A DNA stretch of 64,000 bases from Ianthella basta (lineage: Eukaryota > Porifera > Demospongiae > Verongiida > Ianthellidae). Of the stretch, positions 1 to 64,000 are shown piece after piece. Each line of letters begins with the position of its first letter. Position 1 is the stretch's first letter. Location: the NCBI GenBank assembly GCA_964019415.1, contig OZ025884.1, forward strand, positions 3,162,193 to 3,226,192, given 5' to 3'. Under the pieces are notes generated by a model. That model saw only the letters and a program-made list of their open reading frames with translations, was not told the origin of the DNA and searched no databases. A program made the position numbers and the translations under genes.

Positions 1-2246
1 TGCCAGTATCCGGAGCACTTTCAACCTTGTTGCCATTTTCTTGTTGACCACATGCTACTCTTCTGGCCATAGCAACTTAGTTGGCAATCCTGACCAATGG
101 TAATAGTGAGTTCCAGAATAGTCTGATACTGTACCTCCCTCAATGTCTTCTGGACAGGACAGTGGCTGCTCACAGCCAGAAATCTCAGCATTACACAACT
201 CGCTCCAGACCAAACACAATGTATATAGGAATGCAGTACCCTATAATTTGTAGCCATTTTGCTGAATCTGAGCGTTAACCTAAACTTTAGAGTGGAATTA
301 GAGGTTAGAGCAGTTCAAAATAGGATTGCATTGTGTTTGTGAAACTTTTGATGTCCCTTTTTCCAGAGGTTATAGTACATACTCTGTATGTATATACCAC
401 ACCTAACAAGCCTAACAAGCTAGAATGAGTGAATAAAACTGTCACACCTCATTCTTCTTTTATGGTAAATGTCATTGTAATGATTATGTATGTGATTAGC
501 CTTGATGCCTATTCTATTACTACAATTTTTTGCAGAAAAGTATATCATTCCTTGCGATTGCTGCATAAACTTGACAGTAATTCCCTTTGTGAACGAGTAG
601 CCCTTGGAAAGCTGGAAGCTCTCGTGGAAGACAAAGAAAAATTCTGTGAGCCATCTGTGCATTGTTAAGTCAGTATTGCTGCAGCTAGCCGTGGGTGGAC
701 TGGTCAATCTACATAATATCAGACAGCATGGTAGTGCTACTGTACTACTGTACACAGACATATACGTACAATCATATGTACATATGTGTATTAGACAGTA
801 TGATAGTGATGTCTATGTAAGGATGGCTGTGGTTGTTTGTATACTTTAATACAAACGAATAGTAGCACTATTATCATTGAAGGCTAAAACCAGCAAAAAG
901 GGCTACCCAAGAGGTAGTATCTGTTGCATGCAACACAAGACTAACCTTACTTTCCAGTGAAACTGCGTGCTTTGGCTGAAAACGGCTTTGACGTTTTCAG
1001 TGTTTCAGCTTTTTCTTCTTCTGCTTCTCTGACAGCAGTAGTGCACAAACCATAACAAGTAGAATAAAATATTTACCACAGCTTAACGCATCTGCCAACT
1101 GGCTGTATTCCTTTGTAGGTTAGAAACCTCCATGGGCAAGTTTCACAAATGAGAGTTTCCAGGCCTTCGAGAGATGTTGCTGTACAATTTAAGAAAACAT
1201 AATTGAACGCTTTGGCTACAATTGTTCACCTAGTCCTCCTTCAGATTTTATTGAATAGCCTAGAAACACTATTGTATGTCTAATTGGAGGTGCATATGTG
1301 GCTAGCCTTGGCCAAAGTTAGCTTGTGCTACATTTGCAGTTGTGCATTTCCCTGCCATTTTAATTACTGCACAGTTGGCTTCCAGTTGCTGTTTCTGTAT
1401 TCTATTCACAAGTTAGCTCAGACCCTAGGTGCTAGCCCACACCTTGAGATCCAGTGTTACAGAAACAGGGTCTGACACCTGCACCAATGTCCTATTGTTA
1501 CGAGTGGTTAGTATGTAGCTACAGCTTGGTTTACACACTTTAAAAGGTGCAGAAGCTAGAAATAATAATTTGTACAAAACTAGTAAGGATGTAGGGGTGG
1601 CATAAAAATGACAAAATGGAAGTATCTGCTGCTACACAGTGCATTACCAGTGGTCCCTACATACAAGGATGGTGCTACATTCCTGTATGATCCTTCAAGT
1701 GAGATTGGCCCTATAGCTCTTTTGTAATTTAACACTCTTATCAACCTTAGATTCAGACTTCTGTTTGTTACCTTGGGCATGCACCACCTGAGGGCTCCAT
1801 GCTTTTCCTGCCCTCTAGTACTTACTCATATAAGGCTAAAGCATTTACAGTGCATACAAATTCTACATTGTTACTTATTCTGACTCAGATGGGTAGCTGA
1901 CTAGCTGGGCATCAGTTTAGAAGTTTTAACTTCTACTTTTAATTACTAATGAGGAATCAGTGAAAGCTTTTAGTTCTATTCACCAGTGACTATGATCACA
2001 TCAAGCTGGCATAGCTTTGATAGCCTCAGATGAAGCATGAATGTGTACATGTTGGAAGTTGGCTGAGGTAAATTTATTAAATAATTATTAGTTATATTAG
2101 GCACACAGGGAGTTACTACTGGCAGGGTTGGTTTGAACTTGAATTTGGATGGCCTGCCAGCACATGTTTAGCATTTTTAGAACAGTTGCTCAGGATATTT
2201 ACGGATGCAATATGTTTATTCTTGTATCACTTTCCTTTCTTCACAG
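1..2246. other. 5' flank or intronic DNA of the helicase gene
   Basis: I can support no complete gene here. The helicase reading frame enters at 2247 behind a splice acceptor, so earlier exons must lie in this stretch or before the window, but I could not identify them with confidence. About 1560-1690 resembles a repeat that recurs at 28.5 and 47.2 kb (the shared stretch is around a GTAAGGATGTAGGG motif and a GGTCCCTACAT motif). Confidence 0.5.
536..668 (+). CDS. Possible single exon, unknown product
   Basis: A T-rich tract ending in a TTTGCAG acceptor is followed by about 43 open codons containing KLEALVEDKEKF, which looks protein-like (charged and amphipathic), up to a TAA at 666-668. I see no convincing donor and no recognisable family. 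It could be a terminal exon of a neighbouring gene, an upstream helicase exon whose donor I missed, or chance. It is listed only as a candidate. Confidence 0.2.
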
Positions 2247-3977
2247 CTGTCAAATTTGATGAGATCAGAGACATGCTTTTTTCAGATCCCTATACGCATT
2301 GGCATTGGGATGATTCATGTGGAAGACTAAATCGTGGACAGATTAAAGCACTTATGCATGCAATGGTGAACGAATTCCAGCTCATTCAAGGCCCTCCAGG
2401 TACTGCATTATTGCTTTCCTGAATTTTAACTACAACAGCTAGACACTACAATTGCATATCCTATTTCAAAGCACATATGTAATCTTAAATCTCAAAAAGA
2501 TATATCAATTGCAGCTCCACAGAGGCAGGAAAGAAGTAAGTATGCAAATAGACAGAAATCAAGCTCAGGACCAAGCTGTATTGTTAGTCTCATGAGCCAG
2601 ACTGTTGCACTATACACTGCGAAACAGTCGGGTCACATGAGCCAGCTTTTTGTCATACAGATCTGTATGGAATACTGTAACATATGTGCAGTACGTGTGA
2701 GTGATTAGCTTATGCCTTCATGATCATAGCCTGCAATTTGTGTCTCAAGCTTAGTGTTGGATGGGAAAACGTATGGAATAGGATTGACAGACCATCTGCT
2801 GTGTCACTAAGATCGATTTTGTCAGAATCGGAAATAGGTTTCATGCTCCTATGTGTTAATTGGTTGCATAACTTGTATGCTTCGCTCAGTTGATAACAGC
2901 TCGCAGTCGTCGCTGTCTTCGGACCAAATGTCTACAGTTGGCTTCAACGGATCATCAATCTCCCAGACACATATAGTGCACTCGATTAGGTGGGATACCT
3001 GCTACATGTGAAATGGAACTGTCTTAATTGGCTGTTCTGTAGGCTGCATAATTGTTTGGCCAAGATCCTGGCCACCTTGTGCCACAAAAAGCTAGCTCAT
3101 GTGACCAGACTGTTTGCATGGGTATTGTGCAACAATTTGGCTCCCAAGACTATCTGTATCATGACATTTCATCAATAACACTACTCAACCAGCAGTGACC
3201 ATTTGTATTGTGCATCAGTCACTGGATGACTGCCATGCTGCAGCTGAAACCCACGCTGTCAAAGTTAGTGATGGTAAATAGTAATGTGTCTCTTTCTCTT
3301 CTACATGCGTGTATGTTCACTAGTGTAGAAGAGACAATGGCACCTTAGTGCATGGAGTGCTAATCACCAATATGAATAATACCGGGCACAAGGCATTTCT
3401 GCTAAATACTAGAAGCAGATCATGTAAGGTAAATCTGAGGCAAATTGAGATTCTGGGAGACACCTGGCATTACTGTAAATGAATTCCTTTAAGTTTGCAA
3501 GCATGTTGTTTGTATGCTAGCACATGCCACAAGGTGCATCCTTCTTGATACAACACTTTTCAGCCCTGCATACATGCAATCATAATTATTTATGAGTTAA
3601 AGTGGTTGAAACATAATAGAACAGCTGTAGTGTCTTTATTCATAATTTGCAAGTTATTGCATTATGGCTAAAAGTGGTCTGCGTGATTTAGAGCATTAAT
3701 ATGTTATATGGTTTAATTGGTATCTTGCTGGTTCCATTTTTGTGCACATGTTTAGCATGTATTAGCATGTATTTTGTTCAATAATGGCTGGCCTCCCAGC
3801 TCAAATACTTCTACTGCACTGCACCGGACAGGTGGCAGGATCAATGTACAGAACTGGATGAGTGCAGTGATTTGCTTGCCAATTGTCTGAATCATAGAAA
3901 ACTTAAGCCTAGATTACACAGTTGTAATGGATCTTTGCATTTGAGCATGCACCTAGTACACTTAAATTTGTGTGTGG

Positions 3978-4070
<93 letters not shown>

Positions 4071-4098
4071 GTGTGTGTGTTAACACGTGTGTGTGTGT

Positions 4099-4175
<77 letters not shown>

Positions 4176-7100
4176 GTGTGTGTGTTAACACGTGTGTGTA
4201 TGTGTGTGTGTGTGTTTGTGTGTGTGAATATGTGTGTTGTGTGTGCATGTATGTGCCTTTATGAGTGCCTGGGCTGTGTCCATATAATTTTGGGTTCATA
4301 TATTGTGTGCATGAGAGTATTTGTGACCAATTCATAGTATTGTGATAATGATTGCAGAATAGTACTATGTGAAGGGAGATGTCAGCCTCATGTGTTTTAA
4401 AGTCAAATTACATTTGATATGCTTTGCTTTTAAGTCACTACATTTGCCATTGTGGAAATCATCTTTCTCTATTGACTGTAGTTTTTTTATGATAGTGTAG
4501 TAGCCTCCACTTGGTAACTATGTATATTTATCAACCCTGCAGATAACTATGTGCCGCATGCTGTTTCTTTCAACCTCGTGCATATTTTGCATCACCATAG
4601 CTGTAGGATGCAGTCTCATGTCTAACCCCTATTGTGCAATTGCTATACAATAGGGACTGGTCAGACTTGGCAAGGTGTTCAAATGCAGGAGTTTCAATAG
4701 ACCAAACAAATATTGCACTTTGCAATGTTTGTGGTTGCTAAACCACTTCGATGTTGGACATGGTAACTACCATTGTTCGGGAAGAAGCATTTCTGTCTTT
4801 TGAAGGATAATGTGTATGGCAATTACAAGGTTATGGTGTGCTGGAATGCATTCATAGAGAGCGGTGAGATGAAAGAGGTATTTTCACCTGACGATATACG
4901 TAGCTATGCACTGCCTAGCGAGTCACATTGTGTTTGAATGCAGCTCCATGCCATCAGTTGTGAGTTCATTCTTTGAGGGAGCCTTCCAATACTCCATGGC
5001 TTTTTAGCTCACATACATCTCTCACTCATGTTTGGTACTTTCAGTGGTCATCTATCAGCACTTGGCAACTTTGTGTATGGGTGAACTCAGCAACAGTATT
5101 TTTGAATTGTTCCTCCCTGCAAAACAGAACAGTTCATAAGGTGTTCGCTGCATATGGCAGTATACTACTATATAATGATACACTGGCTAGTTCACATCCC
5201 TGACTTGTGATTGATGATGTCACTCTTTCTATGCATTCCATGCCAACCTTTGAACATGTTATAAAAGTTTGACCAGATCCATTACTCTTGACCCATTGCA
5301 CCTTACCTTCTAGTGGAATATGAAGAAGACTTTAATATGTATGTAATTGTAAGCAGTTTGTCATTGGATTCATGTGTCTGTGGCAAGTCATTCAGTGGGC
5401 CTATGAATATTTTCTGTTCTGGTCCTTATTATTATATATTGCAATTATCTGGCAAGCAGTATAAATTTATGCTTAAAGCAGTGACTAAAGGGAGCAAGGA
5501 CAAGCAAAGGAAAGCAGTGTGTGATGCGGATGAGCCAAAATTTCCCCAGCAGTGAAAACGCTCCTGCACAGTATTATTGAGATATTATGAGTACCACTTG
5601 AATTTCACTCACAGCAAAACATTTTAGCTCCATATTTTATATGAAACACTTGATTTAATACAGATTTGTACTGCCTTATATACACTTTAAACTTGTGCAG
5701 GGTTAAACTTTTGCAGTCTGCAAGTTTTCACGATTTTTGTTCTTGCTTACATGATTGCACAGTCTCAGGCAAGACAGCTAAATCTTTGTCTAGGGTTTCT
5801 CAGGATGAAACTTCCACTGATGGTTGCTCATCCACAAAAAACGTGAAAGTTTTAACTCTGCAAAAGTTAACATGGATATGGTATGTATAGGGGGAATATT
5901 GCCTAGAGAGAGCTTCTTGCTAAACAGGAGTTTCAGAAGAAATGAAGCCTGCTGTACATTGCTACCTATGGATCTGATATCCACAATTCCAACCTAAAGT
6001 TACTTTAGTTGCCATCTCCAAAAGAGTATCATTAACATTTTTGATATAAGAGATTCCCTTCAAACTAGACCCTACGGAGAGGCTTTGTTCACAGAGATTA
6101 CTACTGTACTGAAGTTGATCCAGGTTATATATATTATGTCTGCCATCAAACCCAGAGAATTACTTAAGGCTTACTTAAGCTCAACAAACAACTCAACAGT
6201 AATTAAATAGTATCAAAATTTGACTTGTTCACAAAGTCTTAACAATTTATTTAGTTCTTGCAGCTAATGAATTTTTAAGAACAAATGTAAGCAGGCTGCG
6301 CTCGTTCGAAAATGTTAGTTTAGCTTATGTTATTATGCAAAGTTTTGTACTGTTACACATGTTTTTGCTTTCTCGTGCATGCACAAGCAATTGAGAGAGT
6401 ACCACAGCATGACAGACTTTAAAATGATAAGAATACAAGCATAAAACATGCAGCATAAGAAACAGTACAACAATAGGTTACCTATGATTGCAAGATAGCT
6501 TTTTGATACCAGAACCCTTGAGACCTGTGCAGCAGTGAGTCTCTTCAATTAGATTTGAATTTTTTCTAATTTGTTGGTTTACTACTGACCCATGCAGGCA
6601 CAGGAAAGAGCATTACTGGGGCACACATTGCCTATGCATTTGCCATGTGGAATCGAATGAAAGCTGCTCAGGAGTCAGCAACAACTGATGAATCTGAATG
6701 CACAGTCAAAAGTGACACTGAAGCAGATGAGTCAGAGAGCACCACAGAGGATGATGATGCTTCAAGTCTTCCCCCCCTGCAGTGTGTCATATACTGTGGC
6801 CCCTCCAATGCATCAGTAGATGTTGTTCTACGTAAGTATATCCTACAGTGTCACTGCCAGTTAATATTTGGGTGATTATATTTAATGCATGTTCATCCTT
6901 TGTGTATAGAGCATCTTCATGGCATGGCTGTAAGCTGTGATAACCCCAATGGACTTCGTATTCTGCGTATGTATGGAAAGATGATTGAGACAAGGTATCA
7001 TGTTGGTCCTTATTATGACCCGAATCTTTATGCACAGATAGATAAGTACCCTATCAGAGAGGATCTTCAGCAGTATGCTTTACATGACTTAGTTCGCACT

Positions 7101-8887
7101 CAGTCTTCGCAGCATAATAAAATCAATGAAATGGAAGCAAAATTTAAGGATATGCAACGAGATGGGTTGATCTCAACTGCTGATGAAAGATTTGCATATC
7201 GTGAAGAGATTAGAAAGGCAGAAGAAGAGATAATCAAAACAGGAAATTTTGATATTGTTCTCTGCACTTGCAATGAAACTTCAGGTTATAGATTTAGAAG
7301 GAACATTTCTCCTATTCAATGCATAATTGATGAAGCTGGTATGGCCACAGAGCCCGAGACAATTGTAGCTCTCTCCCAAGCAAGGCAAGCTGTACTAATT
7401 GGTGACCATATGCAGCTGCAGCCAGTCGTGATGAGCAAAGTGGCTGAAGAGAGTGGGCTAAAGGTATCCTTGTTTGAAAGATATGCCAATCTTTTTGAAG
7501 AAAAGTATCGTGAGAAGTCGTGTACCAATTTTGTTCAGCTTACACAACAATATCGGATGGTGAGCTTCATACACACTAAACATACATAAAGTTATTTACA
7601 CCGCATATGTTACACTACAAGTTACTTACAGTACATGATTCATGATTCAAATTTAAATGCAGTTGAAGCCAATATGTGAGTTCCCATCTAAAAAGTTCTA
7701 TGGAAGAAAACTAAAAACTGAAACTCATGATACACCTTTTCCCTTTGACGCCTTTTGGCCAAGTTCATCAGGTTTGTATGAAGTGTTTGCTTTACTGCAT
7801 TATTCATTTATTGCAAGTGAAATGTATCTTGATCCTGCCACCTTTCTGCTAATGCTGCTACTTAAGGTCCAATTGCTTTCTGCGATGTTGTTGGTTACGA
7901 AGAAGAAGCTGAGACTGAGGAGGACATAAAGACATCCAAGAAGAACGAGATGGAAGCTGACAGAGCTGTGAGGGAACACACGTACAGTGATAGGATTACT
8001 GTATTATATGTTACGGTCTCTGTTGTGTATGTATGCACACTCTGCAGATTGAAGTTGTCAAAGCTCTCGATGAAGTCACACAATCTAGAGCTGAGATAGC
8101 AGTGATCACTCCCTACAAAGCACAGGAAAGGTGTATCATAAAACGATTTAATGGGATGAAGAAAAACTGGAAGGTTAAGACTGTTGATGCTAGCCAAGGT
8201 GAAGCAGCTACATAGCTAAACAACTTAATGTATACATATTGGATTATTGGTCACTAGAAAGGGTTTATGTACTTGAATTGCTTGTGCCATTCCAGGTAGT
8301 GAAGCGGATTTTGTGGTCCTATCGACAGTTAGATGTAAGCCTCTGGATGAGCTTAAAGATGAAACAGACAGACAGTGGATGATGGACAATTTAGGCCATG
8401 TTACTGACAGCCACCGTCTGTGTGTGGCCTTGACTAGGGCCCGGTATGGACTGGTTATTATTGGTGAGTTCCTATATTCCATACATTCCACAAGTGATTT
8501 TGTTACATAGCTAACTGTTTATTTGTAAAAATTGCAGGCAATCAAGCCCTTCTCTCTAAGGACCCTATGTGGAAAGAGTTCATTGATCATTGTAAAGAGC
8601 GAAAGTATATGGTTTACCGCAATGAAACTCGAAAGTTTCCTCCACAATGGCGAATGAATCAAGTCAGAGCATCAAAGCATCATGAAGTGGGACGGCCACG
8701 TGTACGTAAATCACCAGCAAAGCTGTACAGGAAGCCTATTGGGATAACTGAAGAGCAGAAGACAATTATCCGAGAAGTTGAAAAGGACTATCGTGAACAA
8801 CTGCAGGAGTTATTCGATTTCCTTCTAGTGGAAAGCAAGCAGATATCCAGCCTAACCATAACAGTTACACAACCTACACAAAGCTAG
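2247..8887 (+). CDS. Superfamily 1 helicase, HELZ2/UPF1-like, C-terminal part (8 exons)
   Basis: Exons are 2247-2399, 6598-6831, 6910-7559, 7663-7771, 7867-7967, 8048-8198, 8296-8463 and 8538-8887. Every border is GT/AG and every phase agrees, giving about 637 residues to the TAG at 8885-8887. Helicase motifs run in order: Q-like LNRGQIKALMHA, Walker A GPPGTGKS (split by the 4.2 kb intron), motif II DEAG, motif III IGDHMQLQP, motif IV QYRM followed by LKPICEFPS, motif V VDASQGSEADFVV, and motif VI VALTRARYGLVIIG. These define a UPF1-type SF1B ATP-dependent RNA/DNA helicase. After Walker A there is a Ser/Asp/Glu-rich insertion (about 6690-6765). The last exon carries a basic patch, then a predicted coiled coil near EKDYREQLQELFDFLL. 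The wording around motif Ia resembles the HELZ2/ZNFX1 group more than UPF1 itself, but without the N-terminal domains the subfamily is open. The 5' end is missing. No lesions are seen. Confidence 0.88.
2400..6597 (+). other. 4.2 kb intron of the helicase gene
   Basis: The intron starts GTACTG after the first base of the Walker A glycine codon and ends GCAG at 6597. It contains a long TG tract (3969-4250) and otherwise A/T-rich unique sequence. Short open frames inside it (for example near 5313-5555) show no domain and no splice logic, so I treat the whole stretch as intron. Confidence 0.75.
3969..4250. repeat. (TG)n microsatellite, interrupted
   Basis: About 280 bp of almost pure TG with two interruptions that share a TTAACACGTG core (about 4080 and 4184). 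This suggests the tract grew partly by duplicating a block of about 100 bp. It lies inside the helicase intron. Reading frames across it encode only Cys-Val or Thr-His runs and are artefacts. Confidence 0.97.
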
Positions 8888-9480
8888 TATAAATTTAAAA
8901 TGACTGCATGCTATTTGGTAGCCAAGAGTTAACTAAATGTGAGACTGACATATATATATAGCTGGACACTGTTTAGATGTCTTAGTGTTACTGCATAGCA
9001 CAATTGTAAGGGGAGAGAAGTTACTAAGCAACATTTTGATCAGTTTGTACATGCATCTGTGAACTTTGCAATTATACATATTTATTGTGAAAATTAATAT
9101 AATGTTATAATGATGCACCAATTAAGAATTGAAAATGGAGGATCTTATTGTACTATAGCTAGTACTTGGGAAGCTCTTCCAGGAGCCCACAATTATACGT
9201 CATACATTTTTTTTTTTCATTTTCAGTACATACAATTATTATTATAATAATAATATAATACAAATAGCAGTCCATACAAGCACATTAAGTTTTTTCTGGT
9301 TCCATAGCAGATCAAAATGGCCTTGATCTATTCTAAAATTATAACATGAATAATAAAGTATGTCATACATAATAAATTATTAATTATAATAACAATACTC
9401 AAACACATGTACATCAGACAGCATCAGTCAATTTGTATTCAGCAGGAAATAATTGAGAACTCCTGCAGTACGTATTTCTG
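8888..9480. other. 3' flank of the helicase gene
   Basis: A/T-rich sequence with several TATA and AATAAA-like strings (for example AATAAA near 9350) that could serve as polyadenylation signals. There is a T run near 9209 and an ATT/TAA triplet-like stretch near 9237-9260. I see no gene. Confidence 0.5.
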
Positions 9481-9482
9481 TA

Positions 9483-10374
9483 CAGTACTTTTTGGGTCGG
9501 TTGTCCCGCTGGATGGTTGCAATTGGTTATTGGTTATCAATAATTATCAACCAGTGACATTATTATATATGTACGTGACCTTTACTATACCCAATTCTGT
9601 TGGCTGACGGTGTGCAGGAGATTCAGGGTATGTGGCAAAGGCGGGTGACTTGAATGACCTACTGGTAGGCATGCGCGGATTATTCCAGCATAATTTTGGG
9701 AATAATTGGTCTTAGAAAGAACCAGGCATAATGCGGGAATAATCGGATTAGTTTTACTTCAGGACTATCTAGAAGCCTCTGTTATGTTGAGGTACAACAA
9801 TTGAACTATATTCTGACAGGCTATATTATATGAATTGCTGTGTTATCTTAACATTTATTGACTTTCTACTGTTGTGTTGTCATATTACGTACTTAATTTC
9901 ATCAAGTCAAGTATAAGTATAACGAATTATCAAGTGGAAAGTGCAAGCATAATAGGTGAATTTCTGAAGCATAATCGGATGATTCAGTGAGCACTGCACA
10001 AAAGCATAATTGGAAAAACTGCGAGCATAATTCGCCCATGCCTACCTACTGGTTGTAACCTGACAGTTTTCTCAGCTGGTCTGGAACACAGGTTACAGAA
10101 AATTGTAGCACGCGATCGGTATGAGTCTGTTTAGCCCCTGCGCTGTCTGTTCACTTATTGTGGAGGTGTTGTCCTCCTGGCACAGAAACGTCCCCACCAT
10201 GCATTGTTAGCCTTTAATCGTCCCGAATACCCTTTATTCCGGTCTTCCTCCTTACAAACGCCGCTGCTTCAACTAGACTTGTAGCCGCCATAATGACGTC
10301 ACCAGGTCAATAAAGGCGATAACCGATAACCGATTGAATAAAACCGGTCGGGACAACCGACCCAAAAAGTACTG
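9483..10374. mobile_element. TA-flanked MITE (Tc1/mariner-like ends)
   Basis: The two ends are inverted copies of a sequence of about 26 bp beginning CAGTACTTTTTGGGTCGGTT, and each is flanked by the dinucleotide TA (9481-9482 and 10375-10376). A TA target and CAGT ends are typical of Tc1/mariner-type elements. There is no transposase inside, so it is non-autonomous. Part of its length is a second element nested at 9666-10044. Confidence 0.75.
9666..10044. mobile_element. hAT-like MITE nested in another MITE
   Basis: The 8-bp direct repeat CCTACTGG flanks the element exactly (9658-9665 and 10045-10052). The terminal inverted repeats begin TAGGCATG and continue with GCG-AATTAT-like sequence. 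An 8-bp duplication with TAGGCATG ends is typical of hAT elements. The inside has repeated AGCATAAT motifs and no coding capacity. Confidence 0.82.
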
Positions 10375-10416
10375 TATATTAATATTGTTATTAACATTAT
10401 AATCTTTCAGTATTAG

Positions 10417-10515
10417 TTATAACACCTCCTTAAAGGATGTCGCTGATTTATAAGCATGAGGCCTGAGGGGGGAGTGCATATAAATTAGCGACATCGCGAA
10501 ATGGAGGTGTTATAA
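10417..10515. mobile_element. Palindromic MITE of about 100 bp
   Basis: The two arms are imperfect inverted copies starting TTATAACACCTCC and carrying GATGTCGCT. The loop contains TAAGCATGAG followed by a G-rich stretch. A weaker relative of the loop motif occurs near 11940-11965. No coding sequence is present. Confidence 0.6.
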
Positions 10516-11384
10516 GTGATTCATTTGCTGAACAAAGGGAAGCCCAATGTTAATTGGTTTCTTGCCAAATAAGGAAAGAATTAGGGGAGCGCGGGCGAAT
10601 CCAATGTATTTTCATTCTTTAGGAGAGCTAGCTAGCGAGGAGTCAAGCGAGTCAGGCAGGCAAAAATGTCCGCATGCTCAAAATTATTTTCAAACACTAG
10701 GTTGGAAATCTGGTAGAGGCTCATGGCTACAACATGGATCAACAAAGGTGTTATGGACAAGGACATAGCCTAATGCAAAACGTTTCAACCCAGAGATCTT
10801 TGTCAACTGCAGAATACAATATTCGTTTTGATCCGGAGGTCTTTGTGAGCTGCAGAATTCCCTTGTATTCTGCAGTTGACACAATTCTCTGGTTCAAAAA
10901 TTAATGTCCTGCATTATTTCAAACTTGTGCTACATATCCTGCTCAATAACACTGTACCTTTGTTCAATAGGTTGGAAACCCACCCAAAGGGTGGGTATTC
11001 AGCTATATTATAATTATGTATGATTATGATTATATCTGTTTTGAATGATCCATAATCTAAGTCCATACTTTTATAGCATGCATGGAAATGAGCAGCATGA
11101 AGTATATAGTTGAGCAGTATTATACACAATCATGCATAAGATAATCAAATAGGCATGCACCTGCAGATATAGCATTTTGCATCTTCTGGTCATGACATGT
11201 ATAATACACATGACATGCATGAGGTGCACAAGGACTGTGCCAGCCGCATGCAATGATCACAAAATTGAGGATTTGATTGATTTTGATTATTAGGAATACA
11301 GTGAGATGTCAGTATAAAGCTAATGGAGAATTGTGTTCATTATCAATGTTCATGCTAATGACATTTAAGAAAATAGGATCTCTA
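10516..11384. other. Non-coding spacer
   Basis: No gene is visible. Around 10770-10890 there are two related stretches with AACGTTTCAACCC and CTGCAGTTGACA that vaguely resemble a very decayed hammerhead element on the - strand, but two core positions are wrong, so it is not annotated as a ribozyme. Confidence 0.4.
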
Positions 11385-13360
11385 CTTTGACAGTTAGTAC
11401 TGCGCCTGTGCACAGGATTTCACTCACTGACTCCACTATATCCCCCTTTAGGTATATACCAAGCCCAGTGTCACCTCTCTAAGCAATTGCATTGGTTCTT
11501 ACTGAACCCAGCAGCCAGGATTCTGCTACCTCTGACACTGCACTCCACATGCACTTCCACCTTGACTACTTGAGCGCAACTGACTGCCGCCTCCAGCCGT
11601 CCCAGCCCCCTTCCTCTTCACTCAACCTTACTACAGGTACAAAACACAACACAGATTCTGAGGTAACGCCTTACAAAACAAAACTGCACTATTGGTATGT
11701 CTTTAGGGGGTATAGCTATATGTTGCTGATAGGCACAATGGCTGTCTGAGAGGCACATGAGATGGGTGATCAGTGAATGTGTGCACGAGAATATCATAAA
11801 GGGATCTGCATAGCAGATGGCAAACAAGCTAGCTCCCATGCATGCTGATGTAGACACAACCAAATAGTGTCATATATATGAAATAGACATTTGGTATAAT
11901 TAATTATAGTCTGCAATGTATTAGTTATATGGATTTCTAAGCATGAGACCATGAGGGCAATCCATATACATCAAATTTAAAAGTGCCGTGAGATAAGTGA
12001 TGTATATGGCTGAGGTTGCAGCTTTGCACAGATTTCGAGGTTTGCCCGTAACATATACCATGTATATAGGCTTTTATTAAAAAGGTGGACTTCTTTCAGG
12101 ATGGCAGCTCTCAAGATGTTGCCTTATTATGTTGCATTTTCAAGTGAGGTTAAACTCCTGGAGCAACACTCCAAGGTGCTAGTGAAGTGATTAAGGCTTT
12201 GTACAACGTTCTTGACCATCTAGGTTCTTTGTGCTCACTGGATGACTTTCTGAAACAGTGCTTTCCCCACTGCTGCAGTGAGTTTGAGTGCTTCTTGTGT
12301 ATGAATTAGTGCATGTGCTTGCTGTTTCTCATTGTGCACTGTGTGGACAAGTGCATGGTTCATCTGGCTCGGCTACAGACTGCTTTACATCCTTTAAATC
12401 CTGGCTGGGCTTGTTTACAAGATATCATCACGTGGTTGCCATGGCACTGTGATATATATACTGTGGTCAAGAATGGACTGTGGCCTGGGTGGGGCTTGCC
12501 TTCACTGGGGGGCCACTTTAAACATGGAATTGATTCAAAACACCGCATAAGTTAGGTATAGCCACACACTAAGATTGGGAGTACCTAAGCATACTCTATT
12601 TGACACATACATAGAGATGCAGCTCAGTAATTATTGCACTATGTACACCTCCATGCATGCTGTGGATGCCAAATTAGTAAGGCACAAATGAGTTGAACAA
12701 GGCAAATTCGCCATGAGACAAGATGAGACGAGATGGCAGATTCGATAGACTAGTCATGTTGGTTGGCACAAATAGTCTATCAAATCTCAATCCCTGGACA
12801 ATATATAATTATAGAAATTAAAAAATTTTGTGGCGCAAAAATGGTGCATGTAGGTACACTGCATATGCACACCTACCATAGTAGGAACTTAACTTCTAGA
12901 ATTAAAGGTAAAACTCTGTGTGAGATTCCTTGGAACGCTGGAACAGGATCACCATATTGATGTGTTCTCAACTGTGGCATGTTCTGGATAAGCAAGCACT
13001 TAAGAACAGACCTAAGGTTTGAGCTCACAACTGAACATATGCATACATGATGGAAACTGGCAGGGTATAAGAAATGGATGAATGATGTGTGTAGTTCAGT
13101 CAGGTACTTGCACTTGGTGAGGCAGTGGTAGAGTATCATATGCATGGTGTCAAAATGACTAAGGTACAAATCAAAGGTGAGGCACCTGTTTAACTGTGTG
13201 ACAGTGCTCTGGGTGAGAGATTAGGTTGCTTTGTGACTTAAACAAAGCATGAAACACATACAAAAGATTAAAGTTGTCATGGTTACATCTTGATGGCAGG
13301 TCAATGCCTGTGGCAAAGATGGCCTCGCTGACCTCCACTGACTTGAACCGTGTTAGAAAC
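11385..13360 (-). pseudogene. NACHT-LRR gene remnant, copy 1
   Basis: Three pieces match the intact copy at 55.9-61.1 kb in order. Positions 11385-11640 are the last LRR exon (KVEVHVE, AAGFSKN recognisable, frame disturbed). Positions 12870-13018 are the penultimate LRR exon. Positions 13019-13360 are the 3' part of the NACHT exon (YLSHFDTM, HLTELHTS-like, YPASFHHV). The intron between the last two pieces and two further LRR exons are missing, so LRR and NACHT exons are fused directly. The Walker A and Walker B region is absent. Homology stops abruptly near 13360. This is a dead remnant of an innate-sensor-type gene. Confidence 0.8.
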
Positions 13361-13973
13361 ACGAACACACACAAAAACACAGAAGTATCAATACAGTTGA
13401 TTTCAGGTTGTTTGTTCCATAGCACAAAATGGGAAATTAAGCCGACCAATTGAGTACTTTGTACCCCATGATGACATCAGTGCATGCATGTGCTTCAGAT
13501 TAGTTATGGTTTTGTGTCTCTGTAATAATTAAAGTTCTTATGTGTTCTTGTAGGGTGCGCACACTGTTTTTGCCACCCTCATTGGCTCTTTTAATTCTCC
13601 CTTATACTCCACCTTCTGTGCGTGTGGTCAAGCTCCACATGTCCAATGGCTATGTGCTAACTGGCGGTGCCATCTGTATGGAGCTCCTCACACCCAAGGG
13701 GTGGAACAGTGCTTACACAGTTGAGGCTGTCATCTTGCAGATTGCCAGCAGTGGTTCTACCACTGGTGCCTGTTTCATCATTGCCCATTGGCCAACATTT
13801 GCCAATTCCTGGCAATGGCAGCTAATAGCAGTCAACAGCTGCTCGATCACTTGTACCTGTTTCTGTGGCATCATTGCCCATTATCCAACACTTCCAATTC
13901 TTGGCAATGGCAGTCAACCGCAGCCACCATTGTTAAGGGCAAGGGCAGAATGATAATATATGATCATATAATG

Positions 13974-14096
<123 letters not shown>

Positions 14097-14689
14097 GAAA
14101 GTATTGAAAGCACTGCAGCTATTCATGTACATATGTTTGCAGCTTGTTATGTATTGCATAATTATACGTACATACAGTAGGTGATATTCTGTATTTATCT
14201 GGATAGAGGACAATGCCTCTAGTTTGTGTCTGCGATGGTTTGACCAAGCCTGTCGACTTTTATGAAAACGTGATTGCCTAATATTGGTCCTATGTACATA
14301 GGGCCTGCGTACGCCTTTGTTTGTGGTGGACAGCATAGCTGCCAGTTGAAGTTTGCATATTCCAACTCTTTCCAGAAAGAGATCTTCCAGAAAGAGGTTG
14401 CTTGAACCAGAAGATACCTATGCACCCCACATCGTTCATGTAATGCAAGAACATTGCTGATGTAGCAATAACTCCAATAGGTGCACATGTCAAGGACCCA
14501 GAGTGTCCTTTCAAGACAATTATCACAGTCAGCATCTAATTGAGACTCGACTTCTATTGTAGAGTAGCTTTGCTGAACTGGCCTCTATTCAGCCGAGTTT
14601 CCTTGGGAGTGCCACTGACTAGTAATTGTGCATAGTTGTATGAACAATGCTGAGTTGTATCTATATATCTCTGTCTGCTCACACACGCA

Positions 14690-14696
14690 CACACAT

Positions 14697-14772
<76 letters not shown>
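14690..14772. repeat. (CA)n microsatellite in UBE2Q-like intron A
   Basis: CA tract of about 80 bp just upstream of the exon at 14805. It is complementary to the TG tract earlier in the same intron. Confidence 0.95.
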
Positions 14773-14775
<3 letters not shown>

Positions 14776-15109
14776 TGCACACACGCATGCACACATACAT
14801 GTAGTCCCACTACTCTCTGGCAACAGCTCAACAGGCGTACAAGTCGCTTGTAAAAATCCATGAAAAGAATGGTAAGTTGTACTGCACTGTTTGCGTAATA
14901 TACCTGTGTGTACTGTACTGTAAGTAAATGTATAATATACGTAAGTAGAGATTGCCATATTATAGTATTTTACAGTATAGTGTTCTCAGTCTCATCATCA
15001 TGTCAGTTGTGTGTGGTGTTATCTTAGTCAACCTGCCCCTCCCCTCCCCCTCCCCCTCCCCCTTCCCCTCACCACAGGGTGGTAGACCCCTTCCAAGGAC
15101 GAGGGCTAA

Positions 15110-17356
15110 CTCTGTGAATTGAATTCCAGTCATGCTAACTATTATAATGTGCAATTCTGATTCATTGACAACTACATCCATGTTTATTGTACACCAGTCA
15201 AGTATGCAATGTGAAGTGTGTGTCACCGGCCCCATTGTGTGTATGACAAATTAAAGCTATAGCATAATTTTCTATCCTTCCTTTCCATGACACTGTGTAT
15301 ATACAGGCTTTGCAGAATCCATGGTATATGCATGACAGCATTATTATGGGCAGCTTGCGTGTGACGCTCACACTGATAATAATTGGTGTGAGTCATTTGC
15401 ATCTGTGAGCACACCAGTTATATCAGTGTGATGTTCACTCCAACCAGTTTTGGTGTGAAGGCCACACCCATAATTATAGGAAGGAGTGATCCTCACTATA
15501 GTTTAAGCATACATTATTCCACTTCAAATTAAATCTCCAATTTCAAATGCAATCCTAGGCCTTTCTATGCTTGCATGTTACAGCTCTATTACAAACTGGT
15601 AATCCAGTCACTATAATTATATAAGAAACATTCATGCATGTAATGAAGTTTTGTATTAAATAATACAAAAAATGATAATGATTGTGAGTTGAATGAGGTA
15701 CGTAAATGGTGTTGCCAATGCCCACTGGTGTAAATACAGTTTGGGGGGATAGGGGTGGTGCATGCATATGCAAGCTTCTCAGCTTCAGTGTCTCATTGCC
15801 TTATCCTTCTGTGGTGTGGGATCAACTGGCCATGGAGAGTCCTCCAGAAAGCACTTAGAAGTGGGCCATGCCTTCACCAGCAGCAGCGGCTTATACTCCC
15901 TGCAGGAGAGAAGGGACAATTGGCTTAGCAGGGGAATACAGGACTAGTGGCCAGAGGAATGATGTTGAATGGTTGTCACATGATGAGACCATCTTCATCA
16001 TGAGATCACACACACACACACACACTCACACATACACATGCACACACATGATTCTTACCATTCAGCTACAATCTACAAAGCATTCCTCAACTATACACTA
16101 GCTACAGGTGTATAGGCATAAACAACATTCCCAATGTAAGCTAAGTGATTGTGTCTTCTTCATTGCAGTCACGTAGCCAGATCTGGCTACACGGCACTAA
16201 TTCTCCGCACACTGTACATGTAGTGCAGAGAGCACCACTAAACAGTTACACACTGTGCAGACATGAATGTGTCGGCAACACATAGTCCAGGGCAACATGA
16301 CACATGAAATATGAACAAAGATTGAGTAACCAAACATTCATGAGCATACACATGTGCACACATTATATATACACCAACACACAAGGACACCACATGAACA
16401 TGTGCCAGTACATACACCGTTATGTGTGAACATGTATAGACACAAATGTGTACCTGTAGGTCGCATACAGTCACAGCATTGGTGTGAGCGATAATTGGTG
16501 TGATCATCACACCACAGTATTAATAGTGATTAATACATGCACATGACAATGAAACTGAAGAGTTAGAACAATGAGTCCTTATCATAGATATCATGACAGC
16601 ACACACTGGACAATCTGCAGCTTGTATTTCACTAGCCACATTCATATAATGCGACCCTGCATGGGTTACGATGAGATGCACAATAAAGTGAATCCGATGA
16701 GAATGCCATGAACCATCGTAATATTACTCTGCAAACAATGTACCATCCACTACAACTACTCGTCTTCCAATTGCATATTGCAGTCTCTTGCTTCTCTTGA
16801 AGAATAGAGATACAAGCATACTATTGTAAAACATACCCTTCCACCCACCCAAGTGCACGCATTAGATATCCCATGCATGTGGCTATATACCATGATATTC
16901 ACCTGCTGAATGCAAGTGGCACATTTTCCTTCCAAGATCTTCACTACAGTTAGGGGTATCTGTGTGTGGCTGCTATCAATAACCTCGGCCTTAAGACTTC
17001 CACATGTTAAATAAATATGACTGTTACCCATCTGTAGCTACAAAAGCTAGTTGGTCTTTATGAGCTCCAGCAGCAGATCTGATGGGAATATATATATATG
17101 GCATGTGCTGTGTGCAGTATTTGTACAGGAAATGTACTCGAAATGTTGGGTTGACATTTCCTGTACATTTCCTTTGAACTAATCAAGTCAGTAAAAATAA
17201 TAATGGGCATTAAGTGCAATATATTGAGTGTTGTCCTGCATTACTCTTAATTTGTAAGGCTGCTTGCATTTAATTGTGTGCAATAGTAGAGAAGAAGGCA
17301 GCTGCCTGAGATGATCAATTAGCTCACCTCCCAGGCTCCCCTTCCTTCAGAACTGG
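15110..17356. other. Duplicated spacer between UBE2Q-like and fucosyltransferase-like genes, copy A
   Basis: Most of this matches 26544-28270 and part of it 45850-46940. About 790 bp (roughly 15640-16440) is present only in copy A and includes a short CA run near 16009. The segment is either an insertion here or a deletion shared by B and C. No coding sequence is recognised. Confidence 0.65.
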
Positions 17357-17531
<175 letters not shown>

Positions 17532-17965
17532 CTGGACATATCCCATATGCGTAGCCAGCTCTGAGCTAGCTACCAAGGCTTCAACTACCACTGGACCCTT
17601 GGTAGCTAATTGAATACAGTGCAGCCTGTGGCCTAGCCTCGCTAAGCCAGGCCTATTTTATATCTTCCCAATATAAAATAGGCTTGGCTCAGAGATGCTA
17701 TCTGTGGCCAGTCTACGTACTTTAAATTTGCAGAATGATAACTAGCCTGCGAGAGAAAGGGGCCACCCAAGTCTAGCATGGCGTACCCTGTTGAATTCTT
17801 GTGGTAGACAAATGGACCAAAAATCAAGACTTGAGTCCACTCCTCAGCTGAGACTTATGGCAACCGAATTCCTATGGCGTCCGAAACAGATGCAGCGCAC
17901 CACATCCATGCAGGCGACACAATAATTATCATAACCATCGACAGCCGTAAAATTATACACGGCCA

Positions 17966-17975
17966 CCATATAAGG
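17966..17975 (+). promoter_or_regulatory. CArG/TATA-like box of fucosyltransferase-like gene A
   Basis: CCATATAAGG fits the CArG consensus CC(A/T)6GG and also contains a TATAA core. It lies about 120 bp before the ATG. The same 10-mer at nearly the same distance precedes the other two copies, inside a conserved stretch with CGCTCGCAGTT and AGAGCGATTCACC. Whether SRF or TBP binds it is inference. Confidence 0.55.
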
Positions 17976-18085
17976 CGGTTGAGCACGTGTCTACATAACT
18001 GTCTTGACTAATCGCTCGCAGTTCAGTCAGCATAGAGCGATTCACCGAGTTTGGACCACTAGCTACTTTTGATGCAGTAGCTAGT

Positions 18086-19471
18086 ATGCTTACAAAGAGA
18101 AGGAGTCGCATTCTCTTGATTATAATTATTGGGCTCAGCTGTCTTCTGCTACATGTGCCTCACAGTGATACCGATGAAGGAAACGTGTCTTCCCTTCCAT
18201 CAGATACCAAACCGACGACTTCCCTTCCATCAGATACCAAACCGACGACTTCCCTTCCATCAGATACCAAACAGCTCTGTCTGAACGTCCTACGGCGAAT
18301 GCAGAGTTTCAAGCAAAGCCTCCTCAAAGAGTGTGAACACTTGGTAGGTAATTTGCCCATCATTAAGACCTACTTGGAGAGGACTTTAGCATACTTGTCT
18401 TGGCATAACAGCGCAACAACGCGGGCAGCGCCCGATAAGCGGACATTGACTTGGAAGTGTCTGCGGCCTCTCATATCGTGCGGTGGATATGGCGACCAGG
18501 TTCGTGGAATGGCCTACACCTTTGTTCTCGCTCTCCTAACAGACAGAGTGCTGTACATTCAGTGGCCTAACTTGTACATTACAAAGAGTGAAAATGACGG
18601 GAGTACCCACGAAGACAGTAATATGTTTCTTCCCAATGCCATTAATTGGACTGTACCCTCCTTTCTTGCAAACGTTTCTGCTATGCAGTTCATCGACCTT
18701 GATGCCTATCATGAGCCAAGTGGTGTATGTGAAGCTCTATACAGCCAGACTCAGCATATTACGTACAACACCATGCACTGGCACCCTACCTGCTTCAGCG
18801 AAACTTTGATGGCTAACCATACTGCTTCTTTGGCTTTGAAAGAGTTACTCAAAGCACCAACAGATGCGCTAGAGTTTACTGTTACAGTTACAATACGCCT
18901 GCTACTCGAGTACAGCAATGCTGTATACGAGAGAAAGAAAGAGCTCAAGAAAGAATTAGGTATTGGTCCTGATTCCCATTTTGTAGCTATACATATCAGA
19001 TCTGGGATATTTGCATCTGGTCTGAACGAATCAGAAGCAGCTGGTTATATGGCATTGACATCTAAAATTCAATGGGAGGAGCAGATTGAATGTGCACTGA
19101 ATAAGTCCAAGGCATTGGGTATAACTGGACCCGTTGCTGTAATATCAGATTCAATGCAATGCAAGCAGTGGGCAAGGAAGAGGTATGGCAACAGAGTGGT
19201 AGCAAGTAACATCGCTACAATGCACACTGCTATAGATACAAATTCTTGGTCTGACACAGCGACAATGGAGGAGAAGATAAAACACTATAATTCTGTCCTG
19301 GCAAATACAGCTGAGTTGGCATTCATGTCTGATGCTGCAGCGATTGGCATGAGATACAGTGGGATTCCTAGAATTAGCGCCGGGCTGGGGGGACTACCCA
19401 CTGATGCTATGTTCTGTTGTCCTGTATCCAACTGTGGTACTACTATTCCACTTGTCTTTCCGGGTTCCTAA
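18086..19471 (+). CDS. Fucosyltransferase-like type II membrane protein, copy A (461 aa)
   Basis: A single uninterrupted reading frame. Residues about 9-23 form a hydrophobic signal anchor after a basic MLTKRRSR start, giving type II topology as in Golgi glycosyltransferases. A short stem (about 30-62) contains three near-identical 10-residue repeats (SLPSDTK type). The lumenal domain has GGYGDQVRGMAY (about 133-144) and VAIHIRSG (about 300-307). These resemble the conserved G-G-x-G-(N/D)-Q-x-R-G and H-x-R motifs of GDP-fucose-using GT-B fold fucosyltransferases (NodZ/FUT8/O-fucosyltransferase group). N-glycosylation sequons occur at NWT, NVS, NHT and NES. Conserved cysteines lie near both ends. 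It is probably a Golgi fucosyltransferase, but acceptor and donor are inferred. The start is the first ATG after a 5' flank conserved between the three copies. It is intronless, so it may derive from a retrocopy. Confidence 0.72.
   Translation: MLTKRRSRILLIIIIGLSCLLLHVPHSDTDEGNVSSLPSDTKPTTSLPSDTKPTTSLPSDTKQLCLNVLRRMQSFKQSLLKECEHLVGNLPIIKTYLERTLAYLSWHNSATTRAAPDKRTLTWKCLRPLISCGGYGDQVRGMAYTFVLALLTDRVLYIQWPNLYITKSENDGSTHEDSNMFLPNAINWTVPSFLANVSAMQFIDLDAYHEPSGVCEALYSQTQHITYNTMHWHPTCFSETLMANHTASLALKELLKAPTDALEFTVTVTIRLLLEYSNAVYERKKELKKELGIGPDSHFVAIHIRSGIFASGLNESEAAGYMALTSKIQWEEQIECALNKSKALGITGPVAVISDSMQCKQWARKRYGNRVVASNIATMHTAIDTNSWSDTATMEEKIKHYNSVLANTAELAFMSDAAAIGMRYSGIPRISAGLGGLPTDAMFCCPVSNCGTTIPLVFPGS
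18195..18272 (+). repeat. 30-bp coding minisatellite in the stem of copy A
   Basis: Two full and one partial copy of a 30-bp unit beginning CTTCCCTTCCATCAGATACC add about ten residues each to the stem. The sister genes have two diverged units. The length change keeps the reading frame. Confidence 0.9.
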
Positions 19472-19969
19472 CCAGCCTTGGCTAATTATTATGTCTGGCT
19501 TGCAAATCTATGCACTGTTATAGCTATGTATGCATGTATTGCAACACTTTTAACATGTTTAACAGAGTTATAGGTTAACAGACTTGCTCAACACTGTTAC
19601 ACCCAAGTAATGAGTGTATAATTATATTCATAATATCAATATTGATATTCATGGTGCCATGATATACAAACTGTACAAATGTACTGTAGGTTTCCCGCTA
19701 GGAACACAATGTTATATGGAAATCATTTCACCCTGGAGCAAGATGAAGGACTGCCCATTGCTATCTTGGCTTGCATGCTGCAAGATGAATAAACACTTCA
19801 CTTTGCACATACTCTCAGGCATCAATCAAACAGTGGACATTCAGCTGCCTATATATGCACACCGTGTGTGCATGTAGACTTCAGGAAGGTGTACATGTGT
19901 GCTTCTGTGTATGCGTGCATGCATACACAAATCATGCACATTGCTGACTTCTGCATGCTACAGAATGAG
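19472..19969. other. 3' flank of fucosyltransferase-like gene A
   Basis: The first part matches the 3' flanks of the other two copies only loosely. An AATAAA near 19788 could be a polyadenylation signal. Nothing else is recognised. Confidence 0.45.
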
Positions 19970-21370
19970 TAGAATAACTAGTACTAGAATGCAAAACTAG
20001 AATGCAGCAGTCACTACACGCATGCAAGCTCATGAGTTAAGCTACTGTACTGCTGTATGTATATTTTTGTGTGCATGCATGTAGTAGAATGAGAATATAC
20101 TATGAGGTATAATATAATTATGCACAGTTGTATGTTGTTAGTACTGTTCTAGCTATGGTGTAAGTGAAGCATGCAAGCCATGCATTTACAGGCATTTGAA
20201 CAGAATGGAAGGCATTTTGTGTACAGAAAGCTGATAGTGAAAAGGCATGAGAAGGGATGGAGCCCATGCACTTACTTTGAAATGGTTGTATATATGCAGC
20301 CATAGTTGTACTGCAGGTGCAGGTCCTTGCATGTAGGTCAGTATGTTTAGAGAAGACTATGATATCTCTGGGTTTCAAATGTTCTTTGCTGCCCTCAATG
20401 TGATTGCTTCAAGTATACCCCTGAGTAGCAATAACTATACCTTAATTACAACCATTCCAAAGTAAGTAGGCTGCCTTTCCGCTGTCAGCTTCCTGTACAC
20501 AAAATGCCCTTATAATTCATTCCGTTCTCATGCCTCTCTCCTCATGCCATGTACTATGTACGCTATACTAAGGCATACATTAGAAATTCTATAGAAGCAT
20601 CGCTGGCCAACGCCCATACACAGTGCAGAGAGAAGTTAAGAAGGTGACACACGGAGAACTTAGTAGATGCAGTGCAAATTACAATGCACTTTTAAATAGC
20701 CTTGTAATTTAAAATGGTGAACAGCCCTAACGGGTACATGTGTATAATTATAGCTAGCTTGGAAGCTGGCCTGCAAGTTAACATGTAGCATCCGTGTTCA
20801 TACTTGCTTTGGCTTGCAGTGATGAAAGCTCCTTTGTCCTTAGTGCTCCAGTGCAGCAGTGAGAGCTGTATAAGCAGCCAAACAGCTTGCAATCGTCAAT
20901 TACTGTGCGAACCTGCCTCTCGTTCCCCTGGGCTTATTTTGGCCTTGATGTTGTGCAAGCATTGCCCAAGTGGCACGTATATACATACTGTACTGCATGC
21001 AAGGACCAGTACATGTATGGCTGCATATATACCTGAGAAGCAATATAGCTACCTTTACAACCATTCCAAAGTAAGTGGGCTCCATCTGCTGTCATGCCTT
21101 TTCACAATATCAGCTTTCTGTACACAAAATGCCTACTATTCCATTCTTGTGCCTGTAAATGGCTTGCATGCCTCACGTACACCATAGCTAGAGCAGTACT
21201 AACAACATACAAATGTGCATGATATATTCCTCACAGTGTATTCTCATTACCACATGCACACACAAATGTATATACAGCAGTATAGTTGCTTAATTCCATA
21301 GCTTGCATGCATGTAGTGACTGCTGCATTCTAGTTATTAATTTGTATTCTAGTACTAGTTGAGGGCTATA
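19970..21370. repeat. Large imperfect inverted repeat
   Basis: The arm at about 19975-20345 (AGAATGCAGCAGTCACTAC, later TGGTTGTATATATGCAGCC) reappears inverted at about 20985-21355, with scattered indels. A third partial piece (CCATTCCAAAGTAAGTAGG) lies near 20450. No open frame of note is present. It may be two insertions of one repeat in opposite orientation or a decayed foldback element. Confidence 0.6.
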
Positions 21371-21529
21371 GCTGTTGCATGCACAGATCAATAATTATAG
21401 AGATGATTGGGTACATATTCTATTGATTTTGATAATTGCATAACTATTCAATATCATATGAATTAATAGAAATGCGATAGTAAAATGGACACAATATTGA
21501 CTAGAATTGAGTTTAATAACAAGCTTATG

Positions 21530-21781
21530 CTAATTCATCTTCACCTCTACAGTTAGTGCAGTGTTTGTGTACAGTGTTTCTCTCACTGTCTCCACTAACA
21601 CTTCTGGTACTAACACCAGCATCACTTCTCTGAGTGATGGGCTCTTACTGAACCCAGCACCCAGGGCTCTGCTAGCTCTTGCACTGAGGCCCACATTCAC
21701 CTCCGCCTTGACCACTTGAGCACCACTGGCATGGTTGCCTCCTCCAGCTGTGCCCAGTCCTCCTTGCTCATGCAACTTCCC
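21530..21781 (-). pseudogene. Orphan last LRR exon of a NACHT-LRR gene, copy 2
   Basis: The exon runs from a CTACAG acceptor (just above 21781) to the TAG/TAA-type stop at 21530-21532. It is open throughout and contains LSARASRALGAGFSKSPSL and LVETVRETL, closely matching the last exon of the intact gene at 55.9 kb. The rest of the gene is missing: the upstream exons are replaced by unrelated sequence and then by the satellite at 22.6 kb. A single open exon without partners cannot make the protein alone, so it is called a gene fragment. Confidence 0.75.
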
Positions 21782-22571
21782 CTGTAGGTACAAAAGACAA
21801 TACAGGGGTGTTGAGGTGCATGACAGTGCCTTACAAATTGCAACAACAATGCAATGACCACTGTGCTATTGGTATGGGAGGGGAGGTAGTCTTGTGACCC
21901 AGCCCAACATAGGTGCAAGGTCTACGTAGCATGCTTGCTCAATAGTTTGATACTACTCCTAGTGTGCTTACCAACATCTAGTTTAAGAGCCCATATCTCT
22001 AACCTGCGCTAGCCATGGATATAGGGTAGAGTGGGTATTCAACGTGCTTGTGTACCTAGGCCCACGAAAGCTGCACGGTTTGACAGTTGCTCAATAGTAT
22101 CAAATCACCCATGGAACAATTGTGCAGATGCTGGCAAGCGGCCCCATCTTGGGAATGTTGAAATTCTCACATGCACTTGCTCAGAAAACGTGAGAATTTG
22201 ATGTTTGATGTATGTGATGTGTGTTAGATCAGATGGAGGTGAACACTGCTCTGTGTGAAGCAGCACTGAAGGCTAGTTTTGTAGGTTGACTCTTTGCAGC
22301 ACCAGATACACTGCGTTGGCATCATACCATGCATGATATACTGTACATATATACCAAAAGGCTTCAAGTAATTAAAATACTACATGTGCATGGCAGACCA
22401 TGCACCATTTAGTGGTCTAGCTCATGAGAAGGTAGGTAGTTTGCTGATGAATACACCCTGCCTGGCTGGTGAGTGAATGTGCGAGAGTACAATAAAGGGA
22501 CCTTGAGGCTGGCATACCACAGCCGATGTTGACAAGTTGGACAGGGCGTAGCATACTGTAAAAGGTATGAT
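21782..22571. other. Spacer without recognised gene
   Basis: Largely unique sequence with no open frame showing a domain. It stands where introns and LRR exons of NACHT-LRR copy 2 would be expected. Confidence 0.4.
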
Positions 22572-22608
22572 ACAGAACATTTCAGCCACAGAGGCCTTCT
22601 TCAGCTGC
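22572..22608 (-). ncRNA. Hammerhead ribozyme-like motif (copy 22.6)
   Basis: Read on the - strand: core CTGAAGA (22598-22604, position 7 is known to be variable), one extra A, helix II GGCC/GGCU closed by TCTGT, then GAAAT and the triplet GTT. Helix I is four pairs (GCAG region with CTGT). The layout equals that of the two better copies at 27.1 and 51.4 kb. No inverted partner arm is evident, and the adjacent satellite starts about 30 bp away. Self-cleavage is inferred, not shown. Confidence 0.5.
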
Positions 22609-22639
22609 CAGCCTAATTGTTGAATAAGACCTCTGAATG

Positions 22640-24893
22640 TTTGTATAGTGTGGGGTGTGAGCAGTGTGGGGTGTGCAGTGTGGGGAGTGTACAGTGTGGG
22701 GGGTGTACAGTGTGGGGTGTGTACAGTGTGGGGTGTGTACAGTGTGAGAAGTGTACAGTGTGGGGTGTGCACAGTTTGGGGTGTGTACAGTGTGTGGTGT
22801 GTACATTGTGGGGTGAGTACAGTGTGGGGTGTGTACAGTTTTGGGTGTGTACTGTGTGTGGTGTGTACAGTGTGTGGTGTGTACAGTGTGGGGTGTGTAC
22901 AGTGTGGTGTGTACAGTGTGGGGTGTATACAGTGTGGGGTGTGTACAGTGATGGGTGTATACAGTGTGGGGTGTGTACAGTGTGGGGTGTGTACAGTGTG
23001 GGGTGTGTACAGTGTGGGGTGTGTACAGTGTGGGGTGTGTACAGTGTGGGGTGTGTACAGTGTGGGGCGTGTACAGTGTGGGGTGTGTACAGTGTGGGGT
23101 GTGTACAGTTTTGGGTGTGTACTGTGTGTGGTGTGTACAGTGTGTGGTGTGTACAGTGTGGGGTGTGTACAGTGTGGTGTGTACAGTGTGGGGTGTATAC
23201 AGTGTGGGGTGTGTACAGTGATGGGTGTATACAGTGTGGGGTGTGTACAGTGTGGGGTGTGTACAGTGTGGGGTGTGTACAGTGTGGGGTGTGTACAGTG
23301 TGGGGTGTGTACAGTGTGGTATGTGTACAGTGTGGGGTGTATACAGTGTGGGGTGTGTACAGTGTGGGGTGTGTACAGTGTGGGGTGTGTACAGTGTGGG
23401 GTGTGTACAGTGTGGGGTGTGTACAGTGTGGGATGTGTACAGTGTGGGGTGTATACAGTGTGGGGTGTGTACAGTGATGGGTGTATACAGTGTGGGGTGT
23501 GTACAGTGTGGGGTGTGTACAGTGTGGGGTGTGTACAGTGTGGGGTGTGTACAGTGTGGGGTGTGTACAGTGTGGGGTGTGTACAGTGTGGGGCGTGTAC
23601 AGTGTGGGGTGTGTACAGTGTGGGGTGTGTACAGTTTTGGGTGTGTACTGTGTGTGGTGTGTACAGTGTGTGGTGTGTACAGTGTGGGGTGTGTACAGTG
23701 TGGTGTGTACAGTGTGGGGTGTATACAGTGTGGGGTGTGTACAGTGATGGGTGTATACAGTGTGGGGTGTGTACAGTGTGGGGTGTGTACAGTGTGGGGT
23801 GTGTACAGTGTGGGGTGTGTACAGTGTGGGGTGTGTACAGTGTGGTATGTGTACAGTGTGGGGTGTATACAGTGTGGGGTGTGTACAGTGTGGGGTGTGT
23901 ACAGTGTGGGGTGTGTACAGTGTGGGGTGTGTACAGTGTGGGGTGTGTACAGTGTGGGATGTGTACAGTGTGGGGTGTATACAGTGTGGGGTGTGTACAG
24001 TGTGGGGTGTGTACAGTGTGGGATGTGTACAGTGTGGGGTGTATACAGTGTGGGGTGTGTACAGTGTGGGGTGTGTACAGTGTGGGGCGTGTACAGTGTG
24101 GGCGTGTACAGTGTGGGGTGTGTACAGTGTGGGGCGTGTACAGTGTGGGGCGTGTACAGTGTGGGGTGTGTATAGTGTGGGGTGTATACAGTGTGGGATG
24201 TGTACAGTGTGGGGTGTGTACAGTGTGTGGTGTATACAGTGTGGGGTGTGTACAGTGTGGGGTGTGTACAGTGTAGGGTGTGTACAGTGTGAGGTGTGTA
24301 CAGTGTGTGGTGTATACAGTGTGGGGTGTGTACAGTGTGGGGTGTGTACAGTGTGGGATGTGTACAGTGTGGGGTGTATACAGTGTGGGGTGTGTACAGT
24401 GTGGGGTGTGTACAGTGTGGGATGTGTACAGTGTGGGGTGTATACAGTGTGGGGTGTGTACAGTGTGGGGTGTGTACAGTGTGGGGCGTGTACAGTGTGG
24501 GCGTGTACAGTGTGGGGTGTGTACAGTGTGTGGTGTATACAGTGTGGGGTGTGTACAGTGTGGGGTGTGTACAGTGTAGGGTGTGTACAGTGTGAGGTGT
24601 GTACAGTGTGTGGTGTGTACAGTGTGGGATGTGTACAGTGTGGGGTGTGTACAGTGTAGGGTGTGTACAGTGTGGGGTGTGTATAGTGTGAGGTGTGTAC
24701 AGTGTGTGGTGTATACAGTGTGGGGTGTGTACAGTGTGTGGTGTATACAGTGTGGGGTGTGTACAGTATGGGGTGTGTACAGTGTGGGGTGTGCACAGTT
24801 TTGGGTGTGTACAGTGTGTGGTGTATACAGTGTGGGGTGTGTACAGTGTGGGGTGTGTACAGTGTGGGGTGTGTATAGTGTGGGGTGTGTACA
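22640..24893. repeat. 16-bp satellite array, about 140 units
   Basis: The unit is GTGTACAGTGTGGGGT with point variants (GGGATGT, GTATACAGT, a TTTTGGG variant and a 14-bp short unit). Higher-order structure is visible: a block of about 526 bp recurs, since the TGATGGGTGTATACAG variant occurs near 22948, 23220, 23476 and 23748. The unit has no stop codon in any of the six frames, so both strands show very long open frames that are not genes. Two- to three-unit seeds occur at 38.97 and 55.5 kb. Confidence 0.95.
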
Positions 24894-25140
24894 CACATCA
24901 TCCTCATACAAGAGAGTTAACTGCAGAGCCCATAGACTACACTGGCATGCTACAGCCACACCAACACTGCATGTAGTTATCAAAACTCACTTGAGGCAGC
25001 TGCTTGAGGTGTGACAACATGCAACTGAACCCAACAGCTCGCCACACAGCCCTGACTGCACTGTAAAATGCCTTAGAATTAGAAACAAGACAGCCCCTGC
25101 TAACATGTAACGGAGATCTTCTCCCTCTTCACATTCACAG
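24894..25140. other. Junction between satellite and UBE2Q-like copy B
   Basis: Short unique stretch ending in the acceptor ATTCACAG at 25140. Nothing else is recognised. Confidence 0.4.
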
Positions 25141-25424
25141 GACACCTTCCCTTATACTCCACCATTTGTGCGTGTGGTCAAGCCCCACATGTCCAATGGC
25201 TATGTGCTAACTGGTGGTGCCATCTGTATGGAGCTCCTCACACCCAAGGGGTGGAACAGTGCTTACACAGTTGAGGCTGTCATCTTGCAGATTGCAGCCA
25301 CCTTTGTTAAGGGCAAGGGCAGGATCATCTTTGGGTCCAGCAGCAAGGTACGTAGGGGGCTGTAGCAATGTATGTGCATAGTGGAGCTCACCACAGATGA
25401 ATGTATTATCATATAGTGTGTGCG

Positions 25425-25425
25425 C

Positions 25426-25512
<87 letters not shown>
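25425..25512. repeat. (TG)n microsatellite in UBE2Q-like intron B
   Basis: TG tract of about 90 bp, the counterpart of 13974-14096. It is followed in the same intron by a CA tract at 26118-26219. Confidence 0.95.
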
Positions 25513-25514
<2 letters not shown>

Positions 25515-26117
25515 CGTGTATGTGTGTTGTGTGTGTGAAAGTATTGAAAGCATTTGGCTACGTATGTGTGGACCACTGCACCGCACTGCAGCCTGTTATG
25601 TATTGCATAATTATACATACCTAAGTGATATTCTGTATTCATCTGGATAGAGGACAGTGCCTCTAGATTGTGTCTGTGATGATTTGACCAAGCCTGTTGG
25701 CTTTTGTATGAAAAACTGATTGACTAGCATTGGTCCTACATACATAAAGCCTGCGTATGCCGTTGTTTGTAGTGGACAGCATAGCCGCCAGTCAATGGTT
25801 ACTGTTTCCAGAAAGAGAGCTTTCTGAGAGGTTGCTTGAACCAGAAGATACCTATGCACCCCACATCTTTCATGTAATGCAAGAACATTGCTGATGTAGC
25901 AATACCTCCAATAGGTGTACATGTCAAGAACCCAGTGTGTCCTTTCAAGACAATTATCACAGTCAGCATCTAATTGAGACTCGACTTCTATTGTAGAGTA
26001 GCTTTGCTGAACTGGCCTCTATTCAGCCGAGTTTCCTTGGGAGTGCCACTGACTAGTAATTGTGCATAGTTGTATGAACAGTGCTGAGTTGTATCTATAT
26101 GTATCTGTCTGCTCAGA

Positions 26118-26221
<104 letters not shown>

Positions 26222-26932
26222 CATGCACATGCACACATGTAGTCCCACTACTCCCTGGCAACAGCTCAACAGGCCTACAAGTCGCTTATAAAAATCCATG
26301 AATAGAATGATAAGTTGTACTGCACTGTTTGCGTAATATACCTGTGTGTACTGCACTGTAAGTAAATGTATAATATAAGTAGAGATTGCCATATTATAGT
26401 ATTGTACAGTATAGTGTTCTCAGTCTCATCATCATGTCAGTTGTGAGTGGTGTTATCTTAGTCAACCTGCTCCTTCCCTCCCCCTCCCCCTCCCCCTTCC
26501 CCTCACCACAGGGTGGTACACCCCTTCTAAGGACGAGGGCTAACTCTGTGAATTGAATTCCAGTCATGCTAACTATTATAATGTGCAATTCTGATTCATT
26601 GACAACTACATCCATGTTTATTGTACACCAGTCAAGTATGCAATGTGAAGTGTGTGTCACCGGCCCCATTGTGTGTATGGCAAAAAGCTATAGCATAATT
26701 TTCTATCCTTCCTTTCCATGACACTGTGTATATACAGGCTTTGCAATATCCACAGTATATGCATGACAGCATTATTATGGACAGCTTATGTGTGACGCTC
26801 ACACTGATAATAATTGGCGTGAGTCATTTGCATCTGTGAGCACACCAGTTATATCAGTGTGATGTTCACTCCAACCAGTTTTGGTGTGAAGGCCACACAC
26901 ATAATTATAGGAAGGAGTGATCCTCACCATAG

Positions 26933-27216
26933 AGGACAAGGGGAATTATTGAGCAACACGTAGCGGAGAAAAATAGATAGAAATCAATGTAATACGTTTC
27001 GACCACGAAGGTCTTCAATATGAGTGATTGGCTTTATATAGCAACCAGGTTGCTATATAAAGCCAATCACTCATATTTCTCCAGTTTTGTAACTGATGAA
27101 GACTTTCGTGGTCGAAACGTATTACATTGATTTCCATCTATTTTTCTCCGCTACGTGTTGCTCAACAACTCCCCTTGTCCTCTCAATGCCGTAGCTATGA
27201 GCCTCTACCAAATTAG
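26933..27216. mobile_element. Inverted-dimer hammerhead element, copy B
   Basis: Two arms in head-to-head inversion meet at AACCAGGTTGC (about 27045). The insertion is flanked by an 11-bp direct repeat, CCTCAC-C/T-ATAG (26922-26932 and 27217-27227), and copy A of the same spacer (about 15490) has the single uninterrupted site. The right arm holds a complete hammerhead core. The left arm has a deletion through the CUGAUGA box. Ribozyme-bearing repeats with target duplications of this length are known for Penelope-like elements and retrozymes. That assignment is inference, since no reverse transcriptase is present. Confidence 0.72.
27088..27126 (+). ncRNA. Hammerhead ribozyme-like motif (copy 27.1)
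   Basis: Core CTGATGA at 27093-27099, one extra A, helix II GAC/GTC with the loop TTTCGTG, GAAAC at 27114-27118, and cleavage triplet GTA ending at 27121. Helix I pairs TGTAA (27088-27092) with TTACA (27122-27126), five Watson-Crick pairs. Helix III is only the two-pair AC/GT, as described for minimal type I hammerheads that act as dimers. Self-cleavage after 27121 is a prediction. Confidence 0.65.
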
Positions 27217-28271
27217 CCTCACTATAGTTTAAGCATACATTATTCCACTTCAAATGCAACCCTAGGCCTTTCTATGCTTGCATGTTACAGCTGTATTACA
27301 AACTGGTAATCCAGTCACTATAATTATATAAGAAACATTCATGCATGTAATGCAGAACATGCATATGACACAAATGTGTACCTGTAGGTCGCATACAGTC
27401 ACACCATTGGCGAGCAATAATTGGTGTGATCATCACACAACAGTTTTAACAGTGATTAGTACATGCCCATGACAATGAAACTGAAGAGTTAGAACAATGA
27501 GTCCTTATTATGGATATCATGATAGCACACACTGGACAATCTGCAGCTTGTATTTCACTAGCCACATTCATATAATGCGACCCTGCATGGGTTATGATGA
27601 GATGCACAATAAAGTGGATCCAATGAGAATGCCATGAACCATTGTCGCATTACTCTGCAAACAATGTACCATCCACTACAACTACTCGTCTTCCAATTGC
27701 ATATTGCAGTCTCTTGCTTCTCTTGAAGAATAGAGATACAAGCATACCATTGTAAAACATACCCTTCCACCCACCCAAGTGCACGCATTAGATATCTCAC
27801 GCATGTGGCTATATACCATGATATTCACCTGCTGAATGCAAGTGACACATTTTCCTTGAAGATCTTCACTACAGTTAGGGGTATCTATGTGTGGCTGCTA
27901 TCAATAACCTTGGCCTCAAGATTTCCACATGTTAAATAAATATGTTATACACCCATCTGTTGCTACAAAAGCTAGATGGTCTTAATGAGCTCCAGCGGCA
28001 GATGGGAATATGGCATGTGCTGTGTGTAGTATTTGTACAGGAAATGTACTCGAAATGTTGGGTTGACATTTCCTGTACATTTCCTTTGAACTAATCAAGT
28101 CAGTAAAAATAATAATGGGCATTAAGTGCAGTATATTGAGTGTTGTCCTGCATTACTCTTAATTTGTAAGGCTGCTTGCATTCAAATGTGTGCATTAGTA
28201 GAGAAGAAGGCAGCTGGCTTAGATGATCAATTAGCTCACCTCCCAGGCTCCCCTTTCTTCAAAACTGGCCA

Positions 28272-28472
<201 letters not shown>

Positions 28473-28589
28473 ACTCACACATATGCATCTCTAGATAACT
28501 AGAATAAATTATAATTTTCTACAAAAAATAGTAAGGATGTAGGGATGGCACAAAAACTACAGAAACAAGTATAGGTTGGAGCATTAACC

Positions 28590-28787
28590 ATGGTCCCTAC
28601 ATGCAAGAATGTCACACCATATGTCTTATGTTGGAGACATGCATGGGGTGACATGGTTGCATGCAATGCATGTGAGCTTTGGTTCCATTCCAAGTATGTT
28701 GGCCTGCAAACAATGCCAACTTCAGACGAACAGGAGCAGCTAGACATCGCTTTGCCTATAAACGGCCAACCGGATCGTCAGGGCTGA
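28590..28787 (+). pseudogene. PHD-finger-like fragment, copy B
   Basis: Open frame with CWRHAWGDMVACNACELWFH, SKYVGL and TMP. The spacing (GDMV-C-x2-C-x3-WFH-x4-VGL) is like the second half of a PHD zinc finger. In the sister copy at 47.3 kb the residues are CRR and CKCVGL. Here two expected cysteine/arginine positions are replaced (CWR, SKY), so the finger is probably dead. PHD fingers occur in several transposon proteins and this block moves with the duplicated repeat, so a transposon origin is likely. Confidence 0.4.
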
Positions 28788-28799
28788 AGTAGTGCGTCA

Positions 28800-29545
28800 A
28801 CGTGTACCATCTGAGCAGAAATCGCTCCACCTACATAGTACGTAAACCCAAAGGAAATCATGACGGGGACATGATTCGGCAATGACCATTTTGCTGATAA
28901 CCGTCTGGGGGTTCCAAAAACGGTAAGAAAAGTTGCCGAAATGGTCCGGGGGGATAGGTTTGGGGGGGGGGGGGGCAATATCAGCATGACAGACTCTTGA
29001 ATACAGTGCAGCCTGTGGCCTAGGATAACTTCCTGCAAACCACAAGATGGGCGGCATCAACCCGCTGAAAACCAGACTCCCTGTTACCTCAATTAGCAGC
29101 CACAGCGAGTTTGACGCCGATGGTGCAAGAAACGTGTGTGCGCATAGTGAACACACAGACAGACAGACACTCTCAGCTTTATTATTTTAGACTAGCAGAG
29201 TGACCTGCCTTCGGCGAGCTATGGCGCCCGACGCCTGTCCCCCAATGCCTTCAGCAACCATGTTACTGCTACAGCTCAAAATGATGATTATTGGTTTAAA
29301 TTCAAACGTGGGATGACAGCGAATCAAGGGAACGATACTTAGAAAATGGCTGTCGTCCGCCAAGGAAAAAGCGGAAATAAATGGATAACTCTCCGTGAAC
29401 CACAAGACGGGTGATGTCAACCCCGCTATAACCTGACCCTTGGTGCCCCCAACGACCACAGTGAGTTTGAGAGCAACGGAGCAAGAAACGCGCGTGCGTA
29501 TCGCGAACACACACACACACAGACAGACAATTTCGGCTTTATATA
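28800..29545. repeat. Two related dispersed repeats with ACACAGACAGACAGAC tails
   Basis: Two units, about 28800-29190 and 29200-29545, share an ACCACAAGACGGG-like stretch, GCAAGAAACG, and an ACACAGACAGACAGAC tail followed by CAGCTTTAT or CGGCTTTAT and an A/T end. The end structure resembles a LINE or SINE 3' end. A 13-G run lies near 28964. The same pair recurs at 47.5-48.3 kb. A GATT-repeat (about 29564-29586) follows. Confidence 0.55.
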
Positions 29546-30061
29546 TTAGATATACTGTATGTTGATTGATTGATTGATTGATTAATTATTATTTGTCAAC
29601 AGGGAGCTGCAACCACAGGATTAGATTTTCATGCAGGCCCTGGCACACAGCTACATCACAAAGAAAGCATATGATAAATAGAACATGCGACATGCATATT
29701 GTCAATAAACGGAATGGTAAAAAAGAAAATGAAGCAATGTCAGTTCAATGTACAGTACACACATTGTATTAATCACTCCATGCATCATTACAGCGCACAG
29801 AGCCACTCTCCACCACTCCATTGTTGCACAACCACATCACACTGTCCCTGTCCCACCCCATGCACCCCACCTCAAGCCACCCATCCCAGGTAGCTATATA
29901 TGTAGCCAGACTGCCATTTTGTTCAGACTTCATCTTAATTTTCAAAAGATGGTATGGAATTCCAGAAGCTGGGTAGGGACAGGCTAATGAGCCGACACCT
30001 ATGAAAACTGAGTGGCTGCTTACATAATTATCACTCCTCAGCTGAGACAATATAAATTTTT
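29546..30061. other. Spacer of unit B
   Basis: This matches 48290-48780 in unit C closely. I see no coding evidence. The Harbinger insertion interrupts it at 30062. Confidence 0.5.
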
Positions 30062-30204
30062 AGCCCCGTTTACACTAGCAAGTTAAACCGGTTTGGAATG
30101 CGAATTAACTAAATCCGGTTTAAGTGTAAACGCGCTAATGCGGATAGCAAACCGGTTTAACTAAACCGCTTTGCGAGGTGGTTTAGAAACCGGTTTATAG
30201 CGAA

Positions 30205-30351
30205 TTTATGCAACCTTGCAACAGTTCCCGCACCATGGGCAGTCGTTACCTAGGATACAGATTGGTACTGTACACACTTATTATATGTCGCCCTGTTCGT
30301 ATCCTAGGTAACGACTACCCAGGTATGGGAACTCTTGCAAGGTTGCATAAA
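30205..30351. repeat. Near-perfect palindrome nested in the Harbinger element
   Basis: The arms TTTATGCAACCTTGCAA and its inverse flank a short loop. Internal CAGTCGTTACCTAGGATAC is matched by GTATCCTAGGTAACGACT. This suggests a small foldback MITE or a strong hairpin in the untranslated leader of the Myb-like gene. Confidence 0.7.
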
Positions 30352-30489
30352 TCTGCTGTAATTAATTCAGTTGTCAGTGTAAACGCCGTAATCCGGTTAA
30401 CGCGTCACTATGACGTACTCTGGTGCACGTGATGTTACCCCGCGGGAGTCCCGTGAAGTTTAAAGAGACTCGTAGCCACGTAGTGTGAG

Positions 30490-31266
30490 ATGACGACAAG
30501 AGGACAGACGTGGAGCGAAGAAGAAGTGCGCGCTTATCTCTCCCTATGGGCGGAAGACCACATACAAAAGCAGCTAGATGGTGTTCACAGAAACAAACCC
30601 ATTTATGTGGAAATAGCAGAGAAGATGCATGAGCAAGGACATATGAGAGATTATAAGCAGTGCTGGGAGAAATTGAAGAATTTAAAGACAGAATACAAGA
30701 AAGTCAAGGATGAGAACAACAGAAGTGGGCATGGGTTGACTACGTGGAAGTTTATGGAGGAAATGGATGGGGTACTAGGCACCAGGCACACCACCCATCC
30801 TACTGGAATACTTGAAAGTATGCCAGGGACCAGCAGAGAGCACGAAGAGGACAGTGAATCTGAAAATGAGAGTGAAAGCAGCATCATATCACCATCAGCA
30901 ACAGTTGCATCAACCAGTGGGAGCAGCAATGAGGTTGTACCTGAAAGACCCGGAGTGGCATCAGGAGATACTGGGAACTCGGGCAGTAGTTCTAAGCGGG
31001 CACCAGAGAGTACTTCTGATCACAGTCCTGCTTGAAAGAAGGGTAAAATTACAAAGAAGGACAGTGCCCTGGAGAAAGCACTAATGAAGATGATGTCATC
31101 ATTTGCAGCTCATGAGCAGGCTGCTGAAGAAAGATTCATCAAGAGGGAAGAAGAATACAGAAAAGAAGAGAGTGCACACGAAGAACACATGATGCATATG
31201 ATGATGCTTGCATTACATCATCCCCACCAGTTCCACAGTATGCTACAAGTTATCCTCCCTATATAG
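30490..31266 (+). pseudogene. Harbinger Myb/SANT-like accessory protein, premature stop
   Basis: The ATG at 30490 opens a domain with WSEEEVRAYLSLW, later CWEKLKNLKTEYKKVKDENN and TWKFMEEMD, typical of the Myb/SANT-like (trihelix, Myb_DNA-bind_4) protein that helps Harbinger transposases enter the nucleus and bind the ends. A Ser-rich linker follows. A TGA at 31033-31035 interrupts the frame. The same frame continues with KKGKITKKDSALEKALMKMM and a charged helical tail to 31266. A Tyr/Pro-rich segment in another frame follows (about 31240-31378), pointing to a further frameshift. Confidence 0.75.
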
Positions 31267-32298
31267 CCAGAGCTACATCTATGTATCCCCATAACCATGG
31301 AGGAATGGTATCGCCACCTCTTCCCCAATCATATGATGCCGAGATAGAGTTAAATATCCTGGCATCTGGTGTCAAATGACCATTATCAGTAAAGGGTTTC
31401 ATAAGCCAAGGTAGAAGTGGGTACGCAGGGTCTCCTAATATTACCAAGGGGACTTCAACTCCATTAATGGTCCTGTGTGTACTGGGGACAAGTGTTCCAT
31501 TCTGCCCCTTAAAGTAAAGATCCGAGTTTTTCAGGACCCGAGCATCATGAACCGAGCCTGGCCACCCGATGTAGATGTCAGTGAAACAGTATCGGTGGTC
31601 AGCAACAGCTTGCATGAGAACAGAATGACAACCTTTTCGATTGTAGTAATCCTTAGCACACTCCGGAGGTGCCAGTATTGGGATGTGTGTTCTATCAATA
31701 GCACCAATGCACTGGGGGAATCCACACCTATTCTCAAACCCACTAACAACTTCATCTAACCTATCACCAGACGGAAACTTCACATACTTTGTTAGTAACA
31801 CATTGACAATGGCTTGGCAAGCATCATTCACTATATGACACAGACAGTCCCTTTTGCTACCCCAAACATGTGTCCAACACTGCGGTAATCTCCATTGGTG
31901 GCTAAACGCCACAATGTAATAGCCACCCTCTTCTCTACACTCACTGCATATCGGAACCTTGTTTCTTGCTTTATTATCTCTGGTCGCAATTCATTGCATA
32001 AGTAGCGAAACGTTGTGTGGCTCATCCGGAAATTTGCCCTCCACTGTTCATCACTGAAAGAAGTTAGCACAATCCGGTCCCACCAATGACCGCTCCTCTC
32101 CTTCACCCAAACGTTCCTTTCAACGATAAAACGGTTCTGAAAGAAAATTACCCCCAACATGGCCAGAACAAGTTTGAGGCGACGTCTCTGCTGTTGCTGG
32201 CGAAAGCGCTGTACTCTCAGCCTTCTACTGGCTACTCTCCGTCGACGGAGGTGACGCGTGGCGAGCAACAGAGGCGACACACGTCTTCCAGACATCAC
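31259..32298 (-). pseudogene. Harbinger transposase (DDE_Tnp_4 type), frameshifted and C-terminally truncated
   Basis: The N-terminal part (32298-31831) ends FGVAKGTVC, then goes out of frame. The next frame (31912-31259) continues HIVNDACQAIVNVLL, as if two bases had been gained near 31840. Catalytic aspartates are visible in GAIDRTHIPI and WPGSVHDARVL. After ARIFNSISAS the sequence departs from the family, and the region expected to hold the third acidic residue (VER-FGRLK type) is missing. The reading frame instead runs into the antisense of the Myb-like gene tail. The element is probably an internal-deletion derivative with no active transposase. Confidence 0.8.
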
Positions 32299-32589
32299 CT
32301 TCGCAACGCGCGGGTAAAGCGCGCAAATGCCAACGTAGAATGTAAGATGTCTGCCTCTGTTAGAAGCGTCTTAACTCTGTTGTTGTCCAGCGACACCTCT
32401 ACCAACGGAGAAAACGTCTCGAGTACAACTGCGTCTCGCTGGCAGTCCGAGGCTAATCTAGCTCTACCACTAAACCGATTTACTCTAGTGTAAACGCACG
32501 TGACACAGGGTCGAAACCGATTTAATTAAACCAATTTCGACCCGCTTCGCGCTAGTGTAAACGGGGCTAATATAATTAAGCTTAGACAA

Positions 32590-32599
32590 CCATATAAGG
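32590..32599 (+). promoter_or_regulatory. CArG/TATA-like box of fucosyltransferase-like gene B
   Basis: CCATATAAGG, 125 bp before the ATG and about 20 bp after the end of the Harbinger element. Confidence 0.55.
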
Positions 32600-32714
32600 C
32601 GTCGATAGGTGTAGAAACTGTCTTGACTCATCGCTCGCAGTTTAGTCAGTGTAGAGCGATTCACCAATCGCAAATTTGGACCGCTAGCTAGCTACCATTG
32701 ATACAGTAGCTAGT

Positions 32715-34127
32715 ATGCTTACAAATAGAAGGAGGCCCCTTCTCTTGATTTTAATTATTGGGCTCAGTTGTCTTCTGCTCCTGAAGGGCTTTTCATATGT
32801 GCCTCGCAGTGATACCGTACCGTCCGCCTACGTACCAAAGGCCGATGGAGGAAACGTGCCTTCCCTTCCATCAGAGACCAAACGGGCGACTTCCCTTCCA
32901 TCAGAGACCAACCAGGAGCCACTCACTGATCAGCAACTCTGTCTGAACGTCCTACGGCGAACACAGAGTTTCAAGCAAAGCCTCCTCAAAGAGTGTGAAC
33001 ACTTGGTAGGTAATTTGCCCATCATTAAGACCTACTTGGAGAGGACTTTAACATACTTGTCTTGGCATAACAGCGCAACAACGCGGGCAGCGCCCGATAA
33101 GCGGACATTGACTTGGAAGTGTCTGCGGCCTCTCATATGGTGCGGTGGATATGGCGACCAGGTTCGTGGAATGGCCTACACCTTTGTTCTCGCTCTTCTA
33201 ACAGACAGAGTGCTGTACATTCAGTGGCCTAACTTGTACATTGCAAAGAGTGAAAATGACGGGAGTACCCACGAAGACAGTAATATGTTTGTTCCCAATG
33301 CCATTAATTGGACTGTACCCTCCTTTCTTTCAAACGTTTCTGCTATGCAGTTCATCGACCTTGATGCCTATCATGAGCCAAGTGGTGTATGTGAAGCTCT
33401 ATACAGCCAGACTCAGCATATTACATACAACACCATGCACTGGCACCCTACCTGCTTCAGCGAAACTTTGATGGCTAACCATACTGCTTCTTTGGCTTTG
33501 AAAGAGTTACTCAAAGCACCGACAGATGCGCTAGAGTTTTCTGTTACAGTTACAATACGCCTGCTACTCAAGTACAGCAATGCTGTGTACGAGAGAAAGA
33601 AAGAGCTCAAGAAAGAATTAGGTATTGGTCCTGATTCCCATTTTGTAGCTATACATATCAGATCTGGGATATTTGCATCTGGTGTGGATGAATCAAAGTC
33701 AGGTAGTTATATGACATCTGAAATTCAATGGGAGGAGCAGATTGAATGTGCACTGAATAAGTCCAAGGCATTGGGTATAACTGGACCCGTTGCTGTAATA
33801 TCAGATTCAACGCAATGCAAGCAGTGGGCAAGGAAGAGGTATGGGAACAAAGTGATAGCAAGTGACATTGCTACAATGCACATTGCTAAAGATCCAAATT
33901 CTTGGACTGACACAGCAACAATGAAGAAGAAGATAAAGCGCTATAATTCTGTCCTGGCAAATACAGCTGAGTTGGCATTCATGTCTGATGCTGCAGCGAT
34001 TGGCATGAGAGGCAGTGGGTTTCCTAGAATTAGCGCCTGGCTGGGGGGACTACCCACTGATGCTATGTTCTGTTGTCCTGTAGCCAACTGTGGTACTACT
34101 GTTGCACTTGTCCTTCCGGGTTCCTAA
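32715..34127 (+). CDS. Fucosyltransferase-like type II membrane protein, copy B (470 aa)
   Basis: An uninterrupted frame beginning MLTNRRR with a signal anchor (about residues 9-24), then a stem with KGFSYVPRSDT and two SLPSET units. The catalytic-type motifs are CGGYGDQVRGMAY and VAIHIRSG. It differs from copy C at about a dozen residues, including Trp for Ser directly before CGGYG, and is more distant from copy A, which lacks the FSYVPRSDT segment. All conserved cysteines and sequons seen in copy A that lie in the shared domain are kept. It is probably a Golgi glycosyltransferase using GDP-fucose. Its upstream region has been replaced by the Harbinger insertion except for the last 147 bp, which may change expression. 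Confidence 0.72.
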   Translation: MLTNRRRPLLLILIIGLSCLLLLKGFSYVPRSDTVPSAYVPKADGGNVPSLPSETKRATSLPSETNQEPLTDQQLCLNVLRRTQSFKQSLLKECEHLVGNLPIIKTYLERTLTYLSWHNSATTRAAPDKRTLTWKCLRPLIWCGGYGDQVRGMAYTFVLALLTDRVLYIQWPNLYIAKSENDGSTHEDSNMFVPNAINWTVPSFLSNVSAMQFIDLDAYHEPSGVCEALYSQTQHITYNTMHWHPTCFSETLMANHTASLALKELLKAPTDALEFSVTVTIRLLLKYSNAVYERKKELKKELGIGPDSHFVAIHIRSGIFASGVDESKSGSYMTSEIQWEEQIECALNKSKALGITGPVAVISDSTQCKQWARKRYGNKVIASDIATMHIAKDPNSWTDTATMKKKIKRYNSVLANTAELAFMSDAAAIGMRGSGFPRISAWLGGLPTDAMFCCPVANCGTTVALVLPGS

Positions 34128-34846
34128 CCATGCACTCTTGGCTAATTGTCATGTATGGCTTGCAAATCTATACACTGCATGTAGCTATGCATGCATGTAT
34201 AGCAACACCTATTATAGCTGTAGTAATGCAGATCAACCACTTGTGTGACATAATGCTATAGATATCAGACACGCACATAGACAGCATACACTACTGTGCT
34301 GTCTATGTAGGGATGGCCGTGCAAGTAGTTGCTTGTATATGCTGTAATGCATGCAAACGAAAAGTATAGCTATATTGTCGTATAGGGCTTAAAACCGGCA
34401 CAGAAAACTATCCAAGAGTAAGTATCTGTTGCATACAACGCATGACTATATAGCTAACCTTGCTTTCCAGCAGCATAAATGTGTGCCCTGGTAGAAAACA
34501 ATGTCAACATTTTTTGTGTCTCGTCATTTTTTTCTCAGAAATCAGTATAGCGTACGAACCATAGCGAGTACGATAAAATGTTTACGCTGCTTTCCACTGG
34601 CTAGCTATATATTCATTTGTAGGTTAGCTATTATGAAACCTCCGAGAGCAAGTTGCACAAATGAGGATTTCATGGCGCGTGGCCTTGGGAAGGCCTGCAT
34701 GGCCTTCTAACGATATTCCGTGATTCAATTCGTGACCATGGAGCAGGATTCTGGTATATTTGCCAATTGCAAGTTAGGCATCACTGGCCGTACCCCTCTC
34801 TAGGGACAGGTACAGTACAGTTATTGCTACAGACCCTTACAGCCCG
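34128..34846. other. 3' flank of copy B, conserved in unit C
   Basis: This is nearly identical to 51460-52160. It contains ATGGCGCGTGGCCTTGGGAA and similar strings but no recognisable coding region. Confidence 0.45.
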
Positions 34847-35207
34847 TTGACACTACGCGGTGGAACGGTGCTGTTCGGCGAACCGTGCATGTCGTATCGT
34901 TCCGTACCAACGTAGCGTATAAATCTGGTATTAGTATATATGTAGTGTAAACGGGCGTGCATGCGGAACGGTTCCACCTCGGGTAGGTGGCCCAAACAGG
35001 TCTAAGACCGTTTCCGGAACCGTTCCGTTCGCTAGTGTAGACGAAACCGCTCCTGTGGAACGGTTCTCACCACTTGTCTCGCACGTGGTCGGGCAATTGC
35101 CGTGCACGTAGAAACCTACAGTTCTTCTGTAGCTGTCCGTATCACGCTCTGCGGGCTGCAATACGTCGTCCAGAACGCTCCAGAAACGATCCGTTCGCTA
35201 GTCTAAC
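34847..35207. mobile_element. Fragment with Harbinger-like ends, unit B
   Basis: The stretch begins CGTTGACACTACGCGG, contains TAGTGTAAACGGGCG and several GGAACGGTTCC-like palindromes, and ends near CGCTAGTCTAA. The GTTTACACTA motif resembles the Harbinger ends at 30062. A longer version is at 52170-52690. It probably predates the B/C duplication. Confidence 0.45.
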
Positions 35208-35209
35208 TA

Positions 35210-35562
35210 TGCAAAAACTGTACAAACTAGTGTACAAAATTCCTTTAGAATTAAAAGGGATTTTTAATTAGGAATGGCCAGTAGAAAAAGCATAGAAACA
35301 AGCAACAGTACCTCAACACCATGATGAACACCATTTCCGTGAAGTTCACTCTGCATTCCTACTGTCCTTGCAGCTACATGGGACTAATTAGCTAGCCATT
35401 TGGGTCCATGCCACAAGGAAATTAGGAATGCAGAGTGAACTTCACGGAAATGTTGTGGTGTTGAGGTACTGTTGCTTGTTTCTATGCTTTTTCTACTGCC
35501 CATTCCTAAATCCCTTTTAATTCTAAAGGAATGTTTGTACACTAGTTTGTACAGTTTTTGCA
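35210..35562. mobile_element. Foldback MITE with long arms
   Basis: The ends TGCAAAAACTGTACAAACTA are inverted copies flanked by TA on both sides. The arms of about 150 bp include TTCCTTTAGAATTAAAAGGG and GTGAACTTCACGGAAATG. The loop is around TAGCTAGCCATTTGGGTCC. No coding sequence is present. Unit C lacks it. Confidence 0.75.
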
Positions 35563-35564
35563 TA

Positions 35565-36550
35565 TCAAATGGACTATGGCTACATCAGATTAGTACTTAA
35601 GCTGAGTAATACCCCTTGAGTTCCTTAAAGTAGATGAAGACTGCGCAGAAGATCGAGTACAGTTATGCCACTTTAGATGTACCGGCTGTCGTGCGTAGTT
35701 CAGATGATCTATGGTTACGGTAACGCAACAAAATGGCGGCATCGGGGTATCTTAATACACGGGGGGGGGACAAGTTTCCTACCCGCTCTAGTTCTGTACT
35801 TATCGGATTGCCACTGGCGCCCAGATCCTAGTCCTCCGCGTATGCATGTAAGTCGTCTTAGAAAATGGGGTCAATAGGTGCCCTGTGTCGTGCGCTAGGA
35901 GCGCGCAAAAATTCTGTGGGAAGGAGAATAATATGAAAAGAACAAATGGGGTACGAGCAGTCTATGACGCTTTTCTCTTACGTGAACTCCAGGTTACCTT
36001 TGGGTGCGCTGCCGACTTCAATACATCCAAAGAAACCTATCCGTGGCCTTAAATTGTTCTTTGCCACCGCCGTTTGGCTAGTTCCGTCGAAGCGCGCTAA
36101 TACATTGAGAGAGGAGACGCCATTTTGAACCGGGCACATTCCTAAATAGGCGTCACGAACGTGACGTCTGATAGAAGCAGACAGACCCGCCGGAAGGGCG
36201 GGTCTCTCCGCGTGTTCGGCGTATGCCAGCTGGTCAGACACAGGCTGGTAATGCCATTGCTACTCAGGTCCCAGCTAGTAATGCACTGGCTGGTCATGCA
36301 TGCTCTGGCAAAGGATAGTCCAGGCTGGCCAGTGTGACTGACCTACCATGTGTGCATGCAATCTATATGGAAGATCACCGTAGACAAACAACGGATAGTT
36401 GTAAGAAGCTGATAGTTCCTGTGTGTATATATGCAGACTTTCTGCAATAGAAAGCTATATAATGTACAAAGGAATGCTATAATTATATGTACAAAGGAAT
36501 GCTCTATGTGTACAAAGAATCTGTGTGTAGCTACATGCTGATGTTTATAG
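35565..36550. other. Sequence unique to unit B, no gene seen
   Basis: A mostly unrecognised stretch lying between the foldback MITE and a Helitron fragment. It contains an 8-bp-stem hairpin at 36184-36204 (GACCCGCC / GGCGGGTC) that could be a Helitron-type terminal hairpin, but I do not see a clear CTRR end next to it. Confidence 0.4.
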
Positions 36551-36760
36551 CTATAGTACTTCTCTATAAACATTCCTGGTCTCACCACCAGGTGCATAAA
36601 TAAAAAGGTTGTTTCGACAGCCAACTCTAGAGCAACCCACATAAAACTGACCATGAGCAAAGCCGGGTGGTTCAAGGTATAGCCCAGCGACTATTGAACT
36701 TTGGCCTAGGGCTTTGTTGATCGACACGGCAAAAGAACGCAAACGCCTAGGATACGGCAT
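36551..36760 (-). pseudogene. Helitron helicase (Pif1-like) C-terminal fragment
   Basis: About 69 codons with FAVSINKALGQSSIVAGLYL, HGQFYVGCSRV and IYAPGGETRNVYREVL, then a stop. This is the end of the Pif1-type helicase of Helitron rolling-circle transposons (motif V/VI region with HGQ-Y-SRV). Upstream on the - strand the homology ends, so only the last part of the gene is present. It is not functional alone. Confidence 0.75.
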
Positions 36761-37029
36761 ACTTTTTCTTCCAAAGGGTTGGCAAGCCCTGTAGGAGGGT
36801 CCAGTGTATACTGTAAAGTGGTCGAGTGCTTCCTGTAGGGGGTACTAGTGCGTCCTGTAGAGGGGTCCTGTACGTTTTTTGCAGATCCAAGATGGCCGAC
36901 GGTCGGTTCATCCTGGGTTTTCACCACGCGCTCCTCGGCAGCAGCTTATTTTAGCACGTCTACCACTTTATATTGATGTGATGTACAGTATGTGACAGCT
37001 GGGAACGTTTGGGCACATTTCGTTTTGCA

Positions 37030-37228
37030 TTCCTAATTTCCTTGTGGCATGGACCCAAATGGCTAGCTAATTAGTCCCATGTAGCTGCAAGGAAAGTAGG
37101 AATGCAGAGTGAACTTCACGGAAATGGTGTTCATCATGGTGTTGAGGTACTGTTGCTTGTTTTTTATGCTTTTTCTACTGGCCATTCCTAAATCCCTTTT
37201 AATTCTAAAGGAATTTTTGTACACTAGT
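37030..37228. mobile_element. Half copy of the foldback MITE
   Basis: This matches the loop and one arm of 35210-35562 (GTGAACTTCACGGAAATG, CCTTTTAATTCTAAAGGAA, ending near TTTGTACACTAGTA). The other arm is missing. Confidence 0.7.
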
Positions 37229-37870
37229 ATATATACCAAGTTGCATGACTATGCGCAGCCTTTCATATTTAAACTAATGCAACACTATGTATCTGTACAA
37301 TTTTGCCTGAACTCTGGCATTCTCACACTAATTAATAAATGGTGCTAGTGACATTGACTGATGGATCACCTGGAGCCGTCCACCAAGTTGCATGACTATG
37401 CGCAACCTTTCATCATTAAATTAATACTACACTATGTATCTGTACAAATGTCCCATACATTATGTATTTTCCTAAGGGAATTTATATTTGCTGATTGACT
37501 GCAATTTGCACAAGAATGAAAGCCCAATTAATAAATCTGTCCAATTTAAAATCCATTAAATTCTTCATAGTTAGTGTGCATACTGAGTACTTGTCCGCAG
37601 CATCCTCTGTAGCGTCTGTGAATTATATTAATTATATTATATTAGATTACTGCAATATATTGTTACTAGCACTGTATAGATTAACCATGTATACACATAT
37701 ACATGGGGCATGAGAAAACTCGGACACAGGCGTATACCCATGCAGACCAGCATTCAGCTGGGGAGGGATGCCTGGCAAGCTTGTGAGTGAATACAAGGTA
37801 GAGATGAGCTTATGAAGTAAGATAGAATGAGTTGATTAACAAATCGTTTGGTGACAGAGATAAATGACTG

Positions 37871-38060
37871 TTAAGTGGACGCTGACATGAAAGATGGATT
37901 AGAGGCATGCTTGGGTTCCAATTGGTACATCTTGCTTGGAAGATGTGGGCTGAGCATGCTACTGCGATCTTGCTTAATTCGAATAGGAGATTCGAGATTG
38001 ATCGAGTCTGTGTTGGGAGGATGGTTTGAATGGTGATGGTTGCTGTATCTCTCTAGCTTG
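37871..38060 (-). pseudogene. LINE 3' end fragment, unit B
   Basis: This matches the C-terminal end of the LINE remnant at 52882-53346 almost base for base. It stops at GATGGTTGC, where about 1.5 kb present in unit C is missing, and continues with the sequence found at about 54536 in unit C. So B carries a deletion relative to C, or C an insertion. Confidence 0.6.
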
Positions 38061-38080
38061 CAATCTATGTCAATTAACAC

Positions 38081-38964
38081 TAGATTTTGTGATTATACTG
38101 TTACAGTAAGTATGTGCATGAATCCGTATAATATCGTGCAAGTGCTGGATACCGGTATGTGGTGTGGACAAGTGATTTAACAAGTATTTCAAGTTGAGAA
38201 ACACGTGCGGCTGCCGCCCCAACTCGAAATACTTGCTCCCTCCGGTTGCTGCTGTGTTATCAATATACGTATAGTAGCTATTGCAACTAATTTGTGTAAC
38301 TCATCAATACACTTGTGAACACATACTTCATAGGCAAGAATGAACTTGATTAGAGTCAAAATATTTTGACACACATGTGCACATGCAATGGCACAGTACA
38401 TTTACATATGTTCTTTATACACAGTTTGCACATTCTCAGAGCTGACAAAAACACAATTAAGTACTCACACACACACACACAAACAAACCGACACACATGC
38501 GCACATGTATAAAGCTAAATACACACATGCAAACATATGCACATGCTCTCTAAAAGACATGCATTGATGAGAGTAGCTAGGACATGCATGGATGGAGATA
38601 CACACAGATAGCTGCAAGTGTGCGCTTCACAGCACACCTGCAGTCATTGCAACAGCTAGGGTTCTGTTGGGGTTCTACTTGTTGCACAGCTGCAGGCAAC
38701 ATCCCTATACATAGCAGTGAAAGTGCACTCCATTTCAGGGCAATGAGGTTCAGGCTCCTAGTGAGTTCATCTGTGTCATTGTTAACCAAATCCATTCGGC
38801 TGTCCTCGCTGGTAGCTCACTCGGAATCTGATCATCTGGCTTGCCCCAACTGGGGTTAGCTTGCTCGACCAATGTGCTTAGCACGCTTGGCCACTGTGCT
38901 TAGCAAGTTTGGGTTATAGCGTTAGGGTTAGGATTAGGGCTGGTTTTAATTTTAGTCTCTTTTA
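38081..38964. other. Spacer between LINE fragment and NACHT-LRR copy 3
   Basis: Close match to 54540-55500. It contains a short CA run, two copies of a 22-bp unit around CCAATGTGCTTAGCACG, and a GTTAGGGTTAGG string. No gene is seen. Confidence 0.5.
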
Positions 38965-39090
38965 TGCATTTAGTCAGTGTGGGGTATGTACAGTGTGGGT
39001 ATGTACAGTGTGGGGTGTGTACAGTGTACAATTATAGGATGTGCTCAGTTGGGGTGTGTAGTGTGGGGTGTGTACGTACAGCTACATCCA
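38965..39090. repeat. Seed of the 16-bp satellite, unit B
   Basis: Three to four units of the GTGTACAGTGTGGGGT type. They are followed by CTACATCCATGCTCATTG and GTGTGTGTCACCGGCCCC, sequence that also lies 3' of both UBE2Q-like fragments. Confidence 0.75.
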
Positions 39091-39477
39091 TGCTCATTGC
39101 ACAGCAGTCAGATGCAATGTATGAAGTGTGTGTCACCGGCCCCATTGTGTACATGTGTATGGCAATAAATTATACATATAGCTACGTACACCGTCCTGCA
39201 GCATACATTGGTCATACACAATGTGGGCTTCTGATTTGCATGTATAGGTATAATGTGGATTGGTCACGTATGCAGACAGCATTGATGCAATTAAATCAAA
39301 TAATATAGAATAATGACAACAAAACAGAATGTACTATAAATTATTACAATACGCTGATTTGAAGTGGGTCTTAAGTCAATGACAAAGCTCATTTCTTTAG
39401 GCCTATATTTCTACGCTGGCAGTTAGTGCAGCATTTGTGCACAGTGTTCCTTTCACTGACTCCACTAACTCTTCTGG

Positions 39478-41282
39478 TATGGGGCGCCGTCTGGGTAAAA
39501 ACACATCTTGAAAATGGGATCTATAAAAATCTGGATATATATGATATATCCAGATGTATACAATATACATCCGGATGTATAATTATAGATCCAGATCTAT
39601 AGTATACATCCGGATGTATATTATATATCCGGATGTATACTATAGATCCAGATGTATATTATATATCCAGATGTATAATATAGATCCGGATGTATATTAT
39701 AGATCCAGATCTATATTATAGATCCGGATATATAAATTAGATATCCGAATGTATACTATAGATCCAGATGTATATTATACATCCGGAGCTATAATATACA
39801 TCTGGATGTATATTATACATCCGGATCTATAGTATAGATCCAGATCTATAATATACATCCGGATGTATATTACACAGCCATGGGGTCAGTATGTCACATG
39901 ATGCCATGTTAGGAGCAGCTGATATGCAAATAAGTACATTGAGATGTGATGAGCACATGCTTCCAGTTAAAATGGCTGAACTGCCTGAAGTCACAAATGG
40001 TGCATCATGCGGAAGACCTAAAGTGGATGTGAACTTGCTGTAAACTCAGCTAAAGACTCATTTATCCTTGGAAGGAAGACAGTGTGTAGGCAAAACATGT
40101 CCACCTCATTCAACACATCTAAATGACTTTCATCTGCCAGTTCACACAAGACATTCCCAAATGTAACCAACACAGAGCAGTGAACATCTTTCCACAATCT
40201 CTCTATTCGTTCATTATGAGTAGAGCTGCCAACAATCACACACTGGTGATGCCCATGTGTAGTCATCATGTAGTGCCACACATTAATGTTCTCTCCTCCA
40301 TGGTCACTGCGCACCTTCTTCGGTAAACCATACCTTTCAACTCCTTGTTGAAAAGATGAGAGGACTGTCTCCGCACGATTATTGGTATGGCACTTCAGGA
40401 ATGTAATGACTCGTGAATATCCATCAATTCCACCATGAACCACAAAGCGTCACTTAATTACTTGTAATTACCATCTATGTGCCAGACATCATTTGGGCGA
40501 GGGACATGATAAACCCTTCTTCTGATAGCTTTATTCTTCCTTTCCGCTACTCCCTCTGGATCCACCCTGTGACTACTGGCACGAACACGATGCGGTGGCA
40601 CACAGATGCCTTTGTGCAACAAGTGATCTGTGATCATAACCTCTCCATCATTTGGGTGACTCTCCTTAATGGTTGAAAAAGCAGAATCAAGTTGCATGTC
40701 ATCAGTGTGAGTGTATTTAGATGTCACACCAGACTGTCCTACCGTCTTGTTGTACAGTGTTTTCTTGCTGATGCCCAAGATCTGGGCAACTTTGGTTTTA
40801 CCATAACCCATTGCTGTCAGTTGGTTTACCTCTGCTAAGTTCACATCTACTTTAGGTCTTCCGCATGATGCACCATTTGTGACTTCTGGCAGTTCAGCCA
40901 TTTTAACTGGAAGCATGTGCTAGTCACATCTCAATGTACTTATTTGCATATCAGCTGCTCCTAACATGGCATCATGTGACATACTGACCCCATGGCTGTG
41001 TAATATACATCCGGATGTATATTATAGATCTGCTGGATCTATACTATAGATCTGGATGTATAATATACATCCAGATGTATATTATAGCTCCGGATATATA
41101 ATATACATCTGGATCTATAGTGTACATCCGGATATATAATATACATCCGGATGTATAATATAGATCTGGATCTATAATTATACATCCGGATGTATATTGT
41201 ATACATCTGGATATATCATATATATCCAGATTTTTATAGATCCCATTTTCAAGATGTGTCCTTACCCAGACGGCGCCCCATA
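39478..41282. mobile_element. Integrase-core DNA transposon with long palindromic TIRs (IS3EU-like)
   Basis: Inserted in the last exon of NACHT-LRR copy 3, with a 6-bp duplication TTCTGG (39472-39477 and 41283-41288; 8 bp if TA is counted in the target). The ends are inverted copies beginning TATGGGGCGCCGTCTGGGTA. Each TIR of about 400 bp or more is largely an array of short palindromes of the ATACATCCGGATGTAT and ATAGATCCAGATCTAT type. The interior encodes a decayed DDE integrase-like transposase. A 6-bp duplication, TA-starting ends and an IS3-like integrase suit the IS3EU group as I remember it. The group name is tentative. Confidence 0.8.
40018..40916 (-). pseudogene. Integrase-core (rve-type) transposase, broken
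   Basis: The N-terminal frame (40916-40458) has a helix-turn-helix-like TAMGYGKTKVAQILGISKKT, then PRPNDVWHIDGNYK, whose Asp is the first catalytic residue, and then TAA. The C-terminal frame (40443-40018) has HGGIDGYSRVITFL, VRSDHGGENINVW (second Asp) and HNERIERLWKDV (Glu), the DDE set of IS3-like integrases. Between the two frames there is a stop and a shift, plus a second TGA where a Trp codon is likely. The element is not autonomous in its present form. Confidence 0.78.
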
Positions 41283-42963
41283 TTCTGGTACCACTAACAG
41301 TGTCACTGCTCTGAGCAATGGGTTCTTGCTAAACCCAGCAGCCAGGGCTCTGCTAGCTCTAGCACTGAGGCCCAGGTTCACTTCCACCTCGACTACTTGA
41401 GCACAACTGGCTGCCTCCTCCAGCTGTGTTCGGTCCACTTCACTCAACCTCTCCTGTAGGTACAAAACACAACACAGGAGTACTGAGGTGACACCTTCAA
41501 CAATAATAAACACTGCACTATTGGTATGGCTTCAGGAGGTAGGCTGCTGATGGACATAAAATGGCCATCCATATGCACACTCTTTACTCAGGGGGGGGGG
41601 GGGGAGGTTGGACAAGGTCAATTGTGCTCGAAAACAGCTGACACTGCTGCTCTTAACTGTGTATTTTACTACACTACGTACTAACAGTAGTTAAGAGCAG
41701 GATGTTAAATCAGCTAAAGTGGTACAGTTAGTGCTTGCAAACCTCAAGAAATGCTGCCATAGCTTGGGATGTCTTAGCCTCGGAATCAGTAATATGAATC
41801 AACTTAATCTGTCATGACTCTCCTTGGCTATGTACCGAGGGTTCATACCAGGGGTGCAAAGGAAACATAAGGCAATGCCATGGCTCAGGGTAGATACACT
41901 TGGCCTTGGAGCAAAGCAAGCTAATATGCAAGGACACATTTAAAATGTCAAGAATGCAATTAAGATTGACCTGATATTGCACAATCCCATGCAAGACCTT
42001 GTCCGCTCCCCTCCCGCTCTTCACGGGAGGGGCAAATCAAGGGGGCGGGGCATTAGACAGGGCAGTCCATCACATCAAATGTCATATGACCGTAAGAGGA
42101 TACCCCTAAACATAAGGACACTACTTGGAACACACAAGTGAACATATTAGTAAAGGGAAACTTTGAACATTACAACAAGCAACAGAACTGAAGTCTTGAA
42201 TGGGAAGGGCGGAAGGGCTGCACACGAAGACGACGTACCAGAACATAACCTATGTATGTACACAGAGATGTATAGTACAGTGATTACTGTACTATGCCTG
42301 CATGCATGTGGGTGTCAAAGTTAGTAACACAACCAGAATCAATGATGTGTATGAATGGGTGTACACTGCATATGCTGAGCATACCCATGGTAGGAAGCGC
42401 ACTTTGACACTTTGCAAAGGTGAAGCTCTGCGTGCCATTGCTTGGAACACCGGAATAGGATTCACCATGTAGATGTCAAGCATCCTCAACTGTGACATGT
42501 TCTGGATGCAACTGGCCACAGATGAAGCTGTGCGACCACTTAAGAACAGACCTAAGGTGGAAAATGCACCATTGATTGACAAGACTGATGGTTAACATCT
42601 AGGATCAATTCACTAGATGATCAAGGATTACATATCGTATATGATAATCTGAATGCAGAAGGCAATATAATAAGTTAGAAAGGTAAGAAACCTTATTCTG
42701 TTATTCAAATTCCGTGAGTGATGGGGGCTGGGACGTGAGAACACCTAGGAGCTCTCTCTTCTCCCTGGTAGGCACTCAGCAGCACCACAGATGCAACATG
42801 TCATCTTCAGTTGAATCCCAGTGACTTTTGTCTTCAGACACTGCGTCTAGGCTGTCCCAATGTCTGAGTTATGCTTTGCATGCTGATAAATACCCATTGC
42901 TCGAGGTGTCAAGTTGACAACATAATTTGAGATCATTCAAGCTCGTTCACACTCACCAAGGGG

Positions 42964-43018
42964 GTTCACAACAGGACGTTTCAGCAACTATTCAGCTGCC
43001 CTCATCAGTGAGGGTTGT
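42964..43018 (-). ncRNA. Decayed hammerhead-like motif in NACHT-LRR copy 3 intron
   Basis: On the - strand: core CTGATGA, helix II GGCAGC/GTTGCT, GAAAC and GTC are all present, but the nearest helix I positions no longer pair (only a GTTG/CAAC match further out). The equivalent place in copy 4 (about 58320-58365) has lost part of the core. It is probably an old insertion of the family at 50.8 kb, with which it shares flanking words such as CATTCAAGCTCGTTC. Confidence 0.45.
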
Positions 43019-45697
43019 CAATAGCTGCTAGACCCTACCTCACTTCCGCCCCCACATGATAATGAGAGCAAGCCAGACTAGCCCAACCCATACATGTACA
43101 TACCCTACTTGGTATAGTATAATTGCAGGCATGTAGTGATAGGCTCACCAGCAACATCAAGATCAGTTACTGAACAGTTGTCCTTGACTCCATTCAGTAG
43201 TACGGTGCTGCCATCCCACAGCCTAAGTCGCTGCAGCCGGCAGCGAGCAGTCATCTTCATACTGCTGTCACCCTGCACATACAGAAATGTCAATGATGTA
43301 ATGTGCCGCATCTCAATCTGATTCATCTCAGAGTGGGGCGTAAACGACACATGTTATGCACTCAAACAACTCAAGTGTAGAAAGTAGCAGCACAATAGGA
43401 GGAAGCCACACAGTGGATTCATAAAAACTGGTCCTTCAGAGTCCACACCACATAACTATATACCAAGTGAACATGCACTACTTACTTCATCACCACTGAT
43501 AAAGACAAGATCCAAAGCTTCCAATGATTCGTGGTCAAAGACCTCAGCCAGTGCCTCTAATTTGCAGCTTTGACACACTGTCAGCTTCAACTTCTTTAAT
43601 GACCTAGCGGCCTCACACAATTTTTTTGGGTCTACGTGAAGAGAGGAAGGGGAACTGAATAATAGCTATAATAGCTCCCCAATGTATAACAATCCTGTGT
43701 TGTCACAGCTGCTATCCATTGGTATTGAGTGCTGAACTCGCTGGCATACTACTTAACACTAGTATGTACATACTATTCACATATTAAAACAATAGGAAGG
43801 TTACTTATACATACTGTGAAATCTAAGACTGCCACATGTGGCCCAGTTCTAATTGATCTTTATAGAGAGGTGGCTACTGTACAGAGGTGAACTGTAATGG
43901 TTTAGTGCTATCTGGAGCCAGGGTAACTAGCTGTTTTAGAGAGGTGGCTGCCTAACACAGTGACCATCTTAGACAGGGTCCACTGCATTCTTCATTGAGA
44001 CAATTGAAGGGATCACACATGTACCACCTCCATACAACACAGATAATGTTATCAATAAGATGGTCCCAACCACTCACCTTCAGTGGAGAACTGGACCACA
44101 TCCAGTGTTAGTGACTGCAAAAGGGGATTACGGCCCACAACTGAACATACATGATGGAAACTGGCGGGGTATAAGAAATGGATGGATGATGTGTGTAGTT
44201 CAGTCAGATGGTTGCACTTGGTGAGGCAGTGGTAGAGTACCATGGTGTCAAAATGACTGAGGTACAAATCAAAGATGAGACAGCTGCTCAACTGCGTGAC
44301 AATGCTCTGGGTGAGAGACTCATTCTGAGACTCAAACAAAGCGTGAAACACATACAAAAGATGAAGGTCGTCATAATTACATCTTGCTGGCAGGTCACTG
44401 CTTGTGGCAAAGATGGCCTCACTGACCTCTGCTGACTTGAACCGTGTTGGACCGGCAAAAAACTTCAGGGTAACAGCAAACTTAGGGTTGTGGCGGTTCT
44501 TCTTCCAAAATGCAGCTTGCTCTGCCTCGGGCAACAGAGAGAGATAATAAGCAGCAAAGTATTCCTGCTTTGTCGTATGGCTGAAGTGCAGTGTACTGCG
44601 TGTTGAGTATCCGGTTTCCTGGCTGGCATGCAAGTGGAGGAGACCACTGAAAGAGGACTCATTCAATGAATTGCCTGGCGGGATTGAGAAGATGTGACGC
44701 ACATCATCTTCTTGGAAGATGTAGTCAGGTGGTTCCAGGGTGAGACCTTTGAAGGCGAGGACACCGAGGGATGACAATATGTACTTAACATTCAGTGGGA
44801 GATCAGTGAGAGATTGGTCAATTTGGTAATCTTGCTTCTCCTTCTCTCGTTTCTCTCGAGTGATAATCCCGGCAATGGAGGATCTGTAGCACTCTGTCAT
44901 TGTTGCAGGGAATGACTTGGCTGCAACACCATGTTCATAGACAAAACACAAAATCAATAAATTCATAGGGATATGCGATCCTCTCATCAGGTCTGGATGG
45001 GCCCTTAGATCAGTCAACATGGCATCCCCTTTGCCTGGCTCACTCTTGAAGAAGTCCTTCACGTATGACTCCACTACTCCCTTTTCAAACCCAAGGATCT
45101 TGTAGAAGACTGTCCTATGCTTTTGTAGTAGGGGACACCCACCGGGACATGTTGACACTATGAAGTGTGCTTGAGGAAGAAGCTGGCCTTCCAGGAGTGC
45201 TCCCAGGAGAGATCCCTCAGGGTTGGCCATTAGGCCACGAACCTCATCTGCTCCGTCAAAAATCATGAGCACATTCTCCCCCTCGCTCTCCAACAGTGCT
45301 TCGGTAGATGCAGAGCATTTATTCCCTCTAATGTAATATTGGAGAAGTTGTTCAAAGTTGGCATCACTGTCATGTTTCAGTGCTTCAGACACGGCCTTGT
45401 CACGTAGAGGGAAGAACAGGATGAGGGAATAGTCGCTTGGTTCATCGCTGGCCACTTTTCGACAAAGGTGCTTAAGGAAAGTGGTTTTACCTGTGCCAGG
45501 CTGCCCAAAAATGATCCTGGTTTGCTGGGATCCTTTCTTAAAGAAATCACTGACTGTCAATTGTTCAGTCACTCCTTCTGACATTTGTACGTCGCAGTCA
45601 CGATATCGACTCAAAAACTTGCCCGTGTTTACGTCTCCCTTCTTTCTTGGTTGAGGGTCATTCTGCAGTACAGCTACTTTTGTAAACTGTAGCTCAC

Positions 45698-45850
45698 CTG
45701 GTTGCTATATAAAGCCAATCACTCATATTTCTCCAGTTTTGTAACTAATGAAGACCTTCGTGGTCGAAACAAATTACATTGATTTCCATCTATTTTTTCT
45801 CCACTACGTGTTGCTCAATAATTCCCCTTGTCCTCTCAATGCCGTAGCTA
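45698..45850 (+). mobile_element. Truncated hammerhead element at the duplication junction
   Basis: From about 45700 the sequence equals the right arm of the element at 27.05-27.2 kb. The core is mutated: CTAATGA replaces CTGATGA (the invariant G5) and the cleavage triplet is AAA instead of GTA, so it should be inactive. The sequence to its left is the truncated NACHT exon of copy 3. Confidence 0.7.
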
Positions 45851-46946
45851 CGAGCCTCTACCAAATTATCTTCACTATAGTTTAAGCATACATTATTCCA
45901 CTTCAGATTAAATCTCCACTTTTAAATGCAACCCTAGGCCTTTCTATGCTTGCATGTTACAGCTGTATTACAAACTGGTAATCCAGTCACTATAATTATA
46001 TAAGAAACATTCATGCATGTAATGCAGAACATGCTTATGACACAAATGTGTACCTGTAGGTCGCATACAATCACACCATTAGTGTGAGCGATAATTGGTG
46101 TGATCATCACACCACAGTTTTAACAGTGATTAATACATGCCCATGACAATGGAACTGAAGAGTTAGAACAATGAGTCCTTATCATAGATATGACAGCACA
46201 CACTGGACAATCTGCAGCTTGTATTTCACTAGCCACATTCATGTAATGCGACCCTGCATGGGTTACGATGAGATGCACAATAAAGTGAATCCAATGAGAA
46301 TGCCATGAATCATTGTCGCATTACTCTGCAAACAATGTACCATCCACTACAACTACTCGTCTTCCAATTGCATACTGCAGTCTCTTGCTTCTCTTGACGA
46401 ATAGAGATACAAGCATACCATTGTAAAACATACCCTTCCACCCACCCAAGTGCACGCATTAGATATCTCATGCATGTGGCTATATATCATGATATTCACC
46501 TGTTAAATGCAAGTGACACATTTTCCTTCTAAGATCTTCACTACAGTTAGGGGTATCTGTGTGTGGCTGCTATCAATAACCTCGGCCTCAAGATTTCCAC
46601 ATGTTAAATAAATATGTTATATACCCATCTGTAGCTACAAAAGCTAGATGATCTTTATGAGCTCCAGCGGCAGATGGGAATATGGCATGTGCTGTGTGCA
46701 GTATTTGTAAAGGAAAAGTACTCGAAATGTTGGGTTGACATTTCCTGTACATTTCCTTTGAACTAATCAAGTCCGGAAAAATAATAATGGGCAATAAGTG
46801 CAGTATTTTGAGTGATGTCCTGCATTACTCTTAATTTGTAAGGCTGCTTGCATTCAAATGTGTGCATTAGTAGAGAAGAAGGCAGCTGCCTTAGATGATC
46901 AATTAGCTCACCTCCCAGGCTCCTCTTTCTTCAAAATTGGCCACAA

Positions 46947-46947
<1 letters not shown>
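45850..46947. other. Duplicated spacer, unit C
   Basis: This matches 27220-28270 and 16440-17350 (for example GTACCTGTAGGTCGCATAC, ATTTCCTGTACATTTCC). No gene is seen. Confidence 0.6.
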
Positions 46948-47017
<70 letters not shown>

Positions 47018-47052
47018 CACACACACAAACATGCACACACACACACAAACAT

Positions 47053-47137
<85 letters not shown>
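46948..47137. repeat. (CA)n microsatellite, unit C
   Basis: About 190 bp of CA with CAAACA and ATGCACAC interruptions. Confidence 0.96.
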
Positions 47138-47212
47138 ACTCACACATATGCATCTCTAGATAACTACAATGAATAAAATTTTCTACAAAAAATACGTAGT
47201 TAGGATGTAGGA

Positions 47213-47485
47213 ATGGCACAAAATCTACAGAAACAAGTAAAGGTTGGAGCATTAAACATGGTCCCTACATGCAAGAATGTCACACCATATGTCTTATGTC
47301 GGAGACATGCATGGGGTGACATGGTTGTATGCAATGCATGTGAGCTTTGGTTTCATTGCAAGTGTGTTGGCCTGCAAACAATGCCAACTTCAGACGAACA
47401 GGAGCAGCTAGACATCGCTTCGCCTATAAACGGCCAACCGGATCGTCAGGGCTGGAGTAGTGCGTCAACATGTGTACCATCATAG
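47213..47485 (+). pseudogene. PHD-finger-like fragment, copy C
   Basis: Open frame of about 90 codons with CRRHAWGDMVVCNACELWFH, CKCVGLQTMP. The C-x2-C, WFH and C-x-C-VGL pattern follows the PHD zinc-finger layout better than copy B does. No start or splice context marks a host gene and the block is part of the repeated unit, so I regard it as a piece of a transposon-encoded protein. Confidence 0.42.
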
Positions 47486-48790
47486 ATTCTTGTGTCTGAG
47501 CAGAAATCGCTCCACCTACATAGTACGTATACCCGAAGGAAATCGTGAGGGGGACGCTTATCGGTTGAGGGGGACATGATTCGGCAATGACCATTCTGGT
47601 GATAACCGTCCGGGGGTTCCGAAAACGGCAAGAAAAGTTGCCGAAAATGGTCTGGGGGGACAGGTTTGGGGGGAGGGAGGGGGAGCAATATCAGCATGAC
47701 AGACTCTTGAATACAGTTCAGCCTGTGGCCTAGGATAACTTCCTGCAAACCACAAGACGGGCGGCGTCAACCCGCTGAAAACCAGACCCCCTGTTACCTC
47801 AATCAGCAACCACAGCAAGTTTGACGCCGATGGTGCAAGAAACGTGTGTGCGCATAGCGAACACACAGACAGACAGACACTCTCAGCTTTATTATTTTAG
47901 ACTAGCAGAGTGACCTGCCTTCGGCGAGCTATGGCGCCTGACGCCTGTCCCCCAATGCCTTCAGCAACCATGTTACTGCTACAGCTCAAAATGATGATTA
48001 TTGGTTTAAATTCGAATGTGGGATGACAGCGAATAAGTCTGGTAAAAGCCGGAAGTCGATGGGAACGATACTTAGAGAATGGCTGTCGTCTGCCAAGGAA
48101 AAAGCGGAAATGAATGGATAACTCTCTGTGAACCACAAGACGAGTGATGTCAACCCCGCCATAACCTGACCCTTGGTGCCCCCAGCAACCACAGCAAAAC
48201 CTGTTTGAGAGCAACGGAGCAAGAAACGCATGCGCGTATTGCGAACACTCACACAGACAGACAGACAATTTCGGCTTTATAGATTAGATATACTGTATGT
48301 TGATTGATTGATTGATTGATTAATTATTATTTGTCAACAGGAAGCTGCATCCACAGGATTAGATTTTCATGCAGGCCCTGGCACACAGCTACATCACAAA
48401 GAAAGCATATGATAAATAGAACATGCGACATGCATATTGTCAATAGACGGAATGGTAAAAAAGTAAATGAAGCAATGTCAGTTCAATGTACAGTACACAC
48501 ATTTTATTAATCACTCCATGCATTATTACAGCGCACAGAGCCACTCTCCACCACTCCATTGCTGCACAACCACATCACACTGTCCCTGTCCCACCCCATG
48601 CACCCCACCTCAAGCCACCCATCCCAGGTAGCTATATATGTAGCCAGACTGCCATTTTGTTCAGACTTCATCTTAATTTTCAAAAGATGGTATGGAACTC
48701 CAGAAGCTGGGTAGGGACAGGCTAATGAGCTGATACCTATGAAAACTGAGTGGTTGCTTACATAATTATAGGTAGACATAACAAGCTACC
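47486..48790. repeat. Dispersed repeat pair and spacer, unit C
   Basis: Counterpart of 28800-30060: two units with ACACAGACAGACAGAC tails, a GATT run near 48300, then spacer. A few short indels distinguish it from unit B. Confidence 0.55.
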
Positions 48791-49283
48791 AAGGTTTCAG
48801 CTTCCACTGGACCCTTGGTAGCTAATTGAATACAGTGCAGCCTGTGGCCTAGCCTCGCTAAGCCAGGCCTATTTTATATCTTCCCAATATAAAATAAGCT
48901 TGGCTTAGCAAGGATACCCGTGGCCAGTCTACGTAAGGTAGGGTAGGGGGTTTCCGAACAAGATGGGGTTTCTGAACAGGGCGCCGCGTTTCGCCTGCAC
49001 ACAGTAGAACAGCTTCCTTTTCAGTATGCAGTTAACACAAGAGTTAATTTATAAACTGACACAGTGAGAAGCTGTTGCTTCGAATACAGACGGAGCGTGG
49101 CGCAGAGTTCGGAAAACCCATCTTGTTCGCTAGCTAACCTGCGAGAGAAAGGCCCATCCAAGTCTAGCATGGCGTACCTTGCTGAATTCTTGTAGTAGAC
49201 AAATAGACCAAAAATCAAGACTTGGCTTCCGAAACGGATTGTAACGCACATCCACGTGACACAATGTAATTAACCTTAGACAA

Positions 49284-49293
49284 CCATATAAGG
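49284..49293 (+). promoter_or_regulatory. CArG/TATA-like box of fucosyltransferase-like gene C
   Basis: CCATATAAGG, 125 bp before the ATG, in the same conserved context as in copies A and B. Confidence 0.55.
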
Positions 49294-49408
49294 CGTTGAT
49301 ACGTGTAGATACTGTCTTGACTCATCGCTCGCAGTTTAGTCAGTATAGAGCGATTCACCAATCGCAAGTTTGGACCGCTAGCTAGCTACCATTGATACAG
49401 TAGCTAGT

Positions 49409-50821
49409 ATGCTTACAAATAGAAGGAGTCCCCTTCTCTTGATTTTAATTATTGGGCTCAGTTGTCTTCTGCTCCTGAAGGGCTTTTCATATGTGCCTCG
49501 CAGTGATACCGTACCGTCCGCCTACGTACCAAAGGCCGATGGAGGAAACGTGTCTTCCCTTCCATCAGAGACCAATCGGGCGACTTCCCTTCCATCAGAG
49601 ACCAACCAGGAGTCACCCACTGATCAGCAACTCTGTCTGAACGTCCTACGGCGAACACAGAGTTTCAAGCAAAGCCTCCTCAAAGAGTGTGAACACTTGG
49701 TAGGTAATTTGCCCATCATTAAGACCTACTTGGAGAGGACTTTAGCATACTTGTCTTGGCATAACAGGGCAACAACGCGGGCAGCGCCCGATAAGCGGAC
49801 ATTGACTTGGAAGTGTCTGCGGCCTCTCATATCGTGCGGTGGATATGGCGACCAGGTTCGTGGAATGGCCTACACCTTTGTTCTCGCTCTCCTAACAGAC
49901 AGAGTGCTGTACATTCAGTGGCCTAACTTGTACATTACAAAGAGTGAAAATGACGGGAGTACCCACGAAGACAGTAATATGTTTGTTCCCAATGCCATTA
50001 ATTGGACTGTACCCTCCTTTCTTTCAAACGTTTCTGCTATGCAGTTCATCGACCTTGATGCCTATCATGAGCCAAGTGGTGTATGTGAAGCTCTATACAG
50101 CCAGACTCAGCATATTACATACAACACCATGCACTGGCACCCTACCTGCTTCAGCGAAACTTTGATGGCTAACCATACTGCTTCTTTGGCTTTGAAAGAG
50201 TTACTCAAAGCACCGACAGATGCGCTAGAGTTTACTGTTACAGTTACAATACGCCTGCTACTCGAGTACAGCAATGCTGTGTACGAGAGAAAGAAAGAGC
50301 TCAAGAAAGAATTAGGTATTGGTCCTGATTCCCATTTTGTAGCTATACATATCAGATCTGGGATATTTGCATCTGGTGTGGATGAATCAAAATCAGGTAG
50401 TTATATGACATCTGAAATTCAATGGGAGGAGCAGATTGAATGTGCACAGAATAAGTCCAAGGCATTGGGTATAACTGGACCCGTTGCTGTAATATCAGAT
50501 TCAACGCAATGCAAGCAGTGGGCAAGGAAGAGGTATGGGAACAAAGTGATAGCAAGTGACATTGCTACAATGCACATTGCTAAAGATCCAAATTCTTGGA
50601 CTGACACAGCGACGATGAAGAAGAAGATAAAGCGCTATAATTCTGTCCTGGCAAATACAGCTGAGTTGGCATTCATGTCTGATGCTGCAGCGATTGGCAT
50701 GAGAGGCAGTGGGTTTCCTAGAATTAGCGCCTGGCTGGGGGGACTACCCACTGATGCTATGTTCTGTTGTCCTGTAGCCAACTGTGGTACTACTGTTGCA
50801 CTTGTCCTTCCGGGTTCCTAA
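49409..50821 (+). CDS. Fucosyltransferase-like type II membrane protein, copy C (470 aa)
   Basis: Uninterrupted frame, same length as copy B. It has a signal anchor near residues 9-24, a stem with two SLPSET units, the motif SCGGYGDQVRGMAY (Ser as in copy A) and VAIHIRSG. The domain ends in CCPVANCGTT and PGS. The upstream flank is free of the Harbinger element. The stop codon at 50819-50821 lies inside the 12-bp target duplication of a hammerhead element, so that element starts about ten bases after the coding region and would become part of the 3' UTR. The glycosyltransferase assignment is as for copy A, with acceptor unknown. Confidence 0.72.
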   Translation: MLTNRRSPLLLILIIGLSCLLLLKGFSYVPRSDTVPSAYVPKADGGNVSSLPSETNRATSLPSETNQESPTDQQLCLNVLRRTQSFKQSLLKECEHLVGNLPIIKTYLERTLAYLSWHNRATTRAAPDKRTLTWKCLRPLISCGGYGDQVRGMAYTFVLALLTDRVLYIQWPNLYITKSENDGSTHEDSNMFVPNAINWTVPSFLSNVSAMQFIDLDAYHEPSGVCEALYSQTQHITYNTMHWHPTCFSETLMANHTASLALKELLKAPTDALEFTVTVTIRLLLEYSNAVYERKKELKKELGIGPDSHFVAIHIRSGIFASGVDESKSGSYMTSEIQWEEQIECAQNKSKALGITGPVAVISDSTQCKQWARKRYGNKVIASDIATMHIAKDPNSWTDTATMKKKIKRYNSVLANTAELAFMSDAAAIGMRGSGFPRISAWLGGLPTDAMFCCPVANCGTTVALVLPGS

Positions 50822-50910
50822 CCATGCACTTTTTTTTGTTTGAAAAGTCCTGAGTGGCTAGGTAAGTCTGACATCATCCAAGTTCGTTCGCACTAGCCAA
50901 AATTTCACAA

Positions 50911-50959
50911 GTTATCCAGACGTTTCGGCAGCTTTCAGCCACCTTCATCAGTGAATGAC
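50911..50959 (-). ncRNA. Hammerhead ribozyme-like motif, left arm (copy 50.9)
   Basis: The reverse complement carries the same core, helices and GTC triplet as the motif in the right arm at 51368-51416. CTGATGA is at 50945-50951 and GAAAC at 50922-50926. Confidence 0.68.
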
Positions 50960-51367
50960 AAAATACAGCACTCCTATAGTTTATATATAAATGTTAGTGA
51001 CAGGTGATGAAATGTGGTGACAGTTGATGATGTGACCATGAATAACGTTAAAGTAACAATTTAACAGTCAATGAATTTTTGTCACCCTGTCAAACTGTCA
51101 CCCATATGCCACCACACGCTGCCTATTGGAGAGCTGGCATATACAACGGAACCCGGATGCACTGAATAGGGAGAAGGGAACCTTGCCTGAGGTGTACACT
51201 GCCCTCCTAGAGTAGATTACTATTGGATCTCTACTGTTACTGCCTAACAAAATTCATTGACTGTTAAATTGTTACTTAACGTTATTCATGGTCACATCAT
51301 CAACTGTCATCACATTTCATCACCTGTCACTAACATTTATATATAAACTATAGGAGTGCTGTATTTT

Positions 51368-51416
51368 GTCATTCACTGATGAAGGTGGCTGAAAGCTGCC
51401 GAAACGTCTGGATAAC
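51368..51416 (+). ncRNA. Hammerhead ribozyme-like motif, right arm (copy 51.4)
   Basis: Core CTGATGA at 51376-51382, one extra A, helix II GGTGGC/GCTGCC with the loop TGAAA, GAAAC at 51401-51405, cleavage triplet GTC ending at 51408. Helix I pairs GTCATTCA (51368-51375) with TGGATAAC (51409-51416): five pairs next to the core, one mismatch, then two more. Helix III is the two-pair AC/GT. All invariant core bases of a type I hammerhead are present. The extra purine between A9 and helix II recurs in every copy in this window. Confidence 0.72.
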
Positions 51417-51465
51417 TTGTGAAATTTTGGCTAGTGCGAACGAACTTGGATGATAACCATGCACT

Positions 51466-52169
51466 CTTGGCTAATTGTCATGTATGGCCTGCAAATCTAT
51501 ACACTGCATGTAGCTATGCATGCATGTATAGCAACACCTATTATAGCTGTAGTAATGCAGATCAACCACTTGTGTGACATAATGCTATAGATATCAGACA
51601 CGCACATAGACAGCATACACTACCGTGCTGTCTATGTAGGGATGGCCGTGCAAGTAGTTGCTTGTATATGCTGTAATGCATGCAAACGAAAAGTATAGCT
51701 ATATTGTCGTATAGGGCTTAAAACCGGCACAGAAGGCTTTCCAAGAGTAAGTATCTGTTGCATACAACGCATGACTATATAGCTAACCTTGCTTTCCAGC
51801 AGCATAAATGTGTGCCCCGGTAGAAAACAATGTCAACATTTTATGTGTCTCGTCATATATTTTCTCAGAAATCAGTATAGCGTACGAACCATAGCGAGTA
51901 TGATAAAACGTTTACGCTGCTTTCCACTGGCTAGCTATATATTCATTTGTAGGTTAGCTATTGTGAAACCTCCGAGAGCAAGTTACACAAATGAGGATTT
52001 CATGGCGCGTGGCCTTGGGAAGGCCTGCATGGCCTTCCCAACGATATTCAGTGATTCAATTCGTGACCATGGAGCAGGACTCTGGTATTTGCCAATTGCA
52101 AGTTAGGCATCACTGGCCGTACCCCTCTCTAGGGACGGGTACAGTACAGTTGTTGCTACAGACCCTTAC
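51466..52169. other. 3' flank of copy C
   Basis: Matches 34128-34846. No gene is seen. Confidence 0.45.
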
Positions 52170-52690
52170 AGTCCGTTTACACTACGCGGTGGAACGGTGC
52201 CGTTCGGCGAATGTGCATGCCGTATCGTACCGTACCAACGTAGCGCATAAACGTGGTATTAGTATATATGTAGTGTAAACGGGCGTGTATGCGGAACGGT
52301 TCCACCTCGGGTAGGTGGCCCAAACAGGTCCAGGACCGTTTCCAGAACCGTTCCGTTCGCTAGTGTAGACGAAACCGCTCCTGTGGAACGGTTCTCGCCA
52401 CTTGACTCGCACGTGGTCGGGCAATTGCCGTGCACGTAGAAGCCTACAGCTCTTCCGTAGCTGTCCGTATCACGCTCTGCGGGCTGCAATACGTCGTCCA
52501 GAACGCTCCAGAAACGATCCGTTCGCTAGTCTAAACGAAACTGTTCCAAAGCAACTGTTCTCTGTTCGTCTCGGTGCTTTCCCGTAGCGACCCGTAGACG
52601 AGAAATGGCTGGTGTTTGGAAGGATGCGGATGTGCTTATTTATATGGACTTGAATATTCGTCGGCAACCAGCTCAGCAAAATGATATAGA
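52170..52690 (+). mobile_element. 5' part of a Harbinger-like element, unit C
   Basis: The stretch begins CCGTTTACACTACGCGG and contains TAGTGTAAACGGGCG and GGAACGGTT palindromes. It ends with an ATG at about 52604 opening MAGVWKDADVLIYMDLNIRR before homology to unit B resumes. Unit B has the same stretch up to 35207, where a MITE replaced the rest. It is possibly the leader and first codons of an autonomous relative. The encoded piece is not recognised. Confidence 0.4.
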
Positions 52691-52881
52691 ATTAAACATG
52701 CATACACATATACATGGGGCATGAGAAAACTCGGACACAGGCGTATACCCATGCAGACCAGCATTCAGCTGGGGAGGAATGCCTGGCAAGCTTGTGAGAG
52801 AATACAAGGTAGAGATGAGCTTATGAACTAAGATAGAATGAGTTGATTAACAAATCGTTTGGTGACAGAGATAAATGACTG

Positions 52882-53595
52882 TTAAGTGGACGCTGACATG
52901 AAAGGATGGATTAGAGGCATGATTGGGTTCCAATTGGTACATCTTGCTTGGAAGATGTGGGCTGAGCATGCTACTGCAATCTTGCTTAATTCGAATAGGA
53001 GATTCGAGATTGATCGAGTCTGTGTTGGGAGGATGGTTTGAATGGTGATGGTTGCCTCCTTGGTGAAATGTCCAAGAGAGCCTATTTCCAGGGTGTCCAG
53101 GACTGTGAAGAAACCTGCAGCCTCAAGAATGTTTGTAAGGGCAATGTAGTTTTGCTTGGATTGGTTTCTCATCTGGGCATTTGTGATATGTGCCACTGTG
53201 TTTGCTGGTACTGTGAGCTCCAGCACTTTGATAGTTTTGTCCTGGATGATGACAATGTCTGGGCGGGCAGTGGTCGGAACAATGGATAGGAATACAGTTG
53301 ATGGAGGGTTGTCCAATGCCCTGTGGCCTGGCAGGTATGCGTACATATGTACAGTGTAGAGCCATCAGGGAGGTGGGACCTCATGATGTCCACATACAGT
53401 GTGGGCCAAAACAGAATCGTGATGCCATCTGTAGCAATCCTGCATCAGGGCAGTTGGACAACAGTTCAGGATGTGGTTGACTGTGCATGGTCGTGAGTAA
53501 CACAGGGGGCAGGAGGGGTCAGATTGTAGCCTCCATTGGCAGAGGTTCACTGGTGTGGCTAGACAGTCAATACCAGCTCGGATCATGAAGGACAT
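52882..53595 (-). pseudogene. RLE-type LINE, C-terminal zinc knuckle and endonuclease remnant
   Basis: Two consecutive frames on -. 53595-53365 has CQWRLQSDPSCPLCYSRPCT then VNHILNCC (a C-C-H-C knuckle). 53346-52882 has RPDIVIIQDKTIKVLE, matching the (R/K)PD-x12-(D/E) signature of the restriction-like endonuclease at the C-terminus of R2/R4/NeSL-type LINEs. The two frames differ, so there is a frameshift near 53350. No reverse transcriptase core is present: homology is lost above 53600. It is a 5'-truncated dead copy, as is usual for LINEs. Confidence 0.68.
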
Positions 53596-55359
53596 CTGTC
53601 AATAATAATAAAATTATGTATCGACGGATGTATTGAAGCTGGGGATATATCATATTGTCGACCTTTGCTTTGCCTCTCTCATGCCGGACTAACCGAAGGA
53701 AGGATTTTGAAAATGACTTCCAAATGTTTCTTTGCGTGGAGCATAGGCGTTTTCTGCCTTCAAAAGATGTAGAACAGGCAACCACACCACCTCTAATCTG
53801 AAGACATACAGAAAGCAGCGGGATAGCACCCAGCAGTTCAGCGACTTGGTTCGCACAACACTTTCTATCATGACCTCATGATGCCGTTGAAGGCCTTCAG
53901 TTCCCTGTCTCAGAGAAGTGACAGGACGGAGCGATGTAGAGCGTGGTGAGCCCCATGAATTCAGTACGCAAACTTTTGCTAACGGTCAATGGCATTTAAA
54001 GCTTAAGTGCGCACAGTTACTGCTCGAAGTTTCCTCCATGCAGATGGTGCATGTAGTGCAGTTGAGCAAACTGCCTTCTGCCGCAAAAGAATGGGGTTCA
54101 CTTTGTTCATCCCGATTCGCCCTATGATGTCAAAGATTAGCCATGTGCGTCGGAAGTCGCTACAGGTAGATAGTTGTACATGCCTGCATGAATTCATGGC
54201 CTCAATATAGAATTACTTCTCTTAGACTATAATTATTAATTGATCTGTGCATGCAACAGCTATAGACCTCACCTCATCTCTTATCCATCTAACCCACTCT
54301 CTGTGTATCTAGGTGTAGACATGATTGCATAGGGATAGGAAACTCCACATGCAGCTCAGCAGAGCATGCATGAGTGCAGCTGTATACATGTACATGTACT
54401 GCTAGAACACGCTTCCAGCTGCCATATGACATTAATTTCATACAGATCTTTTTCAGTTGGTTGTCCACACTGTGCACCGGGTACTGGAGTCAAGTCATGA
54501 TATTGTACATAAACATGAGCAGTATTGCTGTATAACATCTCTAGCTCGCAATCTATGTCAATTAATACTAGATTTTGCGATTATACTGTTACATTAAGTA
54601 TGTGTATGAATCCGTATAATATCGTGCAAGTGCCGGATACCGGTATGTGGTGTGGACAAGTGGTTCAACAAGTAATTCAAGTTGAGAAACACGTGCGGCT
54701 GCCGCCCCAACTCGAAATACTTGCTCCCTCCCGTTGCTGCTGTGTTATCAATATACGTATAGTAGCTATTGCAACTAATTTTGTGTAACTCATCAATACA
54801 CTTGTGAACACATACTTCATAGGCAAGAATGAACTTGATTAGAGTCAAAATATTTTGACACACATGTGCACATGCAACGGCACAGTTGATTTACATACGT
54901 ACTTTATACACAGTTTGCACATTCTCAGAGCTGCCAAAAACACAATCAAGTACACGCACACACACACACACACACAAACAAACCTACACACACGCACGCA
55001 TGTATATAGCTAAATACACACATGCAAACATATGCACATGCTCTCTAAAAGACATGCATGGATGAGAGTAGCTAGGACATGCATGGATGGAGATACACAC
55101 AGATAGCTGCAAGTGTGCGCTTCACAGCACACCTGCAGTCATTGCAACGGCTAGGGTTCTGTTGGGGTTCTACTTGTTGCACAGCTGCAGGCGAAATCCC
55201 TATATATAGCAGTGAAAGCGCGCTCCATTTCAGGGCAATGAGGTTCAGGCTCCTAGAGAGTTCGTCTATGTCATTGTTAACCAAATTAATTCGGCTGTCC
55301 TCGCTGGTAGCTCACTCGGAATCTGATCATCTGGCTTGCCCCAACTGGGGTTAGCTCGC
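53596..55359. other. Unit C sequence without a firm gene call
   Basis: About 53600-54530 is absent from unit B. Several frames of 60-80 codons occur on both strands (for example 53918-54127 on +), but none shows a known domain or splice structure. About 54540 onward matches unit B (38060 onward) and holds a short CA run near 54955. Confidence 0.4.
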
Positions 55360-55482
55360 TCAGCCAATGTGCTTAGCACGCTTGGCCAATGTGCTTAGCA
55401 TGCTTGGCCAATGTGCTTAGCACGCTTGGCCAATGTGCTTAGCAAGTTTGGGTTATAGCGTTAGGGTTAGGGTTAGGGTTGG
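55360..55482. repeat. 22-bp tandem repeat and short telomere-like string
   Basis: Four units of CCAATGTGCTTAGCACGCTT-type sequence (unit B has two), followed by GTTAGGGTTAGGGTTAGGG, three to four TTAGGG units at about 55460-55482. In unit B the latter is mutated to GGATTAGGG. Confidence 0.8.
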
Positions 55483-55514
55483 TTTTAATTTTAGTCTCTT
55501 CTATGCATTTAGTC

Positions 55515-55620
55515 AGTGTGGGGTATGTACAGTGTGGGGTATGTACAGTGTGGGGTGTGTACAGTGTACAATTATAGGATGTGCTCAGTTTGGGGTGTGT
55601 AGTGTGGGGTGTGTACATAC
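55515..55620. repeat. Seed of the 16-bp satellite, unit C
   Basis: Three to four GTGTACAGTGTGGGGT-type units, the counterpart of 38965-39090. Confidence 0.75.
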
Positions 55621-55945
55621 AGCTACATCCATGCTCATTGCACAGCAGTCAGGTATGCAATGTATAAAGTGTGTGTCACCGGCCCCATTGTGTACATGTG
55701 TATGGCAATAAATTATACATATAGCTACGTACACCGTCCTGCAGCATACATTGGTCATACACAATGTGGGCTTCTGATTTGCATGTATAGGTATAATGTG
55801 GATTGGTCACGTATGCAGACAGCATTGATGCAATTAAGTGAAATAATATAGAATAATGACAACAAAACAGAATGTACTATAAATTATTACAATACGCTGA
55901 TTTGAAGTGGGTCTTAAGTCAATGACAAAGCTCATTTATTTAGGC

Positions 55946-58900
55946 CTATATTTCTACGCTGACAGTTAGTGCAGCATTTGTCCGCAGTGTTCCTCTCACT
56001 GACTCCACTAACTCTTCTGGTACCACTAACAGTGTCACTGCTCTGAGCAATGGGTTCTTGCTAAACCCAGCAGCCAGGGCTCTGCTAGCTCTAGCACTGA
56101 GGCCCAGGTTCACTTCCACCTCGACTACTTGAGCACAACTGGCTGCCTCCTCCAGCTGTGTCCAGTCCTCTTCACTCAACCTCTCCTGTAGGTACAAAAA
56201 CACTGCACTATTGGTATGGCTTCAGGAGGTAGGCTGCTGATGGACATAAAATGGCCATCCATATGCACACTCTTTACTCTGGGGGGGGAGTCGGACAAGG
56301 TCACGTGCGCTCGAAAACAGCTGACACTGCTGCTCTTAACTGTGTATTTTACTACACTATGTACTAACAGTAGTTAATAGCAGGATGTTAAATCAGCTAA
56401 AGTGGTACAGTTAGTGCTTGCAAACCCCAAGAAATGCTGCCCTAGCTTGGGATGTCTTAGCCTTGGAATCAGTAATATGAATCAACTTAATCCGACATGA
56501 CTCTCCTTGGCTATGTACCGAGGGTTCATACCAGGGGTGCAAAGGAAACATAAGGCAATGCCATGGCTCAGGGTAGATACACTTGGCCTTGGAGCACAGC
56601 AAGCTAATACGCGGGGACACATTTAAAATGACAAGAATGCAATAAGGTTGACCTGGTATTGCACAATCCCATGCAAGACCTTGTCCGCTTCCCCCCGCTC
56701 TTCATAGGAGGGGCAAATCAGGGGGTGGGGCATTGGACAGGGCAGTCCATCACATCAAATGTCATATGACCGTAAGAGGATACCCCTAAACATAAGGACA
56801 CTACCGTATGGCCGGAAATTTTGGCGGGAATTTATTTTGGCAGATTGCTGAAATTTCTATATTTGGCAGAATTTACTTTAGCGGTTTGGCAAAGCCTGTG
56901 CCATAATGATAGTCACAGCAAAATGACGAACAGAATATAGATTGCTGAAGAGTCTCTGAGGAATACACGCGCTGTTGTTTAATCATAATCGGATTATTTT
57001 CGTTCCAATCCCTAGCCTTTCCCAGGAATGTTGCAACGTACAAAGGCTTTTAAGCCTCCTTTTGCCTGATCTGCTGACGCTCGCTTGCAGCCTGTGACTC
57101 GCACACAATTGTACCGCTCCAACGCAGAAACAGAGAACAGGCTGCCGAAATCTGCCGCAGTAAGTTACCGACAATGATATCAACGTCAGTCTTCACAGTA
57201 ACCGCATATACGATGCCGTTCGGATTGCCTTCGGCTTCCTCGCGCTCTTCTTCCACCTGCGGTGTGCAAAACTCTTTGAAAACGTGCATTGTGTCCTCGC
57301 GCTGCTGTCAGTTGTGAACTTAATGCTGCCGATTAATCATAGGCCTGGGGCAACCAGGCTTGTTAAGCGGGAAAACTATATGATTGCACAATTTTTGGCG
57401 GAAGAAATATTGGCGGATTGCTCGCAAAACTGCCAATCCGCCAAAATAAATTCCCCGCCAAAATTTCTGGCCATATGGTATTTGGAACCCACAAGTGAAG
57501 ATATTAGTAAAGTGAAAATTTAAACATTACAACATGCAAGCAACAGAACTGAAGTCTTGAATGGGAAGTGCAGAAGGGCCACACACGAAGACGACGCACC
57601 AGAACATAACCTATGTATGTACACAGAGATGTGTAGTACAGTGATTACTGTACTATGCCTGCATGCATGTGGGTGTCAAAGCTAGTAACACAACCAGAAT
57701 CAATGACGTGTATGAATGGGTGTACACTGCATATGCTGAACATACCCATGGTAGGAAGTGCACTTTGACACTTTGCAAATGTGAAGCTCTGCGTGCCATT
57801 GCTTGGAACACCGGAATAGGATTCACCATGTAGATGTCAAGCGTCCTCAACTGTGACATGTTCTGGATGCAACTGGCCACAGATGAAGCTGTGCGACCAC
57901 TTAAGAACAGACCTAAGGTGGAAAATACACCATTGATTGACAAGACTGATGGTTAACATCTAGGATCAATTCACTAGATGATCAAGGATTACGTATTGTA
58001 TACGATAATCCGAATGCTGAATGCAATATAATAAGTTAGAAAGGTGAGAAACCTTATTCTGTTATTCAAATTCCGTGAGTGATGGGAGTTGGGACATGAG
58101 AACACCTAGGAGCTCTCTCTTCTCCCTGGTAGGCACTCAGCAGCAGCACAGATGCAACATGTCATCTTCAGTTGAATCCCAGTGACTTTCATCTTCAGAC
58201 ACTGCGTCTAGGCTGTCCCAATGTCTGAGTCATGCTTTGCATGCTGATAAATGCCCATTGCTCGAGGTGTCAAGTTGACAAAAATTTTTGAGATCATTCA
58301 AGCTCGTTCACACTAACCAAGGGATTCACAACAGGACATTTCAGCAACTATTCAGCTATTCAGTGAGGGTTGTCAATAGCTGCTAGACCCTACTTCACTT
58401 CCGCCCCCACATGATAAGCCCAACCCATGCATGTACATACATACCCTACATGGTATAGTATAATTGTAGGCATGTAGTGATAGGCTCACCAGCAACATCC
58501 AGATGGGTTATTGAACAGTTGTCCTTGACTCCATTCACTAGTACGGTGCTGCCACCCCACAGCCTAAGTCGCTGCAGCCGGCAGCGAGCAGTCATCTTCT
58601 CCAGGATACTGCTGTCACCCTGCACATGCAGAAATGTCAATGATGTAATGTGCCGCATCTCAATCTGATTCACCTCAGAGTGGGAGTTAAACGGCACATG
58701 TTATGCACTCAAACAACTCAAGTGTAGAAAGTAGCAGCATAAATAGGAGGAAGCCACACAGTGGAATCATGTAAACTGCTCCTTCTGAGTCCACACCACA
58801 TAACTATATACCAGGTGAACATGCACTACTTACTTCAACAGCACTGATAAGGGCAAGATCCAAAGCTTCCAATGATTCGTGGTCAAAGACCTCAGCCAGT

Positions 58901-61090
58901 GCCTCTGATTTGCAGCTTTGACACACAGTCAGCTTCAACTTCTTTAATGACTTAGCGGCCTCACACAATTTTTTGGCATCTACGTGAAGAGAGGAAGGGG
59001 AACCGAATAATAGCTATGCCTGACTCCCCAATGTATAACAAACCTGTGTTGTCACAGCTGCTATCCATATTACACATATTAAAACAATAGGAAGGTTACT
59101 TATACATACTGTGAAACCTGTCTAAGACAGCCACGTGTGGCCCAGTTCTAATTGATCTTTATAGAGAGGTGGCTACTGTACAGAGGTGGACTGTAATGGT
59201 TTAGTGCTATCTGGAGCCAGGGTAACTAGCTGTTTTAGAGAGGTGGCTGCCTAACACAGTGACCATCTTAGACAGGGTCCACTGCCTTCTTCATTGAGAC
59301 AACCGAAGGGATCACACATGTACCACCTCCATACAAAACAGATAATGTTATCAATAAGATGGTCCCAACCACTCACCTTCAGTGGAGAACTGGACCACAT
59401 CTAGTGTTAGCGACTGCAAAAGGGGATTACAGCTCACAACTGAACACACATGATGGAAACTGGCGGGGTATAAGAAATGGATGGATGATGTGTGTAGTTC
59501 AGTCAGATGGTTGCACTTGGTGAGGCAGTGGTAGAGTACCATAGTGTCAAAATGACTGAGGTACAAATCAAAGATGAGACAGCTGCTCAACTGCGTGACA
59601 ATGCTCTGGGTGAGAGACTCATTCTGAGACTCAAACAAAGCGTGAAACACATACAATAGATGAAGATTGTCATGGTTACATCTTGCTGGCAGGTCACTGC
59701 TTGTGGCAAAGATGGCCTCACGGACCTCCACTGACTTGAACCGTGTTAGACCGGCAAAAAACTTCAGGGTAACAGCAAACTTGGGGTTGTGGCGGTTCTT
59801 CTTCCAAAATGCAGCTTGCTCTGCCTCAGTCAACAGAGAGAGATAATAAGCAGCAAAGTATTCCTGCTTTGTTGTATGGCTGAAGTGCAGTGTACTGCGT
59901 GTTGAGTAACCGGGTTCCTGGCTGGCGTGCAAGTGGAGGAGGCCACTGAAAGAGGACTCATTCAATGAGTTGCCTGGCGGGATCGAGAAGATGTGACGTA
60001 CATCAACTTCTTGGAAGATGTAGTCAGGTGGTTCCAGGGTGAGACCTTTGAAGGCGAGGACACCGAGGGAAGACAACAGGTGCTTAACATCCAGTGGGAG
60101 GTCAGTGAGAGATTGGTCAATTTGGTAATCTTGCTTCTCCTTCTCTCGTTTCTCTCGAGTGATAATCCTGGCAATGGAGGATTTGTAGCACTCCGTCATT
60201 GTTGCAGGGAATGACTTGCCTGCAACACCATGTTCATAGACAGAACACAAAATCAATAAATTCATAGGGATATGCGATCCTCCCAAGAGGTCTGGACGGG
60301 CCCTTAGATCAGTCAACATGGCTTCCCCTTTGCCCGGTTCACTCTTGAAGAAGTCCTTCACATATGACTCCACTGCTTCCTTTTCAAACCCAAGGATCTC
60401 GTAGAAGACTGTCCTGTGCTTTTGTAGTAGCGGACACCCACCGGGACGTGTCGACACTATGAAGTGTGCTTGAGGAAGAAGCCGGCCTTCCAGGAGTGCT
60501 CCTAGGAGGGATCCCTCAGGGTTGGCCATCAGGCCACGGACCTCATCAGCTCCGTCAAAAATCATGAGCACATTCTCCCCCTCGCTCTCCAACAGTGCTT
60601 CAGTAGATGCAGAGCATTTATTCCCTCTAATGTAATATCGGAGAAGTTGTTCCAAGTTGGCATCATTGTCATGTTTCAGTGCATCTGACACGGCCTTGTC
60701 ACGCAGAGGGAAGAACAGGACGAGGGAATAGTCGCTTGGTTCGTCGCTGGCCACTTTTCGACAAAGGTGCTTAAGGAAAGTGGTTTTACCTGTGCCAGGC
60801 TGCCCAAAAATGATCCTGGTTTGCTGGGGTCCTTTCTTAAGGAAATCACTGACTGTCAATTGTTTAGTCACTCCTTCTGACATTTGTACGCCGTAGTCAC
60901 GATATCGATTCAAAAACTCGCCCGGGTTTACGTCTCCCTTCTTTCTTGGTTGAGGGTCATTCTGCAGTACAGCTACTTTTGTAAACTGTAGCTCACGTGG
61001 CCCTTCTGTGAGGGGCAGCCGCTGGTACCTGCTGTAGGCAAGTCTCCTTGCATGTTGGAGTGGCTCTGGGAGGACAGGACACACCTCCAC
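55946..61090 (-). CDS. NACHT-LRR innate-sensor-type gene, copy 4 (open over about 798 aa)
   Basis: Exons 61090-59377, 58979-58834, 58619-58490, 57912-57746 and 56185-55946. All borders are GT/AG and phases agree to the TAG at 55946. Residue numbers below count from 61090. About 1-85 is a linker, Walker A GQPGTGKT is at about 96-103, Walker B VLMIFDGADE at about 174-183, sensor STRP near 213, and a winged-helix region follows. C-terminal ribonuclease-inhibitor-type LRRs include CRLQRLRLWGGS, QLRTLDIYMVNP and LSARASRALAAGFSKN. NACHT-LRR proteins are cytosolic pattern sensors that oligomerise on ATP binding. The exon at 61090 begins behind a CTGTAG acceptor, so at least one upstream exon with the ATG and any effector domain (CARD, Death) is not identified. 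A tiny ATGGAA exon before GTAATC near 61160 would be in phase but is speculative. This is the only NACHT-LRR copy here without a visible lesion. Confidence 0.82.
56804..57478. mobile_element. TA-flanked MITE in an intron of NACHT-LRR copy 4
   Basis: The ends are inverted copies starting CCGTATGGCCGGAAATTTTG (CCATATGGCCAGAAATTTTG at the other end), flanked by TA (56802-56803 and 57479-57480). Copy 3 has the empty site near 42122. The interior contains a coding-like stretch on - (57289-57050) with HVFKEFCTPQVEEEREEAEG that I do not recognise. Confidence 0.75.
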
Positions 61091-62218
61091 CTACAGGAGC
61101 AGGGAGGGGGAGGGGTGATAAAAGTTAGTGAGGAAGCATCACTGGATACACTTAACTGGATTACTTCCATTGAAAAGTACTTGAACAATGTGTATTAGAG
61201 CAGGTGACAGCCCATCCAATGATAACGTTCCTTCCAGATTTTGCAATACGTATATACGTATATAGTATGGTGATTGTGCAACTATATGAAGTGGTCTGAT
61301 ATAAAATTGCTTTCAGGTCTGATATTTGATTTCAGATCTGATATCAGGGTCAAAGGTCAATAAAAGCCACTTTGCATTAACTTACATTTAAAGAAGCAAA
61401 ACACAACACACAGGGATGACAATCATGAGAAAGTCTGCACATGCAATAAGTGAGTTAAAATCACTTTGTTCTCGGTGGTTATTCCGTAGCCTCGAACCCG
61501 TTCCTTACTGAGATGGCCAGATCTGTCTATAATGACTTTCTTAGGAACCGCAGCAGCATATAGTCAGGTGATCCCAGTTGTTCACAGATTGTGACTTGTC
61601 TTTGATTCAGGCACTCAAGCCAGACAATTGAAAAGGACAACCAGCGGCTAATGTCGTCGCTGTTTCTGCCTATCAGCACATTTTCAGGTTATTGGCTGTT
61701 GTGATAGCTCTTATTCTGTTCTACCTGCCATGTTCTTAAAACGTGCATAGCCCAAGCTCTTGCCCTGGCAGTGTTGTTAGGCACAAAACCTTTTGAGCAT
61801 TCTGAACATCTTCTGCAGTGGTAAAATTCTAGGTCAGTAATCTACGCTGCTGTAGCTGCAAGGATTTTCTCCTCTTTGCCTTTGGCATGCCCTCCTCTCC
61901 CAGCTCCATTGCTTGAGACCTTGCCTCAAGTGGCCACAGCAGATAAATTCAAACAAATCCCACCAATCCAACTGTGCATGCATGAAATGCCGTTTTGGTC
62001 ACAACCCAATGACGTAACTAGGTGCTAAGATGATAAAATGGAAAGGTTTGTACCCCAAGCTGTAAGTCGGCTGTAGGTCACCTTTGCACCTTTTACACAT
62101 GTAAGTAATGAATGGTGCCATATATATCACATAGGGTATGGTAGGCCGGTCCATAGCCTCGATATACAACCTTGGTGCTCATACTTACCTCGGTGCCTTA
62201 GTAAATATATGCGCCTCA
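61091..62218. other. Upstream of NACHT-LRR copy 4
   Basis: A purine/pyrimidine-rich tract (61094-61116) is the acceptor region of the NACHT exon. Beyond it I find no firm exon. Any 5' exon of the gene and the 5' LTR and gag of the retrotransposon are not recognisable here. Confidence 0.4.
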
Positions 62219-63380
62219 GCCCCACGCAACCCCTGAAGACCATGGTGGAGGTGGACGACCAGGATGTCATCATGGAGGTGGACACCGGTGCCTCAGTTAC
62301 CATCATCAGTGAGGTCACGCTGGGAAGCTACTGGCTGATGCTACCTGCCCCACCACTCCATCTAACTGATGTGAAGCTATGAACATACACGGGGGAGACA
62401 AACCCAGTGGTTGGAAGGTTGATGGTCAAGGTGCGATACCACGGCCAAGAAGAGCAACTTCCTATCGTTGACGTTTCCAGAGATGGGTCCAGCCTGTTGG
62501 GTAGAGACTGGCTGGCAAAGTTGAAGCTAGAGTGGAAGCACATCTTCAATGTGCTTGCCCAGGAGAGCCTGCAGGATGCCTTGGGACGACAAGGCATGGT
62601 GTTCAAGCCAGAGTTGGGCAGGATCCAGGGAGTTGAAGCACAGCTCCACGTCAATCCTGAGGCCCCACCATGGGAATGGCCAGGTCAATCAATGAGGAGA
62701 GTGCATGCAGTTTACGCTGGTTCCTTCTTGGGACTCATATTCCTTATCCTTATTGGCGCGCACTCCAAGTGGATGGAGGTACACATGACAAAGTCATCCA
62801 CATTGCTCATGACCATTGAGAAGATGAGAAGCACCTTTGTGACATTAGGGCTACTGGAGCAGCTGGTAACCGACAATGGCCCTAGCTTCACCAGCGAGGA
62901 GTTTTGACAGTCCATGAGGAACAATGGAGCACACCACATCACGACATCCCCTATCATCCACCATTAAATGGATTAGCCAAGAGGGTTATCCTGATGTTTA
63001 CGTCAGGGATGAAGAAGCTGACTGAAGGAACCCAGGAGACCCGATTGACTCGGTTCCTATCCCACTATCGTACAACCCCCCATGCCACAACATGCCACTC
63101 CCCAGCAGAGCTGATGCTAGGACGACAGCTCAGGACACGCCTGGACCTGCTCAAGCCACACATCAGTAAGAGAGTCAAGCACACCAGGAGCGGCAGAAGA
63201 GAGCACATGATGTTCATTCAAAGCCAAGAGAGCTCCAGCCTGGGGCACAGGTCTACGCCAAGAACTTTGGTCAAGGGCTGCCATGGCTTCCTGGGGTCAT
63301 TCAGGAGTCGAAGGGCCCCATGTCTTACACTGTTGAGCTCCAAGATGGTTGTGTCGTTTGCCGACACGTGGATAACGTGA
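62219..63380 (+). pseudogene. Ty3/gypsy-type retrotransposon polyprotein remnant
   Basis: An aspartic protease piece (62219-62382) has the DTGASVTII active site and then TGA at 62380. A following frame (62407-62907) has a protease-end and linker segment with LLGRDWLAKLKL, then jumps at about 62675 to integrase sequence: the whole reverse transcriptase and RNase H are missing. The integrase core shows HSKWMEV with Gly where the first catalytic Asp is expected, VTDNGPSF with the second Asp, a TGA at 62905, and NGLAKR with Lys where the third acidic residue is expected. All point to a long-dead copy. Gag and the 5' LTR are not found. Confidence 0.75.
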
Positions 63381-63567
63381 GAGCTCGCACAGCTACAGCC
63401 CAACCATCAGTTGAAATGGATGCCTATCCCATCATCAAGAAACCATTTCAGAACCCCGAATTGCCACCAACTGATTTGCCATCTGCTGCAGTGGGGCAGA
63501 GTCTTTGCCGTTCCTCCTGCCCCCACAAGTCACTAGAGTATTATGGTGTGACTGTGAGACATTGACT

Positions 63568-63580
63568 AATGGGGGAGGAG
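63568..63580 (+). promoter_or_regulatory. Polypurine tract of the retrotransposon
   Basis: A GGGGGAGGAGA run directly before TGTAATGACTGAGCAG, the usual arrangement of the plus-strand primer next to a 3' LTR. Confidence 0.6.
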
Positions 63581-64000
63581 ATGTAATGACTGAGCAGTTA
63601 GCAGTCACTGCTGTTGATTGCTGGGTATTATTATTGTTATTATGCTATTATTATGTTTGTGTTTTATGTTTGTGTTCTGTAGTGCAATGCATTAGTATTA
63701 TTATTCTTACGTATGTTGTTAGTATCTGCATTGTTACATGGTTGTCTCCTGGTTGTATTGTGCCTTTGTTCCTTTGTTCATTGATTGTATTGCTGAAGCG
63801 AATCACTGTGACAAGTGCGGTGCATGAGCGTTGCATGACCGACTGTTCCCAGAGTGTAAGAGCCTGCAGAACATTACACAACGTAGCCGGTCAAATCCTT
63901 AGAAACCTAGAAAATTTGAAAGGATGTGAAATGTTGAGCATTTAAACCATGCATACTATTAAGTCAGATCTATTGCAGGCCCAACCACATTCTATACCTA
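63581..64000 (+). mobile_element. Probable 3' LTR, running off the window
   Basis: Starts TGTAATGACTG right after the polypurine tract. The U3 is T- and A-rich. I cannot see its CA end in the window, and there is no 5' partner to compare, so the length is unknown. Confidence 0.5.

Follow-up and report, generated by a model that had tools for sequence, protein, structure and literature searches.

How did a palindromic sequence with a hammerhead motif in each arm come to lie at the very end of an open reading frame (ORF) of the sponge Ianthella basta, and to which type of mobile element does it belong? The sequence spans positions 50831-51453 of the stretch of DNA analysed here (64,000 nucleotides of contig OZ025884.1, GenBank assembly GCA_964019415.1; hereafter, the window). 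According to the present analysis, it is a dead copy of a coding Penelope-like element (PLE), inserted head to head and truncated at its 5' side, and a probability of about 90% is given to this reading. The element of the window is, in itself, ordinary. Its relatives matter more, as the route by which PLEs are inserted is still open: the later steps of PLE insertion are yet to be validated, as stated in the available part of the Anolis study (PMC11167929).

The insertion and its target site

The insertion consists of two inverted arms of about 206 bp, each of them with a hammerhead core, enclosed by a 12-bp target duplication. Two stretches of the arms pair with each other: (i) 50873-51051 with 51276-51454 (179 nt, 99% complementary); and (ii) 51051-51079 with 51249-51277 (29 nt, 100% complementary). 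The direct repeat TAACCATGCACT is found at 50819-50830 on the left and at 51454-51465 on the right, where its first T could equally be the last base of the element, and it sits inside a 15-nt repeat (93%). In a sister (duplicated) unit of the window, pattern search and comparison located the empty site at 34125-34136 (+ strand), within uninterrupted sequence. That unit differs from the window copy at 3 of the 431 bases compared, duplicated site included. Since the site is uninterrupted there, next to the same gene end, 50831-51453 is a real insertion. The inverted dimer, the target duplication and the empty site had already been proposed in a first-pass annotation made from the sequence alone, and the present results bear out all three. 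The same annotation had the element start about ten bases past the stop codon of a gene, which has to be corrected: the upstream 470-aa ORF (49409-50821) stops at a TAA that forms the first three bases of the duplication itself. A 173-aa piece of this ORF had one short homologue and no Pfam family at E 0.001.

The two arms are unequal. In front of the left arm stand 42 nt (50831-50872) that are for the most part PLE tail; the right arm lacks them and abuts the target directly. Read from the left, the target is followed by seven T's and one G (50831-50838), the T's being probably untemplated, and then by the 34-nt PLE tail (50839-50872, - strand), which is taken as the stretch between two inferred start sites of reverse transcription. 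The left half proper (50873-51079, - strand) aligns with the 3' end of the PLE unit, from unit position 2635 down to 2426. A 14-nt filler (51080-51093) marks the head-to-head junction and holds TGTCACCC, which recurs just past it. The right half (51094-51453, + strand) aligns with the same 3' end from unit position 2271 and is tailless. At the end of the tail, the relative that shows the whole unit (locus L022) reads on as ...TTTTCAAACGTGTC, which explains the G and not the T run. Runs of seven T's (or A's) between tail and target, apparently untemplated, are present both in the window (50831-50837) and at locus L017 (3159-3165).

Relationship to coding Penelope-like elements

Both outer ends of the insertion represent one 3' region of a coding PLE. 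A search of the 209-Mb genome with the window element, as had been suggested beforehand, yielded at least 100 matches. Fifty loci of the element's own family were assembled: the window copy, 30 loci fetched from this search, 17 found via the 3' end and 2 from the list of hammerhead-pattern occurrences. Many of them extend further 5' into the ORF, some far into the reverse transcriptase (RT) gene. L022 is a direct tandem in which the whole 2635-nt unit can be read: ATGATG just 5' of the tail, open stretches, the ORF end, the hammerhead and the ORF start again. Lying directly after ATGATG, the tail would code for residues near the start of the ORF product. The open stretches of L022 comprise 210 aa and 592 aa, with one stop codon between them.

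The 592-aa stretch (L022 1646-3424) matched the RT family RVT_1 with an E of 1.9e-4, below Pfam's own cut-off, and the GIY-YIG family weakly (E 0.051, likewise below the Pfam cut-off). Of 8000 scored candidates, 3362 are homologous to it at E <= 0.001, and 120 of these were listed. Homologues of the ORF carry PF00078, and in two of them, P0094 (47% identical) and P0114 (45%), GIY-YIG is found above the cut-off near the C-terminus; for a third, P0003, it is not among the domains listed. A PDB sequence search gave nothing of use.

The features by which endonuclease-containing PLEs are recognised can thus be compared with the family: (i) an RT ORF is present, and the window copy retains its C-terminal codons only (51094-51215, + strand; read against the L022 ORF, they end in ...NREKGTLPEVYTALLE, followed by TAG); (ii) a C-terminal GIY-YIG endonuclease is found, weak in the family itself and clear in the two homologues mentioned; (iii) a minimal hammerhead in the pseudo-LTR is seen from structure and covariation, the Rfam models being without a match; (iv) the tail at one end, of 30-40 bp in PLEs, measures 34 nt; and (v) units are arranged in tandem (L022) or head to head, with target duplication. 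As copies with an ORF for RT and GIY-YIG have this very sequence as their 3' end, and the right half of the window copy retains the ORF end and stop, the element is assigned to the PLEs. The first-pass annotation was therefore right to see hammerheads of the Penelope kind and the retrotransposition of an RNA.

Long inverted repeats and a target duplication would also be expected from the remnant of a DNA transposon with terminal inverted repeats (MITE-like). Matching terminal repeats at fixed ends are, however, not what the insertion has, one end being tailed and the other tailless. The inner ends vary freely among copies, some copies are tandem or single-ended, and the Pfam scan of the L022 coding stretch gave matches to RT and GIY-YIG and to no transposase family. 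The MITE-like reading is largely refuted by the coding copies and keeps a negligible probability.

Hammerhead motifs

The right arm carries its hammerhead at 51362-51424 (+ strand), with CTGATGA at 51376-51382, an extra A at 51383, GTC at 51406-51408 and a predicted cut between 51408 and 51409. The left arm mirrors it at 50903-50965 (- strand), with the same core elements at 50945-50951 and 50919-50921, and a predicted cut between 50919 and 50918. Both placements come from the sequence and from a covariance model. Helices I and II can be formed, the former with five consecutive pairs, and helix III is absent, GAAAC being joined directly to GTC. The core motifs and the five pairs of helix I described in the earlier annotation are consequently real, while the very short helix III assumed there does not exist.

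The pattern AACCATGCACT occurs four times in the window versus 0.14 expected, the fourth occurrence being at 12350 (- strand). Genome-wide, the core pattern has 425 occurrences versus 3 for the reversed pattern, with places listed for contigs C1-C3 only. An extra base between CTGATGA and helix II is found in all 20 distinct motif types read with their flanks (19 A, 1 T); it thus marks no lineage, contrary to what had been suggested for the extra purine. If this base is skipped, helix II has at least three consecutive pairs in 15 of the 20 types; if not, in none. In a paper on the viroid hammerhead core, an extra nucleotide reportedly lies at the same place.

When the window's own type is left out, helices I and II covary among the remaining 19 types: there are 46 double-change cells versus 19.1 in shuffles, and the covariation score is 0.652 versus 0.256, none of 500 shuffles scoring as high. 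Every slide control scores lower. The number of pairs with a double-sided change (7) is not above that of the shuffles (6.8). A version without the extra base, with helix II shifted by one position, was rejected: pairing drops from 81.9% to 57.9%, and covariation is lower too. The covariance model derives from the 19 hammerhead types other than the window's own and gives both arms 50.5 bits (E 3.3e-13, a rough value), a score partly built in because the core pattern served to select the types and some of them resemble one another closely. A check with Rfam models, as recommended in the earlier annotation, turned out negative: the whole window had no match at the gathering threshold, and 701 bases searched up to E=10 had six matches, none of them a hammerhead, all with weak snoRNA/sRNA scores below the cut-offs. 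Single-strand folding of the motif is uninformative (z -0.87).

The window holds other motifs of this kind. A second inverted hammerhead dimer, from another PLE-like family, is located at 26931-27183; its 87-nt arms are 95% complementary and include model matches at 27079-27137 (E 2.5e-11) and 26977-27038 (E 0.0025). Further matches were found at 22560-22618 (- strand, E 5.2e-6) and 45731-45784 (+ strand, E 3.1e-4).

As for function, a + strand transcript of the insertion would carry a single hammerhead in sense orientation, together with an antisense copy, and not both motifs as had been anticipated for host transcripts. Folded alone, it is predicted to form a single long hairpin (-412.7 kcal/mol, z -44.6 against 20 shuffles) that buries the hammerhead. 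The hammerheads of the palindromic window copy are probably inactive. They are passengers from the PLE leader or pseudo-LTR, where RNA processing is their supposed role.

Insertion ends, template and known systems

Of the 50 own-family loci, 27 have two outward 3' ends and a target duplication, and in every one of these 27 one end is tailed and the other tailless. The same holds for three other PLE families, in which 16 of 16 two-ended insertions carry exactly one tail. These other-family pairs were picked for being head to head (close pairs among the core-pattern places listed). Direct repeats were recognised by script in 13 of the 16 and by eye in L102/L103, L104/L105 (in an AAG repeat) and L108/L109; the pair L110/L111, which is separated by 8.7 kb and has no repeat, was left out, and L087 and L115 are middle copies. 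If each end were tailed independently at probability one half, 43 one-tailed insertions out of 43 would have a chance of about 1 in 10^13, a figure which is only a guide, as the copies of a family are not independent trials of the mechanism.

Some details of the scoring have to be given. L047 is a duplicate of L046 within the own-family count; L134 and L040 were scored as tailless although they include 6 and 3 nt of tail, respectively; in L036, the tailed half consists entirely of tail (28 nt); and L041 holds a third, inner copy. For target duplications, 60 random end pairs gave a median score of -0.6 and a 95% value of 5.0, with one pair at 16.8. Accepted duplications score at least 8, except for that of L017 (5.0), whose exact repeat of 9 bp is set apart by seven A's; those of L132 and L040 have one mismatch each. 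At the two nicks, compared across 25 of the 27 sites, bases are weakly preferred and no motif separates the tailed from the tailless nick; when folded by itself, the tail region does not outperform shuffles (z -0.47).

The remaining own-family loci are of several kinds. L055 is two-ended with one tail and has no clear duplication. L015 has two ends, no tail and no target duplication, and its host flanks are mirror images; this tailless head-to-head PLE (688-4257) could be an assembly artefact, a palindromic rearrangement or the result of a later event. A duplication around one 3' end is found in L051/L124 (tailed), in L136 (tailless, 8-bp repeat) and in L137 (tailless; 12-bp repeat recognised by eye, one mismatch), so the pairing of ends is not obligatory: both strands are usually, not always, extended. 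L136 (2896-2980) and L137 (2953-3037) are single tailless PLE 3' ends of about 85 nt that contain a hammerhead and show a short target repeat. Both were absent from the matches listed for the element and 3'-end searches and came from the list restricted to contigs C1-C3, so very short single-ended copies are probably under-counted. In 17 of the 50 loci there is one 3' end or an unresolved structure (L010, L011, L012, L020 with a run of N, L021, L022, L026, L027, L028, L029, L030, L031, L035, L042, L048, L050 and L053). At L010 and L135, a host segment with one PLE end forms a tandem repeat with a period of about 1661 bp.

A single cDNA strand that folded back from its end and served as its own template, through self-priming or a strand switch, could have given the palindrome in one step. 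Such a foldback is discussed for palindromic junctions in PMC3846280 and had been suggested in the first-pass annotation. The two halves do end within 12 nt of each other on the template in 7 of 23 insertions, and the second dimer of the window (26931-27183), with a gap of 1 nt between its inner arms, looks so made. Nevertheless, foldback would copy the tail too, and the tail is at one end only in all the two-ended duplicated insertions counted above; furthermore, the halves end more than 12 nt apart in 16 of the 23, and those of the window at 2426 versus 2271. The asymmetry between tailed and tailless ends does not suit the foldback of one cDNA, which is here considered improbable, and is better explained by two separate starts.

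The agreement between inner ends also bears on the template of these two starts. Seven close pairs in 23 exceed what partner shuffling gives (mean 1.04, maximum 6, 20,000 shuffles; 23 of 26 rows, L015, L036 and L040 being left out). Five of the seven are near the hammerhead, where ends cluster, and 2 of the 11 insertions with both ends outside the cluster are matched. Besides, the halves of the same insertion share 15 non-majority variants versus a mean of 1.9 and a maximum of 9 in 1000 partner shuffles (22 loci, 21 of them comparable, L012 and L055 included). Seven of the 15 occur nowhere else among the copies compared, and 44 variants are not common to both halves. Mean divergence is only moderately lower within (1.7%) than between insertions (2.6%), and L043 and L044, whose halves differ by 5.6% and 8.8%, fit poorly. 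Taken from sequence comparison, this suggests that both starts are usually on one RNA molecule, or on RNAs from one source copy. Alternatively, gene conversion between the arms or a single source locus might account for the shared variants, and part of the one-template signal could be mimicked by gene conversion or by later tandem amplification.

A particular case is L040 (774-2147; G000:C10:3270073-3271446), flanked by a 13-bp duplication with one mismatch. Both of its inverted halves are concatemers of one 184-nt hammerhead unit, with 1.9 copies in the minus half and 5.6 in the plus half. In this unit, unit position 77 is joined to about 2526, and the junction is not at the ribozyme cut. A genome search with 86 bases across the junction gave six full or near-full matches and one partial match, all at L040 among the matches listed. 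As the same private junction is unlikely to arise from two independent RNAs, one circular or re-used RNA, or the RNA of a lost source array, would have served for both halves. The circular or concatemeric template once proposed for the window copy finds no support there and some in this sister insertion.

The tandem units of L040, together with very short single copies such as L136 and L137, raise the question of whether the window copy, itself short and with hammerheads, is a separate non-autonomous, retrozyme-like retroelement moving via a small circular RNA. A non-autonomous element had been the original proposal, and the retrozyme-like reading is very improbable: the right half retains the end of the PLE ORF, other insertions of the family reach far into the RT gene, and the 184-nt junction is confined to L040 among the matches listed and is not at the ribozyme cut. 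In addition, the hammerhead has no helix III, while the animal retrozymes described in the available part of PMC7229834 are short tandem repeats with canonical type I hammerheads. What had been taken for an independent element is, then, a truncated copy of a coding PLE family.

For the insertion of such a PLE, the following course can be put forward tentatively: (i) the PLE protein would cut the two target strands 12 bp apart; (ii) each free 3' end would prime its own reverse transcription of the PLE RNA; (iii) one start, at the distal site, would yield the tail, and the other, at the proximal site, none; and (iv) the two first strands would be joined head to head, with the 14-nt filler in the window copy. 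Two RT start sites bounding the tail, as well as the cutting and extension of both strands, are reported for the Anolis PLE in vitro (PMC11167929). In that study, the two strands were not seen to differ in start site, so it gives no reason to expect the tailed/tailless asymmetry. A rule of one tailed end and one without a tail, with both halves apparently from one template, favours two unequal starts on one RNA and argues against foldback. In its full form, the proposal is that the tail site is used on one strand and the tailless site, about 34 nt away, on the other, on one RNA, and that a small circle or an RNA re-used end to end (L040) gives a tandem hammerhead array, a possible origin of retrozyme-like repeats from a coding PLE; as a whole, this is conceivable and rather less than an even bet. 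The findings that deserve further attention are the one-tail rule and L040. It has already been published that PLEs can show head-to-head halves, target duplications and a tail on one side, and it is the regularity of these features that is less expected; that the one-tail rule is unpublished is not established by the literature search, which covered an open library and pointed to two PLE papers as close.

Among known systems, metazoan retrozymes (PMC7229834) resemble L040 in being small tandem repeats with hammerheads, and differ in that their repeats are non-coding and their hammerheads canonical; inverted halves are not mentioned in the available text, the word "inverted" occurring 0 times in the main text. 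With the PLE hammerheads, usually minimal versions without helix III (PMC6155905, in the part available), the sponge motifs share the type I core, and they differ from them by the one extra base between A9 and helix II; the same source cites a paper on an extra nucleotide in the viroid hammerhead core. A further likeness is that with the endonuclease-containing PLEs of Anolis (PAc; PMC11167929) and of Adineta vaga (Penelope families; PMC3846280). According to the available parts of both papers, a single ORF of these elements encodes RT and, at the C-terminus, GIY-YIG, and the elements have pseudo-LTRs in tandem or inverted, copies arranged head to head, target duplications (8, 9 and 10 bp in Adineta) and an optional tail of 30-40 bp at one inverted end (31 bp in Adineta, at one of the inverted pseudo-LTRs). 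In PAc, the hammerhead is also close to the ORF start; in the sponge family, the predicted cut is 43 nt upstream of the ATGATG of the L022 ORF. Finally, while the tail is optional in those papers, the one-tail pattern of the sponge is exceptionless among two-ended insertions with a target duplication.
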